Assembly: GCA_030835305.1 (NCBI GenBank)
Contig: JAURPJ010000073.1
Coordinates: 1-41,257 of the forward strand
Length of the DNA: 41,257 nucleotides
Source of the DNA: Verrucomicrobiota bacterium
GTDB taxonomy: Bacteria; Verrucomicrobiota; Verrucomicrobiia; Verrucomicrobiales; Akkermansiaceae
Direction of reading: 5' to 3'
The notes under the pieces are model-generated. The model was not told where the DNA came from. It ran no database searches and was given only the letters and a program-made list of their open reading frames with translations. This document shows positions 1 through 41,257 of this stretch, piece by piece. Each line of letters begins with the position of its first letter. The stretch's first letter is position 1. A program made the translations under genes and the position numbers.

Positions 1-58
1 TAGGAAGATCGGCCATCCTGGCCGCTTTCCCAGGGCTCTCGAAAGCGGGCTGTCCCAA

Positions 59-1894
59 CTAGTGGTCCTGCGCCGCAGTCTCTTTGCCTCCGGGGTATCG
101 GACGTTATCAATCAAGTCGGTTACCTCTCTTGGCGGGGCTGGAGTGAATTTCGCAACAGTAAAGGCCACCAGGAAGTTGATGATCATTCCTAGGAAGCCT
201 ATTCCTTCCGGTGAAATCCCGAACAGATACTGTGCCTTTGTTCCCCCTAAAAACTGGAAAAATATTATGTAACTCAGGGTGAAACCAATTCCAGCAACCA
301 TTCCGGCAATCGCCCCTTGTTTGTTCATTTTACGGGAGAAAATGCCCATTAGCAGGGTCGGAAAGAACGATGAAGCTGCCAACCCAAACGCAAAAGCCAC
401 CGTTTTGGCAATGAAAGTCGAAGGTGGGTTGATTCCAAAGTAAGCCGCAACCGTCAGAGCGACGAAGGATGCTGCTCTGGCATACTTGACCTCTTCTTGA
501 TCTGTCATGTCCGGCTTCACGATTTTCTTCATCAGATCGTGTGAGATCGAGGTCGAGAGAACCAACAACAATCCGGCCGCCGTCGAGAGAGCTGCCGCAA
601 TACACCCCGCCATCAGCAAGGCAATCACCCACTTTGGCAAACCTGCCATGTGGGGATTCGCCATCACCATGATATCGTTGCCAAACCAAAGCTCATTCGG
701 ATTACTCAGATCCGTTTTATTCGCCAAAATCCGCTCGCCATATTTGCCAACGCGCTGTTCCTCGGGGGCCGAGTCTTCGGGATAGATTGGCTTTTTAACG
801 GTCGACGTGACAACAAAGACGCTGTCCGTGCCATTTTTCGAATGCCCGGGACCATGAAACTGGATGACACCGTCATCATTTTTATCCACCCACGCCATCT
901 GCCCGGTTTTTTCAAAGTCCTTGAACCACTCGGGAGCCTTCTCATAGGACGAGTTGTTCAGGCTTTCGATCAAATTGACTCGCGAGAAGGCACCAATCGT
1001 AGGCGCCGTCAGATAAATCACGGCAATAAATGTCAGGGTCCAGCACGCTGATTTCCTGACTGACTTCACGTCTTTCACCGTGAAAAAACGCACAATGACA
1101 TGGGGAAGTCCTGCCGTTCCGCACATCAACGCCGCCGTGATACAAAAAAGATCAATCTTCTCCAACTTCCCGGAGGTGTATTCTTCAAAACCCAGATCGG
1201 TGTTGATGCGATTCAACTTCTCTAAAAAAGGCACAGCCTCCTCACCCGCCGTGTATTCTCCGATCAAACCAAGTTGAGGCACGACATTGTTCGTCATCGC
1301 GATCGCGATAAAGACGGCCGGAATAGTATAGGCAAAGGCCATCACGGTATATTGGGCAACCTGGGTATAGGTAATCCCCTTCATGCCACCCATTCCGGCG
1401 TAAAAGAACACCACGGCAGATCCAATCACCACACCCTGGGCCAGCGAAACTCCGAAGAGCTGCGAAAAGACCACTCCCACCCCGTTCATCTGCCCCATGA
1501 TATAGGTCAGACAGATGAAGATCGCACAGACCACCGCCACACCACGTGCGCCTTTCGAATAGTATCTCTCGCCAATAAAGTCCGGCACCGTGGCTTTTCC
1601 AAACTTCCGCAAAAACGGCACCATCAACACGGTCAGCAGGACAAAACCACCGGTCCATCCCATCAAAAACTGCGCGCCATCAAAACCTTTGCTCGCGATC
1701 AATCCCGCCATCGAGATGAAAGTCGCGGCACTCATCCAGTCGGCCGCCGTGGCCATGCCATTGGCGAAGGGCGAAACGCCCCCGCCCGCCGTGTAGTATT
1801 CGCTGGTGGACCCGGCACGCTGACGAACCGCAATCCCAATATAGAGCGCAAACGAGAGGCCAATAAAAATAAAGTTCCAGGTGTCTTGGGTCAT
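59..1894 (-). CDS. Sodium:solute symporter large subunit (VC_2705-like, SSS family)
   Basis: This is a 611-residue multi-pass inner-membrane protein of the sodium:solute symporter family, related to acetate permease ActP. The N-terminal third carries the family pattern around residues 47-66 ([20 protein letters not shown]), and about a dozen hydrophobic segments follow. A long hydrophilic insertion at about residues 305-410 is typical of the VC_2705 (TIGR03648-type) subgroup. It contains an EF-hand-like loop, D337-K-N-D-D341-G-V-I344. It likely takes up a small carboxylate with Na+, but the substrate cannot be read from sequence. Its ATG overlaps the stop of the small-subunit gene upstream by four bases (1891-1894), so the two are translationally coupled and probably form one transporter. 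No T-tract terminator is seen in bases 1-58. Confidence 0.9.
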
Positions 1895-2169
1895 TTCGTC
1901 TCCTCCTCATCGTGTTCAAGATCCGCCTCAATCCGCTCCATCCAAAATTTGTAGCCCAGCAAAATCAGCACAAAGGAAATGATCGAGCCCTGCTGCGCCA
2001 TCCAGAATCCAAAGGGTGCCGACCCCACGCTCGGAAAGTTCTCGTCAAGCCAATCGCGCAGGAGAATTCCGCAACCAAACGAGGTCACAAACCAGATCAC
2101 AAGGAGCACTCCCACACAGCGTAGGTGTGCCCTCCAATAGCGCCCTTTGGCGGCCTTCGTTTTTGCCAT
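1891..2169 (-). CDS. Symporter small subunit, DUF4212 family
   Basis: This 92-residue protein has two hydrophobic segments (about residues 15-35 and 55-75) and an acidic C-terminus ([10 protein letters not shown]). Length, the two-TM layout and the position directly before a VC_2705-type symporter match the DUF4212/TIGR03647 small subunit. The pattern [15 protein letters not shown] followed by a YxFWM-type segment is typical of the family. Its stop overlaps the start of the large subunit by four bases. It probably stabilises or regulates the large subunit. The ATG at 2169 is the first good start after the divergent intergenic region 2170-2307. Confidence 0.85.
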
Positions 2170-2307
2170 ATCAATTGTGTTTCGGAAGGCTTAACAACTC
2201 GTTAGGGCTGCTGAAAGCCTGAAAGCGGGACTTGGGCATTTTTCGTTTTGACCTCCGGCAATTCATGCTTTCCTCCTGCGGCGATTTCGACCGCCCTCTA
2301 TTATTCC

Positions 2308-4458
2308 ATGAGCAATCCCATTGAGGTCCGTTCCTTGGACCGTCTTCCGAAAGGCGGATGCCTTATCGTGCCCGGCCGGCTCGATGCTCACCAAGCTAAT
2401 CAGCTCGCCGCCAGCCTGTCCGGCCGGACGATCACCTGGCTGGTGGAGGAAACCGGGACTCTCACCGAAGATCTTCAGTCCTTTCTCCAGCTCAGTGGCT
2501 TTCAGGGAGCTGCATTTTCCAAAAATGACGAATCCCTTCCCGACGTCGGCAAAAACCTGGAACCCAAAATCGCAGGCAATGGCGTTCTCATCTTCGTCCC
2601 GGGCTTCACCAACTCCCGCCCCGGCACCTTCTGCCGTATTCCGTCCGACATCCTCCGCTCCTTGTGCCAGCTGGAACTTCCCGTCGCCCCTCTTGATATT
2701 TCGGTCCCCGGGGAAACCATGCTCCAGATCGAAAACTCAGCTAGGCTTCCATCGGCCATCCTCAATTTTGGCAAAGCCATTCCCCGTGGTCAGGCCACTA
2801 TCGCCCGCTACCGCGAAGCTCTCCTCTCCGCAGCCGAGGAAACCTTCTCCAGCCGCGATTTCCTCAAAGGCTCACTCGCCATGGCGGTCCTGCACGGTCT
2901 CAAAAAGCACTCCGGCACGAACAGTCTTTACGACGGCACGGACGACTCCGAACTCCCTTTCGAGAAGATCCTCGGCGCCGCTCTCGCTCTTTCCAAAGAA
3001 ATCAAACTGGCGACCAAGAAAAAGCGCGTTGGCATCATTCTCCCTCCCGGTCGCGGCGGCATGATTGCCAACATCGCAGTCCTCTTCGCCAACAAGGTGC
3101 CGGTGAATCTCAACTTCTCCGCCTCCCACGAGGCCGTCCGCTCCGCCATCCGTCAGGCCGACCTCGATCGCTTTGTCACTGCCGATCCCTTCGTCCGCAA
3201 GGTCGCAGACTTTCCTTGGCCTCCCAACCGCGACCTCCTTTTCATCGAGCGTATCCTGCCGCAGATTAAAAAGAAAATCGTGAAGTGGGTCCTTCTAAGC
3301 AAGCTTCTCCCGGCCCGGGTCATTGCCAAACTTCACGGAATCGGAAAGTTAAAAGGTGACGAAGAAGCCCTGCTCCTCTTCACTTCCGGCTCCTCCGGCG
3401 AGCCCAAGGGAGTTCCCCTGACCCACCGAAACCTGCTCGCAAACGTCTGCCAGTTTGGGCGCCAGCTCGATCTCCCTCATGACACCAAGCTCCTCGGTTG
3501 CCTTCCGCTTTTCCATTCCTTCGGGAGCACGGCAACCCTTCTTTTCCCCATCATCGAAGGCCTCGACCTCGTCACTTATCCCTCACCACTCGAGACCAAG
3601 CGCCTCGCCGAGTTGATCTCGCAGCATCAGGTCAACCTCCTCCTCGCCACCCCGACCTTCCTTCGCGGCTACATGCGCCGAGTCAACTCCGAGATGCTCT
3701 CCTCGCTCAAGATCGTGGTTACTGGAGCCGAAAAACTCCCGGAAAACCTCGCCAAGTCTTTCCTTGATAAATTCGGCATTCTTCCCATGGAAGGCTACGG
3801 ACTCACCGAAACTTCACCGGCGGCCACCGTCAACCTGCCTGACCCCGCCGGCGAAAACGGCCTCCCCGTCATCCCATCACAGCGCTTCACCTCTGTCGGC
3901 CCACCTCTGCCCGGTCTCGCCGTCCGCATCACCAACCCGGCGACCGACGAGGACAATACCATCGATCAATCCGGCATCATCTGGATGAAAGGAGCAAACA
4001 TCTTTAACGGCTACCTTGACCGGCCCGAAGTCACCGAGGAAGTCATCGACGCAAACGGTTGGTTTAAATCAGGGGACGTCGGTCGCATCGATGAAGAGGG
4101 CTTCCTCTTCATTGAAGGCCGCCTCTCGCGTTTCTCCAAAATCGCCGGAGAAATGGTCCCGCACGAAACCGTGGAAGCCGCCGTCAACCGGGTTTGGGGG
4201 CTCGATAACGAAACGGAGCGAAAGGTCGCCATCGTAGGTATCCCGGACGAAAAGAAAGGCGAAGCCATCGCCCTTCTTTCAACGATCGCCGGTCCTGCCA
4301 TCGAACAGGAAAACCTGGACCTTCGCTACAAACTCCTCGACGATGGTCTTCCAGCCTTGTGGTGCCCCAAAACAATCATTCCGGTCGAGCAAATCCCCGT
4401 CTTGGCTTCGGGCAAGCTCGACATCAAGGGCTGTGAAGAACTCCTCGCCAACTCCTGA
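2308..4458 (+). CDS. Acyl-AMP ligase with degenerate acyltransferase-like N-terminus (Aas-like)
   Basis: This protein of 716 residues belongs to the AMP-forming acyl-CoA/acyl-ACP synthetase superfamily. The ligase half starts near residue 220. It shows the phosphate-binding signature LLLFTSGSSGEPKG (about residue 356 on), the A5 motif EGYGLTETSP (about 494) and the hinge region KSGDVGRIDEEGFLFIEGR, with GKLDIKG near the end. The first 200 residues resemble the PlsC-like half of Aas proteins (LPKGG, then a putative active-site region at residues 21-29). The catalytic HX4D reads G-R-L-D-A-H, so acyltransferase activity is probably lost. I chose the ATG at 2308; the frame is open back to a TTG at 2248, but that start looks weaker. 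A role in lipid acyl activation or recycling is inferred. The 3' end overlaps the next gene. Confidence 0.82.
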   Translation: MSNPIEVRSLDRLPKGGCLIVPGRLDAHQANQLAASLSGRTITWLVEETGTLTEDLQSFLQLSGFQGAAFSKNDESLPDVGKNLEPKIAGNGVLIFVPGFTNSRPGTFCRIPSDILRSLCQLELPVAPLDISVPGETMLQIENSARLPSAILNFGKAIPRGQATIARYREALLSAAEETFSSRDFLKGSLAMAVLHGLKKHSGTNSLYDGTDDSELPFEKILGAALALSKEIKLATKKKRVGIILPPGRGGMIANIAVLFANKVPVNLNFSASHEAVRSAIRQADLDRFVTADPFVRKVADFPWPPNRDLLFIERILPQIKKKIVKWVLLSKLLPARVIAKLHGIGKLKGDEEALLLFTSGSSGEPKGVPLTHRNLLANVCQFGRQLDLPHDTKLLGCLPLFHSFGSTATLLFPIIEGLDLVTYPSPLETKRLAELISQHQVNLLLATPTFLRGYMRRVNSEMLSSLKIVVTGAEKLPENLAKSFLDKFGILPMEGYGLTETSPAATVNLPDPAGENGLPVIPSQRFTSVGPPLPGLAVRITNPATDEDNTIDQSGIIWMKGANIFNGYLDRPEVTEEVIDANGWFKSGDVGRIDEEGFLFIEGRLSRFSKIAGEMVPHETVEAAVNRVWGLDNETERKVAIVGIPDEKKGEAIALLSTIAGPAIEQENLDLRYKLLDDGLPALWCPKTIIPVEQIPVLASGKLDIKGCEELLANS

Positions 4459-5371
4459 CGCCGACATTGTCCGCTTCGACCACTTTATGGCCGAAGCACT
4501 TTACGGACCGAATGGTTACTACACCAGCCCGCGCACCATCCTCGGTTCGAGGGGAGACTTCACCACCACCCCCAAGCTCACCAAGCTACTCGCGAAAAAG
4601 ATCGCCACCTGGATCGAATCAGCATGGAAGCGACAGGGCCAAAATCTCCCCGTCATTGAACTCGGGCCTGGCGACGGCACCCTCGCCAACGACATTGGCA
4701 AATCACTGGGATTCTTCGCCCGCCGCAAGCTGGATTACCACTTCGTGGAAATTTCTCCCCACCTCGCCAAGCGGCAGCAGGAGAAGAACAAAGGGACCTG
4801 GCACACGACCCTCGGAGAAGCTCTCGTCGTCACCCGGGGCTCGGCTCTCATCATCTCCAACGAATTCTTCGACGCCTTTCCGGTTCGCATTTTCAATCAA
4901 GCACTCGACGAACTTTATCTGGGCCCCAACAAGGAGGAGATTTGGCGGCCCTGCCACAAACTCCCGGACTCCGCACTTCTGGGAGATCCCCCGGCCCGCT
5001 TCGAGCATGCCGGATCCATCCAACAATGGTTCCGGAGGGAGCTGAGCAAAATGAAAGCCGGAGAAATCCTAACTATCGACTACGGCGGCGATCCGGATGA
5101 AATCTACCACCGTCGCCCCCTGGGAACAATCCGGGCTTACGCCCACCACATGCGATTTCTTCCTCCCGAAGCCTATCAAAATCCCGGGAAGCAAGACCTC
5201 ACCTTCGACGTCAATTTCTCCGAACTCATCCGCTGGGGAAAAGAGATCGGTTTGAAAAAGACCAGCCTCATGACCCAAGCCGAATTCCTTGGGACGCATG
5301 ATGTGGACGGAGCCGGAGGAGCCTTCAAGGTCCTCCACCAAAGAAAAAAGAGCGCAGATGATACCTCCTAG
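4433..5371 (+). CDS. SAM-dependent methyltransferase, MidA/NDUFAF7 (DUF185) family
   Basis: The product resembles COG1565 methyltransferases, whose mitochondrial relative NDUFAF7 methylates an arginine of complex I. Visible landmarks are the family opening FDHFMAEALYGPNGYY, a SAM-binding motif VIELGPGDGTLANDI, the conserved SNEFFDAFPVR, and ILTIDYGG in the C-terminal half. The start is uncertain. The family needs residues before FDHFM (4487), so the GTG at 4433 inside the preceding gene is preferred; an ATG at 4343 also leaves the frame open. Either way it overlaps the ligase gene and is probably co-transcribed with it. Its TAG stop shares the palindrome CTAG (5368-5371) with the stop of the convergent DUF1080 gene. 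The substrate in this organism is unknown. Confidence 0.8.
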   Translation: MKNSSPTPDADIVRFDHFMAEALYGPNGYYTSPRTILGSRGDFTTTPKLTKLLAKKIATWIESAWKRQGQNLPVIELGPGDGTLANDIGKSLGFFARRKLDYHFVEISPHLAKRQQEKNKGTWHTTLGEALVVTRGSALIISNEFFDAFPVRIFNQALDELYLGPNKEEIWRPCHKLPDSALLGDPPARFEHAGSIQQWFRRELSKMKAGEILTIDYGGDPDEIYHRRPLGTIRAYAHHMRFLPPEAYQNPGKQDLTFDVNFSELIRWGKEIGLKKTSLMTQAEFLGTHDVDGAGGAFKVLHQRKKSADDTS

Positions 5372-5967
5372 AGCTCCTTAATCACGATCTTGCGATAGCT
5401 TGCCTCAAACGGCGGCCCGCTGTGAGCCTGTAACGCGATGTAGCCCTCCAAAGGAATCGACTCATCCTTCTCAGTATAGTCGCAGGTCAGGATGTCATTG
5501 ACCCAAAGCCGGACCCTCTTTCCTTCGCACCGGATTTTGTAATCGTTCCAACCCTCTCTGGCTGCTTTTGCGGCTTCCTTGGAAACCCAATTTCCCATGA
5601 CCTTGCGACGTCGCGACTCATCGTAAAGCTTCCCCCACCAACCGGGCCCCACATCGGCCTGGTAGCCAATCATCTCGTGGTGATCCTTGATCCGCTCGCT
5701 TCGGATCTGAATACCGGCATTGGGCTTTTCACCCTCAACCTTGACCTGCAGGGTGAGCTCGAAATCCTTGTAACGCTTTTCGGTTGTAATGAAGGTGTTA
5801 TGAGGAACCTTTTTTTCGAGCGAGCCTCCGACAATAGCCCCGGCTTTGACTTTCCACATCCATGCCTCTTTTTCCTGAACCGACCATCCTTTCAAGGTTT
5901 TGCCATCGAAGAGGGACTGACCGGTAGCGAGCGAGGCGCCCAACAAGCACAAAACTAACAATTTCAT
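5368..5967 (-). CDS. Secreted DUF1080 (3-keto-disaccharide hydrolase-type) protein
   Basis: This protein of 199 residues has a signal peptide (MKLLVLCLLGASLATG) followed directly by the family's usual opening, SLFDGKTLKGWS. The rest is a single concanavalin-like beta-sandwich domain: DFELTLQVKVEG, NAGIQIRSE, then EMIGYQADVG and a C-terminal GYIALQAHSG. These are standard DUF1080 (PF06439) landmarks. The family is heavily expanded in Planctomycetes and Verrucomicrobia and acts on carbohydrates outside the cytoplasm; some members hydrolyse 3-keto-glycosides. Substrate and exact activity here are unknown. It is divergent from the cytochrome-tailed dehydrogenase gene across a 103-base gap and convergent with the methyltransferase gene. 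Confidence 0.88.
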   Translation of the reverse strand: MKLLVLCLLGASLATGQSLFDGKTLKGWSVQEKEAWMWKVKAGAIVGGSLEKKVPHNTFITTEKRYKDFELTLQVKVEGEKPNAGIQIRSERIKDHHEMIGYQADVGPGWWGKLYDESRRRKVMGNWVSKEAAKAAREGWNDYKIRCEGKRVRLWVNDILTCDYTEKDESIPLEGYIALQAHSGPPFEASYRKIVIKEL

Positions 5968-6070
5968 TCCTGATTATCGGGCAATCCGGAGCCTGGGTCG
6001 ATCTCCAAAGCCACGGTTTTTCGTCATTTTTTCGTTAGTAATCGCCGCTACAGCGAGTATTTGTCGGCGT

Positions 6071-8392
6071 ATGAAGCACTGCGCAATTGGAATCTCAGTT
6101 GGCCTACTTGGTCTTTCCTCTGCCATCGCCCAGAACGGCGATCGGAAGGGACACGATAAAATGGGCAAAGTTGTCCCCGAGGAATTGATCCCCGCCGCTC
6201 CCGTGCTGAGTGTCGACGAAGCACTCAAAACTTTCACCATCGAGAAGGGATTCGTGATCGAGCCTGTTGCTGCAGAGCCTCTTGTCGACAAGCCGGTCGC
6301 CTTGACCTTCGATCCCTCCGGTCGGATGTGGGTTTGCGAAATGCGCGGCTACATGCCCGACATTGACGGCAAGCTCGAGGACAAACCCACCGGTCGGATT
6401 GCCATTTTGGAAGATACCAATGGCGACGGCAAGGCCGACAAACGGACCACTTTCCTCGACAACATCGTTCTCCCCCGTGCCATTTCCCTCGTTCCCGGCG
6501 GGATTCTTTACGGGGATCAAAACAACCTCTATTTCGTCGCACGTGACGGAGACAAACCCAAGGGTGAAGCTGTGGTTCTCGATAACAAGTTTGCTCCCGG
6601 CGGCAACGTCGAACACAAAACCAACGGGCTCATGTCCGGCATTGATAACTGGCTCTATAACGCCAAATCAAACGCCCGCTACAAATTCATCCCCGGCGAA
6701 AACAAAGTTCTCAAGGAGTCCACCGCTTTCCGAGGACAGTGGGGCATCACCCGCGACAACTTCGGGCGCCTTTTCCACAACTCAAACAGTACCCTCCTCA
6801 TCGGGGATCGGGTTCTGCCCAACCTTCTTGATGGAAACAAGTCGGTCAAGATCAAGGCCAAGACCACCGAGCGGGTTGGATCCAATGCGGTCTTCCCGGG
6901 TCGCGTCACTCCCGGCCTGAACCGCGCCTACATCTCCTCGCACAACGGCTACGGATCAAACACCATCGACCCAAAGACCTTCAAACTCACCAACGCGACC
7001 GGCGCTTGCGGCCCGGTCATTTACCGTGGCAACAACTTCCCTGAATCGGTCAACGGGAACGCCTTCGTCTGCGAGTCGGCTGCCCAACTCGTCAAAATGA
7101 TTGGCATTGAAGCCAAGGACGGAAATCTCAAAGGGTCCCACCCACTCCAAAAGCGCGATTTCCTGACGTCGACCGACGAGCGCTTCCGTCCGGTAAACAT
7201 CTACAACGCACCGGATGGGTCTCTTTACCTTTTGGACATGTATCACGGCATCATTCAGCACAAGACCTACATGACCACCTATCTGCGCGAGCAGACCTTG
7301 AGCCGGGGACTGGAAGGACCGGGCTACGGACACGGCCGGATCTATCGGATCCGCTCAGCCAACAAGCCTCTCGCAACGGTTGCGGATCTCTCAAAAGCCT
7401 CTGAGACGCAACTCATCAAGAATTTGGACAGCCCCATCGGAGCCGTTCGCGACCTTGTTCAAAAGGAACTTATCGATCGCAGGGCCGATCCCAAGCCCAT
7501 CATCGCAGCCCTCGCCACCGGCGCAGCGAAGGATCTGACCCATATTCATTTGATCTGGACGCTGGAAGGCCTCGGCGCTTTGAAGGCCGAGCACCTTGTC
7601 GGGGCACTCGCTTCCAAAAACGAGGAGCTTGTTTCAAGTGCTCTCTACGCAGCGCTCTCATTGCCCGACAACGAATTGATCAAGCTGGCATCATCGGCGG
7701 CAGAGGCAAAGGCCACCGCAATGACAGCTCCCTACAAAGCCCGGGTTCTTGCGGCAACCCCCAGCCCTGTTGCACACGAGGCTCTGGTTGCACTTCTTGA
7801 AAAGCACCACAAGGTCTCACTCGTTCGTGAGGCCGCCATCTCCGGACTTGGCCGAACCGCCGTTCTCTTCGACAAGGTGAACAAAGGTCGCTTTAGCGAG
7901 AAGGGCTTCGACAAGTGGCTCGACGAATCCAAGCGTGGCCCCCAGAAGCAGATTGATCCCAGCACCCTCCTCAAAGGAGAGCACCTCGCCTCATTCAAAC
8001 GCGGCGAGAAGCTTTACAGCACCACCGCAGCTTGCATTGGTTGCCACGGACAGGACGGTGGCGGACTCGACAACCTCGGACCACAGCTCGACGGGTCCGA
8101 CTGGGTCACCGGAAGCGAGGAGCGTCTTGTTAAAATCCTCCTTCACGGACTGACCGGCCCCATCATGGTCAATGGTAAGAAGTTTACCCCGCAGGCCTTT
8201 ATGCCCGGGCTCGGAGTGAACCCAACGATCAAGGATGGAGATATTGCAGATATCTCTACCTTCATCCGGGCCAACTGGACCAACCGCGCGCCCCAAGTCA
8301 CCAAGCCCACCGTCTCCAGAATCCGAAAGGCAACCTCCGACCGCTCCGCCGGCCAGATGTATTCCCAACAGGATTTCCCGATTAAAAGGTAG
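6071..8392 (+). CDS. Secreted PVC-type dehydrogenase-HEAT-cytochrome c protein
   Basis: This protein of 773 residues has a signal peptide (about residues 1-20). Residues of about 45-430 form a beta-propeller related to soluble PQQ-type sugar dehydrogenases (FDPSGRMWVCEMRGY, LEDTNGDGKADKRT, NGLMSGIDNWLYNAKSN, YLLDMYHGIIQHKTYMTTYL). This is the 'membrane-bound dehydrogenase' N-terminal domain seen in Pirellula and Verrucomicrobium (TIGR02604-like). A HEAT-like helical stretch follows (about 445-620). The C-terminus is a class I cytochrome c with C655-I-G-C658-H659 as haem site and a likely distal ligand in the AFMPGLG region. It probably oxidises a sugar or polyol in the periplasm and passes electrons to its own haem. 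It ends at a strong terminator. Confidence 0.9.
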   Translation: MKHCAIGISVGLLGLSSAIAQNGDRKGHDKMGKVVPEELIPAAPVLSVDEALKTFTIEKGFVIEPVAAEPLVDKPVALTFDPSGRMWVCEMRGYMPDIDGKLEDKPTGRIAILEDTNGDGKADKRTTFLDNIVLPRAISLVPGGILYGDQNNLYFVARDGDKPKGEAVVLDNKFAPGGNVEHKTNGLMSGIDNWLYNAKSNARYKFIPGENKVLKESTAFRGQWGITRDNFGRLFHNSNSTLLIGDRVLPNLLDGNKSVKIKAKTTERVGSNAVFPGRVTPGLNRAYISSHNGYGSNTIDPKTFKLTNATGACGPVIYRGNNFPESVNGNAFVCESAAQLVKMIGIEAKDGNLKGSHPLQKRDFLTSTDERFRPVNIYNAPDGSLYLLDMYHGIIQHKTYMTTYLREQTLSRGLEGPGYGHGRIYRIRSANKPLATVADLSKASETQLIKNLDSPIGAVRDLVQKELIDRRADPKPIIAALATGAAKDLTHIHLIWTLEGLGALKAEHLVGALASKNEELVSSALYAALSLPDNELIKLASSAAEAKATAMTAPYKARVLAATPSPVAHEALVALLEKHHKVSLVREAAISGLGRTAVLFDKVNKGRFSEKGFDKWLDESKRGPQKQIDPSTLLKGEHLASFKRGEKLYSTTAACIGCHGQDGGGLDNLGPQLDGSDWVTGSEERLVKILLHGLTGPIMVNGKKFTPQAFMPGLGVNPTIKDGDIADISTFIRANWTNRAPQVTKPTVSRIRKATSDRSAGQMYSQQDFPIKR

Positions 8393-8425
8393 AAAAAACC
8401 TTTCGGATGGTCAAAAGCCATCCCC

Positions 8426-8460
8426 AGCGGCCTCGCTCCAAAGCGAGGTCGCTTTTTTTT
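8426..8460 (+). terminator. Rho-independent terminator after the cytochrome-dehydrogenase gene
   Basis: A 12-bp stem with one G-T pair (AGCGGCCTCGCT / AGCGAGGTCGCT, 8426-8437 and 8442-8453) closes a CCAA loop and runs into a T-tract ending at 8460. It separates the cytochrome gene from the sulfatase gene. Confidence 0.85.
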
Positions 8461-8494
8461 GTCAACACCCCACCATCAAAACGATCCCGGTTCC

Positions 8495-11400
8495 ATGAAA
8501 ATCAATTCCGCCCTCTGGCAGACCATCCTCACTTTTGCCCTCACAGACGGTCCCGTCTCTGCACAGACCATCATTTATGAAGGCTTCGATTACCCGCCGG
8601 GCGCCGAGGTCTCCGGCCAGGGGATCTCAACAGATGGTTGGGACGGAGCATGGTCCACGAGTGGAGGAGCAAACCATCACGTCACCACCGGGGGGCAACG
8701 GTTTGGAGATCTGGAAGTGACGGGCGGTGCGCTTCAAAGACCCACTCGAATCGGCAACGGCGCGATCAGTCGCCGCATCTCCAGTTCCGCACAGACTTCC
8801 CTGACCACCGATCACACAACGATTTGGTTCAGCGCACTCATGACCGCGACCGGTCCAGTTCCAGGAAGTGCGGGCTTTGCTGCCAATTCCTACGGCACCT
8901 TGATCTTTGGCGACGCCCCTCTGACCGGTGGGTCCGGAAATGCCGCAGCTCCAATTCAAGGCACGGGGAATGCGATTGGAGTTGGCTTCGCAGGCACGGG
9001 AGGTGGGAATAGCTTCGGCAACATGCGGATCCAGGCAGTCGCATACAACGGGGGGGTGCGGATCCAGCAAAATCCCACAAGTATTGGCAATGGCACCAAT
9101 TTGCTCTTGGGCCGAGTGGACTGGAATGCCAATGGCACGAATGACATCCTGAGATTATACCTCCTCGACAATCCGGAGACTCCTCCTGGGGCACCCTTTG
9201 CCACCATTGAAATCGACCTGGACCAAACCAACCTGAACCAGATCTCAATTGGTGATTCTCAAACCGCGATCTTTGACGAAATCCGATTCGGGCCCAGCCT
9301 GACGGATGTCCTGCCTGTCAAGGCTCCGCCCGTCAGTGACGGACCTAACATTATTTACATCCTGGTCGACGACATGGGCTACTCCGATCTTGGCTGTTAT
9401 GGAGGCGAAATCGACACTCCACATATCGACAGTCTCGCTGCAAACGGCATCACTTTTCGACAGTTTTACAACAACGCAAAATGCGAGCCCTCACGTGCCG
9501 CCATCATGACCGGACTCTACCACGGCCGGGGCTTGAACGCCACCGGTGGAGCCACCCTTGCCGAAGCCCTGGGTACGGCAAACTACCGAAACTACGCGGT
9601 CGGAAAATGGCACCTCGGCACCGGAGCCCTCACGCCGGTCATGCAAGGCTTTGACAACTTCTACGGTTTTTATGGCGGTTCCTCCAACTACTTCCCTGCC
9701 AACATCACAAGCAACTCGGTCAAGAGAGATACCCGGGAACCAAACAACTTCGTTTCCGCCTACCCGGATTCCTACTTCACCAACGGAACGACCAGTAGTA
9801 ACCAAACAACTTTCCCTCCCGGCTACTACATGACCGACGGACTCGGTGACAATGCGGTCGCCTTCATCGAAGACGCCGTGACCAACCACGGAGACCAACC
9901 CTTTTTTATGTATCTCGCCTTCAATGCACCCCACACTCCGCTTCAGGCTCCCGACGCCTTGATCCATAAATACCGCGGATCCTACATGGATGGTTGGGAC
10001 CTCATGCGTCAGGAGAAATGGGAGAAGCAAAAAGCCCTCGGCTTAATTGACCCCGGCTGGCAACTCTCCAATCTACGGGATGATATCCCCGCGTGGGACT
10101 CGCTCACAGTCGCCCAAAAAGAGGCTGAAGACCACCGCCGCTCCGTCTACGCCGCGATGATGGATTCCGTTGACCAAAACGTTGGGAAGGTTCTGCAGGC
10201 GCTCAGCGATGCCGGGATCTCAGAAGACACTCTTGTGATTTTCACCGGCGACAACGGGGCCCAGGCCTTCGACAACACAAGCGATCGAACCTCCAGTCCG
10301 TCCTCGCAAAGCTCCCGCTGGAGTATGGGTCCTGCTTGGGCTGCCTTCAGCAACACCCCCTTCCGATACTACAAACAATCGAGTCACAACGGAGGGATCT
10401 GCACCCCCTTCATCGCCCGCTGGCCCAAAACCATTGCTCCCGGAACCATGACCGACCAACCGGGTCACATCGTCGATATCATGGCAACGTTTGTTGATAT
10501 TGCGGGGATCAACTATAACACCTTAACCAAAAACAATGGCGCTCCCGTTCCACCGATGGACGGAACGAGCCTCCTGCCCATATTCGAAGGCGGTTCCCGC
10601 CCGGCTCCCAATTTTTGGGGATTCGAGTACGGCCAAAGTGAATTCGGTCTCATTCAAGGCGACTGGAAACTCGTCGCCTTTAGCAGCAGCCCCTGGCGCC
10701 TCTTCAATCTCAAAGAGGATCGAACCGAGACCAATAATCTCCGCTGGCAATACCCCGACAAAGTGATCGAACTCGCCGCTCTCTACGATCAATGGGCCAT
10801 CGACACTTACGGGGACACCCGCGCCACCTACGGCGAGCGTGACCTCCGATCACAACTCATCCAGGAGCTCCGCTATACCCAGGTTCTGGGTGGAGGACTG
10901 GTCAGTCCCCCGGGAGGCTCGACTGTCGACCTCGACGGCGTAAATGCCGGGGGAACTTTCTCGATGAATGATCACTGGGAAATTTACGACACCCGGACCC
11001 GGGGCTCCGGCCTCGCAACTATCAACGATAGCTTTGTCTTCGCGTCAAAAATCTTTTGTGGCAATGGACGCCTGTCTGCAAAGGTGCAGTCGATGGACAA
11101 TATGACTTCCGATGGCTTTGCCGGAATCATGGTCCGCCAGACCAAAGAGGCGGACAGCGGCATGCTCATGATTGGCATCACCCCCGATGGAGAGCTTCTC
11201 CTGTCAACCCGAACCGAAAACGGTGGAGCCAGCACCACCACTGTTGGCGCTGCTGCTCTCGCCCTACCCGTTTATTTTCAAATCAGCCGCACCGAAAAAC
11301 AATTCACCTCGTCCTTTTCAACAGATGGGATCATCTGGACTGATCTGGCGACTCTCACTCTCGACTTGCCCATAACCCTCCGGGCCGGCCTTGCCTCTGC

Positions 11401-11818
11401 CTCCGGCACGACCAGCTCGCAGGGTGACGTCATCTTCCGCGAATGGGAGCATCTCGACATCGCCACCTATCCTTTACGTCCGCGAAGACTCGATGGCCTG
11501 CCGCAGTTCTTCGCATATGCCCTGGGCCTGGGTGACGCAGACAGCGCGACAGAAGCCCTGCCCAAGCTGACCCTCAAATTGGACGCAGGTCTGCGCTATC
11601 CCGAGCTACGGTTCCACCGCCGCATCGGCATCCCGGACTCACAATTCTCGATCAATTGGCTCGGCGAAAAGCTGAACCTCAACGAAAACGATTCCGCAAA
11701 CTGGTCTCTCCTAAATATCACACCGAATCCGAACGGCATCAGTGAAAGCGTTCTCTTGAGACGAAACGGACCGTCCTCCTCCAACCGTGGATTCTACTCG
11801 TTGGGAGTTGAGAAATGA
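8495..11818 (+). CDS. Large secreted sulfatase with flanking beta-sandwich domains
   Basis: This 1107-residue exported protein begins with a signal peptide ending near VSAQ. Residues 24-275 look like a lectin/LamG-like beta-sandwich (IIYEGFDYPPG ... IFDEIRFG). The sulfatase domain (about 285-790) has the metal-binding start YILVDDMGYSDLGCYGG and the formylglycine signature C330-E-P-S-R with MTGLYHGRG after it. It also has GKWHLG, a second-half FTGDNGA and HNGGICTPFIARWP. A second beta-sandwich (about 800-990) and a terminal segment containing LPQFFAYALGLGDADS follow; the latter resembles C-terminal modules common on verrucomicrobial exported proteins. The frame is open back to 8459, but that would start inside the terminator, so the ATG at 8495 is chosen. 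It probably removes sulfate from a sulfated polysaccharide. A formylglycine-generating enzyme is needed and is not in this window. Confidence 0.9.
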   Translation: MKINSALWQTILTFALTDGPVSAQTIIYEGFDYPPGAEVSGQGISTDGWDGAWSTSGGANHHVTTGGQRFGDLEVTGGALQRPTRIGNGAISRRISSSAQTSLTTDHTTIWFSALMTATGPVPGSAGFAANSYGTLIFGDAPLTGGSGNAAAPIQGTGNAIGVGFAGTGGGNSFGNMRIQAVAYNGGVRIQQNPTSIGNGTNLLLGRVDWNANGTNDILRLYLLDNPETPPGAPFATIEIDLDQTNLNQISIGDSQTAIFDEIRFGPSLTDVLPVKAPPVSDGPNIIYILVDDMGYSDLGCYGGEIDTPHIDSLAANGITFRQFYNNAKCEPSRAAIMTGLYHGRGLNATGGATLAEALGTANYRNYAVGKWHLGTGALTPVMQGFDNFYGFYGGSSNYFPANITSNSVKRDTREPNNFVSAYPDSYFTNGTTSSNQTTFPPGYYMTDGLGDNAVAFIEDAVTNHGDQPFFMYLAFNAPHTPLQAPDALIHKYRGSYMDGWDLMRQEKWEKQKALGLIDPGWQLSNLRDDIPAWDSLTVAQKEAEDHRRSVYAAMMDSVDQNVGKVLQALSDAGISEDTLVIFTGDNGAQAFDNTSDRTSSPSSQSSRWSMGPAWAAFSNTPFRYYKQSSHNGGICTPFIARWPKTIAPGTMTDQPGHIVDIMATFVDIAGINYNTLTKNNGAPVPPMDGTSLLPIFEGGSRPAPNFWGFEYGQSEFGLIQGDWKLVAFSSSPWRLFNLKEDRTETNNLRWQYPDKVIELAALYDQWAIDTYGDTRATYGERDLRSQLIQELRYTQVLGGGLVSPPGGSTVDLDGVNAGGTFSMNDHWEIYDTRTRGSGLATINDSFVFASKIFCGNGRLSAKVQSMDNMTSDGFAGIMVRQTKEADSGMLMIGITPDGELLLSTRTENGGASTTTVGAAALALPVYFQISRTEKQFTSSFSTDGIIWTDLATLTLDLPITLRAGLASASGTTSSQGDVIFREWEHLDIATYPLRPRRLDGLPQFFAYALGLGDADSATEALPKLTLKLDAGLRYPELRFHRRIGIPDSQFSINWLGEKLNLNENDSANWSLLNITPNPNGISESVLLRRNGPSSSNRGFYSLGVEK

Positions 11819-11879
11819 ACCACAATACTGTTGGGTAAAGAATCGACGAATGTCCCCCATCGCCCCCTGGTCATTTCGC

Positions 11880-12959
11880 TTACGGGTCGAGCTTCAAAAA
11901 ACGGCGGCTCAATTCGAAAACCTCGTTGGGACAACCGAGAGCGGCCTTCAGCTTCACATCCCTGTCCCAGGAGTTTTTCGTCAGCACAATATCAACTATC
12001 TGCCTGATCGTAAGGCGCAGCGGAAACTGCAAAGCTGTCACGAGCGGAGTATTTGTCAGCGGATAATCGGTGCCATACATAAGGCGGCCTTTCAGCCTCT
12101 CGTCGTTGAGCACTTGCGGCAAATACTTGCTCCGATTCGCTTGCGTCAATGTGGAAATATCAGCATGGAGATTTTGATAATCAGGCATCATTTCCAGCAA
12201 GCGTTCGATATTCTCAACCCCTTCCCGCTCGCCCGAACTCGCAACGTGGGCCGCGATAATCCGGACCCCGCATTCCAAGGGAAGCTTGAGCAACCTGGGA
12301 TCACCGAGCGCATTGTCGGTTCGCGAAAAGGAATCTTCATCGCCCACGTGGGTCAGAAGCGGGAGATCAAGTTCCACCATCTTGAGGTAGTAGTCACGAT
12401 ACCTTACATCCGATGGATCGATTCCCTGGATGTTCGGAAGCCACTTCACAAAGATCGCTCCATTCTTTTTAGACCACTCCAATTCCTTTAGAGCATCTTT
12501 CCGGTTTGGATGAACGCTCGCGCCAAAGTGAAGCCCCTTCCTCTTCATCACAGACTCGCCAACAAAGCGATTCGGGACATAGACCTCGATCTCATCTTCG
12601 ATGAGAATTCCCTCTTCATCATAAGGAGCATCCATCGCAAGAATGACGACGTCATCCACATATCTTGACTCCGAGATCTGACTTACAATGACATCCAAAA
12701 CAATCCCGTCCCCCTTTTCGCTTACCTCCTCCTCACTCGTTCCAAAGATTTTGAGATAAAGTTTAAATTTCCAGCTCTCACGCAAAACCTTCGAAACTCT
12801 CGCACCACTTCCACCAGCCCCAAACCCTGCTGTGTGGCAGTGCATATCCAGGATCCCTTTCGGCGGAGGCGAAACACGCGAATACGGTCCTTTAAAAAAA
12901 ATCACCCGAAGAACCAGCAGAATGATCGTAGCTACCAAGGAAAACCAGAGAACGGGCAT
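11880..12959 (-). CDS. Membrane-anchored amidohydrolase (Amidohydro_2-type TIM barrel)
   Basis: This 359-residue protein begins with a hydrophobic anchor (about residues 3-22) before the first metal-binding motif GILDMHCHTAGFG. Later landmarks are GASVHPNRKDAL, IFVKWLPNIQGIDP, LPLLTHVGDED (a metal-ligand His), RIIAAHVASSGE (a second His) and MYGTDYPLTN, whose Asp would be the catalytic acid. This order fits PF04909 metal-dependent hydrolases or decarboxylases. Usual family members are cytosolic, so the N-terminal anchor is a point of interest. The substrate is unknown. It is convergent with the sulfatase gene, with 61 bases between the stops and no obvious terminator. Confidence 0.8.
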   Translation of the reverse strand: MPVLWFSLVATIILLVLRVIFFKGPYSRVSPPPKGILDMHCHTAGFGAGGSGARVSKVLRESWKFKLYLKIFGTSEEEVSEKGDGIVLDVIVSQISESRYVDDVVILAMDAPYDEEGILIEDEIEVYVPNRFVGESVMKRKGLHFGASVHPNRKDALKELEWSKKNGAIFVKWLPNIQGIDPSDVRYRDYYLKMVELDLPLLTHVGDEDSFSRTDNALGDPRLLKLPLECGVRIIAAHVASSGEREGVENIERLLEMMPDYQNLHADISTLTQANRSKYLPQVLNDERLKGRLMYGTDYPLTNTPLVTALQFPLRLTIRQIVDIVLTKNSWDRDVKLKAALGCPNEVFELSRRFLKLDP

Positions 12960-13029
12960 CTCGCGATTTTTTACTCATTTGCCGGCCTTGCCAAGCCGGA
13001 TGTCTGGACCAGCCACTTAATCTGCTAGA

Positions 13030-13873
13030 TCAGGGGAATTCGAATTGCGAAAACAGATCCCTTCCCAGTTTCACTTTTAACCTTTCCAACACCGTCACCC
13101 AAGGAATTGTCAGTGCCCTTGGTCGGACCAATCTCTGCATCACCACAGCCATCTTCTCCCGCAGCGGAGGCAATCTTGGTATTGGCGTCGCGATTCTAAG
13201 CGACCTCGTTGTCAACCCCACCGAACAAATCATCGATTAAGGTGAAGTGCATAGGGGCTACCTTGGGGTGCATCTCGGAGACCTCACTCCGGATTTGGCC
13301 CAAGCTCTCGGCGAAGACGAAAACGGGGCCGTGATTCACGAGGTAATGCTTGATTCTCCAGCTGAAAAAGCAGGATTACGGGATGGCGACGTCGTGACTC
13401 ATCTTAACGATCGCTAGGTTGACGGGCCCGCGCGACTTCGTCATCTCGTTGGCACTGCCTGGCCAGGGACCGATGCTCTCTTCAAGATCATTCGCAAAAG
13501 AAAGGAGCTCGAAATCAAATGCCAAACCGGATCGAAGGATCGCAGGAGTTCCTCAAGATCTGGGCGTCCAACCCAAACAAGAAACGGCCCACTCGGTTCG
13601 CTTGTCCTTGGAATCCAAAGCGCTGACGTGACGGATGAGGACCGCTCTCGTCTTGCACTCCCGGAGGGCACCACCGGAGTGATCATCGAAAGTATTGCGC
13701 CCGACTTACCGGCCTCCCGTGCCAAACTCTCGCCGGGTGATATAATCACCGGGATCAACCGAACTCCCGTCAAGGACGTTGAGGACGCCTTCGGAGTCGC
13801 TGAAAATGCCCTTGGAGAAAAACAGGGAAAACTCCTTCTTCTGCGAATCATTGGCGAAAACAGACCACTCTAA
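13030..13873 (+). pseudogene. Decayed HtrA/Deg-type serine protease with PDZ domains
   Basis: All recognisable parts lie in one reading frame but are cut by a TAA at 13238 and a TAG at 13415. In order: NTVTQGIVSALGRTNL (end of the protease domain, from about 13088), then AIFSRSGGNLGIGVAI, then a first PDZ domain (RGYLGVHLGDLTPDLAQALG ... SPAEKAGLRDGDVVTHLN), then a second PDZ (GVIIESIAPDLPASRAKLSPG) ending at 13873. In intact HtrA proteins about 35 residues including the catalytic GNSGGP lie between 'GRTNL..T' and 'AIFSRSGG'. Here they are missing without a frame change. The part with the catalytic His and Asp is also missing. No function is expected; an 81-residue piece from 13628 could still be translated. 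Confidence 0.85.
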
Positions 13874-13952
13874 GTCGCTGTAAAAACCTCCTGAATCATA
13901 AACCTGAAAAGTTCCTGGAACCATGAATTGAAAGGTAACGTGAACGAAGAGT

Positions 13953-14210
13953 ATGAAAGCGCCATCTCCTTGGTATCTCCGCAAGCCTGTGGTTGTTGGG
14001 CTGGTCGTAGCCCTGATCATTAGACTCCCCGTGCAAGCATTTTTCCTAATTCGGAGGTCTTCCAAAAAAGAGTTGAACACCGATCTTGTTAAGCGGCTCG
14101 ACAGCTTGATGCTGTCGATAGCCGGGATGGATGAAAACGAACTCAAGGTATCCATCGAAGGGCGCACCGTCACCGGGACGACGGAGGTAACGGTAAGGGT
14201 GAGAGGCTAG
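13953..14210 (+). CDS. Small single-pass membrane protein, probably a broken gene
   Basis: This 85-residue reading frame has one hydrophobic segment (about residues 11-33) followed by a polar part (RRSSKKELNTDLVKRLDSLM) and a short beta-like tail (VSIEGRTVTGTTEVTVRVRG). No family was recognised. It lies in the decayed region behind the HtrA relic. A protein-like stretch in another frame follows at 14227-14355, so this may be the 5' part of a frameshifted gene. The ATG at 13953 precedes a basic residue and a TM segment as expected for a membrane protein. Confidence 0.4.
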   Translation: MKAPSPWYLRKPVVVGLVVALIIRLPVQAFFLIRRSSKKELNTDLVKRLDSLMLSIAGMDENELKVSIEGRTVTGTTEVTVRVRG

Positions 14211-14226
14211 GTCGTATTCTGCTTAG

Positions 14227-14355
14227 GTCAAACACCCGCAGCCATTTGAGAAAACGTTCACGTTCCTGGGAGATATTCTCAGCGACTGGTTTGAGACAAG
14301 ATATGTAGATGGAAAATTACTCACCACCGTCACTAAGGTCTCGGAAATCAGCTGA
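14227..14355 (+). pseudogene. Possible 3' fragment of the small membrane-protein gene
   Basis: After the stop of the 13953 frame, the +1 neighbouring frame reads as a coherent peptide: QPFEKTFTFLGDILSDWFE followed by TRYVDGKLLTTVTKVSEIS and a TGA at 14353. It has no start codon of its own and is separated from the upstream frame by a frameshift and a TAG (14224). I read it as the tail of the same decaying gene; this is inference from composition only. Confidence 0.3.
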
Positions 14356-14373
14356 GGTTTTACCCAAAGAATA

Positions 14374-14413
14374 AAAAACGCTCACCCGGTCTGAGATTCG
14401 GGAGAGCGTTTTT
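14374..14413 (-). terminator. Terminator downstream of frr
   Basis: The inverted repeat AAAAACGCTC / GAGCGTTTTT (14374-14383 and 14404-14413) has an inner CCCG/CGGG extension and A/T runs on both sides. It can therefore work in both directions. It lies 19 bases beyond the frr stop and also ends any transcript through the broken gene on the plus strand. Confidence 0.75.
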
Positions 14414-14432
14414 GTGAACGATCTACAGGCGG

Positions 14433-14999
14433 CTATACCGTCATCACCTCTTTCTCCTTGGCCTCGGTCAATTCGTCAATCTGCTTGACGTATTTGTCAG
14501 TGAGCTCCTGCACGCTCGCTTCGTAGTCGCGCTGACCATCCTCGGTGAGCGTGTTATCGGATTTCATTTTTTTACCAAGATCCATGCCATCCTTGCGGGC
14601 ACCACGAACACTGATGCGACCTTCTTCGGACATCGACTTTACCGATTTCACAAGCTCCACGCGGCGCTCCTCGGAGAGCTCGGGAATTGGAAGGCGAATC
14701 CGCTGTCCCTCATTCACTGGATTTAAGCCGAGCTTGCTTTCGCGGATTGCTCTCTCGATATCGCCTGCGGTAGAAGGATCGAAGGGTTGAACCACCAGCA
14801 TCCGGGGCTCCGGCGCGGTGATGACAGCGAGACCATTCAATTTCATGACGCTGCCATACGCGGCAACCGACACATCGAGGTTTTCGACCAAGGCCGGTGA
14901 GGCCTTGCCGGTCCGGATCGAAGTGAACTCCGAGCTGGTGTGCTCGACCGCCTTCTTCATGGCCTCTTCGACCTGTTTGAGTGCTTCCGCTGCTTCCAT
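14433..14999 (-). CDS. frr: Ribosome recycling factor
   Basis: The product (188 residues, normal size) splits post-termination ribosomes together with EF-G. Clear family landmarks are EFTSIRTGKASPALVENLDV near the N-terminus, the EPRMLVVQPFDPS segment, IRLPIPELSEERR and VELVKSVKSMSEEGRISVRGARKD in the second half. The protein is helical with a small beta domain, as expected. It follows pyrH on the same strand with a 25-base gap, the usual pyrH-frr pairing in bacteria, and ends at a clear hairpin terminator. The ATG at 14999 is the only sensible start. Confidence 0.97.
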   Translation of the reverse strand: MEAAEALKQVEEAMKKAVEHTSSEFTSIRTGKASPALVENLDVSVAAYGSVMKLNGLAVITAPEPRMLVVQPFDPSTAGDIERAIRESKLGLNPVNEGQRIRLPIPELSEERRVELVKSVKSMSEEGRISVRGARKDGMDLGKKMKSDNTLTEDGQRDYEASVQELTDKYVKQIDELTEAKEKEVMTV

Positions 15000-15024
15000 G
15001 GGTTGTGGTATTTTAAGTGATTAA

Positions 15025-15756
15025 TTAATGAACGATGGTGCCAATCTCCTGGCGATTGAGAGCGAGTTGGATGTTTCCCTCCTTCCCAAGGTCAAAAACA
15101 ATGATGGGAATATCATTATCCATGCAAAGACTAAACGCTGTGGCATCCATAACGCCAAGCTCGCTACTGATGCATTCGCGAAATGACACGGTCTCATAGC
15201 GAACAGCATCAGGATTTTTCTTGGGATCCGAATCGTAAACACCATCCACCATGGTTGCTTTGAAGATGACGTCGGCATTCATCTCGTTGGCCCTTAGCGC
15301 CGCAGTGGTGTCGGTCGAAAAGAAAGGACTCCCAGTACCGGCCGCAAAGATCACGATCGCCCCACGCGACATCTGCCGGGACGCTTTACGACGGATAAAA
15401 GGTTCAGCCACATTTTGCATGTGGATGGCGGAATGAACGATACACTCCTCCCCCTCCTGTTCCAGCGCAGCTTGCAAGGCCAAAGCATTCATCACCGTTG
15501 CCAGCATTCCCACGTAATCGGCTGTTGCACGATCCATTCCCCGCGCACTTGCCGAGGCTCCCCTCCAGAAATTGCCACCGCCAACAACAATCGCAAGTTC
15601 TACCTCCGCAACCTGCCGGGCTTCATGAATCTCGCGAGCAATCCGCTCAACGATTTCAGGTGAAATATTGTCGTGACTCCCGGAAGCCCGTAAGGCTTCA
15701 CCGCTGAGTTTCAAGACCACTCGTTTGAAATTTCGGATCGCTGCAAGGTCACTCAT
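15025..15756 (-). CDS. pyrH: UMP kinase
   Basis: This 243-residue hexameric-type UMP kinase phosphorylates UMP to UDP in pyrimidine nucleotide synthesis. Visible landmarks are [13 protein letters not shown] at the N-terminus, the [10 protein letters not shown] glycine loop, [41 protein letters not shown] and the uridine-binding [19 protein letters not shown]. The frame stays open upstream to a TTG at 15789, but the ATG at 15756 ([13 protein letters not shown]) matches the family start. No rpsB-tsf pair precedes it here, although those genes often sit upstream of pyrH in other bacteria. frr follows directly. Confidence 0.96.
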
Positions 15757-15845
15757 CTGCTGGAGGGGAGCTTGACAGGACAAGACCAAGCCGGAAAGCG
15801 GAAAAGGAATGTTGAGTCAATTTCCGCCCATCGAACACGCCACTC

Positions 15846-16379
15846 CTATCCCGCAACCACAAATCTCCCGCCCAAATCGCGAAGCGAGCTGTTTTTTTCG
15901 GTGGTCCCTTCAATGACAAGCTTCACCTTCAAGGGCTGGTTCTCCGGCTGTTGATAATCTTCGAGAGTCTTTTTAAGAGCTTGAATCGAAAGCTTCAGCA
16001 CCATCCTGATGGGCAAATCGACCCCCTCGGGCACCCTTATCTTTGCCAGATTAAACACGACTCTTAGCTCGCCGGAGTCATCCATCTCCCCGAAAACTTC
16101 AACCTGAAACAAGGCCAGCAAATTACACTCCTTCACCTCATAATTGAAAATGGCAGGCATCCGGTGGGCAGTCGCAATCGCCGACACCAAATTTTCCGGC
16201 ATGGCTCCACTCAGGACCATCGGCCTCGAAAAAATCCGGGCCTGAACCATCTCACCTTGAAACTCGTGATCGACATCGGTTCCGTGAAGAGAGAGTGGCT
16301 GGAAAACCCGCAAAACCTCGAGAGTTGTCGCACAGGACAAACTCACCGACATCAGAAGAAGAGTCAAAATCTTTGGCAT
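15846..16379 (-). CDS. Secreted protein of unknown function
   Basis: This 177-residue protein starts with a signal peptide (MPKILTLLLMSVSLSCA, start ATG at 16379; a TTG at 16403 is less likely). The Cys after VSLS does not fit a strict lipobox. The mature part is a mixed alpha/beta sequence with no motif I recognise. It includes a region ELRVVFNLAKIRVPEGVDLP and a helical stretch KLSIQALKKTLEDYQQP. It sits between fmt and pyrH on the same strand, with 37 bases to the fmt stop. It may share their transcript; no functional link can be read from sequence. Confidence 0.65.
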   Translation of the reverse strand: MPKILTLLLMSVSLSCATTLEVLRVFQPLSLHGTDVDHEFQGEMVQARIFSRPMVLSGAMPENLVSAIATAHRMPAIFNYEVKECNLLALFQVEVFGEMDDSGELRVVFNLAKIRVPEGVDLPIRMVLKLSIQALKKTLEDYQQPENQPLKVKLVIEGTTEKNSSLRDLGGRFVVAG

Positions 16380-16416
16380 GAGTAAAATGTTAACATGACC
16401 CAACTAAAAAAGCGAA

Positions 16417-17343
16417 CTATTTCAATCCAATCCTCAAGGTCTCCAAATGCCCCCGTGCCAGCTCGCCACCACTCATTCGGCGGCTCCCTTCCAGCTGGAC
16501 CTCACCCAGAATGAGACTGCCGGAACCACAGGCAATCTCAAGCGTCCCTTCCCCCACTTCAAGCAACTCTCCCGGCTTGCCTTGTCCCCGGCCAACACCC
16601 ACCGGAGGAAAAACCTTCAATCTCTTTGAGCCCAGTCCGGCCGAAGTTCCCGGCCATGGGTGGTAGGCTCGTACGAGACACTCCAGCTCCGTCGCCGCCT
16701 TCGACCAATCCAAAAAGCCATCCTTCCGACCCAATTTGGGAGCATAGGTTTGCAACGACTCATCCTGGGCGACGCCCTTCACTGGCCCTTGTTTGAGCAA
16801 TTCCAGGGCGGCGCGACATGCCGCAGGCCCGGCTTCCGCGAGACGATCATGAAGTCCCCCCCCGGTCTCTCTCTCCAAAATCGGGAAAGGCTGCTGGAGA
16901 ATGATACGACCGGCATCGAGTTTTTTCACCACATGAATAACACTCCACCCCGTCTCGGCATCGCCGTTTTTTAAAGCCGCTTGAATGCAGGAAGCCCCCC
17001 GGTATTTCGGAAGCAATGATGCGTGTAAATTGATGATCGCCCGCGCCGGGATATCAATCAGAGACTGCGGAAGAATCTGCCCATAAGCCATGACCACAAT
17101 GACATCGGGCGCCCACGCCTTAATCTGCTCGAGCGCCTCCACCCTGCGAACAGATTCCGGCTGAATCACCGGGATTCCCGCATCCAGAGCCAATTGCTTC
17201 ACCTTCGGGGCTGTCATAATCTGCTTTCGCCCGACCGGTCGGTCCGGTTGGGTGACCAGCCCCACCACCTCGTGCCCGCTGGCGAGCGCATCGGCAAAAG
17301 TGGGTTCGGAGATCTCCCCCGTAACCATAAAGACGAGGCGCAT
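16417..17343 (-). CDS. fmt: Methionyl-tRNA formyltransferase
   Basis: The product (308 residues) formylates initiator Met-tRNA using 10-formyl-tetrahydrofolate. The N-terminal Rossmann-like domain shows VTQPDRPVGRK, VVMAYGQILPQSLIDIP and the active-site stretch INLHASLLPKYRGASCIQAA (Asn, His, SLLPxxRGA). The Asp of KKLDAGRIILQ completes the catalytic set. The C-terminal anticodon-stem domain begins with FLDWSKAATELECLVRAYHPWPG. The opening VFMVTGEIS replaces the usual VFMGTPDFA. It begins two bases after the adk stop, so the two are in one operon. The start ATG at 17343 is well placed. Confidence 0.95.
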   Translation of the reverse strand: MRLVFMVTGEISEPTFADALASGHEVVGLVTQPDRPVGRKQIMTAPKVKQLALDAGIPVIQPESVRRVEALEQIKAWAPDVIVVMAYGQILPQSLIDIPARAIINLHASLLPKYRGASCIQAALKNGDAETGWSVIHVVKKLDAGRIILQQPFPILERETGGGLHDRLAEAGPAACRAALELLKQGPVKGVAQDESLQTYAPKLGRKDGFLDWSKAATELECLVRAYHPWPGTSAGLGSKRLKVFPPVGVGRGQGKPGELLEVGEGTLEIACGSGSLILGEVQLEGSRRMSGGELARGHLETLRIGLK

Positions 17344-17345
17344 TG

Positions 17346-17981
17346 CTAAATCGTTTGGTTGGCAATTTGCTGGTAGGCCTCCAGCGTCTGCAGCTTCGCG
17401 AGAATATCGTAGAGAACCTTCGCCGGGGACTGCGTGGCATCAATGTCACACCGTAGATCCTCACCATAATAGTCAAGAATCGGCTTGGTCTCGTCCTCAT
17501 AGGTTTTGATCCGGTGTTGGATCACGACCTCGGAAGCATCGTCGAGTCGCTGCTCCTTCAGTGCCCGCTTACGGAGTCGGCGGGCCAGCTCATCGCGGTT
17601 TGGACAGCTCAGATGAAAAACCGCGTGAATCTCGACGTGATCTTCCAGCATTCTCGCCTGATCCTGATTCCTTGGAATCCCATCGAGCAAAAGAATATCG
17701 ATGTCCGGCTTATAGCGGTGGCTGGTGATGAGATCCTTCATGTGACTTGCCCAGAGCTGAATTGTCAGTTCATCCGGCACCAATTCCCCTCGCTTGGAAT
17801 ACTCCACAAACTTGCGCCCCAGCTCGGTTCGCGTGTCCAACTGACGAAAAACGTCTCCGCTGGAATAGTGGTAAAAACGTGGGATTTTAGCCAAAATAGC
17901 CCCTTGGGTCCCCTTTCCGGCTCCCGGCGCACCAAGGATCAGAATTGCAGGTTTTTTAGATGATTCGACGAGTTCGCTCAT
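17346..17981 (-). CDS. adk: Adenylate kinase
   Basis: This 211-residue nucleoside monophosphate kinase converts AMP and ATP to two ADP. It has the P-loop GAPGAGKGTQG, the AMP-binding SSGDVFRQL, the LLLDGIPRNQDQARML motif and a short lid (RRLRKRALKEQRLDDASEVV). The short lid lacks the zinc-binding insertion of the long form. IPRN replaces the more common FPRT. The following 12 residues TYEDETKPILDYYG match the C-terminal helix region. It is two bases from fmt; adk here is part of a translation and nucleotide gene cluster. A broader nucleotide kinase role is possible given the changed residues, but Adk is the simplest reading. Confidence 0.9.
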   Translation of the reverse strand: MSELVESSKKPAILILGAPGAGKGTQGAILAKIPRFYHYSSGDVFRQLDTRTELGRKFVEYSKRGELVPDELTIQLWASHMKDLITSHRYKPDIDILLLDGIPRNQDQARMLEDHVEIHAVFHLSCPNRDELARRLRKRALKEQRLDDASEVVIQHRIKTYEDETKPILDYYGEDLRCDIDATQSPAKVLYDILAKLQTLEAYQQIANQTI

Positions 17982-18030
17982 TGCTAGAGAGCGGAGTGTG
18001 CGTCAGGTTTCCGGAACGCTCAACCACAAA

Positions 18031-18927
18031 TCAGGTCCGCGGGTCTCCATCCAGCGCAACCAGGACCAAAAACACGAACACCGGAGCCGCCACCGCGACG
18101 TCAACCAACACCCGATAGGCGTCGGCCTCGAACTTGCGACGTGCCTGGTTCAACAAAAAGAACCCGGCCGACCCCACCAGCAACCCCACCGCGAAAGGCT
18201 TGTAAAAGGACTGCTCGTGGTAGTAATCCTCGTTAAAAAAGAAGGCCTCGCGCTCCAAAGTGCTCATGTAGATATACATTGCCACCCCCGCCACGAGGAG
18301 AGTTCCCAGATTCAGAACCGCTGCCGCATCATCATCGTCCTCCCCCTTCAGTCGCCAAAAATCAATCGCGGTCATATTGATCACACAAAGCGCCGCAAAG
18401 AGGAGCACCTCGGAAGAAAACACCATGTCCCCGAAAGGCAAAACCGGCGAGTAGGCGTGAATGCCCGCCGAAGCTCCATACGAAAATGTCAGTCCGGCAA
18501 CGAGATTCTTACCCAGGCCGGATTGTTCCGACTTGGGCTGATTCACCGCGATCACGAAGTAAACGACGGCACAGAGCATCACGAAAAGACCATATTGCAG
18601 CACCGTCTGGGCGAGATTAAAAAGCACCGAGTGAAGGCACCACAGCGCCGCCACCGCAATCACTCCGAAGAAAAACTTGGCATATCGCTGATGAAAATGA
18701 TGCCTCGTATCCAGAAGCATGGTGTCCCCTTTACGGTGCGCATCAACGATTCGATCGAGCGCATAGACGATCCAAACTGAAAACCCGAGGGTGGCCCAAA
18801 GTTGCCAGGGCACACTCACCACTCCCCATGCCTTGGAAAACATCCACGCCCAGGCCAATGCAACCAGCGGAGCATCAAGGCTCAGCAAGTTCGGCCATAG
18901 CCACCAGGGCGCACGTTCCTTCTCCAT
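18031..18927 (-). CDS. UbiA-like polytopic membrane protein of unknown function
   Basis: This protein (298 residues from the ATG at 18927; an in-frame TTG at 18966 would add 13) has about eight hydrophobic segments. The motif YALDRIVDAHRKGD near residue 60 resembles the first Asp-rich motif of UbiA prenyltransferases. A second acidic patch, AIDFWRLKGEDDDD, lies where the second motif would be. Both are divergent, so prenyl transfer is only a suggestion. It follows the M48 peptidase gene on the same strand within 55 bases and precedes adk by 49. The topology and motif spacing should be tested by a profile search. Confidence 0.6.
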   Translation of the reverse strand: MEKERAPWWLWPNLLSLDAPLVALAWAWMFSKAWGVVSVPWQLWATLGFSVWIVYALDRIVDAHRKGDTMLLDTRHHFHQRYAKFFFGVIAVAALWCLHSVLFNLAQTVLQYGLFVMLCAVVYFVIAVNQPKSEQSGLGKNLVAGLTFSYGASAGIHAYSPVLPFGDMVFSSEVLLFAALCVINMTAIDFWRLKGEDDDDAAAVLNLGTLLVAGVAMYIYMSTLEREAFFFNEDYYHEQSFYKPFAVGLLVGSAGFFLLNQARRKFEADAYRVLVDVAVAAPVFVFLVLVALDGDPRT

Positions 18928-18978
18928 TCTCTGCGGGAACCTCAACCGCGCCTTCTCGAAATGCAAGTCTAGGCCGCG

Positions 18979-20865
18979 CTAAATCTCGCCCTCCACAAGC
19001 TCACCCGGAAACGGGGGCAACGGACATCCGACGGAATCGGCAATCGTGCGCAACAACTCCGCCTCACGGCTCGAAAGCGTCCCGTCCCGCGCTGCCGCCG
19101 TGACACAAGACACCAAAATCCGCCTCTTCACCAGCGGGGAAGCCTGGTCAAACTTTTCCAAAACCTCATCCAGTTCAGCGTGCGAAGACACTCCTTTGCG
19201 AGCAAAGCGCGCTTTCCAGTCACTCGTCGCTGCCAGATAAGCGGCTTCAGCACCTTCCGCACTTCCAGCTCCGATTTCCGATACGGTCGAAATCAGAATG
19301 TTCGCCTCCGGCAGCAGTCGATCAAAATTGTGGTAGCGAATTTTCCGGAAGGCCTGCCGGTCAAAATGACTGCCAAGGTGCCGCTCGATCACCCGCTGAA
19401 TCATAAATTCAAAGAGATCCACATGCCCGTCACTCGCAATCAACCAGCGGGTGATATCACGGAATCTTTCATACTCCAGCGGTCCCAAACCCCGCAAAGT
19501 CGGCAGTGTCAACTCCACCAGCGCAATCTTCCTCGCCGAATGCATGCCCCGAACCTCGGCCTGCCAATGCAATGCCAACTCCTTGGCCTCAACGCCCGCC
19601 GCCTTCTCCAAAAAGGAAATTTCGCCAAGCAACAGCTGATCATCCTCAGCCAGAAGCAGCCCAAAAATCACCGCTTGTGCCACCTCTCGATCCTCGATCG
19701 CCTCCCGCCACTGCTGCGAAAGCCCGCGATACAATTCCTGCCCCGTCGAAATACGCCGATGTTCCTCCTGTCCAATCCCACTCGCCGCCCCCAGGACCAC
19801 CGCCCCCGGCAACCCGTCCAGCGGACCTTTCCTCTCCTCGTTCTTCGTTTTTCGATCAGACGCCACCGGCTTGATCTCCGACCGCACAAATTCACCATCC
19901 CAACTTTCCTGCACCGCACGAATCCGAACGTCCAAGGGAGGGTGGGTCGCGAAGCCAAAACTAAACATCCCGCCATTTGAGAAAAACATGTGGCTCGCTT
20001 CAATCGCCTTCGGAGATTTCATTTTCGATCCCTTCTCCGAACCTCCGATCTTCTTCAGAGCCCCCACAATCCCATCCGGATTCCTCGTGAACTGCACCGA
20101 CGAGGAATCCGCCAAAAACTCCCGCTGGCGCGAAACCGCCGCTTGAATCAAAAGACCAAAAAAACTGCCCAGCGCTCCAATCACCAGCAAACCAAGTCCC
20201 AGCAAAAAAAGCACCAGCAAAATTTTTCCGCCCTCTTTGTTATTTCTCCGCGAAGAAAGACTCTGAAAACGCATGAGCTCCACCATCCCCCTCCCGATCA
20301 TTGATAACACCACCAGGCCAAAAACCAATCCCATCAACCTCATATTCAGCCGCATGTCACCATTCAAAATATGGCTGAATTCATGAGCAATGACACCCGA
20401 TAACTCCTCGCGCGATAGCCGCTGCAAGCAACCGCGGGTCACCCCGATGACCGCATTCGAAGGCTCCGTCCCCGCCGCAAAGGCGTTGATTCCCTCCTCG
20501 TGATCCATCAGATAAACCTGCGGCACCGGCATTCCCGACGCCAAAGCCATCTCCGAAACGATATTCAAAAGTCGTCTCTCTTCAAAATCAGTCGATCCCG
20601 GCATCACGAGGCGGCCGCCCAGATCCTCCGCCACCACCGAACCACCGGCGCTCAGCTGCATCGATTTAAATCCGCTCGCTGCCAGAATAATTCCCCCCGT
20701 CACCACCGAGGCCAGGACAACCAACGGCACCGGATCACCGCCTCCTGAAAGCGCAATGACCAGGAGATCGACCGAGACAACAACCCCGATCACCGCCAGA
20801 AAGAACCAAAGGACAAGCCATTTGGTCTTCTTTCGGGCCTGATCCTGTGCCTCAAAAAAATCCAT
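18979..20865 (-). CDS. M48 family membrane metallopeptidase (HtpX-like) with long C-terminal extension
   Basis: This 628-residue protein has two N-terminal TM segments (about 15-38 and 48-66) and then the M48 catalytic domain. The zinc site is H161-E-F-S-H165 with RQREFLADSSSVQF supplying the third ligand further on. Between them lie two more TM segments and a basic loop. INAFAAGTEPSNAVIGVTRG and ATHPPLDVRIRAV are family landmarks. The region from about residue 330 to the end is not in classical HtpX. It is mostly helical, with a last part (AARDGTLSSREAELLRTIADSVG) resembling a TerB-like acidic helical fold. Its ATG overlaps the LemA stop (TAATG), so the two are coupled. Membrane-protein quality control is the likely role. 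Confidence 0.88.
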   Translation of the reverse strand: MDFFEAQDQARKKTKWLVLWFFLAVIGVVVSVDLLVIALSGGGDPVPLVVLASVVTGGIILAASGFKSMQLSAGGSVVAEDLGGRLVMPGSTDFEERRLLNIVSEMALASGMPVPQVYLMDHEEGINAFAAGTEPSNAVIGVTRGCLQRLSREELSGVIAHEFSHILNGDMRLNMRLMGLVFGLVVLSMIGRGMVELMRFQSLSSRRNNKEGGKILLVLFLLGLGLLVIGALGSFFGLLIQAAVSRQREFLADSSSVQFTRNPDGIVGALKKIGGSEKGSKMKSPKAIEASHMFFSNGGMFSFGFATHPPLDVRIRAVQESWDGEFVRSEIKPVASDRKTKNEERKGPLDGLPGAVVLGAASGIGQEEHRRISTGQELYRGLSQQWREAIEDREVAQAVIFGLLLAEDDQLLLGEISFLEKAAGVEAKELALHWQAEVRGMHSARKIALVELTLPTLRGLGPLEYERFRDITRWLIASDGHVDLFEFMIQRVIERHLGSHFDRQAFRKIRYHNFDRLLPEANILISTVSEIGAGSAEGAEAAYLAATSDWKARFARKGVSSHAELDEVLEKFDQASPLVKRRILVSCVTAAARDGTLSSREAELLRTIADSVGCPLPPFPGELVEGEI

Positions 20866-21491
20866 TAATCAAAGTCCACCTTCACCGATTCACGCTCGGA
20901 TTCGTCAGCCACTTCAAACATCACCGCCGGGCCAAAATTGAACATCCCGGCAATAACGCTGCTCGGGAATACCTCCCGCTTGTTATTATAGTGCATCACC
21001 GCGTCGTTGTATCCCTGCCTCGCAAAAGCAACCTTGTTCTCGGTGCTCGTCAGCTCCTCGCTCAGCTGCTTCATATTCTCATTCGAACACAGATCCGGGT
21101 ATGCCTCGGAAAGCGCGAAGAGCCGCCCCATCACCGAGGTCAACCCGCCTTCGGCCTTCATCAGTTTTTCCATGCCACCGGAATTATCCGGAGAAAGTCC
21201 GGACCGGGCCGACTCCGCGGCATTGCGTGCCTGGATCACTGCTTCGAGCGTCTCTTTCTCATGTGTCATATACTTTCTGGCCGTCTCAATCAGGTTCGGG
21301 ATTAAATCGTGCCGCCGTTTCAACTGCACATCGATCTGGGCAAAAGCATTGCGAAAGCGATTTCGCAACTTCACCAGGCCGTTGTATTGACCCACCGTAA
21401 AGAAAAGCACCAGCGCGACGAGGGCGCCAACGACAAGCAAAGGCACCAGCCATCCGGACAATGATGCGAGGGTGAAAGAAATTTGAAACAT
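20865..21491 (-). CDS. LemA family protein
   Basis: The product of 208 residues has one N-terminal TM segment (about residues 12-32) followed by long amphipathic helices, as in LemA proteins. Landmarks are YNGLVKLRNRFRNAFAQIDVQLKRRHDLIPNL (here over residues 37-68), ASLARAEGGL-type text reading MKAEGGLTSVMGRLFALSEAYPDL, then YNDAVMHYNNKREVFPSSVIAGMF. The ATG at 21491 is chosen; a GTG at 21503 is also in frame. LemA proteins are often encoded next to M48 or TPM-type proteases, and here the stop overlaps the M48 start by one base. Function is not firmly known; a partner role for the protease is inferred from the coupling. Confidence 0.88.
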   Translation of the reverse strand: MFQISFTLASLSGWLVPLLVVGALVALVLFFTVGQYNGLVKLRNRFRNAFAQIDVQLKRRHDLIPNLIETARKYMTHEKETLEAVIQARNAAESARSGLSPDNSGGMEKLMKAEGGLTSVMGRLFALSEAYPDLCSNENMKQLSEELTSTENKVAFARQGYNDAVMHYNNKREVFPSSVIAGMFNFGPAVMFEVADESERESVKVDFD

Positions 21492-21519
21492 ATCGGGATA
21501 CACTTTCAGGGGTTCCGTA

Positions 21520-21534
21520 GTAGTTCGCCACTAC
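21520..21534. repeat. Small GTAGT/ACTAC hairpin
   Basis: A 5-bp perfect inverted repeat (GTAGT, 5-base loop, ACTAC) lies between the NIPSNAP gene and lemA. There is no T-tract. It shares the GTAG...CTAC ends with the larger palindrome after ffh, but this short match may be chance. Confidence 0.25.
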
Positions 21535-21552
21535 AAAATCAGCCACCGATTC

Positions 21553-21921
21553 TCATTTCAGTTTCGAAAAATCCGTGGGCGTCAGGAACTGCGATTCCAC
21601 CTTTTTAACCAACTTGCCATTTGCAACCGAGGCCGTCTTCGCAGCCTTCCACTTTGGGTCCGCCGAAAATGCCTTCCAATTCTTCTTCGCCGTCTCGCGA
21701 TCCTTGTGAGTGATGAGATACACTAACTTCGGATCATCTCCTTCAGTCAGCCAATACCCGATATTCTTCATGCCGTGACTCTCAAAAATCGCGGTGGTGT
21801 GATCACGGAAGCGAGCCAAGAGCCCCTCCATCTTCCCTTCGTGCGCGTAGTAGGTCCGCAATTCATAAACCTCAGCCGCAAGCGGACTGACCATCAAAGC
21901 AAGCATGGCAAATATCTTCAT
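21553..21921 (-). CDS. Exported NIPSNAP-family protein
   Basis: This 122-residue protein begins with a short signal peptide (MKIFAMLALMVSPLAA), then a single dimeric alpha-beta barrel. The family opening VYELRTYYAHEGKMEGLLARF is clear (residues 18-38), followed by HTTAIFESHGMKNIGYWL and a VYLITHKDRETAKKNWKAF stretch. NIPSNAP proteins are small ferredoxin-like barrels whose bacterial roles are mostly unknown. GGAG two bases before the ATG at 21921 is a possible but close ribosome binding site. It lies 61 bases upstream of lemA on the same strand and may be transcribed with it. Confidence 0.82.
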   Translation of the reverse strand: MKIFAMLALMVSPLAAEVYELRTYYAHEGKMEGLLARFRDHTTAIFESHGMKNIGYWLTEGDDPKLVYLITHKDRETAKKNWKAFSADPKWKAAKTASVANGKLVKKVESQFLTPTDFSKLK

Positions 21922-22046
21922 AGCTCCGGAACCCTACCTATCCCCGAAAATTCCACAAGTTCCCTCATCATTCCGCCCCGACTCCCAACTCTTGATTCCC
22001 TTCGCCTTAGTATTGCAGTCCCCGTCCCGCCGACTATGGTCCCCCC

Positions 22047-23501
22047 ATGTTTTCAAATCTCGCTGACAGCCTCGACAAAACCTTCCGGAACCTCCGGGGT
22101 GTCGGAAAAATCTCCGAAAAGAACATTACCGACTCCCTCCGCGATGTCCGTCTCGCCCTTCTCGAGGCCGATGTCGAACTCGGCGTCGTCAAGGACTTCA
22201 TCGCCAGCGTCAAAGAAAAAGCCCAGGGCGCCGAGGTCCTGAAGTCCATCAAACCCGGCGAGCAAATCGTCAAAATCTTCCAGGACGAACTCACCGAGCT
22301 ACTTGGCGGAGACCAAAGTCCCCTCAATCTCAACCCTCCCGGATACGTCCTCCTTTGCGGCCTGAACGGTGCCGGTAAAACCACCACCGCCGCCAAGCTC
22401 GCCCTTCGGCTTAAAAAAGAAGGACGCCGTCCTCTTCTCGTCGCGCTCGATCTCTATCGCCCCGCCGCCATCGACCAACTCGCCAAGCTCGCCGAGCAAG
22501 TCGATGTCCCCGTCTTCACTCCCGAGCCGGGCGAAACCGATCTCGTCAAGACCGCCAAGCGCGCCGTCAAATGGACCAAGGAACAAGATGGCACTGTCGT
22601 CATTTTCGACACCGCAGGCCGACAAGAGCTCGACACCAATCTCCTCGACGAGCTCAAGGCTCTCCATAAGTTTCTCTCCCCCGGCGAGACCCTTCTCGTC
22701 GCCGATTCCGCAACCGGTCAGCAAGCGGTCTCCGTCGCCCAAACCTTCGATCGCGAGATTGGCATCACCGGCCTCATCCTCACCAAGCTCGATGGTGATG
22801 CCCGCGGCGGTGCCGCCCTCTCCATGCGTGCCGTCACCGGCAAGCCCATCAAGTATATTGGCGAAGGCGAGAAAATGGAAAACCTCGCCGAATTCCACCC
22901 CAACCGCATGGCCGACCGCATCCTCGGCATGGGTGACGTTGTCTCCATGGTCGAGCAAGTCTCGGAGAAAATCGACGAGAAGAAGGCGATGTCCGCCGCC
23001 AAGCGGATGCAGTCAGGCAAGTTCGACTTCAACGACTTCCTCGAGCAGATGAAAATGATCCAGAGCCTCGGCCCGCTCGATGGCATCCTCGGCATGCTCC
23101 CCGGCTTCCGGCAGATCAAAAAACAACTTCCCACCGGCGCGCTCGACGACAAACGAATCAAGCAAATGGAAGCCATCGTGCTCTCCATGACCAAGCGCGA
23201 ACGCTCCCGCCCCATCATCATCAAAGCCACCCATCGCAAGCGAATTGCCAAGGGATCCGGCACCACCATTTTGCAAGTGAACCAGCTCCTCAAACAGTTC
23301 GGCCAGATGCAGAAAATGATGAAGTCGAAAGGCAAGATGAAGGACATGATGAAGCAACTCGGCGGCCTGGGTGGCGGAGGAGGTGGAGGCCTGGGTGGTC
23401 TCGGCGGACTCATGGGAGGAGGCAAAGGCGGCATGCCCAACATGAATGACATGGGCGGCCTCGAAGACCTTCTGGGAGGCGGCGGCAAAAAGAAGCGCTA
23501 A
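22047..23501 (+). CDS. ffh: Signal recognition particle GTPase Ffh (SRP54)
   Basis: This 484-residue GTPase binds 4.5S RNA and signal peptides and targets nascent membrane proteins to FtsY. The N domain shows LADSLDKTFRNLRGVGKISE. The G domain shows the P-loop LCGLNGAGKTTTAAKLAL, DLYRPAAIDQL, FDTAGRQELD (DTAGR), TKLDGDARGGAALS and the YIGEGEKMENLAEFHP linker. The methionine-rich M domain follows (MKMIQSLGPLDGILGMLPG, RERSRP, RIAKGSGTTILQVNQLLKQF). The last 45 residues are Gly/Met-rich and end in KKKR, longer than in E. coli. It is divergent from the NIPSNAP gene. Large reverse-strand reading frames over it are codon-bias shadows. Confidence 0.97.
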   Translation: MFSNLADSLDKTFRNLRGVGKISEKNITDSLRDVRLALLEADVELGVVKDFIASVKEKAQGAEVLKSIKPGEQIVKIFQDELTELLGGDQSPLNLNPPGYVLLCGLNGAGKTTTAAKLALRLKKEGRRPLLVALDLYRPAAIDQLAKLAEQVDVPVFTPEPGETDLVKTAKRAVKWTKEQDGTVVIFDTAGRQELDTNLLDELKALHKFLSPGETLLVADSATGQQAVSVAQTFDREIGITGLILTKLDGDARGGAALSMRAVTGKPIKYIGEGEKMENLAEFHPNRMADRILGMGDVVSMVEQVSEKIDEKKAMSAAKRMQSGKFDFNDFLEQMKMIQSLGPLDGILGMLPGFRQIKKQLPTGALDDKRIKQMEAIVLSMTKRERSRPIIIKATHRKRIAKGSGTTILQVNQLLKQFGQMQKMMKSKGKMKDMMKQLGGLGGGGGGGLGGLGGLMGGGKGGMPNMNDMGGLEDLLGGGGKKKR

Positions 23502-23511
23502 CAAAGCCCAA

Positions 23512-23538
23512 GTAGCCGAAAGCTCAGCTTTCGACTAC
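23512..23538. repeat. Palindromic element after ffh
   Basis: The sequence is a near-perfect palindrome: GTAG, one mismatch, CGAAAGCT, a central C, AGCTTTCG, mismatch, CTAC. It lies 11 bases after the ffh stop and 19 before the stop of the convergent gene. No T-run follows, so it is not a standard terminator; it could still halt transcripts from both sides or be one copy of a dispersed intergenic repeat. Confidence 0.6.
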
Positions 23539-23556
23539 CTCCGCCCCCTCGCGGAA

Positions 23557-24159
23557 TCAGCACCCGGGAGACTGCAGCTCCGACTTCTGTTGAAATGGAT
23601 CTTGCGGACCGCCCACTACCGGCGTTTCCGGTTTCTCAACATGATCTTCGTCAAAAGGAGTTATCACGATCTTGTGCGAATCAGGATCAATCTCCCACTT
23701 AAGCTTCGCCTCAAAGCACATCACATCCAGCACAGCAATCAACCGGGCATTGGCCATCGACAAAAACTTGATCGAATACGCGTTTGGATCAGCGGCATCC
23801 CAAAATCCATCCAATTCATCATGTCCATCATCACCCGAGATCACTTTCGGGCCTCTCAGGATAAATCCGATTCCCTCCTGAGAATCATCCACCCCACTCC
23901 GATCACACTCGACCGACCTCAGTCTCAAAAACTCAATCGCCTCCTCCACCGAAACGTTGTCGAAGCGCACCTCCGGAATCACAATTTCGTTCAGCTTCTC
24001 CTCGACCGAGCTCAGGACAACTTTTCCTTCCTCTTCAAAATCCTTTTCTGTAACAAACGCCTCATCATCCTGAAAAAACGGTGAGGCCACCACAAGCGCA
24101 ATCGCCACCAGCAAAGCGATGACCGCGGTGATGAAAAGCGGAAGAAATTTTCGGAGCAA
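23557..24159 (-). CDS. Single-pass membrane protein with secretin/STN-like domain
   Basis: This 200-residue protein has a TM segment at about residues 8-28. A domain follows that resembles the repeated N-type/STN modules of secretins: LNEIVIPEVRFDNVSVEEAI then EFLRLRSVECD, and later LIAVLDVMCFEAKLKWEIDP. Such paired 'helix then beta-hairpin' text is frequent in verrucomicrobial envelope proteins, usually with a secretin, but no secretin barrel is present here. The start is a TTG at 24159. It is supported by a strong purine tract (AGGGGAAGGGAGG) immediately upstream and by the lack of a better start before the TM segment. Function is unknown. Confidence 0.65.
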   Translation of the reverse strand: MLRKFLPLFITAVIALLVAIALVVASPFFQDDEAFVTEKDFEEEGKVVLSSVEEKLNEIVIPEVRFDNVSVEEAIEFLRLRSVECDRSGVDDSQEGIGFILRGPKVISGDDGHDELDGFWDAADPNAYSIKFLSMANARLIAVLDVMCFEAKLKWEIDPDSHKIVITPFDEDHVEKPETPVVGGPQDPFQQKSELQSPGC

Positions 24160-24274
24160 CCTCCCTTCCCCTACTTTTTCTCCGCCAATTTAACAAGGTC
24201 ACAAAATGCGATTGATCCGAAAGATTTCCTTATTCAGGGTCCGCCCACGAAAAACCCGCAACCCTTTCGCATTG

Positions 24275-25759
24275 ATGAAGTCCACGTTTCTGCCACCGAT
24301 CCTTTCAATCGTAGTTTCCCTCCCGCTTTTGGCATCAGAGCCTTCTTCCACCGGCGATTTCCTGAATGCACTGACCGTAACAGATCCTCCAAAGGAACCA
24401 CTTTGGGAAGTTACCGGAGCCGCCAGTATCGGACTTTCCAAAGGAAATGCCGACGCCACCAACTACGGCCTGCAAGCGCTTGCGACCTACAAAAAAGACG
24501 ATAACGAAGGGCACATCGGCGCTGATTTTTTCTTCTCCGAAAACAACCATACGACAACCACCAACAGCCTTCGGATATACAGCGGCTACAACCACCTCCT
24601 CGGTGACAAATGGTTCATCGGCACCTTCGGAACTTTTCTCACGGACGAAATCGCCGACCTCGACTATCGCTTCGATGGCGGCGTGACCATCGGTTACAAT
24701 TTTTTAAAAAACGAAACCACCAGGTTCTCCCTCGAAGCCGGACCAGGGTATACCTGGGAAGACCAAGGCGGAATGGACGACCATTACTTCTCACTCCGAC
24801 TCGCCCAGAAATTTGAACATAAGTTCAACAAGGAGCTCAAAATCTGGCAATCCGCCATCCTGACCCCCGAGGCTTCCGCCTTCGACAACTCCCTTTTTAT
24901 CGCTGAAGCCGGCCTCGAAATCCTCCTCACCAAGGAATGGTCGCTTCGCACTGCGCTCCGGTATCAATACGACAATACTCCCGCCGGGGGTCGCGACAAA
25001 TCAGACCTCCTTCTTCTCACCGGCCTGTCCTATTCGCTGGGCGGTTTCAAGGAACAGGCCAATCCGGGTCGCATGACCTTGAAGCCCAAAGACGACGAAC
25101 CCGGGGAGATCAAAATGGACTGGTCCACCACTGCGGCCATGAATTTCTCCCTCGGCAAAGGGAACTCCGACAACCTCTTTCTCGGGGCCACGGTCGACAG
25201 CACCTACCGCGAAAAGGAACACGAAACCTTCATGTCTTTGGCCTACAGCTTTTCCGAGAACGGTGGCGAAACCAGCGCGGACTCGCTCCGCACCAGCATC
25301 CAGCACAACCGGGTTTTCAATGACAGCTACTTCGTCGGAGGGAGCCTCGGTTACTTCCGCGATGATATCGCAGATGTCGGCTACCGCCTCACACCGAGCG
25401 CGGCCCTCGGATACTACTCGCTGAAATCCGATGAGGTCACCCTCAGCTTGGAAGCGGGCCCCGGCATGACCTTCGAGGAGGTCGGAGGGGTCTCCGACGA
25501 TTTCTTCTCAATGATCGTGGCAGAGAAATTCACGTGGGAAATCAGTGACAAGCTCACGCTAAGCCAACATCTCACCGGGGTATTCGACCCTTCCGACAGT
25601 CAAAACTACATCCTCTCGGCTGGCGCGAATCTTGACACCGACATCACCCTCGATTTGGCGTGGCGGGTCGCCTTTGCATGGACCAAGGATAACACCCCTG
25701 CCGCGACCCGCGAATCGGCCGACTCAACCCTCACCACGGGTATCGCGGTGAAATTTTAG
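24275..25759 (+). CDS. Outer-membrane protein with two tandem DUF481 domains
   Basis: This 494-residue exported protein has a signal peptide (MKSTFLPPILSIVVSLPLLAS; ATG at 24275, an upstream ATG at 24206 is less likely). It contains two complete DUF481-type beta-barrel units. Copy one (about residues 45-255) has SIGLSKGNADATNYG, RIYSGYNHLLGDKWF, SLEAGPGYTWEDQGG and RTALRYQYDNTPAGG. Copy two (about 280-494) has the matching NFSLGKGNSDNL, SFSENGGETSADSLR, SLEAGPGMTFEEVGG and RVAFAWTKDNTPAAT. DUF481 proteins (YdiY-like) are normally one such unit. A short linker (GRMTLKPKDDEPGEIKMD) joins them. The barrel ends in a C-terminal Phe, as in outer-membrane proteins. Function is unknown. Confidence 0.82.
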   Translation: MKSTFLPPILSIVVSLPLLASEPSSTGDFLNALTVTDPPKEPLWEVTGAASIGLSKGNADATNYGLQALATYKKDDNEGHIGADFFFSENNHTTTTNSLRIYSGYNHLLGDKWFIGTFGTFLTDEIADLDYRFDGGVTIGYNFLKNETTRFSLEAGPGYTWEDQGGMDDHYFSLRLAQKFEHKFNKELKIWQSAILTPEASAFDNSLFIAEAGLEILLTKEWSLRTALRYQYDNTPAGGRDKSDLLLLTGLSYSLGGFKEQANPGRMTLKPKDDEPGEIKMDWSTTAAMNFSLGKGNSDNLFLGATVDSTYREKEHETFMSLAYSFSENGGETSADSLRTSIQHNRVFNDSYFVGGSLGYFRDDIADVGYRLTPSAALGYYSLKSDEVTLSLEAGPGMTFEEVGGVSDDFFSMIVAEKFTWEISDKLTLSQHLTGVFDPSDSQNYILSAGANLDTDITLDLAWRVAFAWTKDNTPAATRESADSTLTTGIAVKF

Positions 25760-25765
25760 CAAAGA

Positions 25766-26384
25766 ATGCCCTCGATCTCTCTCTTCCAACGATGGGCCCT
25801 TTTATGTCAAACAGCCGGACAGGACGATATCGCCGAGGGGGGGGGAAATCATCAATTGCTATGCCGGAAACGGCCTTGCTTATCACAATCTGAACCACCT
25901 CGGTGACTGTCCAGACAAGTTGCTCGCACGAAAAAGCGAGGCGCGGGATCCCATCGCAGTGGAACTCGCGATCTGGTTTCACGATGCCATCTACGACCCC
26001 CGTGCCCACCAAAATGAAGAAAAAAGTGCCCAAATGGCGGCCACTTTCCTCAAAAACACCACCTGGTCCCAATCTGTTGCCAAACTCATCCCGGCTACAA
26101 AACATCAGGAAGAACCTCCCTCCGATGACGCAAAGCTCCTGTGCGACATTGATCTGAGCATTTTGGGAAGCGATGACCCAAGCTACCGCAAATACGCCAG
26201 GGCCATCCGCTCGGAATATGCCTGGGTTGGGCAAGACGCATACCACACCGGGCGCTCGGCCGTTCTAAAAAGCTTCCTCGATCGTCCCTTCATCTTTGCC
26301 CTGTCAACAAGTCGCGAACTTTACGAGAAACAGGCACGCCACAACATCGCTACGGGGCTGGAATCCTTGAACCAAGCATATTGA
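25766..26384 (+). pseudogene. HD-superfamily phosphohydrolase gene with frameshift at a nine-G run
   Basis: The product belongs to predicted metal-dependent HD phosphohydrolases (COG4339-like, about 200 residues). It starts in one frame at the ATG at 25766 (MPSISLFQRWALLCQTAGQD) and continues in another after a G9 run at 25837-25845. The second frame has YHNLNHL, ELAIWFHDAIYD (HD), ATKHQEEP and LLCDIDLSILG, the expected metal ligands in order, and runs to 26384. With eight G's the two parts join as one intact protein (DDIAEGGEIINCY). So this is either a real frameshift, a slippage-prone phase-variable site, or a sequencing error in the homopolymer. The TTG at 25920 would give only a 154-residue product without the first His motif. 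Confidence 0.8.
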
Positions 26385-26453
26385 TTCCCGCTCCCGTAAA
26401 TATTCCTTCTCATTCCTCCTTGCTCCGGACAGACTCCTGCAAAACCTTACGCC

Positions 26454-26759
26454 ATGGAAAAGATCACCGCCCAAATTAAGGACTTCATCCAATACATCGC
26501 CCTTCAGTTCATCAAGGACCCCAAGCTGGCAGAGCTTCGCATCGGGCACTCCGGTGAGAACAAGGTGAACTTCCGCCTCGTCCTCAGTCAGCCTGACGTT
26601 GCAACGCTGATCGGCCGACAGGGTTTTACCGCCTCCACCATCCGAAGCCTCGTCAAAGCGGCCGCCGAGCGCGAAGGAGTTCAAGTCAATCTTCGCATTC
26701 ATTCCCACGAGGAAGAGCGCCAATACACAGCCGCCATCGAGGCCAAGGCCATGGAGTAG
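26454..26759 (+). CDS. KH-domain RNA-binding protein, KhpA type
   Basis: This 101-residue protein is a single type II KH domain. The RNA-binding loop is IGRQG in VATLIGRQGFTASTIRSLV (about residues 50-68), followed by VKAAAEREGVQVNLRIHSHEE. The N-terminus (DFIQYIALQFIKDPKLAELR) matches KhpA proteins, which are usually 75-90 residues; this one has a short acidic C-terminal addition. KhpA acts with KhpB/EloR in Gram-positive bacteria on cell division and RNA stability; its role here is not known. It stands alone and ends at a strong hairpin terminator. The ATG at 26454 is the natural start. Confidence 0.88.
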   Translation: MEKITAQIKDFIQYIALQFIKDPKLAELRIGHSGENKVNFRLVLSQPDVATLIGRQGFTASTIRSLVKAAAEREGVQVNLRIHSHEEERQYTAAIEAKAME

Positions 26760-26784
26760 AGCCCTTTCAAAGCCCAACCCTTTG

Positions 26785-26820
26785 AAAACCCGCACGGTAA
26801 ACCGCCATCGCGGGTTTTTT
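26785..26820 (+). terminator. Rho-independent terminator after the KH-domain gene
   Basis: The stem AAAACCCGC / GCGGGTTTT (26785-26793 and 26810-26818) with a 16-base loop is followed by a T-run. It lies between the KH gene and the TonB receptor gene. Confidence 0.8.
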
Positions 26821-26861
26821 CTAACCAATTCATGGTTCGAGCGTTCCCGGACAGCAGGTTT

Positions 26862-28886
26862 ATGAAAATCACGCTTTTTTTGCTCCCCCTCTCGATCACC
26901 GCCCAGGAAACCCTTCCGGAAGTCGTCGTCACCGCAAATCGTAGCTCCGAAGAAAGTCAGGACGTTCCTTATACCCTCGAGATCCTGACCGCCGAAGATC
27001 TCCTCGAAAACGCCACCCGCACTCTCCCCCAGGCTTTCCTCAACACTCCCGGAGTCCTTGTCCAACAAACCACGACCGGCCACGGATCCCCCTACATTCG
27101 CGGATTTACCGGGCGCCAAAACCTCCTCCTCCAGGACGGCATTCGCCTCAATAACTCCACCTGGCGCAGCGGCCCGGTGCAGTATTGGAACACCCTCGAC
27201 GCCCAGGCCATCGACCGCCTCGAACTCATCAAATCACAGGGCTCCGTTCTCTTTGGCTCCGACGCCATCGGCGGAACCGTCAACACTCTTTCCAAATCCT
27301 CCGGCTTTCGTAACGAGGATGGCTTCTTTTCCGGGGGAGCCGCCTACTACCGCTTTGATACCAACTCCGAATCCCACCTCGGCCGTCTTGAGCAACGACT
27401 CGGCGTCGGTGGAAAATGGGGCCTCATGCTGGGATACTCCGCCAGCGACATTGGAGACATTCGCGACTCCGCCCTCGGAACGATGCGCGGCACCGGCTAC
27501 TCCCAACTCGGCCACGACCTGAAATTCGAATACGCCTTTTCGCCGTCCCAAACCTTCACTCTCGCCCACTCCTACCTCGATCAGGACGATATCTCGCGCT
27601 GGCACAACACCGTCAACAACCCCGGTTGGACCCACGGACGTTCCTTCACCACCGCCGGCACTGACCTCGCACGCGACTATGACCAGGAACGCTCGCTCAC
27701 CTACCTGCGTTTCGAGGACACCTACACCAACCTCTCCTGGGTCGATCGCTATCAGGCCACCGTTTCCTTCCAACACACCCAGGATTCCGAGTCCCGCGTT
27801 CGAGGGTCGGGACGTTCCGACACCCGCGTCCTCGATGTCGACACCTTCGGCCTGAGCTTCCAGGCCGAAACCGGAAACCTCGTGTGGGGAGCCGATTACT
27901 ATCACGACCAAGTCGACTCCCGGGGATTCCGCAACGGCATTCCACGCCCCTCCAATCGCCCCATCGCCGACGACGCCACTTACGACTCCCTCGGCATCTT
28001 CGCCAACTACACCGGCACCATCGGGCAGCGATTCACCTACGATGCCGGAGCCCGCTTCACCTACATCGAAGCCCAGTGGGATGGCTACCGCCCCGACGAA
28101 GCCGCCGTCGATCAACCCGGTGACGGCTCCTGGGACAACCTCGCCCTCTCTCTCCGCGGGCAATACGAAGTCGACGCCTCCTGGACCTTTTTCGGAGGAG
28201 CTTCCCAAGCCTTCCGCGCCCCCAACCTCGACGATCTAACCGGCAGCCAATTCTCTCTCAACGGACTCGACGAAAACGGCTCACCCGATGTTGACTCTGA
28301 AAAATACCTGACCCCCGAACTCGGAACCCGTTTTCACGATGGAGACTTTTCCCTCGAGCTCTCCGGTTACTACACCTTCATCGACGATGGCATCGTCCGA
28401 GTCGACGACGGGATGGGCGGCCTGGCCACCACCAATGGTTCGGATGGCTTCATCTATGGCTTTGAAGGTCAGGCCACCTGGAAATTCCACCCGCAATGGA
28501 GACTTCTAGCGCACGCCTCGTGGCAGGATGGCGAGCAAAAGCAAGGCGGCGTCACCGACACCATTCGCCGCCTCAATCCTCTCAACGGAGCCGTCGACCT
28601 CCGCTGGACCGAACCTTCCGGGGATTACTGGATTTCCGGACGCGTCCAGGCCGCCGCTCGTCAGGACAACCTTTCCATTCTCGCCGCCAGCGATACCCAG
28701 CGCATCCCCATCAACGGCACTCCCGGATACGTCGTCGCAGCTCTTTACGGGGGTTGGCGGGTTTCGGAAGCCATTCAGCTCAACCTCGCTCTCGAAAACC
28801 TCACCGACGAAGACTACCGCATCCACGGATCCGGCCAGAATATGCCCGGCCGGAATGCCACTCTTTCCGTAAAGTTTGAATGGTGA
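26862..28886 (+). CDS. TonB-dependent outer-membrane receptor
   Basis: This 674-residue receptor starts with a short signal peptide (MKITLFLLPLSITAQ). A TonB-box-like LPEVVVTANR and the plug domain follow: FLNTPGVLVQQTTTGHGSPYIRGFTGRQNLLLQDGIRLN, split here over residues 55-94. DRLELIKSQGSVLFGSDAIGGTVN is a classic plug landmark. The 22-strand barrel fills the rest and ends with LNLALENLTDEDYRIHGSGQNMPGR and a C-terminal aromatic (KFEW). It imports a large substrate such as a siderophore, vitamin B12 or glycan fragment using TonB; the substrate is not readable. The ATG at 26862 is chosen because it starts the signal peptide; a further ATG lies at 26832. No TonB/ExbB genes are nearby. Confidence 0.92.
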   Translation: MKITLFLLPLSITAQETLPEVVVTANRSSEESQDVPYTLEILTAEDLLENATRTLPQAFLNTPGVLVQQTTTGHGSPYIRGFTGRQNLLLQDGIRLNNSTWRSGPVQYWNTLDAQAIDRLELIKSQGSVLFGSDAIGGTVNTLSKSSGFRNEDGFFSGGAAYYRFDTNSESHLGRLEQRLGVGGKWGLMLGYSASDIGDIRDSALGTMRGTGYSQLGHDLKFEYAFSPSQTFTLAHSYLDQDDISRWHNTVNNPGWTHGRSFTTAGTDLARDYDQERSLTYLRFEDTYTNLSWVDRYQATVSFQHTQDSESRVRGSGRSDTRVLDVDTFGLSFQAETGNLVWGADYYHDQVDSRGFRNGIPRPSNRPIADDATYDSLGIFANYTGTIGQRFTYDAGARFTYIEAQWDGYRPDEAAVDQPGDGSWDNLALSLRGQYEVDASWTFFGGASQAFRAPNLDDLTGSQFSLNGLDENGSPDVDSEKYLTPELGTRFHDGDFSLELSGYYTFIDDGIVRVDDGMGGLATTNGSDGFIYGFEGQATWKFHPQWRLLAHASWQDGEQKQGGVTDTIRRLNPLNGAVDLRWTEPSGDYWISGRVQAAARQDNLSILAASDTQRIPINGTPGYVVAALYGGWRVSEAIQLNLALENLTDEDYRIHGSGQNMPGRNATLSVKFEW

Positions 28887-28920
28887 ATCATTTGGTGTTG
28901 TTTAATGTAACGACACTCCA

Positions 28921-29706
28921 ATGAAAAAACTGAGGCGGCTTTTCATTTTCCTCATTCTGGCAGGCAGCGCCTACGCGGGGTGGGTTTACCGTGATCCGCT
29001 TCTCAACTTTTACCAGCAGCACTTCACCCGGGAACCGCCTGCCCGGGAAATTCCCAAGCCGGATCCCGAGCGCTACCAGCAACTCATTTCCGAACTGGAA
29101 GGAAGGCGCCTCGATCTCGCCAAACAATATTCCCGGGCCCGCACCGCCCGTGAAATTTCAGATGTTGTCACCGAAAGCCAACGCACCCTCGAGGAACTGC
29201 TCCCGGAGATGATGCGCTGTTGGCTGGGAACGCCCTGGGACTTTAATGGCATCTGCCAAACTCCGGGTTCCGGAAAGATTGCCTGCGGATATTTTGTCTC
29301 CACCATCCTTCGCGATGCCGGATTTGAGGTCGAGCGTATCCGCCTGGCCCAGCAACCCTCGCAACGAATCATCGGCACCTTCATGCCCAACAAAATGATG
29401 ACCATTCGAGCCGGTCAAAACTACGACACCTTCGTCGACGAAGCCAGGGAGCGGGGCCCGGGCATCCACATCGTCGGCCTCGACAACCACGTCGCCTTTC
29501 TGGTTATTCCCGAATCCGGCGGCATTCGCTTCATCCACTCATCCGGAGCCCATCCCTATTGTGTCGTCGATGAAGATCGCAAAAATGCCGGAAGTCTTCA
29601 ACGGTCCAACTATCGTGTCATCGGCAACCTCACTAGTAACCCCGAGGTCATCCACGGTTGGCTTGTCGGCCAGAAATGGCCCACCAGAATTTCCGGCGGC
29701 AACTAG
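28921..29706 (+). CDS. Exported or membrane-anchored putative cysteine peptidase (NlpC/P60-like)
   Basis: This 261-residue protein has an N-terminal hydrophobic anchor (about residues 6-22) and a helical region (45-95). The second half has text expected of a papain-like NlpC/P60-type fold. WLGTPWDFNGICQ comes before a putative catalytic Cys in KIAC122GYFVSTILRDAGF, and a His follows in VGLDNH190VAFLVI with an aromatic-hydrophobic strand after it. A further FIHSSGAHPYCVVDE could supply the third residue. It is not a canonical NlpC/P60 member; this is a fold-level guess. Its TAG stop shares a CTAG palindrome with the convergent TPR gene. It lies 34 bases after the TonB receptor gene and may be co-transcribed with it. 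Confidence 0.6.
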   Translation: MKKLRRLFIFLILAGSAYAGWVYRDPLLNFYQQHFTREPPAREIPKPDPERYQQLISELEGRRLDLAKQYSRARTAREISDVVTESQRTLEELLPEMMRCWLGTPWDFNGICQTPGSGKIACGYFVSTILRDAGFEVERIRLAQQPSQRIIGTFMPNKMMTIRAGQNYDTFVDEARERGPGIHIVGLDNHVAFLVIPESGGIRFIHSSGAHPYCVVDEDRKNAGSLQRSNYRVIGNLTSNPEVIHGWLVGQKWPTRISGGN

Positions 29707-30590
29707 GAAAAGCCGTTTTCCGCAAGTCTCCGATTGAGAGCTTTAACCGCCTTCTTATCCTTCATCGATTCGAGGACGTCACGGTAATTGGCCGCCACAA
29801 TTTCATAGTCGTAGCCCGAGGCATCCAGGTCTGTTTCGAATCCCGCCAATGCCCTTTCAAAATGGGCCAAACCTTCGGCAACCTCCCCACTTCGTATCGA
29901 CACCAGGGCGAGGTTTGCGTAACTCTGCGCCGTCTCAATATGCGACTCGCCAAACAAGTTTACACGCGCCTTGAGAGCCTCTTCGTGCATCTTTCCAGCC
30001 TGCTCATCATGCTCCAGCTTGAAGTAAAAACTACCCAAATTATTATAGAAAACAGCGGTCTCCCGGTGATTGGACCCCAGTTCCTCGTAGCAGGACTTTA
30101 ACGAATCAAGGAAGCAGGTCTCTGCTTTGTCGTACTTCTCTTCGGCCTCATAAATGAAAGCGAGATTGTTATTCAGATCGGCGACATCAACCACCGGGAC
30201 CGGGTCCAGCCCGCGGAGGGTCTTAATGGCCCCCTTGTAATAAGACTTCGCCTTAAAACTTTCACCATTCAAGTCATACGAAACTGCCAGCCCCGCACAA
30301 ATCCGGCCCACAACCTCGTCCACATCCCGGGCATCCTCCAGAAGAGCGAGCGCCTCGGAATAGTCATCGCGCGCCTTCTCAAAATCCCCCAGATACCGGT
30401 GCAACTGGCCACGAAGTTCAAGACCTTCAACCAAGTCCCCCTTCGACAAAAGATCTGTCTCAAGACCCGCCCTTGCCTTCTCTACCAATTCAGCGGCCAA
30501 CTCACGAAGATCCTCATCCGAGGCATCTTCAAGCGATTTACCAAGAAGCTTCTCCAGCTTGGCGAGGGAGGATTTGGAAATAGTCGACAT
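29703..30590 (-). CDS. Tetratricopeptide-repeat protein
   Basis: This 295-residue protein is helical throughout, with several TPR units: YLGDFEKARDDYSEALALLEDA, LNNNLAFIYEAEEKYDKAETCF, FYNNLGSFYFKLEHDEQAGKMH and SYANLALVSIRSGEVAEGLAHF, each about 34-42 residues long. There is no signal peptide or TM segment, so it is cytosolic. Kinesin-light-chain-like TPR spacing suggests a peptide- or protein-binding scaffold; the partner is unknown. Its stop overlaps the stop of the plus-strand peptidase-like gene by four bases. It lies 38 bases downstream of recO on the same strand and may share its transcript. Confidence 0.8.
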   Translation of the reverse strand: MSTISKSSLAKLEKLLGKSLEDASDEDLRELAAELVEKARAGLETDLLSKGDLVEGLELRGQLHRYLGDFEKARDDYSEALALLEDARDVDEVVGRICAGLAVSYDLNGESFKAKSYYKGAIKTLRGLDPVPVVDVADLNNNLAFIYEAEEKYDKAETCFLDSLKSCYEELGSNHRETAVFYNNLGSFYFKLEHDEQAGKMHEEALKARVNLFGESHIETAQSYANLALVSIRSGEVAEGLAHFERALAGFETDLDASGYDYEIVAANYRDVLESMKDKKAVKALNRRLAENGFS

Positions 30591-30628
30591 GGTGTGATCT
30601 CAAAAACGCGGATGACCGAAGAGTTCTC

Positions 30629-31156
30629 TCACTTTTGGGGAAGAAGTTCGAGGCAATGATCTCTTGTTTTTGGAAGCTTGCCATAAACTTGCAAAATTCC
30701 AAGGTGTGCCCCTTTCCCAAGCCCCAGCATCCGGGCCACTTCGCTCTCAAAGTGAAACAGGGCCCGGCGACTGGCCCCCGCCTCACCCAGATGCCGAAGA
30801 CCGCGCCTTAAAAGATCCCACATCTCCGGCTCCGGATGATCCAGCTCCAGAACCATTTCCAGCAACTGGACAAAATACCCGGCCACCAGCGCATCACGAT
30901 AACTCGTTCTCAGACCTTCCCGATAATCAACCACCGAGACCTCCTTCAGGTGATGGAGTTCCCCCTTTTTACTCCTACCCCACTCGAAATCAGCCTCTAC
31001 AAAAAGATCCAACCTGCCCGCGAACGAGCTTTTCGCCCGTCGCGCTCCCTTCGCCACCGTCTTGATCAACCCCGCTTCCTCGCTCATCCAATGCACAATC
31101 AAGCTGGTATCGGTCAACTTGGTCAGCCGAATGATGGTCCCCCGCCCGCTCTCCAT
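30629..31156 (-). CDS. recO: DNA repair protein RecO, short form
   Basis: This protein of 175 residues has the N-terminal OB fold of RecO (TIIRLTKLTDTSLIVHWMSEE, GLIKTVAKGARRAKSSFAGRLDLF) and the start of the helical domain (SYRDALVAGYFVQLLEMVLE). Typical RecO proteins are 230-250 residues and carry zinc-binding cysteines. Here there is only one Cys (near the C-terminus), and the end is shorter. RecO loads RecA onto gapped DNA with RecR. The shortening appears natural, as the frame ends cleanly and the following TPR gene is intact. The ATG at 31156 fits the family start. Confidence 0.8.
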   Translation of the reverse strand: MESGRGTIIRLTKLTDTSLIVHWMSEEAGLIKTVAKGARRAKSSFAGRLDLFVEADFEWGRSKKGELHHLKEVSVVDYREGLRTSYRDALVAGYFVQLLEMVLELDHPEPEMWDLLRRGLRHLGEAGASRRALFHFESEVARMLGLGKGAHLGILQVYGKLPKTRDHCLELLPQK

Positions 31157-31230
31157 GGGCTGAGCCTAGTTTCCTATTTTGAAATCTCAAATCCATTGAT
31201 CTCAGTCCGCCAAAATGCCAAACCGCCCCC

Positions 31231-32115
31231 GTGCCAGATTCCGCCCAAGCTCAGAAAGACGCCCCGCGCTCGCCTTTTGCGGGCTGCCTGATCCTTATCG
31301 TGATGGCCGTTGTCATCCTCGTCCTCATAAGTTCGGCGGCCTACTTCCTCAAAAAACAGACCGACGCCTACAAAACCTTCACCGATGAAGAAGCCAGGCC
31401 CGCTCCCGTGGCCGACCCAAAAGCCCACGAATCTGAATTCAACTCGCTGGTCAACCGCCTCCGCCATTTCGATCACGAGGTCAATAACGGACGCGCCGCC
31501 GAACTCGCACTTTCCACGCAAGATCTCAACCTCGCAATCGCCCACTTCGATGTCCTCAAAAGCTACCGCGGGCAATTCCACTTCGAAAAAATTACCGGCA
31601 CCAACATCAGCGGCACCATCCACCTCCCCTTCAATTCGACCAGCAAACTCCCCGGCTTCGTGCGCAGCTCCCTCGGTATCGAATCCCGCGAGAACAATCT
31701 CAACGGAACATTCACCGGCACCCCCTTGCTCACCGACGGAAAGCTCATCCTCAACGTCTCCGAAATCACCCCAAGCAAAGGGGAAATCCCGGAAGAACTT
31801 CTCTCAGGAATTTCACGCTTCCTGATATCCGGCGAACTCGAACAAAAGGCCGAAGACGATCCCAAGAACATTCCCGAGCTTCTCAAAACTCTCCGCAAAC
31901 TCACCTCGATCGAACTTCGGGAAGAATCGCTCATTTTTTCCTATACCCCTGATTCAAAGCCACCGAGCGTGAAGGAGGAGTCCGACGCCATGGCCACCAA
32001 AGCCAAGCAATTGGTCGCACTTGGAGCCGTCATTTTCATCCTCACGATGATCCTTTTCTTCATTTTGATGAGCCGGCGACAAAAGGCAAAGCGGGCCGCC
32101 GCCCAATCCTCCTGA
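31231..32115 (+). CDS. Two-TM protein of unknown function next to an exported ClpP-like protease
   Basis: This 294-residue protein starts with a GTG (31231). A TM segment lies at about residues 17-40 and a second near the C-terminus (about 260-282), followed by a short basic tail (SRRQKAKRAAAQSS). The roughly 220 residues between are probably outside the cytoplasm. They include a beta-rich part (HFEKITGTNISGTIHLPFN) and helices. No family was recognised. It is 49 bases upstream of the ClpP-like gene on the same strand, suggesting an operon and possibly a membrane partner for that protease. This is inference from position only. Confidence 0.6.
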   Translation: MPDSAQAQKDAPRSPFAGCLILIVMAVVILVLISSAAYFLKKQTDAYKTFTDEEARPAPVADPKAHESEFNSLVNRLRHFDHEVNNGRAAELALSTQDLNLAIAHFDVLKSYRGQFHFEKITGTNISGTIHLPFNSTSKLPGFVRSSLGIESRENNLNGTFTGTPLLTDGKLILNVSEITPSKGEIPEELLSGISRFLISGELEQKAEDDPKNIPELLKTLRKLTSIELREESLIFSYTPDSKPPSVKEESDAMATKAKQLVALGAVIFILTMILFFILMSRRQKAKRAAAQSS

Positions 32116-32164
32116 TTCCTGGAAAAAGATTGATAACCCGCCCTTCCGGTGTCGTTATCTTTGC

Positions 32165-33592
32165 ATGCTGAAAACCAGTCTAATTCTGGCAGCTGCGCTC
32201 ACTCTCGCAGCAGTTGCCGACCCAGCCGACAAGCCCGCCGAAACTGCCAAGCCCGCAGCCGGGGAAACCGCCAAGCCTCCTAAAAAAGAAAAGAAGGCCG
32301 AAGATAAGAAAAAAGAGCAGAAAAAGGAAAAGGCAAAGGCCCGCCCAAAGAAGGAGGAAGCCAAGCCCACCCCTCCGGCCGAGACCAAACCCGCTGAGAA
32401 AACGGAAAAGCCAGCCGAGCCAAAATCCGAACCTAAAAGCAAAGAAGACAAGGAACTCGCCAAGGCGAAAGCCGAAACCGAGCGTCTGACCATTCTCAAT
32501 GCTCTCGCCGCCGAGCAATCAAAGCACGAAACCGTCGAACTCCGCTCCGAAATCGCCCGCCTCAAGCTCGAAAAGGAACTCCTGACCGAGAAAATCGCGT
32601 TTGCCGCCGCCAAGCAGGACTCGAAAAAGACCGACGTTATCGCCAAGTTCATGGTCGAGAAAGAGGAGCTGACCCGCGAGGCCACGCTCGCCAAATTGGA
32701 AGCCGAGAAACTTTCATTCGAACTCAAAACCCTCCAAACCGAGTCAACCATGAAAACTTCCGAGCTCATGGCGGAGATCAGCGAAATCGAGATCCAGAGC
32801 AAGCGCGACGACTACGCCAACGCAGAGCCCCTCTATCTCGACAATCCACTCAAGAAAGATGGCACTCTCGTCATCTCCGACCGCCGTATCCCCTTCAATG
32901 GGCCTGTCACCGGAGCTCTCGCCGACCGCGTCACCACACGCATCAATTACTTCAACAACAAGGACCCCAAGAAGCCCATCTTCATCGTCATTGATGATTC
33001 CCCGGGTGGCTCCGTCATGGCTGGGTATCGCATCCTCAAAGCCATGGAAGGATCCGAAGCTCCTGTCTACGTGGTTGTTAAATCCTTTGCCGCCTCCATG
33101 GCCGCCACCATTACCACCCTGGCCAAGAAGTCATTCGTCTATCCGAATGCCATCATTCTCCACCACCAAATCAGCCAGAGCTTCATGTTCTCCAGCATGA
33201 ACCTCACCGAGCAAAAAGAGAACGTGGAAGACCTCAAAAAATGGTGGGCCCGCCTTGCCGACCCTATTGCTGAAAAAATGGGGATTACCTCTGATGAGTT
33301 CATCGAAATGATGTATGAAAAAACGGTCTCCGGCGATTGGACCGAGTTTGGTGACGATGCCGTGAAACTCAAATGGGCAGACCACATCGTCAGCCGAATT
33401 CATGAGACTGCGCTTCTCAAGAACCCCGACGCCAAAACCGTGGTTCCCACCACCACTCGCAGCGCAGCCATCGAGAACGGCCTCACTCCGGCGGTCGACG
33501 ACAACGGAAATCCATACATGATTCTCCCACGTCGTAATCCGAAGGATCTGTATCTCATGCATAATCCCGACGGATTCTACCGCTTCAAGTAA
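32165..33592 (+). CDS. Exported ClpP-fold serine protease with charged coiled-coil N-terminus
   Basis: This 475-residue protein has a signal peptide-like start (MLKTSLILAAALTLAAVAD). A Lys/Pro/Ala/Glu-rich low-complexity stretch follows (about residues 20-105), then a long coiled coil (about 108-220). The C-terminal half is a ClpP/crotonase-like protease: IDDSPGGSVMAGYRIL (oxyanion region), nucleophile S311 in SFAAS311MAATI, and the catalytic His (H334) in IILHHQIS 23 residues later. DWTEFGDDAVKLKWAD is the likely Asp region. Cytosolic ClpP has about 200 residues and works with ClpX/ClpA; here export would separate it from AAA+ partners. It ends at a terminator. It may be a periplasmic oligomeric protease. 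Confidence 0.8.
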   Translation: MLKTSLILAAALTLAAVADPADKPAETAKPAAGETAKPPKKEKKAEDKKKEQKKEKAKARPKKEEAKPTPPAETKPAEKTEKPAEPKSEPKSKEDKELAKAKAETERLTILNALAAEQSKHETVELRSEIARLKLEKELLTEKIAFAAAKQDSKKTDVIAKFMVEKEELTREATLAKLEAEKLSFELKTLQTESTMKTSELMAEISEIEIQSKRDDYANAEPLYLDNPLKKDGTLVISDRRIPFNGPVTGALADRVTTRINYFNNKDPKKPIFIVIDDSPGGSVMAGYRILKAMEGSEAPVYVVVKSFAASMAATITTLAKKSFVYPNAIILHHQISQSFMFSSMNLTEQKENVEDLKKWWARLADPIAEKMGITSDEFIEMMYEKTVSGDWTEFGDDAVKLKWADHIVSRIHETALLKNPDAKTVVPTTTRSAAIENGLTPAVDDNGNPYMILPRRNPKDLYLMHNPDGFYRFK

Positions 33593-33610
33593 GCCCGAAA
33601 ACCATTCCCC

Positions 33611-33648
33611 AAAAAGCCCGGCGCTTCGCAAGAAGCCCGGGCTTTTTT
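33611..33648 (+). terminator. Rho-independent terminator after the ClpP-like gene
   Basis: The stem AAAAAGCCCGG / CCGGGCTTTTT (33611-33621 and 33637-33647) has a 15-base loop and ends in a T-run. With A's on the other side it may also serve the convergent small gene at 33669. Confidence 0.85.
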
Positions 33649-33668
33649 AATGTAAGATTCGCAGCTCT

Positions 33669-34001
33669 TCAGTGCTCGGGATCGAACCCACCCACTTCAG
33701 AATGTGCGGCCATCACATAACGCAGCAACTGGGCCTGCTCCACATTGGATAGCTTTGCCTTTGCCGCCATTTGAGGAGTCACCCCTCGCCAAAACTCCGG
33801 ATCAATCTCGCCCGGTCGAATAATCACTCCATCCAGACACGCCTCTTGACCCGGTTCCACCTCATCCCCAGCCAATACAAAACCGGATGCCTGTGACTTA
33901 AGAGTTTCGTCATACCTGCAACTCTCCAGAGCCAATTTAAAAAATTCGATGATTCCGGTGCAAAATCCGGGCGATACTTCCTCATCCCGCCCGGAAATCA
34001 T
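33669..34001 (-). CDS. Small cysteine-containing protein of unknown function
   Basis: This 110-residue reading frame starts at an ATG (34001) after a purine-rich stretch. It has three Cys (near residues 14, 28 and 56) and a helix at the end (LSNVEQAQLLRYVMAAHSEV). The last part vaguely resembles the final helix of class I cytochromes c, but there is no CxxCH. Composition is protein-like, and it lies in a gap flanked by a terminator and the acnB promoter region. No family was recognised, and its existence as a gene is moderately supported only. Confidence 0.45.
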   Translation of the reverse strand: MISGRDEEVSPGFCTGIIEFFKLALESCRYDETLKSQASGFVLAGDEVEPGQEACLDGVIIRPGEIDPEFWRGVTPQMAAKAKLSNVEQAQLLRYVMAAHSEVGGFDPEH

Positions 34002-34066
34002 CTTCGGCTGCGCCCCCTTCCCCCCCCCCGGTCCCTCAAATAATCCCTATTTCCCTATTTTCGCGA

Positions 34067-34095
34067 TTCACCTTCCATTAAATCCGACCTAAAAT
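34067..34095 (+). promoter_or_regulatory. Possible sigma-70-type promoter of acnB
   Basis: TTCACC (34067) and TAAAAT (34090-34095) are spaced 17 bases apart, about 75 bases upstream of the acnB start, in an AT-rich patch between divergent genes. The matches are 4/6 and 5/6 to the sigma-70 consensus. This is a reading by eye only. Confidence 0.3.
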
Positions 34096-34169
34096 CTTGT
34101 CAGCGAGTTGTGTCCCGGGCAATCGCTATCACCGGACACCCATTCCAACTCAATCCCAACGCCTAAAAA

Positions 34170-36941
34170 ATGAGCCTCTATCAAGAATATCTCCAGGAAA
34201 TCGCAGAACGCAAAAAGCAAGGGCTGCACCCCAAACCCATTGACGGAGGCGACCTTCTCGCTGAGATCATCAGCCAAATCAAGGACCCGGCCCACGAACA
34301 TCGCGAGGATTCCCTGAAATTTCTCATCTACAACACCCTCCCCGGCACCACCTCTGCCGCGGTCGAGAAGGCAAACTTCCTCCAGCAAATCATTCTTGGT
34401 CAGGAAAGTATTCCCGAAATCCCGCGTTCATTTGCCTTCGAACTCCTTTCCCACATGAAGGGCGGCCAATCAATGGAGGTCCTCTTGAATCTCGCCCTCG
34501 GTGACGAGGCTGAAATCGCCGCTGAAGCTGCCCAGGTCCTCAAAACCCAGGTCTTCCTTTACGACGCCGACATGGAAAAACTCGCCGCCGCCTACCATGC
34601 CGGGAACGCGGTGGCCAAAGACCTTCTCGAGAGCTACGCCAAAGCGGAATTCTTCACCAAACTTCCGGGCCTTCCAGAGGAAATCAAAGTCGTCACCTAT
34701 GTCGCGGGCACCGGAGACATCTCCACCGACCTTCTTTCCCCCGGCAACCAGGCTCACTCACGCTCCGACCGGGAACTCCACGGCAAATGCTTCATCTCGC
34801 CCGAAGCCCAGCAGGAAATCGAAGCCCTCAAGCGACTTCATCCTGACAAGAGCGTCATGCTTATCGCCGAAAAAGGAACCATGGGCGTCGGTTCCTCCCG
34901 CATGTCCGGCGTGAATAACGTCGCGCTCTGGACCGGCCAGCAAGCCAGCCAATACGTCCCCTTTGTCAACTTTGCCCCCATCGTTGCGGGCACCAATGGC
35001 ATCTCCCCAATCTTTCTCACCACCGTTGACGTCACCGGCGGCATCGGGCTTGATCTCCAAAACTGGGCGAAAAAGAAGGACGCCGACGGCAATACAGTCC
35101 TCGATGAGGAAGGCGAACCTATTCTGGAACAGGCCTATTCCGTCGATACCGGAAACGTCCTGACCATCAACACCAGGACCCAAAAGCTCTACCAGGGTGA
35201 CACCGAACTCATCGATATCTCCAAGGCTCTCACACCCCAGAAGATGGAATTCATGAAAGCCGGTGGATCCTACGCAGTGGTCTTCGGTAAAAAGCTGCAA
35301 ACCTTTGCGGCCAAAACCCTCAACATCGAAGCTCCCGTCGTCTTCTCCCCTTCCCGCGAAGTCTCACACGAAGGCCAGGGTCTGACCGCCGTCGAAAAAA
35401 TCTTCAACAAAAATGCGGTCGGCACCACTCCGGGAGTCACGCTCCACGCTGGCTCGGACCTCCGGGTCGAAGTCAATATTGTGGGTTCGCAGGACACCAC
35501 GGGACTCATGACCATGCAGGAACTCGAAGCGATGGCCGCGACAACAATTTCCCCCATCGTCGATGGCGCCTACCAGTCCGGCTGCCACACCGCTTCGGTT
35601 TGGGATAAAAAAGCCCAGGAAAACATCCCGAAGCTGATGCGTTTCATGAACGGCTTCGGCCTCATCACCGGTCGCGACCCCGAGGACAAATACCATCCGA
35701 TGACCGATGTCATCCACAAGGTCCTAAACGACCTCACGGTGGACGATTGGTCCATCATCATCGGCGGCGATTCCCACACCCGCATGTCGAAAGGCGTCGC
35801 CTTCGGAGCGGACTCCGGCACCGTCGCCCTTGCCCTTGCCACCGGGGAAGCCTCCATGCCCATCCCCGAGTCGGTCAAGGTTACCTTCAAAGGCACCCTC
35901 AAGGAGCACATGGACTTCCGCGACGTGGTCCACGCCACCCAGGCCCAAATGCTCGACAAGTTTGGCGGCGACAACGTCTTCCAGGGGCGCATCATCGAGG
36001 TCCACCTAGGATCCCTCCTCGCCGACCAGGCCTTCACCTTCACCGACTGGACCGCCGAAATGAAGGCCAAGGCCTCGATTTGCATCTCCCACCCCGACAC
36101 CCTCGTCGAGTCCCTTGAGATCGCCAAATCGCGCATTCAAATCATGATCGACAAGGGCATGGACAACAAAAAAGGCGTCCTCAAAGGTCTCATCGACATC
36201 GCAAACAAGCGTATCAGTGAAATTCAATCCGGCGAAAGACCACCACTCGCCCCGGACCCCAATGCCAAATATCACGCCGAGATGGTCGTCGATCTCGATA
36301 TCATCGACGAACCCATGATCGCCGATCCGGACGTCCATAATGAAGACGTCTCCAAGCGTTACACCCACGATGTTATCAGAGAGCTCTCGTACTACACGGG
36401 CACCAAGGAAATCGATCTTGGTTTCGTTGGCTCCTGCATGGTGCACAAGGGCGATCTCAAGATCGTTTCCAAGATGCTCAAAAACCTGGAAGAGGCCCAG
36501 GGCGAAGTAAAATTCAAGGCTCCCCTCGTCGTAACCGCTCCAACCTATAACATCATCGATGAGCTCAAGGCCGAGGGTGATTGGGACATGCTCCAAAAAT
36601 ATTCCGGCTTCGAATTCGATGATAACGCGCCGAAGGGTGCCGCCCGCACCGAATACGAGAACATGATGTATCTTGAACGTCCCGGCTGCAACCTCTGCAT
36701 GGGCAATCAGGAGAAAGCTGAAAAAGGTGATACCGTGATGGCAACTTCAACACGCCTTTTCCAGGGCCGCGTGGTGGAAGACTCGGACCGTAAAAAAGGA
36801 GAATCCTTGCTTTCATCCACTCCGGTCGTCGTCCTCTCTGCAATTCTGGGCAGAACCCCAACGATGGAGGAATACAAAAATGCCGTTCAAGGTATCCCGC
36901 TTACAACCTTCGCTCCTCCAGTCTCGGCGATGGGCGCCTAA
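34170..36941 (+). CDS. acnB: Aconitate hydratase B (bifunctional aconitase / 2-methylisocitrate dehydratase)
   Basis: This 923-residue protein interconverts citrate and isocitrate in the TCA cycle and in many bacteria also handles 2-methylisocitrate. The N-terminal HEAT-like domain begins SLYQEYLQEIAERKKQG. The swivel domain is near residues 170-310. Catalytic landmarks include MGVGSSRMSGVNN, IVDGAYQSGCHTASVWD, GGDSHTRMSKGVAFGADSG and the iron-sulfur ligands in FVGSCMVHKGD and RPGCNLCMGNQEKA. The protein is about 58 residues longer than E. coli AcnB, in line with the longer forms seen in some other bacteria. The start ATG at 34170 fits. A TCA-cycle operon is not present; the gene stands alone. 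Confidence 0.97.
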   Translation: MSLYQEYLQEIAERKKQGLHPKPIDGGDLLAEIISQIKDPAHEHREDSLKFLIYNTLPGTTSAAVEKANFLQQIILGQESIPEIPRSFAFELLSHMKGGQSMEVLLNLALGDEAEIAAEAAQVLKTQVFLYDADMEKLAAAYHAGNAVAKDLLESYAKAEFFTKLPGLPEEIKVVTYVAGTGDISTDLLSPGNQAHSRSDRELHGKCFISPEAQQEIEALKRLHPDKSVMLIAEKGTMGVGSSRMSGVNNVALWTGQQASQYVPFVNFAPIVAGTNGISPIFLTTVDVTGGIGLDLQNWAKKKDADGNTVLDEEGEPILEQAYSVDTGNVLTINTRTQKLYQGDTELIDISKALTPQKMEFMKAGGSYAVVFGKKLQTFAAKTLNIEAPVVFSPSREVSHEGQGLTAVEKIFNKNAVGTTPGVTLHAGSDLRVEVNIVGSQDTTGLMTMQELEAMAATTISPIVDGAYQSGCHTASVWDKKAQENIPKLMRFMNGFGLITGRDPEDKYHPMTDVIHKVLNDLTVDDWSIIIGGDSHTRMSKGVAFGADSGTVALALATGEASMPIPESVKVTFKGTLKEHMDFRDVVHATQAQMLDKFGGDNVFQGRIIEVHLGSLLADQAFTFTDWTAEMKAKASICISHPDTLVESLEIAKSRIQIMIDKGMDNKKGVLKGLIDIANKRISEIQSGERPPLAPDPNAKYHAEMVVDLDIIDEPMIADPDVHNEDVSKRYTHDVIRELSYYTGTKEIDLGFVGSCMVHKGDLKIVSKMLKNLEEAQGEVKFKAPLVVTAPTYNIIDELKAEGDWDMLQKYSGFEFDDNAPKGAARTEYENMMYLERPGCNLCMGNQEKAEKGDTVMATSTRLFQGRVVEDSDRKKGESLLSSTPVVVLSAILGRTPTMEEYKNAVQGIPLTTFAPPVSAMGA

Positions 36942-37042
36942 TTTGGCCTAACATCTTCTGAAATTCTATTAGCAGCTCTTCCGAAACTGCCGAGGATTAC
37001 ACCTATTTTCATCGGTCCATTTTCGCAAATATAGGCCAAATT
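36940..37042. repeat. 11-bp inverted repeat flanking 81 bases after acnB
   Basis: AATTTGGCCTA at 36940-36950 is the exact reverse complement of TAGGCCAAATT at 37032-37042. The first arm overlaps the acnB stop codon. The 81 bases between carry part of the LRR-protein remnant. It could be a long-range stem or the ends of a small insertion; no target-site duplication was seen. Confidence 0.4.
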
Positions 37043-37297
37043 TTTGAGCCCTCGGGGAGCGAGCGTAAACCCGGCGATTACAATGCCCAATTGCTCGAAA
37101 ATTGCATCAAAAACGGGACTTACGACCTAGTCTGCCCCACCAACCTAACTCCGATTGGCGATTCAGCTTTCCGGAATTGCCGGAGCCTCACGGAGATCAT
37201 CATCCCGGATCGCGTCACTACGATCGGCAAGTGGACCTTCATTACTCCCCGAGCCCACAGCGAAACCCAGGACCGGGTTCGCAACCTGCTGAATTGA
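36962..37297 (+). pseudogene. Remnant of a BspA-like leucine-rich-repeat protein
   Basis: One frame is open from after a TGA at 36959 to a stop at 37298, but it has no good start codon at its beginning. A TTG at 37091 is the only candidate the frame offers. It reads QIFEPSGSERKPGDYNAQLL, then ENCIKNGTYDLVCPTNLTPI and a typical LRR_5 repeat: IGDSAFRNCRSLTEIIIPD, RVTTIGKWTF. Intact BspA-like proteins have many such 23-residue repeats. Here only about one and a half remain before unrelated text (ITPRAHSETQDRVRN). I read it as a fragment of a once larger gene brought in and truncated after acnB. Confidence 0.6.
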
Positions 37298-37342
37298 ACA
37301 AACTTCAAGGACCACTCCCACCGCCCGGATCAAAAATCTCCG

Positions 37343-37385
37343 CGTCTTTGCGTGAGACCTCGCCATCAACCACGCAAAAAAGACG
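37343..37385. repeat. Imperfect hairpin with a CGTCTTTGCGTG core
   Basis: CGTCTTTGCGTG (37343-37354) pairs with CACGCAAAAAAGACG (37371-37385) apart from three extra A's, with a 16-base loop. Text of the form 'CGTCTTTGCGTGAGA' is, from memory, common as an intergenic repeat in several bacterial groups including the PVC group. It lies 26 bases after the stop of the oxygenase gene and may act as its terminator. Confidence 0.5.
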
Positions 37386-37410
37386 ACATTCCAAATTCAC
37401 CAATCGACGT

Positions 37411-38274
37411 TTAGCGTTGGATGTTCACTCTCTTCTCCGCCCGATAGCTCTCGGGATAATAGGTCAGTCTCTTCGGTAACACCCGAAACCCCACCGGCGC
37501 CACCTTCCCCAAAATCCTCATCCGCACCCGGCTCCACCCCGTCGATTCCAACCCCAGTCTCCGGCGAATATTCTCCGGCAAGGTCTCAATCGGCAAAAAA
37601 TCCACCACCTTCCCCAACATCCGGTCCCGCCATGGATTTATCGGCCAAACCACCGCCGACGCCACCTCCGCACAAAGCGGATGACTCCCCAGAAGGTCAC
37701 CCTTCAACATCTCATCGTAATACTCCACGAACTCCCCGTAATCCTGTGGCCCCACCTCTTCTCCCAATCCAAAATAAGTCCCGAACCTCCGGAAATCGCC
37801 GTAAAAATTCTCCCTCCGCTCCGCGCTCAAGGGCTCCCAGACAAACTCATACCCCTTGATCGAGGCATCGACCAGCGTCGCCAAAACCCACATCAACAAA
37901 TCCGGCTCAAAGGCCGAATACTTCTTCGGACCCGCCATCCCTTCCGACGTCTCCCCCTTCACCCCGCCGTGCACCACCTTCAAGCGTGCCCGCATTTCCT
38001 CCGCCTCCGCCACCGTCCCAAAGGCGATCCGGTTCACCGTCGACAAAGTCCGCCGCAGCCGCCCCAGGGCATCGTCCCGGAAGTCCGAATGATCCGCCAC
38101 CCCCTGCGCCACCCGCGGGTGCGCCACCTGCAACAAGACCGCCGCCGGCCCGAAGAGCAAGCCGTTGGCATACCGGTTCACCCGCCAAATCTCCGAATCA
38201 GGAGAAAAGGCACAATCAAAATCGCGTGAGGCAACACCTTTTACGTGATCTTCAACAGTTAGTGAATCCGGCAC
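37411..38274 (-). CDS. MpaB-type oxygenase (DUF2236 / latex-clearing-protein-like)
   Basis: This 287-residue protein matches the DUF2236 family. The haem-binding region of the family is recognisable as WRVNRYANGLLFGPAAVLLQVAHPRVAQGVADHSDF (about residues 30-65). RRTLSTVNRIAFGT and the WVLATLVDASIKGYE stretch follow, with YYDEMLKGD further on. Related enzymes (fungal MpaB', Lcp) use a b-type haem to cleave polyprenoid double bonds. The substrate here is unknown. The start is a GTG at 38274, the first in-frame start with enough residues before the domain. It stands alone between the LRR remnant and a gene-free stretch. Confidence 0.85.
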   Translation of the reverse strand: MPDSLTVEDHVKGVASRDFDCAFSPDSEIWRVNRYANGLLFGPAAVLLQVAHPRVAQGVADHSDFRDDALGRLRRTLSTVNRIAFGTVAEAEEMRARLKVVHGGVKGETSEGMAGPKKYSAFEPDLLMWVLATLVDASIKGYEFVWEPLSAERRENFYGDFRRFGTYFGLGEEVGPQDYGEFVEYYDEMLKGDLLGSHPLCAEVASAVVWPINPWRDRMLGKVVDFLPIETLPENIRRRLGLESTGWSRVRMRILGKVAPVGFRVLPKRLTYYPESYRAEKRVNIQR

Positions 38275-38494
38275 ACCCTAAAGAACATCGTCTCGCAACC
38301 GCGCACAACCCGCAATATGGAGCGTGGCTTTGCATGCCAACGGAAAGTTGCCTAAAAGACAATCCATTGGTAAAGCGTGCGGATTCATTGAACGAGCTCG
38401 ATGATTGGTAAAGCCCTTTTCATCTTCGGCCGCGAAGAAATCCATTGAGCCGATTTCCGGGCATTTTCTCCTCCCGCTTCGAGACATTGGTAAG
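38275..38494. other. Gene-free stretch with three short ATTGGTAA copies
   Basis: No convincing gene was found in these 220 bases; the 75-residue reverse-strand frame is not protein-like. ATTGGTAAAGC occurs twice (38366 and 38404) and ATTGGTAAG once (38486). No tRNA or terminator fold was seen. Confidence 0.4.
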
Positions 38495-39310
38495 TCATCC
38501 CTCATTCAGCTGCCTGACCAACTCCTGCCACGCCTTCATGGAAGCGGTCAGATTCACTTTTCGATCTCCCTTGAGAGCATAACACTGAAGCCCGACCGGG
38601 CCTTTGAAGTTCATTTCCTTGAGGGCGTTGAAGAGACGTTTCTGGAGAAAGGTTCCCTTGTCGAGAGTTTGGATCAACTGTCCCCAGCCCTTGCCATCAG
38701 TATCAGCTCCGCAGGTGCTCACCGCGAACAAACGGTCGCCCGCCTTCGCCAAAACCTCTTCGAGATCGTCCGCCTTCTCGCTCTTCAAAAAGTGACAGAG
38801 GTTGAACATCACGCCGAGATTGGGGTGGTCCACTTTCCCGATCAGATCCATGGCCTGCGGCACCGTCTCGACCGCTAGTCCGGCATGGGGATAAAGAGCG
38901 ACCTTGATCTTCAGCGTCTCTGCCATCGTCGCGGTTTGCCGAATCGATTCGACAATCTCCGGATTGATCGTCTTGACCGTCAACTCGATCATGCCACCAC
39001 GATTGGCCAGCGCCTGCACCGCCTCCTCCTCGATCGGATTGGCGGTTGCCGGGAGATAAACGCTCAGAATCTTGACGCCGGCTTTTTCATACGCGGCCAC
39101 CCTCTCCGCGAGCTTCCTGCCGGTCCCGTTGGCATAGATTTGACTGATGCCGGCGTATCCTGTTTCTTTGAGAAATTCAGCCTCCTTTTCGAAGGGAAGC
39201 TTCGGCATTCCGTTAAAAAAAGCGTAAAGCTCCGGCGCAAATTTTTCTTCGGCCACGGAAGAAAGACAGATCGAAATCAAGGCCGTGATGATGAAGAGCG
39301 CGATTCTCAT
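38495..39310 (-). CDS. Exported sugar phosphate isomerase/epimerase-like TIM barrel
   Basis: This 271-residue protein has a signal peptide (MRIALFIITALISICLSSVA; ATG at 39310, an in-frame TTG lies at 39319). The rest is an AP-endonuclease-2/xylose-isomerase-like TIM barrel (PF01261-type). Landmarks are EFLKETGYAGISQIY, KAGVKILSVYLPA, LKIKVALYPHAGLAVET, DLIGKVDHPNLGVMFNLCHFLKSEKAD (metal-ligand His region) and FKGPVGLQCYALKGD. These proteins are abundant in Planctomycetes and Verrucomicrobia as exported proteins, often beside DUF1080 and dehydrogenases. The enzyme activity is unknown; a keto-sugar isomerase or epimerase is plausible. The gene is about 70 bases upstream (5') of nothing obvious on its strand. 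Confidence 0.82.
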   Translation of the reverse strand: MRIALFIITALISICLSSVAEEKFAPELYAFFNGMPKLPFEKEAEFLKETGYAGISQIYANGTGRKLAERVAAYEKAGVKILSVYLPATANPIEEEAVQALANRGGMIELTVKTINPEIVESIRQTATMAETLKIKVALYPHAGLAVETVPQAMDLIGKVDHPNLGVMFNLCHFLKSEKADDLEEVLAKAGDRLFAVSTCGADTDGKGWGQLIQTLDKGTFLQKRLFNALKEMNFKGPVGLQCYALKGDRKVNLTASMKAWQELVRQLNEG

Positions 39311-39388
39311 GATTTTCAAAACGTGTCACCTCTGTCGATTCTTACCGGGAGAATAGACACGTGAGTAGACTTCCAGATAATCGAGGCT

Positions 39389-40138
39389 TCAACGAAAGGC
39401 AATCTTGGAAATGTCCGGCTTGGCGTTGCGAAATTGCTCCAGGATTTCCGCTTCGTAATTTTCACAGAAGGGATGATCGCCTTTTAGAAAATCCGCAAAG
39501 CCGTCCGCTCCGCCGCAGCTTTCCGGCGGCCCATGACCTTCACCATCGTGGAGATGGGGTTTGAGATCCTTGCTGGTGCCGTTAACGCCGGCCTGCACGA
39601 AGTCCTCGATGACAACGCGATGGCGCCAATTGTCACCAAAATCATAAAGGTAAAGAAACTCGCCCACATTCTCTCGGAAGAGCTCGATGATACGGTTTTC
39701 GACTTCACAGTAGTCGGGAGTGTCTTCGCTTTCGTCCGGACTGAAGGTGAGTTCGCGATGTCCATCCTCCCAGATTTCGAAGCGATGAAGGTGGGCATCC
39801 TCCCAACCAAAGGAATCCTGGATGACGTGATGAAGGTGGACGTAGGCGCAGTCGGCCGGGAGGCTGAGTCGACGCCAGACGAGGGGCTTGGTATCGAGGA
39901 GCTCGATGCGGAAGATAAAGCGGGCGGGACTTTGAAGGGCGAGTCTTTCGGACCCGGCTTCCTCTTCCTTGAGCATGGTATCGAGGGAACCACCCGCGGT
40001 GATTTTTTCGGCAAAGGAATGAATGAGTTCCGCGCCACCCGGAGTGGACATGACCTTTTCCATGAAAGCCTCGATCTCGGACTCGCTGGCATCGGGTTCG
40101 GGCATTTTGGCAAGGAGATCATCGAGCGGGTCCGTCAT
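39389..40138 (-). CDS. Plasmid pRiA4b ORF-3 family protein
   Basis: This protein of 249 residues has the PF07929-type domain in its second half: FIFRIELLDTKPLVWRRLSLPAD, then HHVIQDSFGWEDAHLHRFE, YLYDFGDNWRHRVVIED and the CGGADGFADFLKG end. The family is often found on plasmids and mobile elements, but also on chromosomes; its function is unknown. The frame is open back to 40303, but residues before MTDPLDDLLAKMPEPD have poor composition, so the ATG at 40138 is chosen. The N-terminal 70 residues form an acidic helical region. No inverted repeats or transposase genes flank it. Confidence 0.85.
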   Translation of the reverse strand: MTDPLDDLLAKMPEPDASESEIEAFMEKVMSTPGGAELIHSFAEKITAGGSLDTMLKEEEAGSERLALQSPARFIFRIELLDTKPLVWRRLSLPADCAYVHLHHVIQDSFGWEDAHLHRFEIWEDGHRELTFSPDESEDTPDYCEVENRIIELFRENVGEFLYLYDFGDNWRHRVVIEDFVQAGVNGTSKDLKPHLHDGEGHGPPESCGGADGFADFLKGDHPFCENYEAEILEQFRNAKPDISKIAFR

Positions 40139-40291
40139 GGCGGGAAGGATAGAGGAAGAGATTACCGAAGGTCGAACGCCCAGTTCGAATTTTGGGGGGC
40201 GGTTGAGGGAAAGCTCGCCGAAAGCCTCAGGAACTTTTGGCGACTTGATTTTTTTACGGAGTTTTGAGCTCGGCCACTTTATGACACGGAA

Positions 40292-40966
40292 GTGCGAGGT
40301 CATTTGAGCGAAGTTGTCCGGCTCGGTTGGGGCGGAGCGAAATCAAATCTTCTTCCCGGCGCGGTGCTCTGGGTTCTTGGATTGGCGCTGGTGATTGCCT
40401 ACTATCAAATCGGGGCGGTCGCCGGGGTGCTTGACCGGCTTGGCGCCTTCAAGCTGAGATATTCGCCGTGGTTCGCCATCGTTTCCACCGCACTCTTTGG
40501 CAGCCTGATTCCGTGGTTGGTGCAGGCTCTGTTTTTGAAAGGCGGAGAGAAGCAGCCCTTCCGGCATGTGCCGTGGCTCCTCCTTTTCTGGGGTTTCCAC
40601 GGGTGGCAGGTGGACTGGCTCTATCGCATCCAGGCCGGGCTCTTTGGCAACGGTATTGATTTTTGGACGATCTTGAAAAAGACCCTGGTCGACGAATTTG
40701 TCTGGGTCCCTTTCTTTGCGGTTTGGCAGTTGGTGCTGGGATATTTACTCATCGAGAAAGACGGATCGGTGAAGGAATTCAAGGCCGCCCTGAAGCGGAA
40801 GCCATTTCTGGACCGGGTCATTCCCCTCATGATCGCGAACTGGGTGGTTTGGATTCCCGCGGTTTCGCTCATTTACCTGTTTCCCCTTCCTCTACAGCTC
40901 CCTTTGATGAATATCATCCTGGCGCTCTGGTGCCTCATCCTCACCTTCTTCGCTAAAAACGCCTGA
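40292..40966 (+). CDS. Polytopic membrane protein, weakly Mpv17-like
   Basis: This 224-residue protein has about five hydrophobic segments. The last third (LVDEFVWVPFFAVWQLVLGYLL, then VIPLMIANWVVWIPAVSLIYLF and LPLQLPLMNIILALWCLI) resembles the Mpv17/PMP22 signature order 'F.P....W....W....W.P...F...P...'. The match is loose. It starts at a GTG (40292); a TTG at 40304 just after a GAGGT is an alternative. The function of bacterial proteins of this type is unknown. It is divergent from the pRiA4b-type gene with 153 bases between starts. Confidence 0.6.
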   Translation: MRGHLSEVVRLGWGGAKSNLLPGAVLWVLGLALVIAYYQIGAVAGVLDRLGAFKLRYSPWFAIVSTALFGSLIPWLVQALFLKGGEKQPFRHVPWLLLFWGFHGWQVDWLYRIQAGLFGNGIDFWTILKKTLVDEFVWVPFFAVWQLVLGYLLIEKDGSVKEFKAALKRKPFLDRVIPLMIANWVVWIPAVSLIYLFPLPLQLPLMNIILALWCLILTFFAKNA

Positions 40967-40996
40967 TTGAAATCATGCAATTTACTACAAAATAAT
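40967..40996 (+). promoter_or_regulatory. Possible sigma-70-type promoter of the last gene
   Basis: TTGAAA (40967-40972) and AATAAT (40991-40996) are spaced 18 bases apart in an AT-rich gap, about 31 bases before the ATG at 41028. Each hexamer matches 5/6 of the sigma-70 consensus. Confidence 0.4.
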
Positions 40997-41027
40997 CACA
41001 GTTTGGCTGTATCTATTCCATCAAGTC

Positions 41028-41257
41028 ATGAAACCCCTTCTCTTCCTTCTCTGCTCGCTCTCACTCCCCGCCCAGGTCGCTTTGCAGCCCGAACCGGTTG
41101 CCCAATTCAATTTCCAGACAAAGGATGGCCTCTTTTATCAAATTGAGAAGAAGGATCTGGAAGCCTGGAAGGCTGTTGGCGACCCCATCAAGGGAAACGG
41201 CAGGAAGGTAACGCGGACCTTGAGCGAAAAGCCGGGCTCTGAATTTCGACTCACCGA
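41028..41257 (+). CDS. Exported protein of unknown function (cut by window end)
   Basis: The ATG at 41028 opens a signal peptide (MKPLLFLLCSLSLPAQ) followed by VALQPEPVAQFNFQTKDGLF and a lysine-rich continuation. No stop occurs before the window ends, so only the first 76 residues are visible. No family can be assigned from this part. A likely promoter precedes it. Confidence 0.7.
   Translation, partial: MKPLLFLLCSLSLPAQVALQPEPVAQFNFQTKDGLFYQIEKKDLEAWKAVGDPIKGNGRKVTRTLSEKPGSEFRLT

Follow-up and report, generated by a model that had tools for sequence, protein, structure and literature searches.

A putative exported ClpP-like serine peptidase family and a neighbouring membrane protein with a weakly TULIP-like domain in Verrucomicrobiota

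Within the analysed window (41,257 nt; contig JAURPJ010000073.1 of a Verrucomicrobiota bacterium of the family Akkermansiaceae), two neighbouring genes, here designated A and B, were distinguished. Gene B probably represents a family of exported serine peptidases derived from ClpP, which would act in the periplasm, as a ring or chamber and independently of any motor, and would not, in general, need the product of A. ClpP is the textbook protease in which an ATP-driven unfoldase governs access and specificity; a conserved exported branch with the catalytic core retained and the docking site rewritten would constitute a natural experiment on a motor-less, extracytoplasmic ClpP, and would give a large and little-studied phylum a further type of envelope quality-control protease. 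In the open-access literature we found no description of an exported, periplasmic or signal peptide-bearing ClpP or ClpP-fold family resembling B. A "membrane-anchored ClpP" is listed in a study of the Staphylococcus aureus surface proteome, where ClpP is treated as a moonlighting protein (PMC7023439).

Organization of the gene pair

The window contains 38 called ORFs, and 17 of its proteins were scanned for domains. Both ORFs of the pair lie on the forward strand, as given in the initial annotation: (i) gene A (31231-32115; GTG start, 294 aa) encodes a membrane protein with a weakly TULIP-like outer domain, as judged from the ORF, its relatives and a structural model, and (ii) gene B (32165-33592; ATG start, 475 aa) encodes the predicted exported ClpP-like peptidase. 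The gap between them is 49 nt, and no start codon precedes the ATG of B within its ORF. Across the genus to which the window belongs, the two genes share a strand and are in most cases separated by about 50 nt.

The ClpP-like domain of protein B

Residues 234-414 of B (32864..33406, + strand) are predicted to form a ClpP-fold domain, recognized by Pfam (PF00574, CLP_protease; 68.6 bits, cut-off 20.2; E 8.4e-19), by the modelled structure and by structure comparison with ClpP (Foldseek probability 1.00; VIA Z 22.7, rmsd 3.7 over 174 residues). The best 50 rows of each structure comparison (Foldseek and VIA) are all ClpP. At the level of NCBIfam, B falls below the cut-offs of all matched ClpP subfamily and equivalog models (best, 60.4 bits against 228), and a separate canonical ClpP is encoded in the same genome. 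The ClpP-type motifs named in the initial annotation are present, namely SPGG (residues 279-282), SFAAS311M and HHQ (residues 333-335). The predicted catalytic residues, whose codons were re-read, are Ser311 (33095..33097, + strand), His334 (33164..33166, + strand) and Asp391 (33335..33337, + strand). The alignment of Ser and His with ClpP, singled out beforehand as a point on which the ClpP assignment could fail, is good: each coincides with its canonical counterpart in 27/27 members, and Asp does so in 26/27, the exception being L032, which carries Asn at this position and has a lipobox-like N-terminus. The triad is also intact in 15/15 further members; among all those examined, Ser and His are kept in 42/42, Asp in 41/42 and Gly281-Gly282 of the SPGG motif in 42/42. 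Protein B thus shares with ClpP (MEROPS S14) the fold, the Ser-His-Asp triad in register and the SPGG motif.

Proteases with a ClpP-like fold also exist outside the cytoplasm, as exemplified by SppA and the NfeD-type (STOPP) enzymes, and B could be a membrane-proximal peptidase which acts as they do, with no closed chamber. Matches to SppA (TIGR00706, 22 of the 155.45 bits required), the SDH protease (24.0 of 31.3) and NfeD1b (14.9 of 40) point in this direction and recur in other members of the family (NfeD1b 20.3 and 20.9 bits in two of them). None of these cut-offs was reached, however; B has the conserved ClpP-type His and Asp, a Pfam scan revealed neither a second ClpP-like repeat nor an NfeD domain, and the leading structural matches are those to ClpP described above. 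We therefore regard this explanation as unlikely.

Less probable still is a descent of B from a ClpP-type head maturation protease of a phage, subsequently taken over by the host and exported. Phage proteases of this kind are ClpP-related and are not known to have an AAA+ partner or to be exported. They resemble B in their ClpP-like catalytic core, and their models score not far behind ClpP (phrog_94, E 9.4e-16; NF045542, 51 bits), but the NF045542 score is below the curated cut-off of 120 and PF00574 scores better. Moreover, viral contigs yielded no confirmed relative, 0/11 matching phage records cover 80% of the query, and no capsid gene occurs among the 17 scanned window proteins. SppA, NfeD, SDH and phage-protease identities were accordingly rejected for B, the matches being below cut-off or lacking a capsid context. 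As for other mobile or defensive contexts, 0/42 plasmid records matching B cover 80% of the query, and the defence-system models gave no match.

The docking pocket and ring contacts

Residues of 27 members of the B family were compared with those of 14 canonical ClpPs. The docking pocket of ClpP receives the I/LGF loops of AAA+ partners, with a role for Y62 and F82 (PMC11005422). In B, Tyr62 is replaced by Val (27/27; Tyr in 14/14 canonical ClpPs) and Phe82 by Gly or Ser (27/27; Phe in 13 and Leu in 1 of 14). We take L48, Y60, M92, F112, L114 and L189 to be pocket positions as well. Among these, L48 is replaced by Asn, Asp or Ala, and L114 by Tyr or Phe, in 27/27 members (both Leu in 14/14 canonical ClpPs), while the position of M92 holds Lys or Arg in 27/27 (Ile in 10 and Met in 4 canonical ClpPs). 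The Y60 position is Phe in 27/27 members, which is nearer to E. coli than are the ClpPs of the order itself (His, Asn or Ser). Since key pocket residues differ in every aligned member, B probably does not receive substrates through the usual AAA+ route; some positions remain hydrophobic (Y60 as Phe, F112 as Phe or Tyr, L189 as Val or Ile), so that we infer the loss of docking rather than observe it.

A further replacement concerns Arg170 (E. coli ClpP numbering), the Arg of the ring-ring salt bridge: it is Gly in 27/27 B members and Arg in 14/14 canonical ClpPs. Its absence from B could mean that a ClpP-like tetradecamer is not assembled. The loss of these assembly and docking residues, together with the Asp to Asn change in L032, would also fit a structural or regulatory pseudo-protease in which the helix and the tail matter and catalysis does not. 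Such a role is, however, most improbable in view of the near-complete retention of the triad and of Gly281-Gly282.

The N-terminus, linker, helix and tail of protein B

Outside the protease domain, B differs from ClpP by four additional regions. The first is a predicted signal peptide (residues 1-18, cleavage AVA-DP; 32165..32218, + strand). Its presence had been proposed in the initial annotation and is supported by simple sequence features, namely a hydrophobic core near the N-terminus in 27/27 aligned members (window included) and a net positive n-region in 26/27, although these counts are supportive and not independent, because the starts of the non-window members were picked by a script favouring hydrophobic starts. 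The second is a linker of variable length and low model confidence (residues 19-95; 32219..32449, + strand), which had been described as rich in Lys, Pro and Ala and is also rich in Glu (23 K, 14 E, 13 P and 13 A among the 76 residues 20-95).

The third region, long and charged (residues 96-218; 32450..32818, + strand), is predicted by AlphaFold2, in a model of the single chain, as one helix of 123 residues. The initial annotation had called it a coiled coil. We dropped this designation, as heptad periodicity did not rise above shuffled sequences: family profiles had no peak at 3.5, and no period exceeded the shuffles in 14/14 single sequences (lowest value 71/500 shuffles, L138), while the positive control, Lpp, gave 0/500. 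A bundle of arms is consequently not indicated by the sequence. The fourth region is a conserved C-terminal tail (residues 441-475; 33485..33589, + strand) with the pattern LPRxNPKDxYxxxNPDGYYRxK, in which P455, P459, D461 and Y472 are invariant in 27 rows and which is modelled by AlphaFold2 with a pLDDT of 80-87.

In the explanation that we prefer for B, a motor-independent periplasmic peptidase, its subunits would be exported by Sec, cleaved, and then assembled in the periplasm into a ring or chamber through the ClpP domain. The helices would join the protease domain at the place where the axial gating loops of ClpP sit, and might project as arms, either holding the chamber in place or capturing envelope proteins that are unfolded; passive entry, without ATP, would admit short peptides or unstructured segments as substrates. 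Protein A would be a membrane-anchored, TULIP-like, possibly lipid-binding protein, co-located with B in part of the order and generally dispensable for it. More speculatively, and in our view with a low probability, B could be the envelope's equivalent of the Clp system, working without ATP, in which the axial helices replace the AAA+ unfoldase, collect unfolded or stalled envelope proteins in the manner of Skp arms and feed them into a self-capped chamber, with the TULIP-like protein of the Verrucomicrobiales bringing lipidated or membrane-bound substrates. Of the original proposal, an apparently exported ClpP-fold protein working outside the usual AAA+ route is supported by the triad and the pocket changes; the coiled coil and a generally occurring partner have not been retained.

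Protein A, a membrane protein with a weakly TULIP-like outer domain

The model of A (mean pLDDT 87.4) comprises (i) an N-terminal hydrophobic helix (residues 15-50; 31273..31380, + strand) with an invariant Gly18-Cys19 pair, (ii) an outer domain (residues 61-243; 31411..31959, + strand) and (iii) a C-terminal hydrophobic helix (residues 248-293; 31972..32109, + strand), which, counted by eye, occurs in 12/22 aligned members and is missing in 10/22. The initial annotation had described a protein with two transmembrane segments and a large external domain of unknown fold; the second segment is confined to those 12 members, and the outer domain weakly resembles, in its model, lipid-binding TULIP proteins. 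YceB is the first-ranked Foldseek match (probability 0.90), and the best VIA rows that match the domain are TULIP-type entries, though all of them lie under Z 8: YceB (Z 6.5, 128 residues, rmsd 4.5), CETP (Z 5.6) and BPI (Z 5.0).

At the sequence level, hhalign gave a weak match when A was compared only with YceB from E. coli (probability 10.2, E 0.0031), and no family model passed its cut-off. Pfam DUF2140 and LmeA were matched below threshold in 1/22 members each (E 0.015 and 0.0057, respectively), DUF2140 had no match in the genome itself at E 0.001 (controls positive), and a search of PDB sequences with the A profile gave one match, at E 0.42. The strongest sub-threshold family matches fall on the hydrophobic helices; they are FliL PRK05696 (24.8 of 179 bits) and DUF4446 in 4/22 members (best E 1.5e-5). 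Protein A resembles YceB (DUF1439), DUF2140/YpmS and LmeA/DUF2993, weakly, in its predicted domain fold, and also in its membrane anchoring, and differs from them by the extra C-terminal helix of the 12 members and by the lack of a passing family model.

Distribution of A and B

Gene B was found in 33/387 sampled Verrucomicrobiota genomes (completeness of at least 80%; one genus, g3, which lacks A and B, supplies many of the family members sampled) and, apparently through transfer, in a few Campylobacterota. The partial L028 was excluded from alignment A1 and from the tree. Adjacency was counted from match coordinates, the simple gene caller having given no A or B at L123, L145, L149, L153 and L162.

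The conservation of the pair as neighbours, a lack of which the initial annotation had named as a ground for refutation, is at best limited to one lineage. Of the 21 genomes of the window's genus that carry both genes, 19 have them side by side (they are split by a contig end in G025 and apart in G024). Within the order, A is present in 18/18 sampled B-bearing genomes and lies directly upstream of B in 11/18, with outer flanks that differ between genera; one gene intervenes in 1 genome, and the two are apart in 6. Beyond the order, A was found in 0/15 sampled B-bearing genomes and in 0/4 with non-verrucomicrobial labels, as searched with a profile of sequences from the order (threshold E 0.001, or 0.01 for the non-verrucomicrobial genomes), which could miss a diverged A. 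Conversely, 39/57 A-bearing sampled genomes lack B. A single-protein query of 58 relatives also detected no A in the B-bearing G015, G020 and G030, the first two of which have B at a contig end.

These data bear on the view that A and B constitute one dedicated envelope protease system, in which the TULIP-like domain of A, at the membrane, would bring lipidated or membrane substrates to B for cleavage, or else serve as its anchor. The shared strand, the short spacing and the adjacency within the genus and much of the order, where all sampled B-bearing genomes carry A and the outer flanks vary, favour it. Against it stand the separated genes in 6/18 genomes of the order, the failure to detect A in B-bearing genomes outside it and in three relatives, and the many genomes with A alone. 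It is, on balance, rather unlikely, and since A was undetected outside the order and frequently occurs without B, A would be at most a partner of B in a single lineage. In addition, MnmA (named by eye) adjoins A with or without B, so that the adjacency may be an old gene order; the recurring neighbours as a whole (MnmA, NUDIX, SGNH hydrolase and formylglycine-type proteins, all named by eye) form no constant system.

A promoter-like element, TTGATA-N17-CGTTAT (32130..32158, + strand), ends 6 nt upstream of the ATG of B. It was not among the predictions of a standard promoter scan. It is the best site in 10/16 own-genus rows, and patterns derived from the element also show a similar one before B in much of the genus. 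Gene B seems, from its sequence, to have a promoter-like element of its own, which likewise argues against a single A-B system.

Domain architecture and catalytic site of gene B

Gene B (32165-33592, + strand) encodes a 475-aa protein composed of the following segments: (i) a signal peptide (residues 1-18, ending AVA|DP), predicted from simple N-terminal features; (ii) a Lys/Pro/Ala/Glu-rich linker (residues 19-95) of low model confidence, whose length is very variable among the family members; (iii) a region predicted as one long helix (residues 96-218; block pLDDT 71-95 from residue 101); (iv) a ClpP fold (residues 234-414; PF00574, E 8.4e-19; Foldseek probability 1.00); and (v) a conserved C-terminal tail (residues 441-475) that contains short strands and in which P455, P459, D461 and Y472 are invariant. 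VIA re-alignment of the ClpP domain gave Z 22.7 and rmsd 3.7 over 174 residues. All three comparisons match the ClpP fold, in agreement with the initial annotation, which had also correctly pointed to a Lys/Pro/Ala-rich stretch.

The signal peptides of 27 aligned B members, including that of the window, were judged by simple sequence features, the start codons of the other members having been chosen by a script favouring hydrophobic starts. On this basis, 27/27 members have a hydrophobic core after the start and 26 carry a net positive charge in the n-region (net zero in sequence L093), which supports the export signal originally proposed for B; an Ala cleavage site followed by Asp/Glu within ~25 residues was seen by eye in 12 of them.

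The catalytic Ser and His, previously assigned from motifs, are in register with those of 14 canonical ClpPs (13 of the order and E. coli ClpP): position S311 is Ser and H334 is His in 27/27 B members, while D391 is Asp in 26/27. All three residues are kept in 15/15 additional members, of which 4 belong to the same order and 11 to other parts of the phylum; three tandem pairs are represented by both of their copies. The single exception at D391 is the Sulfurovum copy L032 (5929-7266), which carries Asn and has a lipobox-like N-terminus (Cys at the lipobox place); the second B gene of the same genome (L031) retains the Asp.

The suggested coiled coil was not borne out, as no heptad periodicity was found in the B helix, either in family profiles or in 14 single sequences, while the Lpp control showed the 3.5 peak (0/500 shuffles reaching the same height). 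The region is instead a long charged helix of ~89-234 residues (rough cut, 14 members), and irregular pairing of such helices may occur. In the model, the helix appears to join the protease domain at the start of ClpP's axial N-terminal loops, a junction that makes a role as an entrance arm or tether plausible.

Docking pocket, ring contacts and proposed mode of action

The I/LGF loops of Clp ATPases dock in a hydrophobic ClpP pocket, and the passages of PMC11005422 concerned with it name pocket residues, equate them with Y62 and F82 of B. subtilis ClpP, and describe mutants with greatly diminished caseinolytic activity and defective ADEP binding; salt bridges at the ring-ring interface are listed as well. 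In 27/27 B members the Y62 position is occupied by Val (Tyr in 14/14 canonical ClpPs) and the F82 position by Gly/Ser (Phe in 13 and Leu in 1 of the canonical set). At M92, L114 and L48, which we take to be further pocket positions, all 27 members carry Lys/Arg, Tyr/Phe and Asn/Asp/Ala, respectively. The position of E. coli R170, presumably the ring-ring Arg, is Gly in 27/27 members vs. Arg in 14/14 canonical proteins. From these aligned residues we infer that AAA+ docking was probably lost in B. Against this counts the partly preserved hydrophobicity of the pocket: the Y60 position is Phe in 27/27 members (His, Asn or Ser in the order's own ClpPs), and the F112 and L189 positions are Phe/Tyr and Val/Ile, respectively. 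Loss of docking would fit the export of B, since no AAA+-type ATP motor is known in the periplasm.

The computed features of B are thus a ClpP fold, a triad, an export-like N-terminus, a rewritten docking pocket, a helix and a tail. The host genome encodes a canonical ClpP elsewhere (C85, 261.4 bits), and B is therefore not the housekeeping ClpP. It shares the peptidase core with ClpP but would lack its motor, and it is not a strict ClpP proteolytic subunit, because it departs from one in four tested features: docking residues, ring-ring Arg, curated cut-offs and cytoplasmic start. On balance, we lean towards B being an active, exported, motor-independent peptidase. Its rings would assemble in the periplasm, short or unfolded substrates would enter passively and ATP-free, and the helix would serve as an arm or tether. 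The same parts of PMC11005422 describe a Streptomyces ClpP whose C-terminus lies over the docking cleft when this is empty; speculatively, the conserved tail of B could be a comparable, permanent cap. The fuller picture, B with helix arms plus A, seems unlikely. Searches of the open-access literature for exported, periplasmic or signal-peptide-bearing ClpP relatives yielded no description of such a family.

Predicted fold of gene A

Gene A (31231-32115, + strand; 294 aa) exceeded the cut-off of no Pfam or NCBIfam model, its strongest sub-cut-off matches being placed at the hydrophobic helices. In the structure model (mean pLDDT 87.4), a mixed alpha/beta domain is flanked by hydrophobic helices at the N- and C-terminus. 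E. coli YceB took the first two Foldseek ranks (first match: E 9.3e-4, probability 0.90), followed in third place by a phage tail entry and in fourth by LBP. VIA matches with Z of at least 3.8 were kept when they involved the domain and not a terminal helix alone: YceB (6.5), CETP (5.6), BPI (5.0 and 3.9), OrfX1-OrfX3 (4.5), OrfX2 (4.2), P47 (3.9) and LBP (3.8); thioesterases followed at ~3, and two long-helix entries spanning the whole model (rmsd > 35) were set aside. We take CETP and OrfX1-OrfX3 to be TULIPs. In the relevant parts of PMC6791001, YceB, P47, OrfX2, BPI and LBP are termed TULIPs, and TULIP domains are assigned to DUF2140 and DUF2993. All Z values are < 8, below the level of proof, and hhalign gave a weak match between A and YceB alone (prob 10.2, E 0.0031). 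Single A members match LmeA and DUF2140 weakly. The outer domain, initially described as being of unknown fold, is tentatively read as TULIP-like, and A is probably a membrane-anchored protein with a lipid-binding-like domain. Gly-Cys at the start of its first hydrophobic helix (residues 18-19; 31282-31287) is invariant in 22/22 aligned members, in a position unlike that of the usual lipobox.

Linkage of genes A and B

Among the close named relatives of the host genome (4.45 Mb, 133 contigs), MAGs from Akkermansiaceae and other Verrucomicrobiales predominate. Upstream of A, on the opposite strand, lies a 175-aa RecO ORF (30629-31156), and aconitase B is encoded further downstream of A and B, on their strand. 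The RecO ORF matched the C-terminal RecO model in part, just under the cut-off (21.1 vs. 22.1 bits). A 261-aa protein (28921-29706) with a hydrophobic N-terminal stretch (by eye) gave no match in a Pfam scan at E 1; in several loci of the genus it adjoins a TonB-dependent receptor upstream of RecO.

The proposed pairing of A and B is at best confined to part of the order. Within the genus, A and B are neighbours in 19 of the 21 genomes with both, the exceptions being G025, where a contig end falls between them, and G024, where they lie apart; the gap is 32 to ~70 nt, mostly ~50. Among the sampled B-bearing genomes of the order, A is present in 18/18: in 11 it directly precedes B and shares its strand (G000, G032, G052, G266, G292, G300, G303, G325, G355, G367 and G375), in G042 one gene separates the two, and in 6 A is located elsewhere. 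Outside the order, A was found in 0/15 B-bearing sampled genomes. A single-protein query found no A in B-bearing G015, G020 and G030, which belong to the 58 relatives. The outer neighbours vary between genera, and MnmA (named by eye) adjoins A in several genomes, whether B is present or not, so ancestral gene order can account for much of the linkage.

A promoter-like element, TTGATA-N17-CGTTAT (32130-32158, + strand), ends 6 nt before the ATG of B, which hints at a separate, almost leaderless B transcript. Patterns built from the site itself gave 1 match in the window (0.04 expected) and 1 in the genome. A similar site is the best one in 10/16 rows of the genus and in locus L061, and is not general among the 48 rows. 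The standard promoter scan, which requires the second hexamer to have A as its second base, did not report the site before B.

Distribution and apparent transfer of gene B

B was detected in 34/58 relatives, own genome counted (E < 1e-90), the remaining 24 giving weaker matches only, mostly to their own canonical ClpP. In the phylum sample, B occurs in 33/387 genomes and 17/197 genera (E 1e-25), and A in 57/387 genomes. By record label, B is also found outside the phylum, in one 4.8 kb contig of Thiotrichaceae, in two Campylobacteraceae records and at two loci of a single Sulfurovum genome. Such labels are possibly binning errors, above all for the short Thiotrichaceae contig, and among 298 sampled genomes of the phylum of the Sulfurovum genome, B occurs in that genome only. 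On the B tree (43 rows; outgroup the host's own ClpP, on a very long branch), the four Campylobacterota rows (L029-L032, MAGs) form a single clade (100/100) nested in a 22-row set (99/97), whose other 18 rows are Akkermansiaceae; this nesting points to an apparent horizontal transfer of B from Verrucomicrobiota to Campylobacterota. A was detected in 0/4 B-bearing genomes with non-verrucomicrobial labels, so B appears to be kept there without A.

Two B genes lie side by side in 6/6 B-bearing genomes of family f13 and in G325, and by analogy with ClpP1P2 these paralogs could form hetero-oligomers. In the tandem pairs of these genomes (L139, L146 and L125), both copies have the full triad.
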